This document shows, piece after piece, positions 1-40,468 of a stretch of DNA of 40,468 nt. Numbering within the stretch: position 1 is the stretch's first letter; each line of letters starts with the position of its first letter. The DNA comes from Ruminococcus sp. (GTDB lineage: Bacteria > Bacillota > Clostridia > Oscillospirales > Ruminococcaceae). The notes under the pieces were generated by a model. It made no database searches. It had not been told where the DNA came from and saw nothing but the letters and a program-made list of their open reading frames with translations. Both the position numbers and the translations under genes were made by a program. The stretch lies in NCBI GenBank assembly GCA_017516465.1, contig JAFXCR010000035.1, forward strand, positions 1 through 40,468, given 5' to 3'.

Positions 1-521
1 CCTGTAACGTAACCGTCTGTCATTTCGAGGTAGCGGGGACCCTTAGCGAGAGTTCCGTACATTGTACCAACCTGTGAACGAAGTCCCTTTCCGAGATCCT
101 CAAGACCTGCACCGATCACGAGACCATCCTCTGAGAATGCGCTCTGTGAACGACCGTAAACGATCTGAAGGAAAAGCTCTCTCATAGCAGTGTTGATAGC
201 ATCGCAAACGAGGTCTGTGTTAAGAGCCTCAAGGATTGTTCTGCCGGGAAGGATTTCTGATGCCATAGCAGCAGAATGAGTCATACCTGAACATCCGATT
301 GTTTCAACGAGACATTCCTGGATGATGCCTTCCTTAACATTAAGAGTGAGCTTACATGTACCCTGCTGAGGTGCACACCAGCCGATACCGTGAGTGAAAC
401 CGGAAATATCCTTAATTTCCTTAGCCTTAACCCACTTTGCTTCCTCTGGGATAGGAGCGGCACCGTGTGCAACGCCCTGAGCGATGGGGCACATTTTTTC
501 AACTTCGTGAGAATAAATCAT
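1..521 (-). CDS. Iron-sulfur cluster assembly scaffold protein, NifU/IscU-like (partial)
   Basis: This minus-strand frame is open from an ATG at 521 to the left window edge, giving 173 residues without a stop, so the C-terminus is missing. A ribosome site (GAAAGGAGT) lies just upstream of the ATG. The protein starts MIYSHEVEKMCPIAQG and contains HGIGWCAPQQGTCKLTL, then ETIGCSGMTHSAAMASEILPG, then DLVCDAINTAMRELF. The Cys spacing and the GCSGMTHSAAMAS segment resemble the NifU N-terminal/IscU fold that holds a nascent Fe-S cluster through conserved cysteines. In clostridia this variant is annotated as an Fe-S scaffold protein, often beside a GGGtGRT protein; that neighbour would lie outside the window. 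A strong promoter and a 7-bp dyad lie in its leader. The family call is from memory of the motifs and is fairly secure; the partner proteins are not visible. Confidence 0.8.
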   Translation of the reverse strand, partial: MIYSHEVEKMCPIAQGVAHGAAPIPEEAKWVKAKEIKDISGFTHGIGWCAPQQGTCKLTLNVKEGIIQECLVETIGCSGMTHSAAMASEILPGRTILEALNTDLVCDAINTAMRELFLQIVYGRSQSAFSEDGLVIGAGLEDLGKGLRSQVGTMYGTLAKGPRYLEMTDGYVT

Positions 522-542
522 AAAAGTACTCCTTTCATATTT

Positions 543-561
543 AAGGTGAGTCATTCACCTT
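543..561 (-). promoter_or_regulatory. Dyad in the 5' leader of the Fe-S scaffold gene
   Basis: AAGGTGA and TCACCTT form a perfect 7-bp inverted repeat with a 5-nt centre, starting about 8 nt after the predicted transcription start. It could be an operator or an mRNA hairpin. It has no T-run, so it is not a classic terminator. Confidence 0.5.
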
Positions 562-575
562 AGCATATATTTTAC

Positions 576-604
576 ATTATACTACATTTCGATGTAAAAA
601 TCAA
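576..604 (-). promoter_or_regulatory. SigA promoter of the Fe-S scaffold gene
   Basis: On the minus strand, TTGATT (599-604) and TATAAT (576-581) are separated by exactly 17 bp. The predicted start is near 569. The spacer itself contains a small palindrome (TACAT, 4 nt, ATGTA). Confidence 0.75.
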
Positions 605-647
605 GTGTTTTTTGAAAATTTAATTAATGCGGAAATAAAACTATGTA

Positions 648-1106
648 TTATCTCCTGTTTTTGAGGAGATATTCCTCTATAATGCAGGCACAGTCATAGA
701 CGCATTCATGGCATGGGCGTTTTTTGTAATATTCTGCGGTGCGATCTTCCGGACGGGAGCTGTTATCAGAGGGGAGAGCGTTTCCGAGCAGCTCACGGCA
801 GATTATTGAGCCGTTTTTCTGCTGGAATGCGTCTGCCATTTCCTTTACCTTAGCATATACTATTGTACGGTTTTCTGTATCCTTCGGTCTGCCCGAACTA
901 AGCTCCAGACCTGCGAGCAAAGCCATCGCCGATACAGCACCACAGGTAAGTCGCATTCTTCCCATACCGCCTCCGAAACCGTCGCTGAGACGCATGGCTG
1001 TATTTGTATCAAGATCGTAAAGATCGGCGAAAGCTCCGAGAACAGACTGAGAACAGTTATATCCTTCAAAGAACAGAGTTTTTGCCTTATCAGCACGTTT
1101 ACTCAT
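648..1106 (-). CDS. C_GCAxxG_C_C family protein
   Basis: A 152-residue protein. The family hallmark is visible: YNCSQSVLGAF near residue 17, GGGMGRMRLTCGAVSAMALL around residues 45-65 (the C-GCAxxG core), a later Cys in ICRELLG, and CHECVYDCACIIEEYL at the C-terminus. These conserved cysteines point to a redox-active or metal-binding small cytosolic protein (Pfam 'putative redox-active protein'); the biochemical role is not established. The start is supported by AGAAGGATAA upstream of the ATG and a promoter further up. It is a single gene, divergent from the dCMP deaminase, and lies upstream of the Fe-S scaffold in the same direction. A shared redox theme with that neighbour is inference. Confidence 0.88.
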   Translation of the reverse strand: MSKRADKAKTLFFEGYNCSQSVLGAFADLYDLDTNTAMRLSDGFGGGMGRMRLTCGAVSAMALLAGLELSSGRPKDTENRTIVYAKVKEMADAFQQKNGSIICRELLGNALPSDNSSRPEDRTAEYYKKRPCHECVYDCACIIEEYLLKNRR

Positions 1107-1142
1107 ATCATGTTATCCTTCTTTCTGCATTTTTGTATTTCA

Positions 1143-1172
1143 AGTATATCACATTATAAGAGTTGATGTCAA
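1143..1172 (-). promoter_or_regulatory. Promoter of the C_GCAxxG_C_C gene
   Basis: Minus strand: TTGACA at 1167-1172 and TATACT at 1143-1148, with an 18-bp spacer. Confidence 0.65.
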
Positions 1173-1192
1173 TACACAAATAATGCCTCTGC

Positions 1193-1222
1193 TTGACAAT
1201 ATCTGTATGTATGTGTTATAAT
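1193..1222 (+). promoter_or_regulatory. Promoter of the dCMP deaminase gene
   Basis: TTGACA at 1193-1198 and TATAAT at 1217-1222, 18-bp spacer. It is divergent from the promoter at 1143-1172, about 20 bp away. Confidence 0.7.
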
Positions 1223-1259
1223 CAGTGTATAAAAAATGGAAGGAAAAGAGGTTATTTTT

Positions 1260-1742
1260 ATGAAAAGAAACGGCTACATAGGCTGGGATGAATATTTCAT
1301 GGGAATCGCCATGCTTTCCGCTGAGAGAAGCAAGGATAATTCCACTCAGGTGGGAGCGTGTATTGTCAACGAAGATAAGAAAATCGTTTCTGTGGGATAT
1401 AACGGTATGCCGACGGGATGTTGTGACGATGATATGCCATGGGAAAGAGAAGGGGAAACCTCACTTGATACAAAATATCCTTTTGTGTGCCATGCTGAGC
1501 TTAATGCTATCCTGAACAGTAATATCGGAAATCTCAGTGGATGTACAGTATATGTGACTCTATTTCCATGCAATGAATGTGCAAAGGCTATTATTCAGTC
1601 GGGGATAAAAAAAGTGGTTTATTATAGTAATAAATATGCTGATACTGAAAGTGTATCTGCCTCTCGTATGCTTTTTGAGCGATGCGGAGTTGTTACAGAA
1701 GCGTATGTACCGACCGGAAAAAAGCTTGTTCTGGAGCTTTAA
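1260..1742 (+). CDS. Deoxycytidylate (dCMP) deaminase
   Basis: A 160-residue zinc enzyme that converts dCMP to dUMP for thymidylate synthesis. The zinc site is clear: CHAEL (His78, Glu80) and PCNEC (Cys104, Cys107). The N-terminal segment GWDEYFMGIAMLSAERSKD and NGMPTGC are typical of the dCMP deaminase/ComEB subgroup rather than of tRNA or cytidine deaminases. The reading frame extends 8 codons further upstream, but the ATG at 1260 has the better ribosome site (AAAAGAGG, about 8 nt spacing). It has its own promoter, so it is probably monocistronic. Its stop codon overlaps the end of the convergent small gene at 1739-1912. Confidence 0.92.
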   Translation: MKRNGYIGWDEYFMGIAMLSAERSKDNSTQVGACIVNEDKKIVSVGYNGMPTGCCDDDMPWEREGETSLDTKYPFVCHAELNAILNSNIGNLSGCTVYVTLFPCNECAKAIIQSGIKKVVYYSNKYADTESVSASRMLFERCGVVTEAYVPTGKKLVLEL

Positions 1743-1912
1743 TGATCTCCGAAGCTGAATTTCTTACTAAGTTCTGAAAGAGAATCCGTTATATTTTCGG
1801 CACAGGCTATGAAGTCCGTCAGAGGCGGCAGAATAAGTCTGTACTTATCCCCGAAAAATCCGGCATAGCTAAGAATCGCAGCTGCGGCAAGAAGCTTTAT
1901 TATTTTTTTCAT
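1739..1912 (-). CDS. 57-residue exported or membrane-anchored small protein, unknown
   Basis: The minus-strand frame starts with MKKIIKLLAAAAILSYAGFF, a charged start followed by a hydrophobic stretch like a signal peptide or anchor, and ends with LSELSKKFSFGDH. A good ribosome site (TTGGGAGTG) sits about 7 nt before the ATG at 1912. It lies downstream of ackA on the same strand, beyond the ackA terminator, and overlaps the end of the dCMP deaminase by a few bases. I recognise no family. The signal-like N-terminus and ribosome site argue that it is translated; whether it makes a stable product is not shown. Confidence 0.55.
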   Translation of the reverse strand: MKKIIKLLAAAAILSYAGFFGDKYRLILPPLTDFIACAENITDSLSELSKKFSFGDH

Positions 1913-1973
1913 ACATCCACACTCCCAAGTATATTATCTCCAGAAAAGCGGATAAAATACACGGATATAAAAA

Positions 1974-2001
1974 ATCCCTTCCATAAAGGAAGGGATCAGA
2001 T
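1974..2001 (-). terminator. Terminator downstream of ackA
   Basis: A 9-bp perfect stem (1974-1982 with 1988-1996) with a 5-nt loop. On the minus strand it is followed by a run of seven T, just after the ackA stop. Confidence 0.85.
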
Positions 2002-2015
2002 ATATGAATTTCGGC

Positions 2016-3215
2016 TTACTTAGAAATAAGTGCGAGTGTATCTCTTGCGATGAGAAGCTCTTCGTTTGTAGGAACTACCCATACATCTACCTTTGAGTCA
2101 GCAGCAGAGATCTTAGCAAGCTTTCCTCTGAGACCGTCATTTACAGCGTTGTCGAGCTTGATTCCGAAGAATTCCATATCATTGCAGACCTGAGCTCTTA
2201 CATCGAAAGCGTTTTCGCCGATACCGCCTGTAAAGAGAACAGCATCAAGACCGTTCATAGCAGCTGCGTATGAGCCGATGTACTTTTTGATCTCGTAAAC
2301 GAGCATATCAGAAACAAGCTTAGCTCTCTCATTTCCGTGAGCAGCAGCATCAGTGATATCACGGTTATCAGAGCCAACGCCGGAAACACCGAGGAAGCCT
2401 GACTTCTTGTTCATGTAATCACTCATTTCAGAGGGAGTGAAATGGTGCTTGTCTGCAACGAATGTAACAGCAGAAGGATCTACTGCACCTGAACGTGTAC
2501 CCATAACAACACCATCAAGAGGAGTGAAGCCCATGGATGTATCAACAGACTTACCGCCGTCAACAGCAGTAATGGATGAACCATTTCCGAGGTGGCATGA
2601 AACGATCTTGAGATCCTTGATATCCTTGCCCATAGCCTCAGCAAGAGCAGCAGAAACGAATCTGTGGGATGTTCCGTGGAAGCCGTACTTTCTTACATGA
2701 AGCTTCTCGTAATCTTCGTAGGGGAGACCGAACATATAAGCCTTGGGGGGCATTGTCTGATGGAAAGCTGTATCAAATACAACTACCTGAGGAACATTTG
2801 CAGGGATAACGCTCTTGCAGGCTCTGAGAGCGAGAGCATGAGCATGGTTGTGAACAGGAGCAAGTTCACGGAGTTCATCGATTTTGTCGATGATCTCGTC
2901 TGTAACGATAACGGACTTATCGAAAATATCAGCACCCTGTACGATTCTGTGACCAACAGCTGAGATTTCGTCCATGCTGTCGATAACCTTTGCATCGCCT
3001 GTTGTAAGAGTTTCAACGAGTTTCATAAAAGCTTCGGTGTGGGTAGGAAAAGCACAATCAGCGTTAAGCTCTCTGCCGTCGCTTGTCTTGTGAGCAATGT
3101 GACCGTCAATACCGATTCTGTCGCAGTTGCCCTTAGCGATAACGCTCTCATCGTCCATATTGATGAGCTGATACTTAAGTGAAGAGCTTCCTGCATTAAC
3201 AACTAAAATAATCAT
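2016..3215 (-). CDS. ackA: Acetate kinase
   Basis: A 399-residue cytosolic enzyme of the acetate/acyl kinase family, normal length. It interconverts acetyl phosphate + ADP with acetate + ATP, the ATP-yielding last step of acetate fermentation. Motifs: N-terminal VVNAGSSSLKYQL, YGFHGTSHRFV, CHLGNGSSITAV, MGTRSGAVDP and FTGGIGENA near the C-terminus. The frame continues 17 codons upstream, but the true start is the ATG at 3215, preceded by AGAAAGGAA. Codon use (AAG, ATC, CTC preferred) differs from most neighbours and matches glyA and purC, as expected for a highly expressed gene. No phosphotransacetylase gene is adjacent. Confidence 0.97.
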   Translation of the reverse strand: MIILVVNAGSSSLKYQLINMDDESVIAKGNCDRIGIDGHIAHKTSDGRELNADCAFPTHTEAFMKLVETLTTGDAKVIDSMDEISAVGHRIVQGADIFDKSVIVTDEIIDKIDELRELAPVHNHAHALALRACKSVIPANVPQVVVFDTAFHQTMPPKAYMFGLPYEDYEKLHVRKYGFHGTSHRFVSAALAEAMGKDIKDLKIVSCHLGNGSSITAVDGGKSVDTSMGFTPLDGVVMGTRSGAVDPSAVTFVADKHHFTPSEMSDYMNKKSGFLGVSGVGSDNRDITDAAAHGNERAKLVSDMLVYEIKKYIGSYAAAMNGLDAVLFTGGIGENAFDVRAQVCNDMEFFGIKLDNAVNDGLRGKLAKISAADSKVDVWVVPTNEELLIARDTLALISK

Positions 3216-3254
3216 GTATGAAAATTCCTTTCTGAAATTAATTTTGCATATACT

Positions 3255-3282
3255 ATTATATACCATTTTTCGTGAAATGCAA
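3255..3282 (-). promoter_or_regulatory. Promoter of ackA
   Basis: Minus strand: TTGCAT at 3277-3282 and TATAAT at 3255-3260, 16-bp spacer, about 40 nt before the ackA start. Confidence 0.65.
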
Positions 3283-3316
3283 GTCTTTTTTTGTAAATTT
3301 TAAAAAACAGCGAAAT

Positions 3317-3334
3317 ATCTACAAAAATGTAGAT
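3317..3334. promoter_or_regulatory. Inverted repeat between ackA and tmcAL
   Basis: ATCTACA and TGTAGAT form a perfect 7-bp dyad with an AAAA centre in the divergent intergenic region. It is positioned to act as an operator for either gene, or as a weak hairpin. No regulator is visible nearby. Confidence 0.4.
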
Positions 3335-3408
3335 TATTTTATAAGTATTCTGTATAAGAAGTAAAAAATAATATAAAATCATTGTTTTTTCAAAAGGGAG
3401 GTAGTAAA

Positions 3409-4611
3409 ATGAAAATCAGCGGTATAATCTGTGAGTATAATCCGTTTCATAATGGACATCTTCACCATATACGCGAGACAAGAAAGAATGGTGCCACACA
3501 TATTGTGGCGGTAATGAGCGGGAATTTCGTCCAGAGGGGCGATACTGCCTATATGGATAAGTTGGAGCGTGCCCGTCTTGCTGTAAGATCTGGTGCAGAT
3601 CTTGTTATAGAACTGCCTGTGCAGTACTGCCTTTCTTCTGCAGAAAAGTTTGCGGAAGGAGCCGTGTATCTTCTTGACAGCCTCGGAGCAGTTGATGAGA
3701 TTTCCTTTGGCAGTGAATGCGGCAGTGTTGAAAAGCTTTTTAAGGCAATGGAGACGATTGAAATTGCAGCTTCACTTTATGAAAAGGATATCCGGCAGAT
3801 AATGGAGAAAGGATATACCTATCCGAGAGCATTAAGCTCTGTGATAAATGGTAAATCTCCTGAAATTGCGGATATAATAACTTCACCGAATAATATGCTT
3901 GCCATTGAATACCTTCGTGCACTGAAAAAGTTCGGTTCATCTGTAAAACCATTCACAATCAACAGAGTACACGCTTCCCATGATGGAATGATGCCCGAAA
4001 ACGGATATGCAAGTGCCTCTTTTATTCGTGAAAAGCTTGCTGGATATAATGAAGCTTCCGTTATAAGCGAATATACTACTTCGATCTGGACCGAGGCAAT
4101 AGACAGTGCTATAAGAAATGGCTCAACAGCTTCTGTTCAGCGGCTTGAAAGAATACTTCTCTATAAGCTGAGAATAACATCTGCCGAGGAAATTGCCGGC
4201 ATCAGCGACGTCGGACAAGGACTTGAAAACAGAATATTCGGGGCAAGAATGGCAGGCTCGCTTGATGAACTGCTGTTCACCGTCAAGACAAAGAGATATA
4301 CAATGTCTCGAATCAGACGCATCATGCTTTGTCTGCTTCTCGGTATAACAAAGGACGATATGAAAAATTATCCTGCTTATGGAAGGATTCTTGCCTTCAA
4401 CGAAAGAGGAAAGGAGATTCTTGCAAAGGCAAAGAACAGTACAAGGATTCCTTTTTCAACTTCAATTGCCAAATTGTCGCAGATTAATGAATCTGCACAG
4501 AGATTTGCAGAACTTGAGATTAAAGCGTCAGATGTATATGGTCTTGCTATGGAAAAAATAACATCTGCCGAAAAGGATTATCGTGCGAAAATAATGATAG
4601 ATATGGAGTAA
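3409..4611 (+). CDS. tmcAL: tRNA(Met) cytidine acetate ligase
   Basis: A 400-residue protein of the TmcAL (former DUF795/YlbM) nucleotidyltransferase-like family. TmcAL activates acetate with ATP and acetylates C34 of elongator tRNA-Met to give ac4C, which secures AUG decoding. Visible motifs are IICEYNPFHNGHLHHI (HxGH-type nucleotide-binding site), AVMSGNFVQRGDTAYMDK, and LVIELPVQYCLSSAEKFAEGAV, all near the N-terminus. The start at 3409 follows GGGAGG with good spacing; the longer open frame upstream lacks such a site. It opens a run of plus-strand genes including two more tRNA modification enzymes. Lying opposite ackA is notable because the enzyme uses acetate, but this could be coincidence. 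Confidence 0.94.
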   Translation: MKISGIICEYNPFHNGHLHHIRETRKNGATHIVAVMSGNFVQRGDTAYMDKLERARLAVRSGADLVIELPVQYCLSSAEKFAEGAVYLLDSLGAVDEISFGSECGSVEKLFKAMETIEIAASLYEKDIRQIMEKGYTYPRALSSVINGKSPEIADIITSPNNMLAIEYLRALKKFGSSVKPFTINRVHASHDGMMPENGYASASFIREKLAGYNEASVISEYTTSIWTEAIDSAIRNGSTASVQRLERILLYKLRITSAEEIAGISDVGQGLENRIFGARMAGSLDELLFTVKTKRYTMSRIRRIMLCLLLGITKDDMKNYPAYGRILAFNERGKEILAKAKNSTRIPFSTSIAKLSQINESAQRFAELEIKASDVYGLAMEKITSAEKDYRAKIMIDME

Positions 4612-4616
4612 AATCA

Positions 4617-5525
4617 ATGTTGAAATCCCCCCCTTTTATAGCCGTAGTTCTGATGATAACGTCATTATTGTCATCATGCGGAACAATAGTGGAAGAAGTG
4701 AATCATGCAGAGGAAGTTTCACAGACAACAATTGCTGCTGTAACGACTGAATCTGCAACTGGAATTCAGGAATCAACAGTTCCTTCGACAACAGTTTCAC
4801 CGACAACAGAACCGTTCTCTGTTGATGTAAGCCTGCCTGAAAATTATGAGCCGCCGTCATCCTATGTGTTGGAAGAATTTGAGACTGTCATGCAGAATCC
4901 TGAGCTTCCTACCGGATGTGAGGTTACAGCTCTTGCTGAGGTGCTTAATTACCTTGGATTTGATATCGACAAGGTTGAGCTGTGTGACGGCTTCATGCCG
5001 ATTGACTATGAAGGTGCTGTCAATATGTATTATGCTTATGTCGGAGATCCGAAATCGAATAACGGATTTGGATGCTATGCACCTGTTATTTTAAAGACAG
5101 CATATGAGTATTTTGAATCAATAGATTCTCCTGCTTATGCCGTAGATCTTACCGGAGCCGAGCTTCGTGATCTTTTCTATCAGATATGTAATGGAAGACC
5201 GGTGATTGTGTGGTCAACGATCAGTCAGGTAGAGAGTACCCCTAATTACAAATGGACTGCCGGAAACGGTGAAGATATGATTTTCAACGACTATCAGCAT
5301 TGTCTTGCTATATACGGTTATGATCTTGATCAGGGAATTATATATGCTGCAGATCCGCTTGTCGGAAATACTACCTATGAAATAAGCAGATTTGAAAGAA
5401 TTTACGATACTATGTACAGGCAGGCGATAGTGATTTGCGGCGATGCTGAAACAGAAGGAAGCTTTGTACGAAATCCTGATATAGAAGAAAACGACGTCTG
5501 GAGCCGTAAAAAACAGCTTGAATAA
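4617..5525 (+). CDS. C39-like (papain-fold) peptidase lipoprotein
   Basis: A 302-residue predicted lipoprotein. The N-terminus has a hydrophobic segment ending LLSSCG, with Cys21 as the lipidation site, then a Thr/Ser/Val-rich linker (about residues 35-75) typical of wall-spanning regions. The globular part matches the C39_2 peptidase family: LPTGCEVTALAEVLNYLG with candidate nucleophile Cys101, NDYQHCLAIYGYD with His228, and AADP with Asp246, in the usual Cys-His-Asp order. It probably cleaves peptides or proteins outside the membrane; the substrate is unknown. It starts 5 nt after the tmcAL stop, so it is probably cotranscribed with it, although no functional link to tRNA modification is evident. 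Confidence 0.82.
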   Translation: MLKSPPFIAVVLMITSLLSSCGTIVEEVNHAEEVSQTTIAAVTTESATGIQESTVPSTTVSPTTEPFSVDVSLPENYEPPSSYVLEEFETVMQNPELPTGCEVTALAEVLNYLGFDIDKVELCDGFMPIDYEGAVNMYYAYVGDPKSNNGFGCYAPVILKTAYEYFESIDSPAYAVDLTGAELRDLFYQICNGRPVIVWSTISQVESTPNYKWTAGNGEDMIFNDYQHCLAIYGYDLDQGIIYAADPLVGNTTYEISRFERIYDTMYRQAIVICGDAETEGSFVRNPDIEENDVWSRKKQLE

Positions 5526-5548
5526 GCTTTAGCTTCGGAGGGGGCAGA

Positions 5549-6211
5549 ATGATAAGGGGAGTGATATTTGACCTTGACGGAACTCTTATTGATTCTATGA
5601 AGATATGGTCGAGGATAGACAGACAGTTTCTTTCCGAAAATGGAATTGAAAATCCACCGGCTGATATTTCCGACAGGGTAAAGAAAATGACACTGGAGGA
5701 ATCCTCACAGTATTTTATAGATGAGTTCGGGCTTTCCTGCACAAAGGAATACGTCATCGACCGCATTGAGGAGCTTGTGAGAATTGAATATGAAGAAAAT
5801 ATTCCGCTTAAACCGTATGCAGCTGAAATACTTGATTTCCTTGATGAACAGGGGATTCCTTACGGAGTAGCAACGGCAACTTATAAAACTCTTGCGGAGA
5901 CTGTTCTGCGTCGGTGCGGAATATATAACAGAATGAAATTCGTTCTGACAGATCAGGAATGTCCTCTCGGAAAGAAATTTCCCGATATATTCCTTAATGC
6001 AGCTGAAAGGCTCGGAACTTCTCCGGATGAGACCCTTGTCGCTGAGGATTCGCTTCACTGCATAAGAACCTCTGTCGGAGCAGGTTTTGTAACGATTGGA
6101 GTATACGATGATGTATCTGCCTGCGACAGTGAGAAAATCGCTGATATGGCAGATTATTACATAAATTCTCTTGAAGAAATGATAAATATAATAAGGAACG
6201 AAAATATATGA
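5549..6211 (+). CDS. HAD-superfamily phosphatase (subfamily IA)
   Basis: A 220-residue protein. Motif I FDLDGTLIDS (Asp8 nucleophile, Asp10) is at the N-terminus, followed by an alpha-helical cap of about 75 residues. Motif II is near ATATYK, a conserved Lys sits in LGKKFPDIFL, and motif IV is VAEDSLH. This layout is that of the beta-phosphoglucomutase/phosphoglycolate phosphatase group of small-molecule phosphatases; the substrate cannot be told from sequence. A strong ribosome site (GGAGGGGG) precedes the ATG. Its end overlaps the mnmA start by 4 nt (ATGA), suggesting translational coupling. Confidence 0.88.
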   Translation: MIRGVIFDLDGTLIDSMKIWSRIDRQFLSENGIENPPADISDRVKKMTLEESSQYFIDEFGLSCTKEYVIDRIEELVRIEYEENIPLKPYAAEILDFLDEQGIPYGVATATYKTLAETVLRRCGIYNRMKFVLTDQECPLGKKFPDIFLNAAERLGTSPDETLVAEDSLHCIRTSVGAGFVTIGVYDDVSACDSEKIADMADYYINSLEEMINIIRNENI

Positions 6212-7272
6212 AAAAAGTCATGGTGGGAATGAGCGGCGGAGTTGATAGTTCTGCTGCGGCACTGCTTTTGAAAAATCAGGGATATGAGGTTGCAGGAGTG
6301 ACATTGAAGCTCTTTTCGCAGGAGGATGTTTCCGGAACAAAAACGTGTGGTTCTCTTTCTGATATCTCAGATGCCCGCAGTGCTTCTGAAAAATTAGGTT
6401 TTGAGCATGAGGTGCTTGATTTATCCGATGATTTCAGAAAATATGTCATGAAATACTTCTGCGACAGCTATTTCTGCGGTCAGACTCCGAATCCATGTAT
6501 TCAGTGCAACAGATATATAAAATTCGGAGCAATGCTTGATTATGCACTTAAAGTCGGATATGACTATATCGCGACAGGACACTATGCTGTATGCGAATTT
6601 GATGAAGCAAGCGGAAGGTGGCTTCTTAAGCGTCCGAAGGACAGGAGTAAGGATCAGTCCTATGTTCTTTATTCGCTGACACAGGAACAGCTTTCTCATA
6701 TAATATTTCCTCTTGGAGATATGGAGAAAATCGAGGCAAGAAATTCTGCTGAATCTGCCGGACTTACAAATTCCCATAAATCCGACAGTCAGGATATTTG
6801 TTTTGTGCCTGATGGCGATTATACCGGATTTATCAGAAAATTCACAGGCATTGAGTCACAGTCCGGAAGATTTCTTGACATTGACGGAAACATTCTCGGT
6901 GAGCATAAAGGTATTATAAATTACACGATAGGTCAGCGCAAAGGACTTGGAGTATCAGCTGGCAGACCTCTTTATGTTGTGAAAAAGGATGTCGGAGAAA
7001 ATACAGTTACTCTGGGTGATGAAAAGGAGCTTTATACCGATTCGCTCATTGCGTATGATGTGAATCTCATATCTGTTCCAGAAATTACAGAGCCAGTAAG
7101 AGTTACAGCAAAAACACGGTACAGCCAGAAGGAGCAGACAGCAATTCTGTCGTCACTCGGAAATGGAGAATATCTTGTTCGGTTTGACAATCCTCAGAGA
7201 GCAGTTACAAGTGGTCAGGCTGTTGTTTTTTATGATGGAAACATTGTGGTTGGCGGAGGAATTATTAAATAA
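6208..7272 (+). CDS. mnmA: tRNA 2-thiouridine(34) synthase MnmA
   Basis: A 354-residue enzyme that thiolates U34 in the anticodon wobble position of tRNA Lys, Glu and Gln, using ATP and sulfur passed from a cysteine desulfurase. Motifs: the ATP-pyrophosphatase loop SGGVDSSAAALLL (residues 9-21), the first catalytic Cys in TPNPCIQCN (Cys97), ATGHYA, KDQSYVLYSL, the second catalytic Cys in SQDICFVPDGDY (Cys198), and the C-terminal barrel with GQRKGLG and FDNPQRAVTSGQAVVFY. Full length with both cysteines present. It is coupled to the HAD gene by a 4-nt overlap. No desulfurase gene lies in this run. Confidence 0.96.
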   Translation: MKKVMVGMSGGVDSSAAALLLKNQGYEVAGVTLKLFSQEDVSGTKTCGSLSDISDARSASEKLGFEHEVLDLSDDFRKYVMKYFCDSYFCGQTPNPCIQCNRYIKFGAMLDYALKVGYDYIATGHYAVCEFDEASGRWLLKRPKDRSKDQSYVLYSLTQEQLSHIIFPLGDMEKIEARNSAESAGLTNSHKSDSQDICFVPDGDYTGFIRKFTGIESQSGRFLDIDGNILGEHKGIINYTIGQRKGLGVSAGRPLYVVKKDVGENTVTLGDEKELYTDSLIAYDVNLISVPEITEPVRVTAKTRYSQKEQTAILSSLGNGEYLVRFDNPQRAVTSGQAVVFYDGNIVVGGGIIK

Positions 7273-7275
7273 GGT

Positions 7276-7998
7276 ATGGAATACAAATTTGAAAAACTTA
7301 CAGATAAAATAACGGTTTGTGCAAGTACAGATCACCGATTTGGCACAGATGCTTTTCTTCTGGCAGATTTTTCTGGATACCGTCAGAAGGATACAGTATG
7401 TGATCTTGGAACAGGCTGCGGAATTATTCCGCTTATCATGCAGAAAAAAATGCCTCCTGCTGTAACGTATGCAGTTGATATACAGGAAGGAGCGATAGAA
7501 CAGCTCCGTCTCGGAATTGAAAGAAGCGAAACAAATGGCATTGTTCCTGTCTGTACTGATCTCAGGGAACTATGGGATGGAGCACCACTTGACAGATGCG
7601 ATCTTGTAACGTGCAATCCACCTTATAAAGCTGTGAATGCTGGCTTTGAAAGTGTTATAGACGCTCAGAAAATCGCACGCCATGAGATTATGTGCAATAT
7701 AGATGATGTGTGCCGTGCTGCAGAAAGACTGCTGAAATTTGGTGGGAGGCTTTGTCTGTGTAATCGTCCTGAACGTCTTGCAGATGTTATTTCTGCTATG
7801 AAGAATCATAATATCGAGCCGAAGCGTCTCAGATTTGTATCAAAGAATTCTGATGAAGCTCCATGGCTGTTTCTTATTGAGGGTAAAAAAGGCTCAAAGT
7901 CATTCATGAAGGTTGAAAAACAGCTGTATATCCGCAGTGGTGACGGCTTCTCTGATGAACTAAAAAGAATCTATGAAACAGGAAAGGAAAGCGTATGA
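7276..7998 (+). CDS. tRNA1(Val) (adenine37-N6)-methyltransferase-like (TrmN6/YabB type)
   Basis: A 240-residue SAM-dependent methyltransferase. It has VCDLGTGCGIIPL (SAM-binding motif I, residues 41-53), an acidic motif II in YAVDIQEGAIE, and the catalytic NPPY (residues 114-117) that marks N6-adenine or N5-glutamine methyltransferases. The N-terminal HRFGTDAFLLADF is characteristic of the TrmN6/YfiC/YabB group. Placement directly before rsmI, with a 4-nt overlap, is the same order as yabB-yabC in Bacillus and supports the assignment. The exact tRNA target is inferred from the family. The ribosome site is weak or distant, so reinitiation after mnmA (3 nt upstream) is likely. Confidence 0.85.
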   Translation: MEYKFEKLTDKITVCASTDHRFGTDAFLLADFSGYRQKDTVCDLGTGCGIIPLIMQKKMPPAVTYAVDIQEGAIEQLRLGIERSETNGIVPVCTDLRELWDGAPLDRCDLVTCNPPYKAVNAGFESVIDAQKIARHEIMCNIDDVCRAAERLLKFGGRLCLCNRPERLADVISAMKNHNIEPKRLRFVSKNSDEAPWLFLIEGKKGSKSFMKVEKQLYIRSGDGFSDELKRIYETGKESV

Positions 7999-8825
7999 GC
8001 GGAATATTTTATATAATCGGTACTCCTATCGGCAATCTCGGAGATATAACCCTTCGTCAGTTGGAAATGCTTGAAGCAGTAGATTTTATATGTGCCGAAG
8101 ATACAAGAGTTACGCTTAAACTGCTGAATCGCTATGACATAAAAAATCACCTTGTAAGCTTCCATGAGCACAGCTCTCAGGCGGATGCACAAAGAATTAT
8201 AGACAGGATTCTCGGCGGTGAGAATTGCGGTATTGTAACTGATGCAGGTATGCCATGTATTTCAGATCCGGGAGAGGTACTTGTTCAGATGTGTGAAAAA
8301 AACAATATAGCTGTCAGGGTAGTTCCGGGACCGAGTGCTGTTGTTTCAGCTGTTGCTCTTTCAGGATTTTCGGCAAGACGCTTCACTTTTGAGGGATTTC
8401 TGCCTGTTCCGAAAAAGGAACGTTCTGAGCGTCTTGAAGATCTCAGAAATGAAACAGCTGTAATGGTGTTTTATGAAGCACCACATAAGCTGAAAGCTAC
8501 TCTTTCCGATCTCGCCGGAGTATTTGGCGGTGACAGGAAAATTGCAATATGCCGTGAACTTACAAAAATTCACGAGGAAATTCTTCGAATGACATTAGCT
8601 GAGGCGAAGGAGTATTACTCAGTGCATGAGCCGAAAGGGGAGTTCGTGCTTGTTGTTCAGGGCGGAAGGAAATCAGATAAGCAGGATATCACTATTGAAC
8701 AGGCACTGGAACAGATTCGATGTCTGGTTGAGATGGGGGAACGTCCTGTTGATGCCTGTAAAGCGGTTGCGAAAGATACAGGATTCAGAAAAAGTGAGTT
8801 GTATTCGGCATTCTGTACAGAATAA
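7995..8825 (+). CDS. rsmI: 16S rRNA (cytidine1402-2'-O)-methyltransferase
   Basis: A 276-residue tetrapyrrole-methylase-fold protein that 2'-O-methylates C1402 in the ribosomal decoding centre. Motifs: FYIIGTPIGNLGDIT at the N-terminus, ICAEDTR, the glycine-rich IVTDAGMPCISDPGEVLV, VVPGPSAVVSAVALSG, and the C-terminal EFVLVVQG. Usual length. It overlaps the preceding methyltransferase by 4 nt and is the last gene of the run that starts at tmcAL. I see no clear terminator after it; a promoter for the next gene starts 35 nt downstream. Confidence 0.96.
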   Translation: MSGIFYIIGTPIGNLGDITLRQLEMLEAVDFICAEDTRVTLKLLNRYDIKNHLVSFHEHSSQADAQRIIDRILGGENCGIVTDAGMPCISDPGEVLVQMCEKNNIAVRVVPGPSAVVSAVALSGFSARRFTFEGFLPVPKKERSERLEDLRNETAVMVFYEAPHKLKATLSDLAGVFGGDRKIAICRELTKIHEEILRMTLAEAKEYYSVHEPKGEFVLVVQGGRKSDKQDITIEQALEQIRCLVEMGERPVDACKAVAKDTGFRKSELYSAFCTE

Positions 8826-8859
8826 ATGTGAAAATCAGATGAAAAATGATGTAAATCCC

Positions 8860-8888
8860 TTGAATTTTGTAAATGATTATGATATAAT
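8860..8888 (+). promoter_or_regulatory. Promoter of the PHP-domain gene
   Basis: TTGAAT at 8860-8865 and TATAAT at 8883-8888, 17-bp spacer. A GTGACT/AGTCAC 6-bp inverted repeat lies in the leader (about 8896-8930). Confidence 0.65.
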
Positions 8889-8962
8889 ATTAAGGTGACT
8901 TATCTGATTTTATATTTTGTAGTCACTTTATTATAATAATTTTGATAAAAGGGGATTCTATA

Positions 8963-9814
8963 ATGATTTGCGATCTTCATTGCCATACCAAGCTTTCTGA
9001 TGGCTCGCTTGGAATAGAAGATGTAATAGAACAGGCAAAGCGGACAAATATTGACTGGCTCTCTATTACAGATCACGATACAATGTCATCATTTTCACGT
9101 GCGGCAATTCTCGGAGAACGTGCCGGAGTAAGGATTCTTCAGGGTGTTGAACTTTCAGCGTGGGATAAGGTAAGAAACAGTAAGGTGCATATTCTTTGTT
9201 ATGCTCCGACCAAGCCGGATCGTCTTGAAGGTCTGTGCCTTAAATCATGCGAAATAAGAAAAGCTTGTTCAAAAGAAATGATAGAAAAGGTTATGGAAAA
9301 GTTTCCTATCCCAATCGAAAGTATACTTAAGCATACTACTTCGTCAAAGAGCATTTTTAAACAGCATATCATGCGTGCACTCGTGGATTACGGTTATGCT
9401 CTCGAAATGTACGGCGAGCTTGACAAGGAACTCTTTAATCCACAGACAGGTTCATGCTACGTTGAGCGTGAATATCCTGATGTGAATTTTGTTATTGATC
9501 TTATACATACCGCAAAGGGAGTTGCAGTAATGGCACATCCGGCACAGTACGATAACATTGAGCTTCTTGAAGAACTTGCAAAAAATGGTAAGATAGACGG
9601 TGTAGAGATAGGACATTATTCTGCTGATAAGAATTACAGGAAGGAACTTTCTGCTATTGCCGACAGATATGAGCTTATACGGACAGGCGGCTCAGACTTT
9701 CATGGTCTTTATAACAGTGTTCCAACGCATCTTGGAAGTGAGTCCACTTCTAAGGAAGATCTTGACCGTATTCTGAAGCTTTCAGCAAAAATGAGCAAAA
9801 AGAGCCATGAATAA
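8963..9814 (+). CDS. PHP-domain phosphoesterase (nucleoside bisphosphate phosphatase/RNase AM-like)
   Basis: A 283-residue protein of COG0613 type. The PHP metal-site motifs appear in order: DLHCHTKLSDGS (His6, His8), SITDHDT (Asp37, His38), GVELSAW, VAVMAHPAQYD and GGSDFHG near the end. Family members hydrolyse 3',5'-nucleoside bisphosphates or trim RNA 5' ends with three bound metal ions; which applies here is unknown. The ATG at 8963 follows AAAAGGGGAT with 6-7 nt spacing; a TTG codon 21 nt upstream in frame is a less likely start. Its end overlaps the next gene by 8 nt, so the two form a small operon. Confidence 0.88.
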   Translation: MICDLHCHTKLSDGSLGIEDVIEQAKRTNIDWLSITDHDTMSSFSRAAILGERAGVRILQGVELSAWDKVRNSKVHILCYAPTKPDRLEGLCLKSCEIRKACSKEMIEKVMEKFPIPIESILKHTTSSKSIFKQHIMRALVDYGYALEMYGELDKELFNPQTGSCYVEREYPDVNFVIDLIHTAKGVAVMAHPAQYDNIELLEELAKNGKIDGVEIGHYSADKNYRKELSAIADRYELIRTGGSDFHGLYNSVPTHLGSESTSKEDLDRILKLSAKMSKKSHE

Positions 9815-10589
9815 TTTTATAGAAAATACAGGAGTGAGAGTTGTTCCAGCTCTCATTTCTCTTTGTATGCTGATATGGTTTATTATTCCTTTCACACGGG
9901 GAATTGTGAATATCGGAAATCTGTCGGGAACCGTATTTTCTGGAACACTTATGTTTGTTTTTATTTTCTTCAGACCTTTTACAGATCTGACGAGGAAAAT
10001 ATGGGAATATCCGGCTGGAAAAATATCTATATCGATTGTTTCATCAGCTTGTATTGTATGTGTGCTTGTGGCAATTATAACAAGTATATTTATGATAAGA
10101 GCGATGAATGATCGCCCCAAAAATGACAGAACGACTCTCGTTGTACTCGGATGTCAGGTAAAGAACGGAAAGCCAAGCCGTATGCTGAAAAGTCGTCTTG
10201 ATGCTGCTTATGATTATCTTTCTGAAAATGAAAGAGTAAATGTTGTGGTATCAGGCGGACAAGGCGATGATGAACTCATAAGTGAAGCACAGTGCATGAA
10301 GGATTATCTTGTTGAAAGAGGGATATCTCCTGAAAGAATTTCCATGGAGGATAAATCGAAAAATACAGAAGAAAATATAAAATTCTCTCTTGAAATAATA
10401 AAAGAAAACGATCTTTGTGAAGAAATAACTATTGTTACTGATGGATTCCATCAACTTCGTGCAGAGCTTATTGCAAAAAAGCTTGGAGTTGAGCCAAATA
10501 ATATTCCGGCTCCCACACGCTGGTACCTTTTTCCGACATACTGGGTAAGAGAATGGTTCGGAAATGTGCATTTTCTCATATCAGGATAA
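9807..10589 (+). CDS. YdcF/SanA-like membrane protein (DUF218)
   Basis: A 260-residue protein with three predicted membrane segments in the first 100 residues (about 10-32, 38-57 and 72-96), followed by a DUF218 domain: TTLVVLGCQVKNGKPSRML, VVVSGGQGDDELISEAQCM, ISMEDKSKNTEENIKFS and IVTDGFHQLRA. DUF218 proteins such as SanA, ElyC and YdcF are linked to envelope maintenance, lipid-carrier or SAM binding; the precise reaction is unknown. It overlaps the PHP gene by 8 nt and ends 80 nt before tRNA-Pro. Confidence 0.87.
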   Translation: MNNFIENTGVRVVPALISLCMLIWFIIPFTRGIVNIGNLSGTVFSGTLMFVFIFFRPFTDLTRKIWEYPAGKISISIVSSACIVCVLVAIITSIFMIRAMNDRPKNDRTTLVVLGCQVKNGKPSRMLKSRLDAAYDYLSENERVNVVVSGGQGDDELISEAQCMKDYLVERGISPERISMEDKSKNTEENIKFSLEIIKENDLCEEITIVTDGFHQLRAELIAKKLGVEPNNIPAPTRWYLFPTYWVREWFGNVHFLISG

Positions 10590-10630
10590 TAGTTAAATGA
10601 TATTTATTTTTATTTTCATCTTTTTTTCTA

Positions 10631-10659
10631 TTGACAATTATTTGAATTTGTAGTATAAT
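10631..10659 (+). promoter_or_regulatory. Promoter of tRNA-Pro
   Basis: Consensus TTGACA (10631-10636) and TATAAT (10654-10659) with a 17-bp spacer. The 16 bases starting at the -10 box are identical to those at the tRNA-Thr promoter (40122-40137). Confidence 0.85.
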
Positions 10660-10669
10660 ATTAACTGTT

Positions 10670-10746
10670 CGAGGTGTGGCTCAGTTTGGTAGAGTACTAC
10701 GTTCGGGACGTAGGGGCCGCAGGTTCAAATCCTGTCACCTCGACCA
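10670..10746 (+). tRNA. tRNA-Pro (anticodon CGG)
   Basis: A complete 77-nt cloverleaf. The 7-bp acceptor stem pairs CGAGGTG with CACCTCG, then A and an encoded CCA. The anticodon arm is CTACG-TTCGGGA-CGTAG, which places CGG at positions 34-36. The T arm has GTTCAAATC. It reads CCG codons. Confidence 0.96.
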
Positions 10747-10753
10747 TTGCATA

Positions 10754-10789
10754 AGCAATTCTGGTTTATTAATCGGAATTGCTTTTTTT
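10754..10789 (+). terminator. Terminator of tRNA-Pro
   Basis: AGCAATTC (10754-10761) pairs with GAATTGCT (10776-10783), followed by a run of T. Confidence 0.8.
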
Positions 10790-10819
10790 ATGCAAAAATC
10801 GCTATAACATAAAAGAAAT

Positions 10820-10847
10820 AGCCATGCAGCTGATAAATTGCATGGCT
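10820..10847 (-). terminator. Probable terminator of purC
   Basis: AGCCATGCA (10820-10828) pairs perfectly with TGCATGGCT (10839-10847), about 35 nt after the purC stop. The minus-strand tail (ATTTCTTTTATG) is only moderately T-rich. Confidence 0.6.
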
Positions 10848-10882
10848 TTATGGGTCTGTTCAGTTATAATAGAACGGTAAAA

Positions 10883-11566
10883 TTATCTGTTGTTGATAAT
10901 CTTTGTAAGCTCAACGGGATCAACGATTGTATCGCCCTTGTAAACACGCATATTGCCTGAAGCAATTTCATCGATGAGGATAACCTCGTTGTTGTTGAAG
11001 CCGAACTCAAACTTGATGTCCCAGAGATCAAGACCAAGTGTCTTGAGATCGTCAGCAACAATCTTTGTAATTTTGAGAGTCTGCTCCTTCATGCTTGCAA
11101 ACATTTCAGGAGTCATAACGCCAAGAGCAGCAAGACCTTCGCTTGTTACGAGAGGATCACCCTTTTCGTCATTCTTGAATGTACACTCAACGTAGCCACC
11201 CTCAAGAGGAGTACCGTCAGCAATGTATTCGCCATATCTGCGGATGAAACTACCTGTTGCAACGAGACGGCAGATTACTTCAAGACCGTGACCGAATACA
11301 GTTGCGGGGAGAACTTCCATAGTAGCGTTGTCGATATCAGCACTTACATAGTGAGTCTTGATTCCTGCCTGCTTGAGAAGTTCAAAGTAGTAAACTGATG
11401 TCTGGAGGTTAGCCTTGCCGATGCCGTCGATTGTAAGACCAACTGTATTCTCACCTGGATCAAAAACGCCGTCCTTGCCGGTGCAGTCGTCCTTGAACTT
11501 GAGCATTACGTTGCCGTTATCGAGTTTGAATACGTCCTTTGTTTTACCTGTATAAAGCTTTTCCAT
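10883..11566 (-). CDS. purC: Phosphoribosylaminoimidazole-succinocarboxamide (SAICAR) synthase
   Basis: A 227-residue cytosolic enzyme of purine biosynthesis that joins CAIR and aspartate using ATP. Motifs: [10 protein letters not shown] at the N-terminus, [46 protein letters not shown], and [12 protein letters not shown] near the C-terminus. Standard length for the bacterial short form. The start at 11566 follows AAGGAGATT. Codon use is of the highly expressed type. It is a single gene with its own promoter and is not next to other pur genes in this window. Confidence 0.97.
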
Positions 11567-11606
11567 CGTATAAATCTCCTTGATTTATGAAATTTTATCC
11601 ATAATC

Positions 11607-11635
11607 ATTATAAATCATGAAATGCGATCAGTCAA
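11607..11635 (-). promoter_or_regulatory. Promoter of purC
   Basis: Minus strand: TTGACT at 11630-11635 and TATAAT at 11607-11612, 17-bp spacer. I see no purine riboswitch in the 40-nt leader. Confidence 0.75.
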
Positions 11636-11803
11636 TATTTTTCTGGAAATTTTACGCTTTTTACAAAAAGAACTGATATATTTATATCGTGATTAACACC
11701 TTTTCACAAAACAGAAAATTTCGATTTTCAGTATAAACTAAATCAAAAATTTGAGGGAGTTACTGTATCGTTATATTGTTGTGCAATATTATTATTTTTT
11801 TTC

Positions 11804-11832
11804 TTGACATTATTGTAATATATGGTTATAAT
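11804..11832 (+). promoter_or_regulatory. Promoter of the 78-aa gene / GH18 gene pair
   Basis: TTGACA at 11804-11809 and TATAAT at 11827-11832, 17-bp spacer. The stretch between this and the purC promoter (11636-11803) is AT-rich and I see nothing else definite in it. Confidence 0.75.
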
Positions 11833-11863
11833 ATTAATATGGTTTACAGCAGGGGGGATTCTG

Positions 11864-12100
11864 ATGATATTAAAAATGAATGCGGAAATATTGGAGATAT
11901 CCGATAAAAGATTACTTGTTCGTGATTTGCATACAAATCAGGAATATGTAGTGAATTTGCGGAGAAATCGTAAACTCAGCGTTGGCGAAGAAGTTACAAT
12001 ACATTATGGTGATGCAATGACGCTTAGCCTTCCGCCTCATATCAGTGCAGTAAGAATAAAGAAAATAATGAGATCAGAGGGGGTTAAGAATGATGTTTAA
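11864..12100 (+). CDS. Small protein of unknown function (78 aa)
   Basis: The start at 11864 follows AGGGGGGATT and lies downstream of the promoter's expected start site, which excludes the earlier in-frame ATG at 11822 (inside the promoter). The protein begins MILKMNAEILEISDKRLLVRD and contains VLS-type alternating strands (QEYVVNLRRN, VGEEVTIHYGD, PPHISAVRI). This pattern suggests a small beta-barrel such as an OB-like fold; that is inference. No signal peptide. Its last codons overlap the GH18-dockerin gene by 11 nt, so the two are cotranscribed. I do not recognise a named family. Confidence 0.7.
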   Translation: MILKMNAEILEISDKRLLVRDLHTNQEYVVNLRRNRKLSVGEEVTIHYGDAMTLSLPPHISAVRIKKIMRSEGVKNDV

Positions 12101-14438
12101 AAGATTTATTTCAATGGCGTGTGCAACAGTTATGATGTCTGCTTATGCGATTCCGGCAGAAGCGACTCAAAGCTCCATTATCCTGTACGAAGGTGAGATT
12201 TTAGCTGAAGCATGGACTTGCCCTGTTACAATTCCTGTATATGACCGCAGTATTTATGCTGAAGGAAACAGAATTGCCATTCAGTGTGATGCAGAGTCAG
12301 CTCCATATTTTGCTCTTACATCAACCAGCGGAGGAAAAGAATGGGCACAGGTTGCTCCTGATTCCTCAGAAGGCAACTGGTATTATTATTCATACGAAGC
12401 AATGGCGGAGGCGTTCGGTACGGATTTTTCACTGCTTGATTATGTCAACGTAATGGCTGGAAATTCCACGATGACACTTTATACAATTGAAATGCAGCTT
12501 GAAAATCCTATTGAAATTCCCGAACCGGAATACGAAAAAGTACACCATACTTCCCGTGTAGTCGGCTATCTGCCGGACTGGGCTTATTATACTTATTCAA
12601 GAATGGATTTTAGTGCATTGACACATATCAATATTGCATTCTGTATTCCGGATACAGATGGAAATCTTAAATGTAATATTCCGTCGTATGATATGAAAAA
12701 TATTGTAAACAGAGCACATGATTATGACGTAAAGGTAATGGCGGGTCTTGGCGGAGGCGGAGGCTGTGAAAACTATCTTCCTCTTATCGATACACCAGAG
12801 GAAATGGCTGCTTTTAACGAAGAAATTATGGATTATTGCGAGACATATGATCTTGACGGAATTGATCTCGATATTGAACTTGGTTCCAGTCATAAGATAT
12901 GGACTTACTATGAAGATTGGGTAGCTTCCCTCAGAACACTTTGTGATGAGCGTGGATATGAGCTTTCCACAGCAACTGCACAATGGGTAGCAGTAAATGT
13001 GTCTCCTGAAACTTTCGGACTTTTCGATTTTGTCAATGTTATGGCTTACGATAACGATGCCGATGAATCATCACACGCCGATATGGAATTTGCCGAGTCA
13101 TCACTTGAATACTTCAATATTCAGAAGAAAATACCGAAAGAAAAACTTGTGCTTGGTGTTCCGTTCTATGGCAGAGGATATACTGAGGATGGTAAACTCG
13201 ACTGGAATTCTTACGTTCCATTTGCAAAGCTGATCGAATACGATGAGGCAAATTATGACTCTGATCTGTATGACGGGATTGCTTATAATGGTGCCTCCAC
13301 AATGCAGAAAAAATGCGAAATGGCACAAGAACACGGTGGTATTATGATCTGGGAACTTACTCAGGATGCAGCAGGAGAGTATTCACTTCTATCACTTATA
13401 AAAGAAGAAATGACAACTTCCTATGATGAACTTCTTCCCGACTGGGTTCCGAGGACATTTGCAGAAGCTCTTAATTTCAGTAATAAATACGGCAAGAACC
13501 ATGTTGCAGATGGTCTGATATGCTGTGTTCGCAAGGAGCAGAAAGACAAAGACAATTACGAAATTGATGGAAGTACAAGTACTGCGGAATACGAGCTTCT
13601 CTATCATGAGGTATTTGATCCGTTGAGTACGGAAGTGCCGGATGAGTCTGATACAGAAGCCTATGAGAAATATCTTGAGGAGCTTGACCTTCTTGGAATA
13701 TCCGTAGATGATGTCGATCTCATGCAGGCAGATTTCAGATATGAGGTTTATGTATACAAGCCGATGTCAGAAGGAACTATCAATCTTGACTGGGCAGCCG
13801 GATTCGGAATTTCAAATCCTTATGCAGTTATGAATTTTGATATTTCTGCTGACGGAACTATCACTCAGACCGATCTTATGAGTATTATTCCTGACTCTGT
13901 TACTGAACATTCAGCCTTCCGCAAAGAAAATGACGAAGTAACCATTCAGAATGGACACATTGTTTATTGTGATGTAGTAGCCAAAGGTGCCGGATATGAG
14001 CTTCAAGTAGAGCAATGCGGTTCCGGACGTGTTGGACAGGTAATGGAATATGAAGTAATTGAGGATTCCGTATTACCTCCGCCTCCCGGAACAACCGGAG
14101 AAACAGTCATGGTATATGAGCCTTGTGCTCCGGGAATAGTCAGAATGACTTTCACACAGCTTCGTCCATGGGAAAATGGTGATGTTTTATCTGAGATAGT
14201 GAAGTATTATCTTATCAGTGAGGACGGAAACATTACAGAGCTTGATGAGGATAAAATCAAGCTTGGTGACTGCAACCTTGACGGTGAATTTTCAATTGCA
14301 GATCTTGTTATGCTTCAGAAGTGGATTCTTGGTTCCGACGATATTACCTGCTGGCAGAATGCAGATTTTGATGCTGACAATATTGTAGACGTATTTGATC
14401 TCTGTCTCATGAGAAAAGCGTTAACTAAAACTACATAA
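12090..14438 (+). CDS. Secreted GH18 glycoside hydrolase with C-terminal dockerin
   Basis: A 782-residue secreted protein. A signal peptide occupies about residues 1-25. Residues 27-130 form a beta-rich domain of unknown type. The GH18 barrel begins near VVGYLPDWAYYTYSRMDF, with the catalytic signature LDGIDLDIEL (Asp256, Asp259, Asp261 and the acid Glu263), and continues to MIWELTQDAAGEYSLLSLI. A further beta-rich region of about 280 residues precedes a dockerin at 725-782, with two calcium-loop repeats (GDCNLDGEFSIADLVMLQ and NADFDADNIVDVFDLCLM). GH18 enzymes cut chitin or act as endo-N-acetylglucosaminidases on glycoproteins; the target here is not determined. The dockerin implies docking on a cellulosomal scaffoldin. 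Confidence 0.92.
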   Translation: MMFKRFISMACATVMMSAYAIPAEATQSSIILYEGEILAEAWTCPVTIPVYDRSIYAEGNRIAIQCDAESAPYFALTSTSGGKEWAQVAPDSSEGNWYYYSYEAMAEAFGTDFSLLDYVNVMAGNSTMTLYTIEMQLENPIEIPEPEYEKVHHTSRVVGYLPDWAYYTYSRMDFSALTHINIAFCIPDTDGNLKCNIPSYDMKNIVNRAHDYDVKVMAGLGGGGGCENYLPLIDTPEEMAAFNEEIMDYCETYDLDGIDLDIELGSSHKIWTYYEDWVASLRTLCDERGYELSTATAQWVAVNVSPETFGLFDFVNVMAYDNDADESSHADMEFAESSLEYFNIQKKIPKEKLVLGVPFYGRGYTEDGKLDWNSYVPFAKLIEYDEANYDSDLYDGIAYNGASTMQKKCEMAQEHGGIMIWELTQDAAGEYSLLSLIKEEMTTSYDELLPDWVPRTFAEALNFSNKYGKNHVADGLICCVRKEQKDKDNYEIDGSTSTAEYELLYHEVFDPLSTEVPDESDTEAYEKYLEELDLLGISVDDVDLMQADFRYEVYVYKPMSEGTINLDWAAGFGISNPYAVMNFDISADGTITQTDLMSIIPDSVTEHSAFRKENDEVTIQNGHIVYCDVVAKGAGYELQVEQCGSGRVGQVMEYEVIEDSVLPPPPGTTGETVMVYEPCAPGIVRMTFTQLRPWENGDVLSEIVKYYLISEDGNITELDEDKIKLGDCNLDGEFSIADLVMLQKWILGSDDITCWQNADFDADNIVDVFDLCLMRKALTKTT

Positions 14439-14443
14439 AAAAT

Positions 14444-14468
14444 GCCGGAGAGAAATCTCCGGCTTTTA
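14444..14468 (+). terminator. Terminator of the GH18-dockerin gene
   Basis: GCCGGAGA and TCTCCGGC form an 8-bp perfect stem with a GAAA tetraloop, followed by TTTTA, 6 nt after the stop. Confidence 0.9.
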
Positions 14469-14482
14469 TGTTACAATGTAAA

Positions 14483-14517
14483 AACACATCACCGGCAATC
14501 AGAGCTGATGATGTGTT
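14483..14517 (-). terminator. Terminator of tRNA-Gln (possibly bidirectional)
   Basis: AACACATCA (14483-14491) and TGATGTGTT (14509-14517) form a 9-bp stem with T-runs on both sides. On the minus strand it directly follows the tRNA 3' end. Confidence 0.7.
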
Positions 14518-14520
14518 TTT

Positions 14521-14596
14521 TGGTTGGGGCAGCGGGATTTGAACCCACGAGATGACAGAGTCAAAGTCTGTTGCCTTACCGCTTGGCTATGCCCCA
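14521..14596 (-). tRNA. tRNA-Gln (anticodon TTG)
   Basis: A complete 76-nt minus-strand cloverleaf. The acceptor stem pairs TGGGGCA with TGCCCCA, followed by A and an encoded CCA. The anticodon arm is ACAGA-CTTTGAC-TCTGT, which gives TTG. The T arm has GTTCAAATC. This tRNA is a natural substrate of MnmA, encoded at 6208-7272. Confidence 0.96.
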
Positions 14597-14604
14597 GCTT
14601 TTTA

Positions 14605-14633
14605 ATTATATCAAAAAAATCTGATTTAATCAA
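14605..14633 (-). promoter_or_regulatory. Promoter of tRNA-Gln
   Basis: Minus strand: TTGATT at 14628-14633 and TATAAT at 14605-14610, 17-bp spacer. The -10 box ends only 8 nt before the mature tRNA 5' end. Confidence 0.75.
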
Positions 14634-14691
14634 TAGATGAGAGATATATTTTTTATTTAACAATATGTGAGCGGTAAATCTGTAAAAAGTA

Positions 14692-14720
14692 TTGACATCC
14701 CAAAAAATCAAGAGTATAAT
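14692..14720 (+). promoter_or_regulatory. Promoter of the ECF S-component gene
   Basis: TTGACA at 14692-14697 and TATAAT at 14715-14720, 17-bp spacer. The leader is only about 28 nt, too short for a vitamin riboswitch. Confidence 0.8.
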
Positions 14721-14755
14721 AAAAAACATAATTAATATCACAAGGAGAGATTATT

Positions 14756-15268
14756 ATGAACAAGAAAAAGCTAAGAAAACTAACAATGGCATCAGTTCTT
14801 GCAGCGTTGACCTGTGTCCTTACGATGCTCATTCAGATACCTACACCTACAAAGGGGTATGTTAATCTTGGTGACTGCATGGTAAACGTTTCAGCATGGC
14901 TTCTCGGACCTGCTTACGGTGCAGCGGCGGCAGGTTTTGGTTCAGCAGCAGCAGATATTCTTTCCGGTTATGTGATATATGCTCTGGCAACTCTTATTAT
15001 AAAGGCACTTATGGCAGTTCTCTGCTTTGCTGTATATAGTACTCTTGCGAAAAAATTCAGCTCATTCCCGTCAAGGATCGTTGCTGCTGTCGTATCAGAG
15101 CTTATAATGCTTGCAGGATATTTTGTGTTCGACATCATTCTTTATGGTTCTATTGCAACTGCTGTTGCTGGCATGACATCAAGTGTATTTCAGGGAATAA
15201 TGGGAGCTGCAAGCTCTGTTATGCTTTATGAAGCTGTAATAAAAAGAATCCCTGTGAAAAATTTCTAA
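14756..15268 (+). CDS. ECF transporter S component (substrate unknown)
   Basis: A 170-residue integral membrane protein with about five or six hydrophobic helices. The N-terminal MASVLAALTCVLTMLIQIP and the following KGYVNLGDCMVNVSAWLLGP, then GFGSAAADILSG, match substrate-capture (S) subunits of energy-coupling-factor transporters, which bind vitamins or their precursors and use a shared EcfAAT module. The AxxxA-type small-residue pattern in helix 1 (which contacts EcfT) is visible. The short leader lacks a riboswitch, so the ligand (riboflavin, pyridoxine, a pyrimidine precursor or another) is not indicated. Ribosome site AAGGAGAG. The EcfAAT genes are not in the window. Confidence 0.85.
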   Translation: MNKKKLRKLTMASVLAALTCVLTMLIQIPTPTKGYVNLGDCMVNVSAWLLGPAYGAAAAGFGSAAADILSGYVIYALATLIIKALMAVLCFAVYSTLAKKFSSFPSRIVAAVVSELIMLAGYFVFDIILYGSIATAVAGMTSSVFQGIMGAASSVMLYEAVIKRIPVKNF

Positions 15269-15303
15269 GTTAAGTAAACTGGTTCAAAAAGGAATGATAA
15301 TTA

Positions 15304-16026
15304 ATGACCGATCGTTTTTCAAGAACAGAACTTATTTTCGGACAAGAAGCGATGAAACGTCTTTCGGAAGCGAGAGTTGCTGTGTTCGGAATTGGCGGAG
15401 TCGGCGGATATGCCGTTGAAGCACTGGCACGTTCAGGAATAGGCGAGCTTGACCTGATTGATAACGATACAGTGGCAATTTCCAATATAAATCGTCAGAT
15501 CATAGCACTTGAATCCACTGTCGGAATGTACAAAACCGATGCGGCAAAAGCAAGAATAGCTGATATAAATCCTGACTGCAAAGTAAACGTATACCGGACA
15601 TTTTTTATGCCTGATACATCATCACAGTTTGATTTTTCTGTTTATGATTATGTTATTGACGCTATTGATACAGTTACCGGAAAAATAGAAATAATTATGA
15701 AGTCTCAGTCAGCTGGAGTTCCGGTAATAAGCTCTATGGGGGCAGGAAATAAAACGGATCCTACATCTTTCAGGGTTGCGGATATATATAGTACATCTGT
15801 TTGTCCGCTTGCACGGGTAATGCGTCAGCAGCTCAAAAAAAGAGGTGTAAAAAAGCTTAAGGTTGTATATTCTACGGAACAGGCGATTATCCCTGAGATT
15901 GATTCGATCGTAAAAGAGGAGCTTACTGTGGGACACCGTTCAGTTCCGGGCTCCAATGCTTTTGTTCCATCTGTTGCGGGGCTTATAATAGCCGGAGAGG
16001 TTATAAAGGATATTGCGGGAATATAA
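15304..16026 (+). CDS. tcdA: tRNA threonylcarbamoyladenosine dehydratase (TcdA)
   Basis: A 240-residue E1-like/ThiF-fold protein. TcdA uses ATP to cyclise t6A37 to ct6A in ANN-decoding tRNAs. Motifs: RFSRTELIFGQEAMKRL at the N-terminus, the nucleotide-binding VFGIGGVGGYAVEALARSGIG (residues 28-48), LIDNDTVAISNINRQ, VIDAIDTVTGK, and SSMGAGNKTDPT. The family's SPxxIxxDTxSDxxPxxRxxR-like region is represented by FRVADIYSTSVCPLARVMR. In Bacillus, tcdA (yrvM) and rarA lie near the 6S RNA gene; here all three occur within 8 kb, which supports each call. It sits 35 nt after the ECF gene and may be cotranscribed with it. Confidence 0.93.
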   Translation: MTDRFSRTELIFGQEAMKRLSEARVAVFGIGGVGGYAVEALARSGIGELDLIDNDTVAISNINRQIIALESTVGMYKTDAAKARIADINPDCKVNVYRTFFMPDTSSQFDFSVYDYVIDAIDTVTGKIEIIMKSQSAGVPVISSMGAGNKTDPTSFRVADIYSTSVCPLARVMRQQLKKRGVKKLKVVYSTEQAIIPEIDSIVKEELTVGHRSVPGSNAFVPSVAGLIIAGEVIKDIAGI

Positions 16027-16048
16027 TGCAAAGAAACGAGGATTACTT

Positions 16049-16267
16049 ATGAAATGCAGATATATCTATACGTTTTCGTTATTTTTTCTTATATCATTTC
16101 TTTGCTGCGGATGTTCTTCTGACAGTGAAGAAGCAATAAAGACTGCATCTGTAATTGTGTTCATTGTATTGTTTCTTGGAACATCATTATTTTCTGCAAA
16201 GCTTACATACAGAATGAGACGGAAAAATTATAAATCCGATAAAGATTTTAATCGGGAAAAGGAGTAA
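16049..16267 (+). CDS. Small lipoprotein or two-helix membrane protein, unknown (72 aa)
   Basis: The start at 16049 follows AACGAGGATT; the open frame extends 12 codons further upstream without a better ribosome site. The protein has a hydrophobic N-terminus ending FLCCGCSSDSEE, a plausible lipobox, and a second hydrophobic segment (about residues 27-47, SVIVFIVLFLGTSLFSA) followed by a basic tail rich in Lys and Arg. It is therefore either a lipoprotein with one membrane helix or a small membrane hairpin. It lies between tcdA (22 nt upstream) and the dockerin gene (3 nt downstream), probably in one transcript. Function unknown. Confidence 0.65.
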   Translation: MKCRYIYTFSLFFLISFLCCGCSSDSEEAIKTASVIVFIVLFLGTSLFSAKLTYRMRRKNYKSDKDFNREKE

Positions 16268-16270
16268 AAT

Positions 16271-17116
16271 ATGATAAAATCAGTTATATCAGTAATGACG
16301 GCAGCTGTAATAGGTTCCGGTACAATTCAATTGACGGCTTCATCACTGTCTGCAACTGCGAATGCTCTGTATACAGTCAGATTTCTTGATTTTGACGGGA
16401 ATACCTTTTATACATTGTCAGTTCCTGCTGGCCAGAGAATTGATTCAAAAATACTCAGCAGTATTGATACATCAGGATTGAGCAGGCAGCTGGATACACA
16501 TACGCAGCAGCGTTTTTCATCATGGTGGGGAGTTCCTGACTATGTTGATTCTGACGTTTATGTAAAACCCCTTTCTATTATCGGAACTATATCACTGGAG
16601 AAGCTTCCTGATAAAAAACAGTATTTTTCACTGGAATCAGATATTTCCAAAGCAGGTCTTGTCGTGAATATCACACTTGAAACCCAGACAGGAATTAATG
16701 CAGATGGCAGCTATATTACAAAAAAGGAATATGTTGATATTTCAAGTACCTGTACATTGAATTGTTCTACTGCCAAAGATGCTTTTAAATCTGATAATAA
16801 GGCTACTGTGAAAATATATCCTATCAACTCGGCTCATCCCATAGGAAACTATGAAATCTCATACATAGAAGGTATAGCCGATGTTGATAATGACGACATT
16901 ATAACTGGTTCAGACGCTACGTTAGTATTGCGTGAATATACGCTTCTGTCATCAGATCCTGATAATTACAAGGTAGATGAATCGGTATTGAAATTCGGAG
17001 ATATGGATTTTGACGGTGTAATAACCGGCTCAGATGCTACATTGCTTTTGAGATATTATACACTGAAATCATCTGATTCTGAATACACTCTTGATATGTT
17101 CTTCGATGAGAATTAA
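16271..17116 (+). CDS. Secreted dockerin protein, second dockerin type
   Basis: A 281-residue protein with an N-terminal signal-like segment (MIKSVISVMTAAVIGSGT). Residues 32-105 (YTVRFLDFDGNTFYTLSVP, then FSSWWGVPD) resemble an InlB-type beta-grasp repeat; a beta-rich central domain follows. The C-terminus (about residues 205-272) has two near-identical calcium-loop repeats, DVDNDDIITGSDATLVLREY and DMDFDGVITGSDATLLLRYY, which is a dockerin. Its TGSDATLxLRxYT core is clearly different from the ADLVxLQxWIL type of the other three dockerin proteins in the window, implying a different cohesin partner. No catalytic domain is recognised, so it may be structural or a binding component. Confidence 0.85.
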   Translation: MIKSVISVMTAAVIGSGTIQLTASSLSATANALYTVRFLDFDGNTFYTLSVPAGQRIDSKILSSIDTSGLSRQLDTHTQQRFSSWWGVPDYVDSDVYVKPLSIIGTISLEKLPDKKQYFSLESDISKAGLVVNITLETQTGINADGSYITKKEYVDISSTCTLNCSTAKDAFKSDNKATVKIYPINSAHPIGNYEISYIEGIADVDNDDIITGSDATLVLREYTLLSSDPDNYKVDESVLKFGDMDFDGVITGSDATLLLRYYTLKSSDSEYTLDMFFDEN

Positions 17117-17163
17117 AAAAAGAGTGAAAAAATTACTATAAAAAAGTTTTTTCTGTTTTGCTA

Positions 17164-17192
17164 TTGAAATTACTGTAAAAATGTAGTATAAT
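17164..17192 (+). promoter_or_regulatory. Promoter of glyA
   Basis: TTGAAA at 17164-17169 and TATAAT at 17187-17192, 17-bp spacer. The roughly 55-nt leader shows no recognisable riboswitch. Confidence 0.7.
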
Positions 17193-17254
17193 ATATACAT
17201 CGTGTCTGTACGGAACATCCGGCAGAAAATATTATTAAAGGAGTACGATCAACA

Positions 17255-18511
17255 ATGTACAGTGATCTTATGGATTCAATCGGTTTCGTAAAGGGATATG
17301 ATCCCGCTGTGGGCGAGGCAATGGAAAAGGAACTTGCTCGTCAGCAGAGAAATCTTGAGCTTATCGCAAGCGAAAATATCGTTTCACCTGCTGTTATGGC
17401 AGCAATGGGCTCTGTTCTTACAAATAAATATGCTGAGGGATATTCCGGCAAGCGTTATTACGGTGGATGCGAATGTGTTGACATCGCTGAGGATATCGCT
17501 ATCCAGCGTGCATGCGAGCTTTTCGGAGCTAAGTATGCAAACGTACAGCCTCATTCAGGTGCTCAGGCTAATACTGCTGTTTACTTTGCAGTACTTCAGC
17601 CCGGTGATACAGTTCTCGGAATGAGCCTTGCTGACGGCGGACACCTTACACACGGTTCACCTGTAAATCTCTCAGGTAAATATTTCAACTTTGTATCCTA
17701 CGGTCTTGACGACGAAACAGAGACTATCAACTATGATACAGTATATAAGCTTGCTGTAAAGCACAAGCCCCGTCTTATCGTAGCTGGTGCTTCTGCATAT
17801 CCGAGAGCAATTGACTTCAAGAAGCTTTCTGAGATTGCAAGAGCAGTCGGTGCAATGCTGATGGTTGATATGGCACATATTGCTGGTCTTGTTGCTGCTG
17901 GCTGTCACGAATCACCTGTTCCTTATGCTGATATCGTTACAACAACAACTCACAAGACACTCAGAGGACCCAGAGGCGGTCTTATCCTCACAAATAACGA
18001 GTATCTTGCAAAGAAGATCAATTCTGCAATTTTCCCCGGAACACAGGGCGGCCCTCTTATGCACACAATCGCTGCTAAGGCTGTATGCTTCGGCGAAGCT
18101 CTCAAGCCTGAGTTCAAGGACTATCAGAAGCGTGTAGTTGAGAACGCTAAGGCTCTTGCTGACGGACTTCTCAAGAGAGGTTTCAACCTCGTTTCCGGCG
18201 GTACAGATAATCACCTTATGCTCGTTGATCTCCGTCCTTTCAACATCACAGGTAAGGAGCTTGAGCATCGTCTTGACGAAGTTTACATCACAGTAAACAA
18301 GAACGCTATCCACAACGATCCTGAAAAGCCTTTCGTAACAAGCGGTATCAGAATTGGTACTCCTGCTGTTACAACAAGAGGTCTCGGCGTTGAGGAAATG
18401 GAAAAGATCGCTGAATACATCTACCTCTGTGCAACAGATTTCGAGAATAAGGCTGACGAAATCCGTGCTGGCGTAAATGCTATCTGCGAGAAGTTCCCGC
18501 TTTATAAGTAA
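17255..18511 (+). CDS. glyA: Serine hydroxymethyltransferase
   Basis: A 418-residue PLP enzyme that interconverts serine + tetrahydrofolate with glycine + methylene-THF, the main source of one-carbon units for purine and thymidylate synthesis. Motifs: [58 protein letters not shown], and the PLP lysine in [14 protein letters not shown] (Lys234), then FPGTQGGP. Full length with no missing residues. Ribosome site AAAGGAG. Codon use is strongly biased toward AAG, CTC and ATC, like ackA, indicating high expression. Confidence 0.98.
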
Positions 18512-18524
18512 GATTTGCCGAAAA

Positions 18525-18551
18525 GGACGGACATGCTGTCCGTCCTTTTTT
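18525..18551 (+). terminator. Terminator of glyA
   Basis: GGACGGACA (18525-18533) and TGTCCGTCC (18537-18545), 9-bp stem, 3-nt loop, then six T. Confidence 0.93.
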
Positions 18552-18593
18552 GATTTGATGTTATAAATCGGAATTTTTATTATGGAGTTAATC

Positions 18594-18962
18594 ATGGAGT
18601 CAATAATAAAAAGATATATTGATTATGCTATTGAATTAGAGCAAATCAATCAAGTTGGCTTATCTCATGGGAACAATCTCAGACGTAACAATAAGTTAGC
18701 TGATAAACTTCGTGTAATTGCAAAAAATATTGAATTTGAAACACCGAAATACAAAAATGCATTTGCTGAATTACTCACCCATGAAAATCAAAATGTTAAA
18801 CTATGGTGTGCTCATCATATGCTTGAAGTAATGAATTATGATGATAAAGATAGAAAAAACGCCTTACTTGTAATAAAAGATTATTCAATCAATAGTTATG
18901 GCGAAAAAATTTGGCTAGAGGATTGGTTTACAAATAATCCCGATGACAAACTTTTGTTTTAA
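18594..18962 (+). CDS. DUF2019-like HEAT-repeat protein, possible immunity protein
   Basis: A 122-residue, mostly helical cytosolic protein. The segment FAELLTHENQNVKLWCAHHMLEV resembles the HEAT-like core of DUF2019 proteins, which are often found among polymorphic-toxin immunity genes. The start at 18594 uses GGAG, which overlaps an alternative ATG 12 nt upstream. Base composition is more AT-rich than neighbours (many AAT, AAA and TTA codons), suggesting recent acquisition. No toxin gene is adjacent. The family call is tentative, and immunity function is inference. Confidence 0.5.
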   Translation: MESIIKRYIDYAIELEQINQVGLSHGNNLRRNNKLADKLRVIAKNIEFETPKYKNAFAELLTHENQNVKLWCAHHMLEVMNYDDKDRKNALLVIKDYSINSYGEKIWLEDWFTNNPDDKLLF

Positions 18963-19005
18963 ATTTTTATCATTTATCAGTAAATGAATGCAAGGAGGAA
19001 TAAAT

Positions 19006-19389
19006 ATGTCAGTGCCAGATGAAGCAAAACAGATTCAAGCAACTGTCAATAAAACGTATGCCTGTTTTAGTGCTGTATTGAGCAGTCTGCTGTCAGCAAA
19101 TTTATTGCTGACCGGATATGGCTTTCTATGTGCTTTAAGTGATTATTTAACATATCACGGCATTGACGAGCCGAGCGGGAAAAGTCATGATACCGATTTG
19201 AAAACGGTTATCATAATTGGATTAGCTGCCATAGTAATTCTGTTAGCCCTCATATTTTCTGTAAAAGCTTGGATTAAATATATAAAAGCTCTCGACAAAA
19301 AGAAAAGCTCAGTTGCAATATTTCTTATGATTTACATAACTTTACTTCCTATATTCACCTATATTTCACTGATTTTTTATTCGTTTTAA
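19006..19389 (+). CDS. Membrane protein of unknown function (127 aa)
   Basis: The start at 19006 follows a near-perfect AAGGAGGAA, 7 nt upstream. Three hydrophobic segments are visible: about residues 18-45 (AVLSSLLSANLLLTGYGFLC), 64-86 (VIIIGLAAIVILLALIF) and 101-125 (SVAIFLMIYITLLPIFTY). A charged loop (GIDEPSGKSHDTDLK) lies between the first two. I recognise no family. It sits in a short run of small genes between glyA and rarA and, like the gene before it, is relatively AT-rich. Confidence 0.7.
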   Translation: MSVPDEAKQIQATVNKTYACFSAVLSSLLSANLLLTGYGFLCALSDYLTYHGIDEPSGKSHDTDLKTVIIIGLAAIVILLALIFSVKAWIKYIKALDKKKSSVAIFLMIYITLLPIFTYISLIFYSF

Positions 19390-19416
19390 GAAATGATTAT
19401 AAAGGAGAAAAACAGT

Positions 19417-19611
19417 ATGGCTCCATTTATTATAGCCTTGGTTATACTTATTGTTGCAGGGATAGTCTGCTCATTTGCACCACATCTTTTTGTAAGAACC
19501 GACCAGCGTGATGACCCGAACGCAGTAGCACAGGCAAAAAAGCTCGGACCAATGATGATCGCATTCGCTGTCGGTGCCGTTTTACTTATGCTGAAATATA
19601 AATTGACATGA
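19417..19611 (+). CDS. Small two-helix membrane protein (64 aa), unknown
   Basis: The start at 19417 follows AAAGGAGAAA. Two hydrophobic helices (MAPFIIALVILIVAGIVCSF and MMIAFAVGAVLLMLKY) flank a polar segment (RTDQRDDPNAVAQAKKLG). The size and layout are those of a small inner-membrane protein. It lies 27 nt after the previous gene and 19 nt before the YhfC-like protease gene, so it is probably in the same transcript. No family recognised. Confidence 0.7.
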   Translation: MAPFIIALVILIVAGIVCSFAPHLFVRTDQRDDPNAVAQAKKLGPMMIAFAVGAVLLMLKYKLT

Positions 19612-19630
19612 TATACCATTGGAGATTACT

Positions 19631-20281
19631 ATGGCAGATTTTAATTGTATTCTTGCCGGAGTGATAAGAATTATAACTCCACTGATTCTGCTGATCCTGT
19701 GGCATAAAAAGACTGGTACACGACTTCTTCCTGCACTTGCCGCTTTGCTGATATGTTTTCCGGCCTTTATTATTGCGGGAGCTATACGCTCCGGATTCGA
19801 CCGATGCGATTTCATTGCTTTCTATATCCAGCAGGGAATTTTATATGGAATATTTGAAGAGGGAGTGAAATTTCTTGCATTCAGATATCTCCTCAAATCC
19901 TACGATAACCGAAAGGACGCAGTGACTTACGGTATCGGACATAGTGCTTTCGAAAGTATTGGCGGTGGAATGGCTTGTCTGAATCTTATCGGAACAGGCA
20001 AAGCTGCTCCTGAAATTTTCATAGCGAATGTGTGGTATGCTGTCGAAGGGGCGGTATTTGTCATTGCATTGACGATTCTTGTATTCTACGGCGTATATTC
20101 TAATAAATCAATAGTAATGCTGCCGGTTGCAATGTTTTTACATGCTTTGGGAAATGCAGCACATGGGATTTTTATTAAGCCCGTTTCGTTTGTTATAAAT
20201 CTTATTCTGCTTGCTGGAATAAGTTATTCCGCATTTCGGTGCTGGAAAGAAATGCAGAATCCGTATGAGGATGAATTATAA
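19631..20281 (+). CDS. YhfC-like intramembrane metalloprotease family protein
   Basis: A 216-residue protein with about six or seven hydrophobic segments. The motif GIFEEGVKFLAF (Glu76, Glu77, Lys80), the downstream YGIGHSAFES (His104, Glu108) and FLHALGNAAHG (His171) follow the Glu-Glu/His/His arrangement of the CPBP/PrsW/YhfC group of membrane proteases. Of these it best resembles YhfC, from memory of the motif; no alignment was run. The start at 19631 is chosen because GGAGATTACT directly precedes it. The substrate is unknown. Ten nt after its stop come the ribosome site and start of rarA. Confidence 0.75.
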   Translation: MADFNCILAGVIRIITPLILLILWHKKTGTRLLPALAALLICFPAFIIAGAIRSGFDRCDFIAFYIQQGILYGIFEEGVKFLAFRYLLKSYDNRKDAVTYGIGHSAFESIGGGMACLNLIGTGKAAPEIFIANVWYAVEGAVFVIALTILVFYGVYSNKSIVMLPVAMFLHALGNAAHGIFIKPVSFVINLILLAGISYSAFRCWKEMQNPYEDEL

Positions 20282-20295
20282 AAAGGAGGAACAAT

Positions 20296-21567
20296 ATGTC
20301 TGCACCATTAGCCGATAAGATACGTCCGTTGACGCTCGATGACGTAGTTGGACAGGAACATATTCTGGCGGAAGGAAAGCCGCTTCGCAGAATAATTGAA
20401 AGCGGCACAGTACCGAATATGATATTTTATGGTCCGTCCGGAGTGGGCAAGACTACCGTTGCACGGATTATAGCAGAAAACTGCGGAATGACGCTCTATA
20501 AGCTCAACGGAACAAGTGCGTCAACTGCTGATATCAAACAGGTGGTAGGGGAGATAGGCACTTTCGGCACAGAAAACGGAATTCTTCTCTATCTTGACGA
20601 GATACAATATCTTAATAAAAAGCAGCAGCAGAGTCTCCTCGAATATATTGAAAACGGTGAGATCACGCTTATTGCTTCGACTACGGAAAACCCGTATTTT
20701 TCGATATATAATGCAGTTATAAGCCGGAGTACGGTATTTGAATTCAAGCCGGTTTCAGCGGAACAGATAATTCCGGCGGTACGACGTGCATTTAATATAA
20801 TTTCCGAGGAAAACGGAACTGTGATAGAAGCAGATGAGGGAATTTACAAGACCATTGCATATAACTGCGGCGGAGATGTACGAAAAGCCATAAATACTGC
20901 GGAACTTGCAGTTATCTGTGGCGAACCGGATTCCGGAAAAGTAAAAGTTACAGCAGAATCCATGAAAATAATTGCTCAGAGAAGCAATATGAGGTATGAT
21001 CGTGACGGAGATCAGCATTATGATATTTTGTCGGCACTTCATAAATCAATAAGAGGTTCTGATGAAAATGCAGCACTTCACTATGCGGCACGTCTGATAG
21101 CGGCAGGGGATATTATTTCGCTTTGCAGACGTCTTTTGTGCATTGCTTCTGAAGATATCGGACTTGCTTATCCAATGGCAGCGGTGATAACAAAGGCGTG
21201 TGTAGATTCTGCATTACAGCTGGGACTTCCGGAAGCAAGACTTCCGATTGCTGAGGCGATAATTCTTCTTGCAACAGCCCCGAAATCGAACAGTGCTGAA
21301 GCAGCTATTGATGCTGCACTTGCCGATTTACAGGATTGTGACGCACTTGATTTCCCTCGTCATTTGCAGAATATGCATTATGACGGAAAGGGGGCAGCGG
21401 TTGTCGGACAGAATTATCTCTATCCTCACGATTTTCCGAACCACTATGTCAGACAGCAGTATATGCCAGATGCCTTGAATGGTCATGTATATTATCAGTT
21501 TGGTGATAATAAGCAGGAGCAGTCAGCATATCAGTATCGTAAAAAGCTTCTTGATGAGACAAAATAG
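20296..21567 (+). CDS. rarA: Replication-associated recombination protein A (RarA/MgsA AAA ATPase)
   Basis: A 423-residue clamp-loader-like AAA+ ATPase that acts at stalled replication forks. Motifs: PLADKIRPLTLDDVVGQEHIL at the N-terminus, Walker A FYGPSGVGKTT (residues 44-54), Walker B LLYLDEIQYLNK (Asp101, Glu102), sensor 1 ASTTENPYF, and the C-terminal tetramerisation region with HYAARLIAAGDIISLCRRLL, SEDIGLAYPMA and YLYPHDFPNHYV. Usual length, all motifs intact. Ribosome site AAAAGGAGG. It ends the small-gene run that follows glyA. Confidence 0.96.
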   Translation: MSAPLADKIRPLTLDDVVGQEHILAEGKPLRRIIESGTVPNMIFYGPSGVGKTTVARIIAENCGMTLYKLNGTSASTADIKQVVGEIGTFGTENGILLYLDEIQYLNKKQQQSLLEYIENGEITLIASTTENPYFSIYNAVISRSTVFEFKPVSAEQIIPAVRRAFNIISEENGTVIEADEGIYKTIAYNCGGDVRKAINTAELAVICGEPDSGKVKVTAESMKIIAQRSNMRYDRDGDQHYDILSALHKSIRGSDENAALHYAARLIAAGDIISLCRRLLCIASEDIGLAYPMAAVITKACVDSALQLGLPEARLPIAEAIILLATAPKSNSAEAAIDAALADLQDCDALDFPRHLQNMHYDGKGAAVVGQNYLYPHDFPNHYVRQQYMPDALNGHVYYQFGDNKQEQSAYQYRKKLLDETK

Positions 21568-21570
21568 CAG

Positions 21571-21600
21571 AAAAAACCCCCGAGAGACCTTCGGGGGCTT
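21571..21600. terminator. Bidirectional terminator shared by rarA and the large ncRNA
   Basis: CCCCCGA (21577-21583) pairs with TCGGGGG (21591-21597). For rarA (plus strand) the tail is CTTTAATTATT, while the minus-strand tail is six T. The stronger T-run therefore faces the minus-strand RNA gene. Confidence 0.85.
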
Positions 21601-22178
21601 TAATTATTAAATTGTAGATTTAAAACGACTTTCATCGTTTTGCAGAATTACCCTTTGGACTCACCCTTTCATAGTGATCTTTGAAGAATATCTAATCATT
21701 TTCATTTGAATCATTCCTTCAAATAAAGATATCGGGTCAAAATTAAATTACTGCATCGGGACCACCTTTTACAATTATTTTCCGTACCATGTGCGGACGG
21801 AATAGGTTTCTTTCCCAAAAATTAACTTCTCATCGGACTCAACCTTTACTTTGGATTTATGTATCTAAAGACTCGTTGTCGTAATTTCAGATAATCCTGT
21901 ATCCAAACTGAGCTTAGACATGAAGCCATTTTTCATTCAGCAATACGTCAGCTTTATAACCAGATGTTATTTGTAATTTCAATTCAATGGAACAAGCATT
22001 TTGCCTATATTCCCTAATATATATCCGATTACTCAGCAAGCCCGCTGGCTTCATGCTGTTGTTTTGAAAATTCTTCCACCGGACTCACACACCTTTCCGC
22101 ATAAAATAATTTACATTGAGCATCAGCTCCGTCCAAGTAAATTCAGCTTTCGGAAGATTTTGTTTCTTCCCTTTCCTT
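21571..22178 (-). ncRNA. Large structured non-coding RNA, candidate ROOL class
   Basis: About 600 nt with no protein frame. A minus-strand promoter sits at 22185-22213 and a strong terminator at its far end. The RNA ends pair: 22131-22144 with 21645-21660 (TTGGAC/GTCCAA plus GAATT/AATTC around an internal loop). Internal helices include GGAAGA/TCTTCC (22152-22170), a 10-bp long-range helix CATGAAGCCA/TGGCTTCATG (21919-21928 with 22046-22055), TTTGGAT/ATCCAAA (21850-21856 with 21901-21907), TTCCGT/ACGGAA (21780-21785 with 21797-21802) and AAAACGA/TCGTTTT (21622-21641). A motif reading AAAGG..GAGTCC on the minus strand occurs four times. Size, closed ends, host type and lack of coding fit ROOL (rumen-originating, ornate, large) RNA. 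That class name is recalled, not searched; the presence of a large structured RNA is much surer than the class. Confidence 0.75.
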
Positions 22179-22184
22179 GATTAT

Positions 22185-22213
22185 ATATTACCATATTATT
22201 TAGTAAATGTCAA
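22185..22213 (-). promoter_or_regulatory. Promoter of the large ncRNA
   Basis: Minus strand: TTGACA at 22208-22213 and TAATAT at 22185-22190, 17-bp spacer, predicted start near 22178. Confidence 0.75.
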
Positions 22214-22328
22214 TAGATATCTATGAAAAAGTTTGAAGGATTAGTGCAAATCGGCATAATAAACAATGTATGCTTTTATGATTAGGTTATTGTGTACAAA
22301 CCGAAGTATGCTTTACTGAAAATTCCTC

Positions 22329-22357
22329 TTGATTTTTCATTAGCAACAGTGTATAAT
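22329..22357 (+). promoter_or_regulatory. Promoter of the DUF1292 gene
   Basis: TTGATT at 22329-22334 and TATAAT at 22352-22357, 17-bp spacer. Confidence 0.75.
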
Positions 22358-22398
22358 AAGAATATCAAAGGCGGAATAACCGCAGAATGGAGTAAAAT

Positions 22399-22704
22399 AT
22401 GTCTGATATGAACGAATATACACCAGATCTTATCGAACTGGTGGACAATGAAGGAAATAAAAAGAATTTTGAAATTGTAGATATTGCTGAATTTGAAGGC
22501 GAAATCTATTATGCAATGATACCTGAATTCAATGGCGAAGATATTCTTGCTGCTGACTGTGAGCTTGTTATTCTAAAGACTATTGAGGATAACGGAGAGG
22601 AAATTCTTGCATCAATCGAAGATGACGATGAATTTGACAGAGTATCAGAATTCTTTATGAAGCGTATGGATGAACTTTTTGATGAAGAGGACGATGAAGA
22701 ATAA
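22399..22704 (+). CDS. DUF1292 family protein
   Basis: A 101-residue, very acidic protein. The DUF1292 pattern is clear: LIELVDNEGNKKNFEIVDIAEFEGEIYYAMIPE, then CELVILKTIEDNGEEILASIEDDDEFDRVSEFF and an Asp/Glu-rich tail. Members are small cytosolic Firmicutes proteins, often encoded near ruvX/alaS in other clostridia; no molecular function is established. Here it stands alone between two RNA genes, with its own promoter and terminator. The ribosome site is GGAG, 9 nt before the ATG. Confidence 0.9.
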   Translation: MSDMNEYTPDLIELVDNEGNKKNFEIVDIAEFEGEIYYAMIPEFNGEDILAADCELVILKTIEDNGEEILASIEDDDEFDRVSEFFMKRMDELFDEEDDEE

Positions 22705-22715
22705 TACATAATGAA

Positions 22716-22745
22716 AACAGCTCAGGAGTTTCCTGAGCTGTTTGT
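22716..22745. terminator. Terminator of the DUF1292 gene, usable from both strands
   Basis: A perfect 12-bp stem: AACAGCTCAGGA (22716-22727) with TCCTGAGCTGTT (22731-22742) and a 3-nt loop. T-rich on both sides, so it may also back up termination of the 6S-like RNA. Confidence 0.9.
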
Positions 22746-22751
22746 TTAGGC

Positions 22752-22950
22752 AAAATAAAACCGCCTTGCCGGGACTTATAGTGAATAAAACCCGCACAAA
22801 GCAGGTGGGTAAACGCCCGAGTGCCTCACGCTCCCTTCGTCCGCCGAAGCGGGAGGTCTGCAATCCACATCCGGAGCTGAATTCCCTGGTAAGAAGTGTT
22901 GGATCATACGAACTATAAAAAATCGAACAAGGCAGTAATATTTATTTGTT
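22752..22950 (-). ncRNA. ssrS: 6S RNA candidate
   Basis: A non-coding minus-strand unit of about 195 nt with its own promoter (22957-22985). Its 5' and 3' ends form a 9-bp closing helix (ACTGCCTTG at 22936-22928 with CAAGGCGGT at 22768-22760), followed by a T-rich 3' tail. The apical part has CTCCC/GGGAG (22831-22835 with 22851-22855) or, as an alternative, CCGC/GCGG closing a CGAA/TTCG loop (22841-22852). Length, a single elongated closed fold and isolated transcription fit 6S RNA, the RNA polymerase regulator. In Bacillus a 6S gene lies near tcdA and rarA, both of which are nearby here. I could not confirm the central bubble, so another RNA of similar size remains possible. Confidence 0.55.
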
Positions 22951-22956
22951 GTATAT

Positions 22957-22985
22957 ATTATAACACATACGAATTAAAAAATCAA
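22957..22985 (-). promoter_or_regulatory. Promoter of the 6S-like RNA
   Basis: Minus strand: TTGATT at 22980-22985 and TATAAT at 22957-22962, 17-bp spacer. Confidence 0.75.
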
Positions 22986-23073
22986 TAGCTTTTTTATACA
23001 AAATGTGAAAGTTAACAATTTTTTTATAATTTTCCCTTTATGTTACAGTTTTTTTATCATAAGCGTTATATTA

Positions 23074-23102
23074 TTGACAAAAATTGTGCGTTATGTTATA
23101 AT
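23074..23102 (+). promoter_or_regulatory. Promoter of the first dockerin/beta-helix gene
   Basis: TTGACA at 23074-23079 and TATAAT at 23097-23102, 17-bp spacer. The rest of 22986-23073 is AT-rich and shows nothing definite. Confidence 0.8.
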
Positions 23103-23139
23103 ATTGTTATATAAAATATATGAAACGGAGAGCTGTTTT

Positions 23140-24408
23140 ATGAAAAAAAGAATAACTGCTTTGATTACTTCTGCTATTTTCGGATCTTTATCGGTCATGA
23201 ATGTATCTGCTGTTACTTCAGAAGTAAAGGGCGATATAAATAATGACGGAGTTTTCAATGTTGCAGATATGGTAACTCTTCAGAAATGGATTTTAAACGA
23301 CGTTGATAAACTTCAGAATTGGAAAGCAGCTGATTTATGCACTGATAATATCCTTGATGCTTTTGATATGTCGATGATGAGAAAGCATCTGCTTGTTCCG
23401 AAAACAAATATTGTCCGTGTTACTACGTCCGATGAACTCATGTCTGCACTTGCTGCTGCAAAAGCTGGTGATGAAATTGTAGTTGCTCCGGGTGAATATA
23501 TCTGCACAACATCTACTAATACAAAGGGGTATCAGTATCATGGTGCTGCAGATGGAACAGAGGATTCTCCGATCATACTCAGATCAGAAGATCCTGAATC
23601 TCCGGCAATTCTTTCAGGATCTACCATTCAGAAGCAATATGCTCTTGCTATCACAGGTGACTGGTGGGTACTTGAAAATATAAAAGTTACCGGTTCTTCT
23701 ATCGGTCTTGTTCTTGATAACTCAAATAACACAAAAATTATTAATTGCGAGGTTTATGGAACAGGTCAGGAAGCAATACATATCCGTGACGGCAGCTCTA
23801 ACTGTCTTGTTGAAAACACTTATATTCACGATACAGGACTAAAAACAGCTGCGTATGGTGAAGGTATCTATATCGGAAGCTCATATAAAGCTGAGGAATA
23901 CGAACACGCCTGTGATAATAACAGAATCCGCAACTGTAAAATCGGACCGAATGTTACAGCTGAACACGTTGATGTCAAGGAGTATACAACAGGAACAATT
24001 ATTGAAAATTGTACTTTTGACGGAAAGGGAATATCTGGCGAAAATTATGCTGACAGCTTTGTTGATCTCAAGGGAAATGATTGTATTCTGAGATATTGTA
24101 CAGGTTACAGAAACGGAGAAATAAGAGTAAACCGTGCCTTTGAGATGAACAAGCTTGTTGACGGATGGGGACAGAATGCCTATATTTACGGAAATAAGGT
24201 ATACATGGATACTTCTCTTAATTCTGAAGGAAAGAAAATGGTTATACTTAATTCATGGAACTGCACCGAAACTGTATGGGATAATTACATGGCATACGAA
24301 GATGGAGTTCTCTTTTATACTGACGACGAGAAGGATAAGTGGAATTATTATAACTGCAACGGTCTCACATACGGGGATTCTTCAATTGAGAAAGAACTTC
24401 CGCAGTAA
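23140..24408 (+). CDS. Secreted protein: N-terminal dockerin plus right-handed beta-helix (lyase-like)
   Basis: 422 residues. The open frame begins 45 codons earlier, but that part overlaps the promoter; the ATG at 23140 has ribosome site ACGGAG and is followed by a signal peptide (about 1-24). A dockerin follows at once (residues 29-87: GDINNDGVFNVADMVTLQKW and a second loop ending in AFDMSMMRKHLL). Residues 95-420 resemble a pectate-lyase-like parallel beta-helix: TSDELMSALAAAKAGDEIVV, ILRSEDPESPAILSG, repeated NC.V and N.I turns, and HVDVKEYTTGTIIENCTFDG. This layout occurs in polysaccharide lyases such as PL6 and in epimerases; no family is assigned. It is a clear paralogue of the gene at 35905. 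The likely role is cellulosome-bound action on an acidic plant polysaccharide (inference). Confidence 0.85.
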   Translation: MKKRITALITSAIFGSLSVMNVSAVTSEVKGDINNDGVFNVADMVTLQKWILNDVDKLQNWKAADLCTDNILDAFDMSMMRKHLLVPKTNIVRVTTSDELMSALAAAKAGDEIVVAPGEYICTTSTNTKGYQYHGAADGTEDSPIILRSEDPESPAILSGSTIQKQYALAITGDWWVLENIKVTGSSIGLVLDNSNNTKIINCEVYGTGQEAIHIRDGSSNCLVENTYIHDTGLKTAAYGEGIYIGSSYKAEEYEHACDNNRIRNCKIGPNVTAEHVDVKEYTTGTIIENCTFDGKGISGENYADSFVDLKGNDCILRYCTGYRNGEIRVNRAFEMNKLVDGWGQNAYIYGNKVYMDTSLNSEGKKMVILNSWNCTETVWDNYMAYEDGVLFYTDDEKDKWNYYNCNGLTYGDSSIEKELPQ

Positions 24409-24445
24409 TTGCTGATTTTTATATGAAAAAATTTTCAAAAACCCC

Positions 24446-24474
24446 TTTAAATTACCTGAAATATGTGATATAAT
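24446..24474 (+). promoter_or_regulatory. Possible promoter of the S11-like gene
   Basis: TATAAT at 24469-24474 with a weak TTTAAA (24446-24451) 17 bp upstream. A small CACGG/CCGTG hairpin (about 24493-24506) lies in the leader. Confidence 0.45.
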
Positions 24475-24524
24475 ATATATGTATGGAAATTACACGGTAA
24501 TCCGTGATTGAATAAGGAGCTAAT

Positions 24525-25964
24525 ATGAAAAGAATTATATCAGTATTATCGGCAGTTATTTTTCTTCTGCCTTTTATCTGCGTAAATACACCTGATGTCA
24601 GAGCAGTAAGTTTTCCGCTTAAATCTTCAATAAACAGTGAATCAGCTGTTCTGATAAATCTTGACGCTGATACGGTTATTCACGAAAAAAATGTGGATAC
24701 AAAGCAGATGCCGGGACCTCTTGTAAATATCATGACGGCTGTTATTGTTCTTGAGGAGTGCAGTAATCTCAGTGAGGAGCTTACTCTTGATCCTGCTGTA
24801 TATAGCGGTATCTATGATATTCTCAGTGCTGATCAGAGACTGGATGATCTTCCGTCATGCGATATAAGCGATGGTGATGTGCTTACAGTAGAGGATCTTC
24901 TGTACTGTATGATGCTTACCTCATCTATTGAAGCTTCAAATACTCTTGCTTACCATTTTGGGGGAAACAATATATCTGCATTTGTTGAAAAAATGAATGA
25001 CAAGGCAAAGGAACTCGGCATGACATCTACAAATTTTACCAATCCGGACGGAATGTTTGATGTCAATCAGTATACGACAGCAAGAGATATGGCGGTTCTT
25101 ACACAGTATGCTCTTGGTGTACCGAGATTTGAAGAAATTTCTGTAACTTACAGCTATACCCCGACTGTTCCAAATCCGGAACGTCATAAGCATATTGATG
25201 AATGGATCTGGAAGCATACAAACTTTATGATGGATCCTGGAAATGATACCTATTACTATATGGGTGCAAGGGGGATAAAAACCGGAAATCTTATGGATGC
25301 AGGCAGAAACCTTGTGACGCTTGCAAGCAGAGACGGAAATAATTATCTTGTTGTCCTTATGAAGGCCCCGTTCAATGATGCTGATGGAAATCTAAAATAT
25401 TATCATATCGATGACGCAATTGCTCTTTTCAAGTGGGCTTTCAATAATTTTTCATATCAGGTGATTCTTGCTGATACAGCGGAAGTAGGTGAGCTTCCTG
25501 TAAAGCTTGCAGAAGGCAATGATTATGTTCTTGCAAAACCAAAGGAAGAATTCTCAATGCTCTGGTATGATGAGGTTGATATTTCACTTATTAAGAAGGA
25601 TAAAATAACGTGGTATAAAAGCTCGCTGAGTGCTCCTGTTAAAAAAGGTGATGTACTCGGAGAGGTTACACTTGAATATTCTGGTGAGAAGCTCGGAACG
25701 ATAGAGCTTGTAGCCGTATCTGACGTTGAAAGATCAAAATCAAAGTATAATATTGAAGTGATAAAAAGGTTTCCGAAATCGACATGGTTCAGAAATGCTT
25801 TTATAATCTCTCTGATTCTTTGCCTGTTGTATATTATTATCTGTGTTTACGCATGGGTTGTCTATAAAAGTAAGGCTAAACCGATGAAGCCAATTTACGC
25901 TGTGCCGAAAATGGATAAGAAGAAAAAGAAGAATTCTGAAAACGGTCAGGATAATAATCAATAA
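24525..25964 (+). CDS. S11 D,D-carboxypeptidase homologue lacking catalytic Ser and Lys (pseudoenzyme)
   Basis: 479 residues: signal peptide (about 1-28), S11 penicillin-binding domain (about 35-320), the C-terminal PBP5-type beta domain, then a membrane helix (about 432-455) and a lysine-rich tail. The fold is clear (INLDADTVIHEKN, FTNPDGMFDVNQYTTARDM, GIKTGNLMDAGRNLV). The SxxK motif, normally ASxxKIMTA, reads GPLVNIMTA, so Ser is Pro65 and Lys is Asn68. The SxN motif reads SSI (Asn replaced by Ile135). Only KTG (252-254) is kept. Transpeptidase or carboxypeptidase chemistry should be lost, leaving a possible binding or regulatory role at the wall. The frame is intact and the rest well conserved, so this is not simple decay. 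An intact S11 enzyme is encoded at 37978. Confidence 0.88.
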   Translation: MKRIISVLSAVIFLLPFICVNTPDVRAVSFPLKSSINSESAVLINLDADTVIHEKNVDTKQMPGPLVNIMTAVIVLEECSNLSEELTLDPAVYSGIYDILSADQRLDDLPSCDISDGDVLTVEDLLYCMMLTSSIEASNTLAYHFGGNNISAFVEKMNDKAKELGMTSTNFTNPDGMFDVNQYTTARDMAVLTQYALGVPRFEEISVTYSYTPTVPNPERHKHIDEWIWKHTNFMMDPGNDTYYYMGARGIKTGNLMDAGRNLVTLASRDGNNYLVVLMKAPFNDADGNLKYYHIDDAIALFKWAFNNFSYQVILADTAEVGELPVKLAEGNDYVLAKPKEEFSMLWYDEVDISLIKKDKITWYKSSLSAPVKKGDVLGEVTLEYSGEKLGTIELVAVSDVERSKSKYNIEVIKRFPKSTWFRNAFIISLILCLLYIIICVYAWVVYKSKAKPMKPIYAVPKMDKKKKKNSENGQDNNQ

Positions 25965-25970
25965 TATGTA

Positions 25971-25995
25971 GGGCGAACTCTGGTTCGCCCTTTGT
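25971..25995 (+). terminator. Terminator of the S11-like gene
   Basis: GGGCGAAC (25971-25978) and GTTCGCCC (25983-25990) with a TCTG loop, then TTTGTGTTT. Confidence 0.75.
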
Positions 25996-25997
25996 GT

Positions 25998-26735
25998 TTA
26001 TACATCAATAAAATCTGAATTAGAATAGCCAAGAATCCCGTTGTAGTTGACTACATACCATCCGTCTGTTTTGCCGTTAACGAGTATGCTTGCACCATTA
26101 GGAGCAGAACCGAGAATTTTTCCGGAAAGTGAAGGATAACTTCTGATATTCAGACCTGAACCGTCAGTTACAACAATTCCCCAGCGGACAGCTCCGGCAG
26201 GAACGAATGGGATTCCGAAGTAATCGCAGAGTGAACGTACTATGTTTTTGGCTATTGTTTCAAGATTGTTTTTCAGCCATGCTTCGTCAGCGTAATTATC
26301 ATGATATCCGAGTTCACACAGAACTGCAACAGCTCGTGTACGGAGAACCTCGCTGAGATACGTTGTCGGAACAGCTCTCACCTTGTCGGGAAGGGGATAA
26401 ATAGGCTTCATGTTATTAGCGATTATATTGGCAAGCTTTTCGCTGTATTGACTTTTGGGGGCAAAATATATATCAACGCCTCTCAGCTTTCCAGAAAGAT
26501 TTTCCGGAGCAGCATTTGAATGAAGTGCAAGATGAACATCATAGTTTCCGGCATTTGAATCGGCGATAGCCCCGTTGACATTTCTGTCAGGATCATTGCG
26601 TGTATATTGTATCCCCGAAGAACGGAGGTAAGGTTCCATCCTGTCAGCAAGAAGATTCATGTAGAGTTCCTCATTGCCGCTGGTAGCGTATTGATTCCAT
26701 TCCTGAGTTGAAGGGCTTAAAAATACCTTTGGCAT
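25998..26735 (-). CDS. N-acetylmuramoyl-L-alanine amidase (Amidase_3) with SH3 domain
   Basis: 245 residues; the start at 26735 is set by AAAGGAAAC. The frame is open 13 codons further up without a ribosome site. The Amidase_3 domain spans about 1-175: VFLSPSTQEWNQYATSGNEE, YTRNDPDRNVNGAIADSN, HLALHSNA (zinc His72), and VLCELGYHDN (catalytic Glu141). The usual first zinc His is replaced in the LSPSTQEW segment, a variant I recall from other clostridial members; Glu22/23 (NEE) fits the second ligand. A bacterial SH3 domain (about 180-245: VVTDGSGLNIRSYPSLSGKI, GWYVVNYNGILGYSNSDFI) would bind wall. No signal peptide is seen, as in phage lysins. It probably cleaves the bond between muramic acid and L-Ala in peptidoglycan. 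Confidence 0.87.
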   Translation of the reverse strand: MPKVFLSPSTQEWNQYATSGNEELYMNLLADRMEPYLRSSGIQYTRNDPDRNVNGAIADSNAGNYDVHLALHSNAAPENLSGKLRGVDIYFAPKSQYSEKLANIIANNMKPIYPLPDKVRAVPTTYLSEVLRTRAVAVLCELGYHDNYADEAWLKNNLETIAKNIVRSLCDYFGIPFVPAGAVRWGIVVTDGSGLNIRSYPSLSGKILGSAPNGASILVNGKTDGWYVVNYNGILGYSNSDFIDV

Positions 26736-26925
26736 AAAAATGTTTCCTTTCGTTGGATAAAGTCGACACCACACAAAGTCCGCCTGATGGCTTTGTACAA
26801 AATCTGATTTCGCATTTTTTGCACAAGCTTTATGTAGTGTTGCTTTAAGGAAATATTCCTTATATTATTTTATGCAGAAATGATGAAAAAAGTTAAGGGA
26901 ATAAAAAAGTTGTTATAAATCACTC

Positions 26926-26954
26926 TTGACTTTTATTGTTTAAAGCGGTATAAT
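26926..26954 (+). promoter_or_regulatory. Promoter of tyrA
   Basis: TTGACT at 26926-26931 and TATAAT at 26949-26954, 17-bp spacer. Upstream (26773-26800) lies an imperfect ACAAAG..CTTTGT hairpin of unknown role. Confidence 0.75.
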
Positions 26955-26981
26955 AAAAGAAAAAGTAAAAGGGGTATTTAT

Positions 26982-27833
26982 ATGAATATACTTGTTGTAG
27001 GTCTTGGACTTATAGGAGGCTCTCTCTGTAAAGCTTTAAAGAAATATACATATCATACTGTTTTCGGCAGTGACATTAACCACGATATCGAATATGCTGC
27101 ATTGCGTGATGTTGCAATAGATAAGCCTTTCGATAATAATTTTGAAGATGTTGATGTTGCAATTATTGCAATTTTTCCGGATGCGGCAGAAAAGTGGTTG
27201 TGCGATCACGCAGCTGAAATGAAGAATGGAACTTTGATTACAGATGTATGCGGAATCAAAGGTAGGTTTTCTGACAGAATGAAGCGGATTGCTGAGGAGA
27301 ATGGTCTGAGATATCTTGGAGTTCATCCGATGGCAGGAAAGGAATTCGGAGGGTATCACAACAGCAGCGGTGATTTATTTGTGAAAGCAAATTTTATTGT
27401 TGTTCCGTTTGAGGACAGCAGACAGGAGGATATCAGTCTGTTGAGTGATCTTGCTCGTGAAATTGGAGCTGGAAAAATTGTTGTGACATCTCCGGAAAAT
27501 CATGATAAAATGATTGCGTATACTTCTCAGCTTGCTCATGTTGTATCGAGTGCGTATGTCAAAAGTCCGGAGCTTGGACTTGAATGCGGATTTAGCGGAG
27601 GAAGCTTTCAAGATATGACGAGAATTGCAACAATGAATGAAAAAATGTGGACAGAGCTTTTTATGCAGAATAGTGAATATCTTGTATACGAGCTTGATTT
27701 GCTTATAGAAAACCTCAGCAAATACAGTGAAGCTCTCAAGGCAAAGGATTACGAAATGATGAAAGGTCTTATTGCAGAGGGAAGGGAGCTTAAGGAAAAT
27801 AATATCCGTAACCGTATAGGCCAGCCTAACTGA
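26982..27833 (+). CDS. tyrA: Prephenate dehydrogenase
   Basis: A 283-residue NAD(P)-dependent enzyme that converts prephenate to 4-hydroxyphenylpyruvate in tyrosine synthesis. Motifs: the Rossmann loop NILVVGLGLIGGSLCKALK at the N-terminus, LITDVCGIKG, GVHPMAGKEFGGY (catalytic His region), VTSPENHDKMIAYTSQLAHVVSSAY and SGGSFQDMTRIA. Length matches the stand-alone TyrA without an ACT or chorismate mutase domain. Ribosome site AAAAGGGG. It is monocistronic, with its own promoter and terminator, and no other aromatic pathway gene is in the window. Confidence 0.95.
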   Translation: MNILVVGLGLIGGSLCKALKKYTYHTVFGSDINHDIEYAALRDVAIDKPFDNNFEDVDVAIIAIFPDAAEKWLCDHAAEMKNGTLITDVCGIKGRFSDRMKRIAEENGLRYLGVHPMAGKEFGGYHNSSGDLFVKANFIVVPFEDSRQEDISLLSDLAREIGAGKIVVTSPENHDKMIAYTSQLAHVVSSAYVKSPELGLECGFSGGSFQDMTRIATMNEKMWTELFMQNSEYLVYELDLLIENLSKYSEALKAKDYEMMKGLIAEGRELKENNIRNRIGQPN

Positions 27834-27841
27834 TAAAAAAA

Positions 27842-27866
27842 GGGCATCTGAGAGATGTCCTTTTTT
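27842..27866 (+). terminator. Terminator of tyrA
   Basis: GGGCATCT (27842-27849) and AGATGTCC (27853-27860), one G-T pair, GAG loop, then six T. Confidence 0.88.
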
Positions 27867-27872
27867 ATGTAT

Positions 27873-28820
27873 TTATGAGAATAATTGTTTCTCAAAATCG
27901 GGAGTGCCGGCTGAGATTCTTATTTTATTGAGATAGCAAAGCGGGGATGATTCGGGAAGTCTGAATTCAAGTGCAGAAGCACAGAGCTGCTGAGAAAATA
28001 TCCCGAATTGATTGTTTACAGATGAGTTGCCGTATTTTCCATCGCCGAGCAGGGGGGAACCGATGTGAGCGAGATGTGCTCTTATCTGATGTGTTCTGCC
28101 GGTGAACAAGGTTACTTCCAGAAGCGAAAGTCCGTTTTTTACGTCAAGGATACTGTAACCGGTTTTTATAGGTTTATAGCCGTTTTTGTGAGTGTCAGAG
28201 ATAAGAACGATATTTTTATCATCATCTTTTTTGTGATAGGCACAGATTATATCGCTGTTCTTTGGCGGTTGGGAAATAGTTATACATCTGTATATTTTTC
28301 TGATATGTCCGCTTTTTATAGCTGAATTGATTTCACGCAGAGCAGCAGCATTTTTTGCGGCTGTAACGATTCCGGAGGTATTCCTGTCAAGACGGCTGCA
28401 CAGAGCCGGAGCGAAGGAGTTTTCCGTTTCAGGCATATATTCTTTTTTATTAAAAAGGTAGTGCTTGATTCTGTTTATAAGGTTGTCATTGCTGCCGCTT
28501 CCTGAATGGGAATCAATGCCTGTTGGTTTGAAAACAATGATAATATTTTTGTCCTCGTAGATTATATCGAGTGATGATGAAGCCTTTATGAAGCTGGTAT
28601 CATGGTATTTTGCAGCTGCAAGTTCATCTTTAACGTATACGGCAACTGTATCACCTTCACGAAGTATAGTTGAGATTTCACATCGTTTGCCGTTGATTTT
28701 TATATCCTTTTTGCGGATGAGTTTGTACATCATACTTTTCGGAAGCTGAGGCATGGCTTTTGTAATGAATTTATCTACTCTTTGTCCGCTATCATTGCTG
28801 TTTATTAAAAATGTCTTCAT
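27873..28820 (-). CDS. RluA-family pseudouridine synthase with S4 domain
   Basis: 315 residues from the ATG at 28820, preceded by GAGAGTG; the open frame runs 32 codons further up without a better site. An S4 RNA-binding domain (about 10-70: GQRVDKFITKAMPQLPKSMM, IKINGKR) precedes the catalytic domain, with ALCSRLDRNTSGIV carrying the invariant Asp145 in the RLD motif, then KIYRCI, LLEVTLFTGRTHQIRAHL and GSPLLGDGKYG. These are RluC/RluD-type features: it isomerises uridines in 23S rRNA. The exact position cannot be read from sequence. It converges with tyrA, whose terminator lies between them. Confidence 0.93.
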   Translation of the reverse strand: MKTFLINSNDSGQRVDKFITKAMPQLPKSMMYKLIRKKDIKINGKRCEISTILREGDTVAVYVKDELAAAKYHDTSFIKASSSLDIIYEDKNIIIVFKPTGIDSHSGSGSNDNLINRIKHYLFNKKEYMPETENSFAPALCSRLDRNTSGIVTAAKNAAALREINSAIKSGHIRKIYRCITISQPPKNSDIICAYHKKDDDKNIVLISDTHKNGYKPIKTGYSILDVKNGLSLLEVTLFTGRTHQIRAHLAHIGSPLLGDGKYGNSSVNNQFGIFSQQLCASALEFRLPESSPLCYLNKIRISAGTPDFEKQLFS

Positions 28821-28936
28821 TTTTTCACTCTCTTGTGTTAAAATTTGTATATGTGTAAAGTGTACAGAAATATTGTTTGCTATATAGTTACTTTCTACGA
28901 ATTTTATACTCTGCAAAAAAACTTCCTTGAAAACTA

Positions 28937-28965
28937 TTGAAATATTGTGTAAAATAGTATATAAT
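28937..28965 (+). promoter_or_regulatory. Promoter of the tandem GH25 gene
   Basis: TTGAAA at 28937-28942 and TATAAT at 28960-28965, 17-bp spacer, giving a leader of about 80 nt. Confidence 0.75.
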
Positions 28966-29050
28966 ATAAATGTTGTTGATAGCCGGAAATTATTTAAACA
29001 TTTTATTCTGGAAATATAACATTAATATTAAAGAAATGGAGCTGAATATT

Positions 29051-30601
29051 ATGATAAAGAAAAAACAGGTTCTTTCAGCAGTGCTTTCAATTGCAATTAC
29101 TGTGTCAGTAATGAGTATACCCGTTTATGCTGAAAGTGTGCCTTTAAATAATTATAACACAATTTCATCTGAAAGTAAAGACCGTGAACGTAATTCTGTT
29201 GAATTATCCGGAGAAGCATTCAATGTCTTTGATATATATCAGGCTCATTTAGAAGCCGGAAATCCAACGTACAATATATACCGCGAATCATGGGGCATTG
29301 ATGTCTCTGAGCATCAGAAACAAATTGACTGGCAAGCTGTGAAGGACAGCGGAATTGATTTTGCAATAATCCGTGCCGGATACGGCAGAGAAGTGTCACA
29401 GATTGATAAATATTTCATTCAGAATATGAAAGGGGCACAGTCGGTCGGTCTTGATATTGGTACATATTGGTACGCTTATGCCGATAGTGTTGAAGATGCT
29501 TATAAGGAGGCAGATGCGTGCTACGAGATAATTAAGGATTATGATTTCCAGTATCCGGTTTATTATGATATAGAGGAAAGAATGTACGATAATTACAGCG
29601 AAGCCGAAGTTACTGCTATTATTGATGCTTTTTGCTCACGTTTACAGGAAAGAGGCTACTATGTAGGAGTTTACAGCTATCGTTCATTCCTCAATAAGAA
29701 TGTATATGACTTTATTTTTGATAAGTATGATGTATGGGTAGCTGAGTATGGTGTTTCATCACCTGCTTTCGACCATGAATACCAGATGTGGCAGTATACA
29801 GATAGTGGAAAATCTCAGGTGAATGGTATATTTACTGAAGGAGAGGCTCTTGATCTTGATCGCTGTTATGTTGATTATCCCTACATAATCACAGGAAGAA
29901 AGAACGATGGATCAACACAGACTCCTGTTGAACCGCCCGTAGAAACTCCTGTTGATCCTCCATCATATATTGAGCAGATTATTGAAACAAGAGGTATTGA
30001 TGTTTCTGCATGGAACGGTGAAATTGACTGGGGTAAAGTTGCGGCACAGAATATTGATTTTGCTATTATCCGTGCAGGTTACGGAAAATACGAAACACAG
30101 AAGGATTATTACTTTGAACAGAATTACATTAATGCAAAGGCAGCAGGTCTTGATGTAGGAGCCTACTGGTACAGTTATGCACAGTCTCCGGAAGAAGCTG
30201 TTCAGGAAGCACAGCTTTTCTGTAAGTTTGTTGACGGACACAAGTTTGAATACCCTCTTTATGTAGAGCTTGATGAATCCGTATGCAGAGGTCTGAGTAA
30301 TTCGGAAGCAACAGCAGTCTTGAATGCGTTCTGCTCATACGTTCAGTCAAAGGGATATTTTATCGGTATTATGGGCAGTGAAAGTTTCCTGAAGTATCGT
30401 TTAGATAGTTCCATATTTGACAAATACGCAGTATGGATTTTTAGCTATTCAGATACTGCACCGGTATTTTCAAAATTCTATGGAATGTGGCAGTATTCCA
30501 GTGAAGGGAATATAGACGGAATACATGGTAATGTATTATGTAATTATTGTTACGATATATATCCTCAGATAATGAAGGATGCTCATCTGAATGGTTATTA
30601 A
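29051..30601 (+). CDS. Secreted protein with tandem GH25 muramidase domains, second degenerate
   Basis: 516 residues from the ATG at 29051 (ribosome site GGAG); the frame upstream is leader. A signal peptide spans about 1-28. GH25 domain 1 covers about 80-280: WGIDVSEHQKQIDW (Asp84), YPVYYDIEE (Asp173, Glu175) and MWQYTDSGK with ALDLDRCY. A Pro/Thr linker (about 288-306, PVEPPVETPVDPP) leads to GH25 domain 2 (about 313-505). Domain 2 keeps Asp317, but the catalytic pair is swapped to ELD (Glu406, Asp408), and the late LDLD segment is lost. Domain 1 should cleave the MurNAc-GlcNAc bond of peptidoglycan; domain 2 probably binds or is inactive. No dockerin and no wall-anchor motif are seen. Confidence 0.9.
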   Translation: MIKKKQVLSAVLSIAITVSVMSIPVYAESVPLNNYNTISSESKDRERNSVELSGEAFNVFDIYQAHLEAGNPTYNIYRESWGIDVSEHQKQIDWQAVKDSGIDFAIIRAGYGREVSQIDKYFIQNMKGAQSVGLDIGTYWYAYADSVEDAYKEADACYEIIKDYDFQYPVYYDIEERMYDNYSEAEVTAIIDAFCSRLQERGYYVGVYSYRSFLNKNVYDFIFDKYDVWVAEYGVSSPAFDHEYQMWQYTDSGKSQVNGIFTEGEALDLDRCYVDYPYIITGRKNDGSTQTPVEPPVETPVDPPSYIEQIIETRGIDVSAWNGEIDWGKVAAQNIDFAIIRAGYGKYETQKDYYFEQNYINAKAAGLDVGAYWYSYAQSPEEAVQEAQLFCKFVDGHKFEYPLYVELDESVCRGLSNSEATAVLNAFCSYVQSKGYFIGIMGSESFLKYRLDSSIFDKYAVWIFSYSDTAPVFSKFYGMWQYSSEGNIDGIHGNVLCNYCYDIYPQIMKDAHLNGY

Positions 30602-30619
30602 TTAAAATTATATGCAGAT

Positions 30620-30651
30620 CCGTACAGACGGCAGTGCCAGATGTACGGTTT
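30620..30651 (+). terminator. Hairpin between the GH25 gene and addB
   Basis: CCGTAC (30620-30625) and GTACGG (30643-30648) enclose an inner GGCA/TGCC stem, followed by TTTTG. The T-run is weak, so readthrough into addB, whose start is 20 nt on, is likely. Confidence 0.5.
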
Positions 30652-30670
30652 TGCTATGTTTGGAGGTTCT

Positions 30671-33600
30671 ATGGTAGAATTTATTACAGGTGAGGCAGGA
30701 AGCGGAAAAACTACTCAGATGTTTGAAAAAATCAAGTCAGACAACGGGGATATTTGTATAATAGTTCCGGAACAGTTCTCACATGAGTTTGATAAGACAT
30801 TGTATTTTTTTCTCGGAGCTGACAGATTCAACGAGCTTCTTTCCACTACGTTTACGGGTCTTTCAAGACAGCTTTTCCAGTTTTATGGTGAAATAAATCG
30901 TACTGGAGAATACGCTGACGAGCTTGCTCAGATGATAATGATATATCAGGCAGTCAATTCAGTAAGAAATATGCCTGAGGCATTGACATACTTCCGTACA
31001 AGAAGCTCTCAGAGTGGTTTTGCAGAAGAAATCCTGAATCTGATAAGTGATATGAAGCGTTCCGGAATTCCGCCTGAAAAGCTGTCTGTTTCAGCGGTTA
31101 CAAACGATAAGCGACTGACAGATAAGATTTCAGATATCTCTATGATTTATCTCGAATATGAGCGTCTGATGAAGGAATATGGTTTTAAGAATAATCTTGA
31201 CAACATTAAGGAGGCTTCTGCAGTAGCAGCTGCAAATGACTGGTTCAAGGGAAAAAACGTATACATTGACGAATTTGAAAGCTTCACCGGAGATCAGCTT
31301 ACAATGCTGAGAGTTATTCTGGAACACGCAGATAATGTCACGATAGTTCTTCGTACAGATGACGTAAATGCCGGAGAATTTACACTTTTTGAAACAGTAA
31401 ATAGTACATTCAGACGTATTTCGGGAATATGCTATGATCTTGGCAGACAATACAAGGTTACGATATGTCCGGAAATTTACAGATTCAGAAATCCGGAGCT
31501 TAGATATCTGAGCAGAAATATACTGAGAAATCTTCCGAATAAAGCTGAAAATGTTCCTGAGCCGGAAAATATCCGTATTTTTGAAGCAAAGGATATGTAT
31601 GATGAAGCAGAGTATATATGTGCCGCAATCAGGCATCTTATTTATGATGACAGTACACTGCATTATCGTGATATTGCTGTTATTTCAAATGATATTACAG
31701 CCTACGCAGGCATTTTGAAGGGAGCCTTCCGGAGATATGATATTCCGTACTTTCTGAGTGCAGAGCAGCCTGTTAATCACACAGCGATAATGGTATTCTT
31801 TACATCACTGCTCAGTCTGCTGACGTCAGTTAAAATGAAATCTGAACATATATTCAGAATGATGAAAAGCGGAATACTTGATCTTTCACTTACAGATGTT
31901 TCTCTTCTTGAAAATTACTGCTACAAATGGAGTATTGACGGTGACATCTGGTGTTCTCCGTTCATGGCTGAGGATCCCGATCTTGAAAAGCTTGAAGAAA
32001 TAAGGAGTAACTTTATTGTTCCAGTATTAAAGCTTAAAAAAAGTATCGGAAGAAATCTTACAGCGAAAAAGGCTTCGTATCTGCTGTATGAATACATATT
32101 GGATTGTGGTGCGGAAAGAAATACCGGAAAACTTATGGGCAATCTGATAAAGCAGAATCTTGACTTTGAAGCTTCCGAACTTAAGCGTCTTTGGGGATGC
32201 CTTATTGATATTCTCGACAGCATAAGCAGTACTCTTGGAGATAAGGAAATATCGTTCAGCGAGCTTGCTAAGATAATGAGATCAATGATGGGCAGAATCA
32301 AATATTCAGTACCGCCTCAGACGCTTGACGCTGTAATTGCGGCATCAGCACGTACAGCCCGACTTAATGCTCCGAGAGTAGTATTTGTTATTGGTACGAA
32401 TGACGGAAGCTTTCCGAATTTTGTCAACGTTCACGGATTGTTTTCCGAATCTGACAAGCTTAAGCTTTCTAAAAACGGAATTGAGATTTCCAGACCTCTT
32501 TCAGATCTTATTGCTTCTGAAAGACTGGTGGTGTATAAGTCGTTGTCAGCGGCATCCGAGAAGCTTTATATTACATATCCGCTTTCCGATCTTTCAGGTC
32601 AGGCGAAATATCCGTCTCAGGTGGTTGGTAATATCATTTCGATGTTCAAAGATAAAAAAATACTTCTCAGAGCAGATGATCTGCTGCCTCATTTCTATGC
32701 GGTAACGATGCACTCAGCTTTTTATCATTATATGCAGAACAGAGCTGCAGACAGTACTGAAGCTGCTACTCTGAATCATGTTCTTTGTACTGACGATACA
32801 TATAAGAGCAGAATATCGTATGTACTCAGCAGAAGCTCATATAAGCAGAATTTTACAATTGACAGGACGATAATGGAGAAGCTGAAAAGCTTTACTCCTC
32901 TTATGATTTCACCGTCAAGCTTTGAGGAATTCAATAATTGTCATTTTAAATTTTTCTGTGATAAATGTCTGAGACTTTTCAAGAATGAAAAAATTGAGCT
33001 GGATGCGGTAACTGCCGGTGATCTTTTTCATGCGTGCTTCAATAAAATACTTGCTTCTCGTTCAAAGGAAAAATTTATAAGTATGACTTATGATGATCTT
33101 ACAAAAGCAATAAATGAGTGTGCTGATAAATTCAGACAAGAAAAACTTGCCGGAGATTTTCTTAGAGATCCGAAATCAGATCTGAAATTCAAAAAAATTA
33201 CCGAGCGTCTGACAAATGTTTTCATACATACACAGCAATCACTTATGGCGTCTGATTTTGTTCCGCACGCATACGAGCTTGATCTGAGGAATCATCATTC
33301 AATATCACTTGATTTCGGCGGAAAATACCGGCTTAGATTTGGCGGGCAGGTTGACAGAGCCGATGTATGTACAATCGGAGACGAAAAATATCTCAGGATT
33401 GTTGATTATAAGAGCAGTCAGAAGGAGATAACAGCTGAAACACTTGCCGGCGGAATTAATCTCCAGATGCTGATATATCTCTTTTCTGCTACGGATGAAG
33501 GCGGTGTATATGAAGATTATCAGCCAGCCGGAGTATTGTATTCGCCTGTTCAGATACAGGATTTTTCGCCGGAAAACAGGAAAATAGACAGTTTTAACAG

Positions 33601-33979
33601 TGAGAAACTCGAATCTTCACTTAAGACAAGCGGACTTGTACTAAGCGATACAGCTGTGCTTGATGCTATGGAAAAAGGCATATGCGGTAATTATATTCCT
33701 GTAAAACAAAAGAAAACAGGCGATCTGTATGCAAATTCATCGTGCATTTCAAGAGAAGGAATCATGGAACTTAGGGACTTTACATACGGTAAGCTGCGAG
33801 AAATGGCAGAGGAGCTTCTTGATGGAAATGCAGAGGCAGTACCGCTTGTACTTGGAAAAAATAGTCCATGCAGATTCTGTGATTACATGAATATATGTGA
33901 TAATTCAAAGGGAGAAAGGTTCAGGCAGCCTGATCCGGATACTCTCGCACAGGCACAGGAAATTCTGAATAAAAAATAA
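30671..33979 (+). CDS. addB: ATP-dependent helicase/nuclease subunit B
   Basis: 1102 residues, the normal length of AddB, partner of AddA in double-strand break repair and Chi-regulated end resection. Walker A is FITGEAGSGKTT (residues 4-15). Further helicase-like blocks include VYIDEFESFTGDQ, RTARLNAPRVVFVIGTNDGSFP and ISRPLSDLIASERL. The C-terminal PD-(D/E)XK nuclease has LRIVDYKSSQKE (Asp912, Lys914). The four cysteines of the iron-sulfur staple are present: Cys757 (NNCHFKFF) and Cys1067, Cys1070, Cys1076 (PCRFCDYMNIC). The ATG at 30671 follows TGGAGGTTCT. addA, normally next door, is absent: the next gene is an ArsC/Spx-like protein 15 nt on. Confidence 0.95.
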   Translation: MVEFITGEAGSGKTTQMFEKIKSDNGDICIIVPEQFSHEFDKTLYFFLGADRFNELLSTTFTGLSRQLFQFYGEINRTGEYADELAQMIMIYQAVNSVRNMPEALTYFRTRSSQSGFAEEILNLISDMKRSGIPPEKLSVSAVTNDKRLTDKISDISMIYLEYERLMKEYGFKNNLDNIKEASAVAAANDWFKGKNVYIDEFESFTGDQLTMLRVILEHADNVTIVLRTDDVNAGEFTLFETVNSTFRRISGICYDLGRQYKVTICPEIYRFRNPELRYLSRNILRNLPNKAENVPEPENIRIFEAKDMYDEAEYICAAIRHLIYDDSTLHYRDIAVISNDITAYAGILKGAFRRYDIPYFLSAEQPVNHTAIMVFFTSLLSLLTSVKMKSEHIFRMMKSGILDLSLTDVSLLENYCYKWSIDGDIWCSPFMAEDPDLEKLEEIRSNFIVPVLKLKKSIGRNLTAKKASYLLYEYILDCGAERNTGKLMGNLIKQNLDFEASELKRLWGCLIDILDSISSTLGDKEISFSELAKIMRSMMGRIKYSVPPQTLDAVIAASARTARLNAPRVVFVIGTNDGSFPNFVNVHGLFSESDKLKLSKNGIEISRPLSDLIASERLVVYKSLSAASEKLYITYPLSDLSGQAKYPSQVVGNIISMFKDKKILLRADDLLPHFYAVTMHSAFYHYMQNRAADSTEAATLNHVLCTDDTYKSRISYVLSRSSYKQNFTIDRTIMEKLKSFTPLMISPSSFEEFNNCHFKFFCDKCLRLFKNEKIELDAVTAGDLFHACFNKILASRSKEKFISMTYDDLTKAINECADKFRQEKLAGDFLRDPKSDLKFKKITERLTNVFIHTQQSLMASDFVPHAYELDLRNHHSISLDFGGKYRLRFGGQVDRADVCTIGDEKYLRIVDYKSSQKEITAETLAGGINLQMLIYLFSATDEGGVYEDYQPAGVLYSPVQIQDFSPENRKIDSFNSEKLESSLKTSGLVLSDTAVLDAMEKGICGNYIPVKQKKTGDLYANSSCISREGIMELRDFTYGKLREMAEELLDGNAEAVPLVLGKNSPCRFCDYMNICDNSKGERFRQPDPDTLAQAQEILNKK

Positions 33980-33994
33980 ACAGGAGGTAAATCA

Positions 33995-34342
33995 ATGAAA
34001 TTTATATGCTATCCGAAATGTACAACTTGTAAAAAAGCAGCAAAGTGGCTTGAATCAAAGGGTATTGAGTATTCTCAGAGAAACATAAAGGAAGAAAAGC
34101 CATCTTACAATGAACTTAAGGAATGGTACGAAAAATCCGGACTTCCGCTGAAAAGATTTTTCAATACAAGCGGTCTCCTTTATCGTTCCATGAATCTTAA
34201 GGATAAGCTTGATAATATGACGGATGAAGAAAAGCTGAGACTTCTTGCAGGGGACGGTATGCTGGTAAAAAGACCTCTTCTGATAACCAGAGAAAGTGTT
34301 CTTGTAGGATTCAGGGAGTCAGAGTGGGAAAAACTGCTCTGA
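33995..34342 (+). CDS. ArsC/Spx-family thioredoxin-fold protein (YffB-like)
   Basis: A 115-residue protein of the arsenate reductase/Spx family. It begins MKFICYPKCTTCKKAAKWLE, with a CTTC motif (Cys9, Cys12), followed by YSQRNIKEEKPS, and ends with LVKRPLLITRESVLVGFRESEW, the Arg-Pro-containing core of the family. In Spx the CxxC senses oxidation and the protein binds RNA polymerase; in ArsC a Cys reduces arsenate. The sequence cannot decide the role. No ars genes are nearby. Ribosome site CAGGAGG. It lies 15 nt after addB, so is probably cotranscribed. Confidence 0.88.
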   Translation: MKFICYPKCTTCKKAAKWLESKGIEYSQRNIKEEKPSYNELKEWYEKSGLPLKRFFNTSGLLYRSMNLKDKLDNMTDEEKLRLLAGDGMLVKRPLLITRESVLVGFRESEWEKLL

Positions 34343-34369
34343 AACAGATTTATAATCAAATAGAAGAAA

Positions 34370-34394
34370 AAGAGCAGTCATGAACTGCTCTTTT
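34370..34394 (+). terminator. Terminator of the addB transcript
   Basis: AAGAGCAGT (34370-34378) and ACTGCTCTT (34384-34392), 9-bp stem with a 5-nt loop, followed by TT then AAATG. Confidence 0.75.
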
Positions 34395-34430
34395 AAATGA
34401 AAAGATTTTATTTTAAAGGTCGATATACTC

Positions 34431-34459
34431 TTGACACATATATTACAATATGTTATAAT
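34431..34459 (+). promoter_or_regulatory. Promoter of the helix-hairpin-helix gene
   Basis: TTGACA at 34431-34436 and TATAAT at 34454-34459, 17-bp spacer; the leader is about 90 nt. Confidence 0.8.
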
Positions 34460-34556
34460 ACAAAAAAGACAAAAAATACAGCACAATTATTATATTTAGA
34501 TGCAAAGTATACAAATAAAATCAAAAATATGCTGAACGAAAAGAGTTGTCTGACGT

Positions 34557-35354
34557 ATGAATAAGAATAAGCTGACTGTTACTATTATATGTCTTGTTCT
34601 TATCGGATTTATTGCTTTTGCTTCTATTTGTCAGCGAAATAAGCAAGCACGGATTGAATATATTACTATTACACGTTCTGTAAACACTACAACAACTGTT
34701 ATTGGTGAAGAATATACTACAATATCTGAGACAAATCACAAAAAGAATACTGCTGTCAGAACGACAACGGTGAGTGAATCTGTTGTTGTTACAGAAACGA
34801 TATCTGAAATATCTGAACCCCTTTACATAAATATCAATACTGCCGATCATGATGAGCTTGTGAATCTGCCTGATATTGGCGATGTTCTTGCTGAAAATAT
34901 AATTATATATCGTGAGAATTACGGGAATTTCCATAATATTGAAGAAATTATGCTTGTGAATGGAATTGGTGACGGAATCTTTTCAAAAATATGTGATAAA
35001 ATTTATGTTGATAATCCGGTATATGATGAGGAAATAATTATTGGAACAGAAGAAAACACCGAAATCCTTTGTGAATCTGAGATTACGTCGTTTCACGAAA
35101 TAATTGAGGATGAAGAAGTCAGCCTTGAAGATGTTATACCAATAAATCTTAATACAGCAGATAAAGAACTTCTTATGCTTCTTCCTTATATTTCCGAGGA
35201 GGATGCTGTAAAAATAATTGAACTGCGTGATGATATCGGGGAATTTTCGCATCCATACGAAATATATTATGCTGAAATACTTGAGCCATATCAGATAGAA
35301 GAAATCTGTGAATATGTCACGGTTGATTCTTCAACTGAAGCAGAGTTCAGTTAA
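34557..35354 (+). CDS. Membrane-anchored protein with two helix-hairpin-helix units (ComEA-like)
   Basis: 265 residues. One N-terminal membrane helix (about 5-24) is followed by a Thr/Val-rich linker (about 35-90). The first HhH unit is ININTADHDELVNLPDIGDV with YGNFHNIEEIMLVNGIGDGI (about 95-150), the ComEA-type DNA-binding fold. A second unit, INLNTADKELLMLLPYISEE with IGEFSHPYEIYYAEIL (about 198-255), is degenerate, because its LPxIG turn is altered. ComEA binds incoming DNA at the outer membrane face during competence. The extracellular orientation fits, but no other competence genes are seen. The ribosome site is weak (GAAAAGAG). It converges with tspO, overlapping by 8 nt. Confidence 0.82.
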   Translation: MNKNKLTVTIICLVLIGFIAFASICQRNKQARIEYITITRSVNTTTTVIGEEYTTISETNHKKNTAVRTTTVSESVVVTETISEISEPLYININTADHDELVNLPDIGDVLAENIIIYRENYGNFHNIEEIMLVNGIGDGIFSKICDKIYVDNPVYDEEIIIGTEENTEILCESEITSFHEIIEDEEVSLEDVIPINLNTADKELLMLLPYISEEDAVKIIELRDDIGEFSHPYEIYYAEILEPYQIEEICEYVTVDSSTEAEFS

Positions 35355-35826
35355 GAATAAGAAAGCCGAGATTAAGGTACAAAGCAAATAATATCCAGAT
35401 CAGGTAGGGGATATTTATGTATCCGGCAAGAGGTTCTATCTTTTTGAATCTCAGTATCATAATTATCACGAGAATTATAAGAATGATAAGAACTACTGCT
35501 GCCGCTGCAATATTTTCGAGCCTGAAAAATACGATGCTCCACATGAAATTGACAAACAGCTGTATCGAATAAAGAAAAAGAGCATTCTTTTTTTCTCCGA
35601 TATCCGTATCAGAATCAGAAACGAATATCAGATATGCTGATATTCCCATTAGAGCGTAAAGAATAGTCCATACAACCGGAAAAATAAAACCCGGAGGGGA
35701 AAGCGGAGGTCTTACAAGCTCATTGTAAAAAGCGGAGAAATCCCCTGAAAACAGGCTTGACAGTACACCGACAAGCTCAGTTCCGATAATAAAAATCAAT
35801 AATTCTGTCCATTTGATATTCTTCAT
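35347..35826 (-). CDS. tspO: TspO/MBR family protein
   Basis: A 159-residue membrane protein with five predicted helices, the TspO/peripheral benzodiazepine receptor layout. The signature FYNELVRPPLSPPGFIFPVVWTILYALMGISAYLI is clear, and the family's Trp/Asn-rich fourth block appears as LFVNFMWSIVFF. TspO proteins bind tetrapyrroles such as haem and porphyrin and affect their transport or breakdown; the role in anaerobic Firmicutes is uncertain. Ribosome site CAGGTGGTG. It is divergent from the dockerin/beta-helix gene across about 80 nt, and its 3' end overlaps the HhH gene. Confidence 0.93.
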   Translation of the reverse strand: MKNIKWTELLIFIIGTELVGVLSSLFSGDFSAFYNELVRPPLSPPGFIFPVVWTILYALMGISAYLIFVSDSDTDIGEKKNALFLYSIQLFVNFMWSIVFFRLENIAAAAVVLIILIILVIIMILRFKKIEPLAGYINIPYLIWILFALYLNLGFLILN

Positions 35827-35904
35827 TTCACACCACCTGAAAGTATTTTATATCTACAATATATTCATTATATTGCAAATTATTCCATAAAAGGAGTAGA
35901 TAAC

Positions 35905-37146
35905 ATGAAAAAACAAATTATATCAGCAATGCTTGTGGTATCAGTTATTTCTTCTTCGGGAACGATTAATGTATCGGCAAGAGAAGATGTTTCTGTAAAG
36001 AAAGGCGATCTTAATTCTGATGGTTATTTCAATATTGCAGATTTAGTCATATTACAGAATTGGATATTGCAGAATACAGATACAGTTCCTGAATACTGGC
36101 AGGCTTCCGATTTCCTTAAGGATGATATTCTTGATTCTTTTGATTTGTGTCTGATGAGACGTGAGCTTCTTTCCGCATCAACGAAGAATTATGTGGATGT
36201 TTCAACGGTAGAGGAGCTTTTCATTGCAATGCGTGGTGCAAAGCCGGGCGATGTTATCCGTGTTGCAAGCGGAATATACGATTATACGATATATCAGGGA
36301 GCACAGAAAATTGATACTTCCGCTGAGGGTACAGAAGAGGCTCCCATAACGCTGACAGCTGCCGATCCGGATGATCCGCCTGTTATTACAGGAAAAGATA
36401 CAGCGAATGGTTATGTAATTCAGATTAAAGGTGATTACAGGATTCTTGAAAATCTGAAAATAACCACATCACAGAAGGGAATAGTATTTGATAATTCAAA
36501 TCATTCGATTATACGAAACTGCGAAGTATACAATACTGGTGCAGAAGCAATAGCTCTCCGTGACGGAAGCTCCTACTGTCTGGTGAAGGATTCATATATA
36601 CACGATACAGGACTGGTAACTCCCGGATATGGCGAAGGAGTATATATAGGCAGTGCTAAATCCACAACAGGCTTTGACTATAAATGCGACAATAATACAG
36701 TCGATGGCTGTATTTTTAAGAATGTTGCGGCAGAACACGTTGATGTCAAAGAGTATACAACAGGAACAGAAATCATGAATTGTACCTTTTACGGAGATGG
36801 CATGACAGGTGCAAATTATGCGGGAAGCTTTATTGATATAGCCGGCAACGATGTATATGTTCATGATAATAAAGGCTATCGTAATGGAAATAAGAATATT
36901 GTTGCAGCATTTGAACTGCACCTTCAGGTTGAGGAATGGGGATATCACTGTAAATTCACTGATAATACACTTTACATGGACCAGCCATATGGTGCGGTAG
37001 ACACAAGCCGAAGAATGTATGTGGTAGACGGCTGGTACAGCGATTTTTCAGTAAAAAACAATCTTGTTGATTACGGCGAAGGACTTGTTCCCGCTGATGG
37101 CTGGGAATACTATAATTCTGATTATGTCACCTATCTTGAGAAATAA
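35905..37146 (+). CDS. Secreted protein: N-terminal dockerin plus right-handed beta-helix, paralogue of 23140-24408
   Basis: 413 residues, ribosome site AAAGGAG. Signal peptide about 1-25; dockerin at about 33-90 (GDLNSDGYFNIADLVILQNW, then DSFDLCLMRRELL). The beta-helix follows: TVEELFIAMRGAKPGDVIRV, LTAADPDDPPVITG, YRILENLKI, IIRNCEVYNTGAEAIALRDG, AAEHVDVKEYTTGTEIMNC and YAGSFIDIAGND. Many blocks match the protein at 23140 in order, notably LRDGSSxCLVxxxYIHDTGL, YGEGxYIGS and AEHVDVKEYTTGT. The shared charged positions in the HVDVKEY block are candidates for the active or calcium site. It is 10 kb from its paralogue, so it is not a fresh tandem copy. Probable polysaccharide lyase or related enzyme; substrate unknown. 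Confidence 0.85.
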   Translation: MKKQIISAMLVVSVISSSGTINVSAREDVSVKKGDLNSDGYFNIADLVILQNWILQNTDTVPEYWQASDFLKDDILDSFDLCLMRRELLSASTKNYVDVSTVEELFIAMRGAKPGDVIRVASGIYDYTIYQGAQKIDTSAEGTEEAPITLTAADPDDPPVITGKDTANGYVIQIKGDYRILENLKITTSQKGIVFDNSNHSIIRNCEVYNTGAEAIALRDGSSYCLVKDSYIHDTGLVTPGYGEGVYIGSAKSTTGFDYKCDNNTVDGCIFKNVAAEHVDVKEYTTGTEIMNCTFYGDGMTGANYAGSFIDIAGNDVYVHDNKGYRNGNKNIVAAFELHLQVEEWGYHCKFTDNTLYMDQPYGAVDTSRRMYVVDGWYSDFSVKNNLVDYGEGLVPADGWEYYNSDYVTYLEK

Positions 37147-37184
37147 TATTGTGGAATACAGAATATATTAAGGATGTGAAAACA

Positions 37185-37460
37185 ATGCAGTCATCTGAAA
37201 CAATCATCAGACGTATTATGCGAATGGAACTATATTTTGATATGATAAGCAGGGCGGTAAATGAAGGCATAAATGTATGCAGTGATCCCCCTTTAAATGC
37301 AGTGCTTGCTGAACTTGTTTCATATTATGAAAGCGGTCGGTGGCTCTCAGATTATGAGGCTGATGAACGGGGAGAAATTCCATCCGACCTGAAACGAGGA
37401 GTGCTTTCAGAAGACGGACTGTATAATTTACTGTCAGAACTGGATGACGAAGCATATTAA
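37185..37460 (+). CDS. DUF4298 family protein
   Basis: 91 residues from the ATG at 37185, preceded by AAGGATG; a TTG start 36 nt upstream in frame is possible but has no ribosome site. The C-terminal half, LVSYYESGRWLSDYEADERG followed by IPSDLKRGVLSEDGLYNLLSEL, matches DUF4298, a small cytosolic Firmicutes family with no known activity. It begins 38 nt after the dockerin/beta-helix stop, so may share its transcript, though the two products act in different compartments. Confidence 0.85.
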   Translation: MQSSETIIRRIMRMELYFDMISRAVNEGINVCSDPPLNAVLAELVSYYESGRWLSDYEADERGEIPSDLKRGVLSEDGLYNLLSELDDEAY

Positions 37461-37487
37461 TTAAACAATGTATAAAGAAACAAATAG

Positions 37488-37521
37488 AGCAGTATCGCAT
37501 GGATTGCGGTACTGCTTTTAG
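37488..37521 (+). terminator. Terminator of the DUF4298 gene
   Basis: A 12-bp stem (37488-37499 with 37505-37516, one G-T pair) with a 5-nt loop, then TTTTA. Confidence 0.8.
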
Positions 37522-37750
37522 TTTGTGCAAAAAACAATTCTGGTTATAGAATCTTTTTATAATCTGAACTTAAAAGTAATATTTTCAGGTAATTTTTTCT
37601 GTATATCCATAATCTTGCACAAAACACAAATATTCTACATAGACAATTTTGTACTGATGTGTTAAACTTGATATTAAATATGTAATATCTTATCTACGTT
37701 TCTTGTCATTATATAGAGAGAAATATATATAACAAAAGGGAGGAAGATAA
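37522..37750. other. AT-rich intergenic stretch
   Basis: No gene is seen. A possible promoter is TTGTCA (37703-37708) with TATATA (37726-37731) at 17-bp spacing, just before the 76-aa gene. Nothing else is supportable. Confidence 0.4.
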
Positions 37751-37981
37751 ATGGAAGACAGTGAAATCATTGGTGCGGCGATCGGTAGATTTCTTCATTC
37801 TATTATTCGGAAAAAAACAGAGGGTTTCCACATGACATTTGAGCGTAATGGTCTTGGTATATATCCGGATAGTTTTAATGGAGGATTTTTTTATACCTTT
37901 GGAACAGCAGAACATTTCTATGAATTCGTCTGCGGTGAAAATGAAGCGTTTATATTCTATCCGGAAGGTCATTTCAAATGA
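37751..37981 (+). CDS. Small protein of unknown function (76 aa), coupled to the S11 enzyme
   Basis: Ribosome site AAAGGGAGGA, 7 nt before the ATG, is excellent. The protein has no membrane helix or signal. It contains IGRFLHSIIRKKTEGFHMTF and GGFFYTFGTAEHFYEFVCGE, an aromatic-rich alpha/beta pattern. I recognise no family. Its stop overlaps the start of the next gene by 4 nt (ATGA), so the two are translationally coupled, suggesting a shared process or stoichiometry. Confidence 0.72.
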   Translation: MEDSEIIGAAIGRFLHSIIRKKTEGFHMTFERNGLGIYPDSFNGGFFYTFGTAEHFYEFVCGENEAFIFYPEGHFK

Positions 37982-38970
37982 GATACAGAATTACCCAACG
38001 CGGAAAAGTAGTTATTATCGCGTTTATCATCGGAATTATTATTCCAGTATGTATTTTTCTTACAAAGAAAAGTATGGAGTCAGTTAATGTTCAGAACGTT
38101 CCCATTGAAATAACAACAGAAGCTACGACGATATCAACAGCAGCTGCAACAACTGTTCCTTCTGTAAAGGTATCTGTTATTCCTCGTGAAAGGATATCGG
38201 GATGTTCAGCTGCTATGTTATATTGTCCTGAAAGAAATGAGATTGTTTACAGTCAGGATATCGGTAAATTAATAGCCCCTGCAAGTCTGACAAAGCTTCT
38301 TACTGCGTGTACTGTGCTGAATTATATATCTCCGGATACGATTTTTACAGTTGGTTCAGAGCAGCTTCTTGTACAGCCGGATTCAAGCCTGTGTTATATC
38401 AATCAGGGACAACAGCTTACGGCTGAACAGCTTATAACAGGTATGATAATGGCTTCCGGAAATGATGCCGCCTATACTCTTGCTGTGAATACTGCAAGAA
38501 AATGTTTCCCCGAAACATATATGACTGATTATCAGGCTTCAGAGCGATTCTGTGAGCTTATGAACGATTTAGCGTCAGAGCTTGGATTGAAAAACAGTCA
38601 TTTTGCAAATCCGGATGGCTGGGATAATAATGAACAGTATACTACTGCTTATGATCTGTGTATTCTTGCACGATATGCGATGACTCTGCCTGAGATTCGT
38701 GAAGCTGCGTTGTGCTGTGAAAAAAAGGTTGTAATCAGCTCAGGAGAAGTTTTTACGTGGCATAATTCAAATAAGCTCCTTGATCCGTACAGTGAGTTTT
38801 ACAACAAAAATGTAACCGGACTAAAAACCGGATCCACTGTAAAAGCTGGAAATTGTCTGATTTCTGTTTTTGAAACAAACGGACTTACATATATATCAAT
38901 AATTACCGGTTGTGAAACGGACTATGAACGCTATGAGAAAACACTCTGTCTATTTAATGAATATACATGA
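37978..38970 (+). CDS. Serine-type D-Ala-D-Ala carboxypeptidase (S11, active-site intact)
   Basis: 330 residues. One N-terminal membrane helix (about 10-29, VVIIAFIIGIIIPVCIFLTK) anchors the protein; a Thr-rich linker (about 40-65) leads to the S11 domain. All three penicillin-binding motifs are present: APASLTKLLTA (Ser103, Lys106), MASGNDAA (Ser160, Asn162) and GLKTGSTVKAG (Lys283-Gly285). It should trim the terminal D-Ala from peptidoglycan stem peptides outside the membrane. The C-terminal PBP5 beta domain is missing, so it is a short form. It contrasts directly with the inactive homologue at 24525. It starts inside the end of the 76-aa gene. Confidence 0.94.
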   Translation: MRYRITQRGKVVIIAFIIGIIIPVCIFLTKKSMESVNVQNVPIEITTEATTISTAAATTVPSVKVSVIPRERISGCSAAMLYCPERNEIVYSQDIGKLIAPASLTKLLTACTVLNYISPDTIFTVGSEQLLVQPDSSLCYINQGQQLTAEQLITGMIMASGNDAAYTLAVNTARKCFPETYMTDYQASERFCELMNDLASELGLKNSHFANPDGWDNNEQYTTAYDLCILARYAMTLPEIREAALCCEKKVVISSGEVFTWHNSNKLLDPYSEFYNKNVTGLKTGSTVKAGNCLISVFETNGLTYISIITGCETDYERYEKTLCLFNEYT

Positions 38971-38975
38971 AAAAA

Positions 38976-39006
38976 CTGTTCCGGACAAACATCTCGGAAC
39001 AGCTTT
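38976..39006 (+). terminator. Terminator of the S11 operon
   Basis: CTGTTCCG (38976-38983) and CGGAACAG (38995-39002), 8-bp stem, then CTTTTATG. Confidence 0.8.
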
Positions 39007-39010
39007 TATG

Positions 39011-39862
39011 TTAAATAAAAATTATTATCATACCTGCAAGAACGCCTACAAGCATTCCGAAAGCAGGAGCCTTTGAACGCCACATGAGTATAGCTTCCGG
39101 AAGAAGCTCTCCGAATACCACATACAGCATTGCTCCGCTTGCGAAGCTGAGGGATATCGCCAGACTGACAGGACCTAAAGAGCCAATTGAATATCCTATT
39201 ATAGCTCCGATTATTGTTGGTGCACCGGTTACAGCTGTAAGTATAACAGCCTTGGCTTTATTCATCCCTCCCGATATAAGCGGAACAGCAACTGACATTC
39301 CCTCAGGAATATTATGTAATCCGATTACAATTGCAAGAATCATACTTCCTGAAAAAACAGAAGAACCTTCAGCTGAATTACCGGCATGAGATGCTCCTAT
39401 AACCATTCCTTCCGGCATATTGTGGAGGGCTATTGCACACGCCATGACAATTCCTGCAATAAGGAGATGACTTTTCTGCTCTTTATGTACCTCATAATGA
39501 TCACTGTGTATGAGTTCTGAAAGCTGATCAGCTGTTTTGGGATGATTCTTGTCTATGTGACTTACTTCTTTGTTAGTTGATCTGTCAATCCAGTAGTTCA
39601 AGAGGTATATTACAGCGAATCCGACAAGAAGAGTTCCGGCAACAAGCATAACGTGCGATTTTGAAGAAGGATTCTGTTCAATGGCTTCGGTCAGAAGGTC
39701 AAGACAAACAACACTGAGCATAACACCGGCTGCAAAGCTGAGAAGCAGACTCACAGAATGTTCAGAATCACGCCTGAATAATATTCCTATAAGTCCTCCG
39801 ACTCCGGTTCCACCGACACCGGCAATAGCGGTTATCATTATAACAGTTTCTAATGCGTTCAT
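39011..39862 (-). CDS. ZIP-family metal transporter (ZupT-like)
   Basis: A 283-residue membrane protein with about eight helices. The two metal-binding helices carry ALHNMPEGMVIG and GLHNIPEGMSVAVPL, the HNxPEG signature of ZIP zinc/divalent metal importers. A His-rich cytosolic loop (about residues 103-130, with HIDKNHPKTA and HSDHYEVHKE) lies between helices 3 and 4, as usual. It probably imports zinc, iron or manganese. The leader after its promoter is short and has no riboswitch. Ribosome site AAAAGGAATG. Single gene, converging on the S11 operon. Confidence 0.94.
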   Translation of the reverse strand: MNALETVIMITAIAGVGGTGVGGLIGILFRRDSEHSVSLLLSFAAGVMLSVVCLDLLTEAIEQNPSSKSHVMLVAGTLLVGFAVIYLLNYWIDRSTNKEVSHIDKNHPKTADQLSELIHSDHYEVHKEQKSHLLIAGIVMACAIALHNMPEGMVIGASHAGNSAEGSSVFSGSMILAIVIGLHNIPEGMSVAVPLISGGMNKAKAVILTAVTGAPTIIGAIIGYSIGSLGPVSLAISLSFASGAMLYVVFGELLPEAILMWRSKAPAFGMLVGVLAGMIIIFI

Positions 39863-39891
39863 TTTTTCATTCCTTTTCTTATATTGACATT

Positions 39892-39920
39892 ATTATATCA
39901 TATATTTCTTAATTCGTCAA
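39892..39920 (-). promoter_or_regulatory. Promoter of the ZIP transporter gene
   Basis: Minus strand: TTGACG at 39915-39920 and TATAAT at 39892-39897, 17-bp spacer. Confidence 0.75.
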
Positions 39921-39938
39921 GAAATGATTGATTATTGC

Positions 39939-40030
39939 AGCCGTCAACTAACAGGCGTTAGTTAATCGGTAGGGCTGAACGCAAAAGTTCGCCTATTAAT
40001 AATCTCAGACAGGCTGTCAGGCTGACGACT
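39939..40030. other. Multi-hairpin intergenic element, unassigned
   Basis: Inverted repeats nest here: outer AGCCGTCA (39939-39946) with TGACGACT (40023-40030, one mismatch), inner AACTAAC/GTTAGTT with an AGGC loop (39946-39963), GGC-GAAC/GTTCGCC with one bulge (39973-39993), and overlapping GACA/TGTC and GTCA/TGAC stems (about 40008-40025). It is upstream of the ZIP promoter, so it is not a leader of that gene. I see no promoter of its own. Confidence 0.4.
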
Positions 40031-40098
40031 AAAAGTTATTGTTGATAGCTAACAATTTATATATAATTGGTTAACATAAAAAAATAATCGTTATTCTC

Positions 40099-40127
40099 TT
40101 GACATGAAAGGAATTTTAATGTATAAT
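40099..40127 (+). promoter_or_regulatory. Promoter of tRNA-Thr
   Basis: TTGACA at 40099-40104 and TATAAT at 40122-40127, 17-bp spacer; it shares 16 identical bases from the -10 box onward with the tRNA-Pro promoter. Confidence 0.85.
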
Positions 40128-40141
40128 ATTAACTGTTGATT

Positions 40142-40217
40142 GCTGATGTGGCACAGTCGGTAGCGCAACGCCTTGGTAAGGCGTAGGTCGTCGGTTCAAG
40201 TCCGATCATCAGCTCCA
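40142..40217 (+). tRNA. tRNA-Thr (anticodon GGT)
   Basis: A complete 76-nt cloverleaf. The acceptor stem pairs GCTGATG with CATCAGC, followed by T and an encoded CCA. The anticodon arm is ACGCC-TTGGTAA-GGCGT, giving GGT. The T arm has GTTCAAGTC. It reads ACC/ACT codons and is a likely t6A/ct6A substrate of TcdA. Confidence 0.96.
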
Positions 40218-40337
40218 TCTATATGTGACGAAAAAGATCACATGCCAAAAAAGTCCGATTTATCGTGGCTGAATTAGGGAACACTTAATTCGGGATAGTG
40301 GATAGCAGAAATGCTATCCACTTTTCTTTTGTGTGGA
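40218..40337. other. Spacer between tRNA-Thr and the recombinase gene; possible element end
   Basis: It contains ATGTGA/TCACAT and GAATTA/TAATTC hairpins and the terminator at 40297-40330. If the serine recombinase lies at the end of an integrated element, the attachment junction should fall in this spacer. No second copy of the junction is visible to prove it. Confidence 0.35.
40297..40330 (+). terminator. Terminator of tRNA-Thr
   Basis: An 11-bp perfect stem (AGTGGATAGCA, 40297-40307, with TGCTATCCACT, 40312-40322), GAAA loop, then TTTCTTTT. It may also stop the convergent recombinase gene. Confidence 0.88.
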
Positions 40338-40468
40338 TTACTTCACAGCACCGATGTGCGTGAAGTAAATGTCAATATCCTGATGTTCTTGTCCGAAGCT
40401 GTCGATGGTTCTTTCATGAACTTCAATGAGTGATACAAAGGTGTGAAGAACCTCCTGGGTGAGTTCCG
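40338..40468 (-). CDS. Large serine recombinase, C-terminal fragment (partial at window edge)
   Basis: The minus-strand frame enters from the right edge and stops at 40338, giving 42 residues. It starts ELTQEVLHTFVSLIEVHERT and ends QDIDIYFTHIGAVK. This matches, from memory, the conserved C-terminus (DUF4368 region) of Tn4451/ICE-type large serine recombinases, where ELTPE.L..FV..I.VHE and I.IYF..IG are typical. These enzymes excise and integrate conjugative or mobilisable elements. The catalytic N-terminus lies outside the window, so intactness cannot be judged. Confidence 0.75.
   Translation of the reverse strand, partial: ELTQEVLHTFVSLIEVHERTIDSFGQEHQDIDIYFTHIGAVK

Follow-up and report, generated by a model that had tools for sequence, protein, structure and literature searches.

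The window analysed here, the whole 40,468-nt stretch of Ruminococcus sp. DNA, appears to encode on its minus strand an RNA of ~607 nt that belongs, as judged by comparison of related sequences, to a class found across the genus, with a shared structure, a repeated module, and preserved reading frames and stop codons. Our leading reading, held tentatively and at somewhat less than even confidence, is that the RNA represents a hitherto undescribed structured class onto which ribosomes load and from which they are released once a few codons have been read, perhaps with the RNA acting as a decoy in trans. Large structured bacterial RNAs seldom come with a function that can be tested, and this RNA offers such a lead in its guarded start-stop sites. 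These repeated, evolutionarily guarded start sites with near-immediate stops, set in an otherwise non-coding RNA, blur the boundary between mRNA and non-coding RNA.

A predicted transcription unit between rarA and a DUF1292 gene

The plus-strand genes rarA (20296-21567) and DUF1292 (22399-22704; Pfam PF06949) are separated by 831 bases, in line with the first-pass annotation, which gave a gap of more than 800 nt. Whilst its further claim that the gap holds no plausible protein frame stands as far as ordinary genes are concerned, the gap does contain very short ORFs with a conserved start, frame, and stop. On the minus strand, which carries all features of the RNA described below, a promoter scan identified a promoter at 22185-22213 with 10 of 12 consensus matches, composed of a -35 element TTGACA (22213-22208), a 17-nt spacer with TG, and a -10 element TAATAT (22190-22185), the -10 region being kept across 65 aligned sequences. 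The number of promoter-like sites across the region is not unusual (11, compared with 7.0 ± 2.4). An intrinsic terminator lies at 21571-21600, with a strong hairpin followed by six T residues (21597-21571); the terminator/promoter scan reported this hairpin in the plus-strand reading only, and it is possibly shared with rarA on the opposite strand.

Equipped with a promoter and a terminator of its own, the RNA would form a free-standing transcription unit, and from the positions of these elements its predicted transcript is expected to begin near 22177 and to end at 21571 (22177-21571, ~607 nt). The minus-strand promoter, the strong terminator, and a unit of about 600 nt at 21571..22178 had all been proposed in the first-pass annotation, and all hold. 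A 6S RNA gene (22754-22941, minus strand; Rfam match of 64.2 bits) lies beyond the DUF1292 gene. The source draft genome comprises 1.99 Mb in 55 contigs, of which the window is contig 4, with dockerin-like repeat proteins recognised by eye at 23005-24408, 35905-37146, and 12090-14438, as expected of a cellulosome-bearing Ruminococcus.

A conserved folded core

The minus strand folds better than its shuffled versions (z = -3.10, 20 shuffles), with the plus strand showing a weaker signal (z = -1.85, 20 shuffles). Of 94 distinct loci (for one of them, L042, the sole evidence is a 37-nt match), 13 had no second module in range and were excluded from the core alignment. Merging of near-identical rows at 93% left 66, and removal of L045, with one module found in its range, gave 65 rows, covering RNA positions 1 to ~380 (position 1 being window position 22200). 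A core structure of 61 pairs was written down from the paired strands and inspected pairs, with 89.5% of its cells paired in the 65 sequences, compared with 84.5% in shuffles and 34–47% in slid versions of the structure, a control in which it is favoured because it derives partly from the same sequences. Two-sided changes number 250 compared with 81 ± 9 in shuffles, the covariation score is 0.266 compared with 0.169, and for paired cells, two-sided changes, and covariation score alike none of 500 shuffles reaches the observed value. By comparison across the genus, which supplies the decisive evidence, the RNA thus has a conserved folded core, and the picture of a large, ornate RNA with at least five clear helices, covariation in aligned homologues, and its own promoter and terminator is borne out.

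The 5' hairpin P2 (22109-22142; helices 2 and 3), with a conserved ACUUGG stretch, has 100% and 93% of its cells paired. The central domain (21919-22055; helices 4–7), with two-sided changes at 28 of 32 pairs, is closed by helix P3 (22055-22046 with 21928-21919; 92% of cells paired), inside which lie P4 (22037-22023 with 21965-21951; 85% and 90%) and hairpin P5 (22013-21989; 99%). The first hairpin (helix 1) is poorly supported, with 62% of cells paired. Helix P6, formed by UCUAAGCUC with GAGUCUUUAGA, and its inner hairpin P7 (CAG/CUG) occupy 21864-21918 (helices 8–10), with P7 (helix 10) lacking compensatory changes and remaining unproven. Towards the 3' end lies the hairpin AAAACGAUGAAAGUCGUUUU (21622-21641), of which GAUGAAAGUC is found in 54 of 79 RNAs, and the pairing of the 5' and 3' ends proposed in the first-pass annotation is a candidate, for which a 12-nt, 92% complement exists. 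A GGACU loop was considered as an intramolecular partner of GAGUCC and rejected, as it is not conserved in the 65-sequence alignment when read by eye.

ORF1 and the central domain

The first module, with the putative ribosome-binding motif GGAAAGG-UGUGU-GAGUCC-G (22080-22099), precedes ORF1 (22029-22079), which starts at GUG and reads VEEFSKQQHEASGLAE before its stop codon, traversing the 5' strand of helix P3 and ending within helix P4. All 87 first copies of the module open a frame of 14–21 codons, with the two other frames stopping within 13 codons in 32 and 72 of the 87. Of 93 copies, 65 are exactly 16 codons long, a set that differs from the 65 aligned rows; in-frame stops are absent from codons 2–14 of every one of these, compared with a mean of 18.2 and a lowest value of 10 in 2000 column shuffles. 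The ORF1 stop falls within RNA positions 166–182 in all 65 aligned rows, with 51 of these stops located in the 5' strand of P4.

The residues of ORF1 are conserved quite differently from its frame. Codons 3–8 are most variable at codon position 2 (entropies of 0.91, 1.35, and 1.13 for the three positions), yet the frame is open, so that what is preserved is the frame and not the peptide. That the RNA encodes functional small peptides, a 16-mer plus tripeptides, could be suspected from the resemblance of the ORF1 product to MEExxxQQREAGGLAE in many species of the genus; however, the retained residues are those encoded where the RNA forms the paired strands of P3 and P4, and in four loci (L032, L095, L096, and L112) a one-base shift alters the second half of the peptide, with the ORF ending at 17–20 codons. 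Together with the codon-position variability, which led us to reject the peptide gene, this leaves such a function highly unlikely.

The conserved frame and end point of ORF1, its course through the 5' strand of P3, and the strong covariation of P3 and P4 would also suit a translation-sensing switch, in which translation of ORF1 melts P3 and P4 and faltering initiation or elongation lets the core fold. We consider such a switch rather unlikely, as we do its proposed output, whereby the folded core would expose or hide a binding surface or the downstream modules and so report the state of translation to an unknown partner. No constant downstream gene is seen and no output is obvious, whilst the later modules lie outside the ORF1-P3/P4 region and vary in number.

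Later modules and their mini-ORFs

In the relatives read, the RNA carries a repeated module, AAAGG-n-GAnUCC-R-AUG, with each copy opening a tiny ORF. In the window, module 2 (21822-21850) comprises AAAGGUUGAGUCCG, with its motif at 21850-21834, and the mini-ORF AUG AGA AGU UAA (MRS and a stop). A degenerate module recognised by eye (21748-21772), with its motif at 21772-21757, comprises AAAAGGUGGUCCCG and the mini-ORF AUG CAG UAA (MQ and a stop), and falls outside the pattern counted below. The last module, AAAGGGUGAGUCCAA (21655-21674), lacks a start codon. Between one and eight modules, with or without AUG, occur per RNA, and the RNAs range from 438 to 1380 nt in the 79 of 94 for which a terminator was called, as counted from alignment position 1, which precedes the expected start by ~23 nt. 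The correlation between length and module number is no more than moderate (0.42, 79 RNAs), with tandem repeats of 183 and 70 nt containing modules in two species.

A stricter motif pattern, under which copies lacking AUG or GUG were never counted, gave 87 first and 127 later copies, compared with 88 and 129 in an earlier count, the lost copies being one first and two later ones, one with a 26-codon ORF from UUG. The 127 later copies open ORFs of 2–11 codons, and 124 of them stop within 8 codons, compared with a mean of 63.9 and a highest value of 80 in 1000 composition shuffles, and with 46% of 2212 other AUG/GUG codons of the same RNAs. AUG AGA begins 92 of the later copies, 82 of which have no stop before codon 4; in 70 of these 82 the fourth codon is itself a stop, compared with a mean of 58 and a highest value of 65 in 5000 column shuffles. 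The significance of the shuffle tests is inflated by relatedness among the sequences. The stops themselves are TAA in 65, TGA in 33, and TAG in 29 of the 127 copies, with stop identity (UAA/UGA/UAG) switching at least 17 times and ORF2 length altering at least 9 times on a tree of the 65 rows built without the ORF2 columns.

Predicted pairing of the module starts with an assumed anti-SD tail (searches of 1 and 11 genomes did not recover the 16S tail itself) has a median of -6.05 kcal/mol (214 starts), compared with -2.5 kcal/mol for other AUG/GUG codons (2067 starts). The AAGGAGG site of rarA is the only local sign of an ordinary anti-SD. Selection keeps a pattern of ribosome binding, start, a few residues, and stop, from which we infer that the modules are translated.

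The conserved letters could alternatively be explained if AAAGG-n-GAnUCC-RAUG were bound by a protein or by 16S rRNA without being translated, with the short ORFs a by-product of those letters. GAnUCC is, in the aligned copies, more conserved than the function of a spacer requires, and the 3'-most module, here and by eye in several relatives, keeps AAAGG..GAnUCC without a start codon, which plain translation does not explain. Nevertheless, all three stop codons are used and remain in frame through the changes traced on the tree, and ORFs of 2, 3, 4, and 7 codons all end in frame, making an untranslated site improbable.

A further possibility is that ribosomes merely shield the RNA, with the folded core as its functional part and the mini-ORFs parking ribosomes to keep nucleases out. 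In PMC8708949, minigenes are described as stabilising transcripts through ribosome loading at strong SD sites and the resulting protection from nucleases, and the core is the best conserved part of our RNA. However, frames and stop codons are preserved here, rather than SD sites alone, and the eight modules of one species seem beyond the needs of a shield, an explanation we regard as unlikely.

Distribution within Ruminococcus

With a 630-base query, DNA matches were found in 27 of 60 near genomes, all of the same genus, and in none of the 24 others; within the genus, 101 of 125 genomes match, including 65 of the 68 of good quality. The model R1, run on 21 genus genomes without a DNA match (G014 included), gave one weak match, in G018 (E = 0.006). 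The core pattern occurs in 36 genome stretches, nearly all titled Ruminococcus, chiefly R. flavefaciens and genomes from rumen or gut metagenomes, and the RNA is present in cultured rumen R. flavefaciens FD-1, 007c, ND2009, MA2007, and others. A metagenome-assembled contig labelled Alistipes senegalensis (L214) also carries the Ruminococcus RNA and is probably misnamed or contaminated.

Among 93 loci with sufficient flanking sequence, the DUF1292 gene is the commonest neighbour seen, upstream in 66 and divergent in each of these, with various ORFs upstream in the 27 loci without it. Of 50 loci whose flanks suffice, 35 have 6S RNA nearby, and rarA is downstream in 47 of 90. As the neighbours vary among loci, the RNA has the appearance of a gene in its own right rather than of a leader belonging to one particular neighbour; the emphasis of the first-pass annotation on rarA is weak when set against the DUF1292 gene. 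The 6S gene is on the same strand as the RNA in four loci (L001, L002, L051, and L052) and on the opposite strand in the rest of the 35, indicating local inversion. In five genus genomes lacking the RNA, a DUF1292 match is absent from three (G006, G009, and G096) and present in G018 and G005, with no module beside DUF1292 in either; joint loss, a missing locus, or chance may lie behind this.

Two loci are unusual in copy number. In L195 (G141 contig 117), two RNA cores lie 3.8 kb apart on an 8.1-kb contig, either as a real duplication or as an assembly artefact, and a second, partial copy (L028/L049; RNA positions 434–607 only) lies at the end of G001 contig 31, the main locus being on contig 19.

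Relatives beyond the genus

At E ≤ 0.01, R1 matches 7 of 295 genomes of the order, two of the genus and five outside it; three of these five lie beside DUF1292 (E = 6e-6 to 1.3e-3) and two do not, and the motif may supply much of the score. The motif AAGGN{1,7}GAGTCCRATGGA occurs at 13 places in 12 of the 295 genomes, with the backward control motif found in none of the 295. DUF1292 is close to nine of the 13 places, eight of which have a consensus-like promoter upstream and eight a terminator-like hairpin downstream, counts taken without a control set; the hairpin of L131 is 952 bases away and may belong to something else. At the four places without DUF1292 (L133, L134, L142, and L143), the ORFs opened have 16, 6, at least 40, and 6 codons respectively.

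Across the class, the pattern matches 9 of 391 genomes and its backward version 2 of 391. Three of the nine are own-family genomes already found, and the remaining six lack DUF1292 in the locus, so that no further DUF1292-linked case emerges among the 391; their frames are of at least 60 codons in two, of 36 and 47 codons in two others, and of 8 and 15 codons in the last two. The short ORFs opened by the motif without DUF1292 (L133, L134, L143, L147, and L150; 16, 6, 6, 8, and 15 codons) indicate that the motif can occur in other settings, and these places may be leader ORFs, chance, or further members of the class.

A survey of DUF1292 in 30 hand-picked genomes gave matches in 27, with one best locus taken from each (L151-L177), 25 outside the genus and two inside (G018 and G005), and with a region of up to 1300 bases divergent from DUF1292 searched. 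Forward modules occur in 17 of the 25 outside-genus loci, in the RNA's own family and one other, and opposite-strand modules occur in none of the 27, with dinucleotide shuffles giving a mean of 0.58 and a highest value of 4 in 100; two genomes (G155 and G341) were known beforehand to carry the motif, without which the count is 15 of 23. Eight of the 25 outside-genus loci lack a module, as do the second DUF1292 loci examined (L178-L180). The start sites outside the genus open 30 ORFs of 2–9 or 17–23 codons (MY, MR, MT, MYR, and MI, for example, each followed by a stop), all 30 ending within 23 codons, an outcome that 18 of 5000 shuffles match; ORFs of up to 9 codons are only weakly in excess (382 of 5000 shuffles as extreme). 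The wider relatives apparently carry the same RNA class, with the motif, promoter, terminator, and synteny shared there.

Lambda bar minigenes tie up a specific tRNA through drop-off of peptidyl-tRNA, and by analogy the two- and three-codon ORFs behind SD sites, so many of which begin AUG AGA within the genus, could form a trap for one tRNA. The second codon is, however, not kept outside the genus, where the 19 ORFs of up to 9 codons have TAC in six, AAC in three, ATT in three, AAG in two, AAT in two, and GAA, AGA, and ACT in one each. As codon 2 differs between genera, a trap specific for one tRNA does not fit, and we hold it to be very improbable.

A possible ribosome-loading mechanism

Under our preferred reading, the strong promoter would produce an independent RNA that ends at its terminator and contains the conserved folded core. 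Arrayed along this RNA would be several initiation sites, each with an SD-like AAAGG, the highly conserved spacer GAnUCC, and an AUG. At each site a ribosome would start, add one to a few residues, and terminate, so that the RNA would repeatedly engage initiating ribosomes with no product made. ORF1 exceeds the other ORFs in length and always stops at the same site within the core, and its translation would have to open P3 and P4; a ribosome on ORF1 and the folded core would exclude each other. The likeliest output would be a decoy or idling site for ribosomes in trans, with more modules giving more capacity.

On this reading, engagement of ribosomes would be the function of the RNA and its effect would be exerted in trans, with evidence that is common to a trans decoy and to ribosomes merely protecting the RNA. 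We favour decoy or idling activity in trans first, the translation-sensing switch second, and the ribosome shield third. A more specific proposal, which we hold with little confidence, is that of a ribosome counterpart of 6S RNA, often encoded beside it, in which an abundant folded RNA, resembling a row of mRNA start sites, would capture initiating ribosomes, keep them cycling between start and stop, and so tune the supply of free ribosomes, with module number setting capacity. If this were true, the RNA may regulate ribosomes as 6S regulates RNA polymerase.

Comparison with known RNA classes

The first-pass annotation had proposed the RNA as a candidate member of the ROOL class, on account of its length of about 600 nt and its host type, and had called for a search with the Rfam ROOL, GOLLD, and OLE models. 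In the window, only three tRNAs and the 6S RNA reach Rfam gathering scores, and a search of 21450-22500 at E ≤ 10 gave 16 weak matches, none of them to ROOL, GOLLD, or OLE, the best being a His leader (E = 0.051) around the terminator. In seven related loci, matches up to E = 0.5 comprise 6S in all seven (two below the gathering score), one tRNA, and three chance-level sRNAs, again with none to ROOL. The assignment to ROOL is refuted by the absence of an Rfam match up to E = 10, and GOLLD and OLE are likewise rejected, with no covariance-model match at the gathering score or at E ≤ 10.

The RNA had also been described as chromosomal and outside any visible prophage, and this proved correct: no plasmid matches it, the core pattern has 0 matches in IMG/VR, and five phage records match over only 29–41 nt of the promoter and 5' end. 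Three of these five were inspected (L217-L219; a Faecalibacterium phage, an Agathobaculum phage, and one further phage), with the two annotated records having an ordinary small gene directly downstream and the third lacking annotation, which suggests that the 5' end of the RNA resembles a strong local promoter type. A phage or plasmid origin was rejected on these grounds, the phage similarity being promoter-like DNA. According to PMC12286853, ROOL and GOLLD are encoded by phages and prophages, often in the vicinity of tRNA islands, and ROOL forms a homo-octameric cage. This RNA resembles ROOL, GOLLD, and OLE in its length class and elaborate conserved fold, with the function of ROOL and GOLLD likewise unknown; unlike ROOL and GOLLD, it is chromosomal, spans a threefold range of lengths, and carries ribosome-start modules, and the tRNAs nearest to it in the window are at 14521-14596 and 40142-40217. 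We give almost no credence to a ROOL member forming a multimeric cage, despite its rumen host and ornate fold.

tmRNA (RF00023) carries an embedded ORF encoding a tag, and is similar in that it, too, is structured and contains an ORF as long as a tag. ORF1, in contrast, has an SD and a start codon; scans of the window gave no RF00023 match and reported no tRNA-like domain at this RNA, and the genome's own tmRNA lies on another contig (C35, 162 bits). 6S RNA (RF00013) engages RNA polymerase, and is both a neighbour at the locus and, under the decoy reading, a similar case of a folded RNA engaging a core machine; however, our RNA does not match the 6S model, and its target would be ribosomes rather than polymerase.

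No description of this RNA was found in searches of mainly open-access literature, including PMC11109978, PMC7580957, and PMC2864571. It also resembles the minigenes of two to six codons, such as lambda bar and the axe-txe mg2 minigene of PMC8708949, with which it shares an SD-like site (by pairing with the assumed anti-SD), an AUG, one to a few sense codons, and a stop. Minigenes may cause peptidyl-tRNA drop-off, and with a strong SD the ribosome can reinitiate at once, as stated in PMC8708949. The minigenes treated there lie in mRNA leaders or operons, whereas here several, with the fixed spacer GAnUCC, are set in a conserved, free-standing structured RNA.
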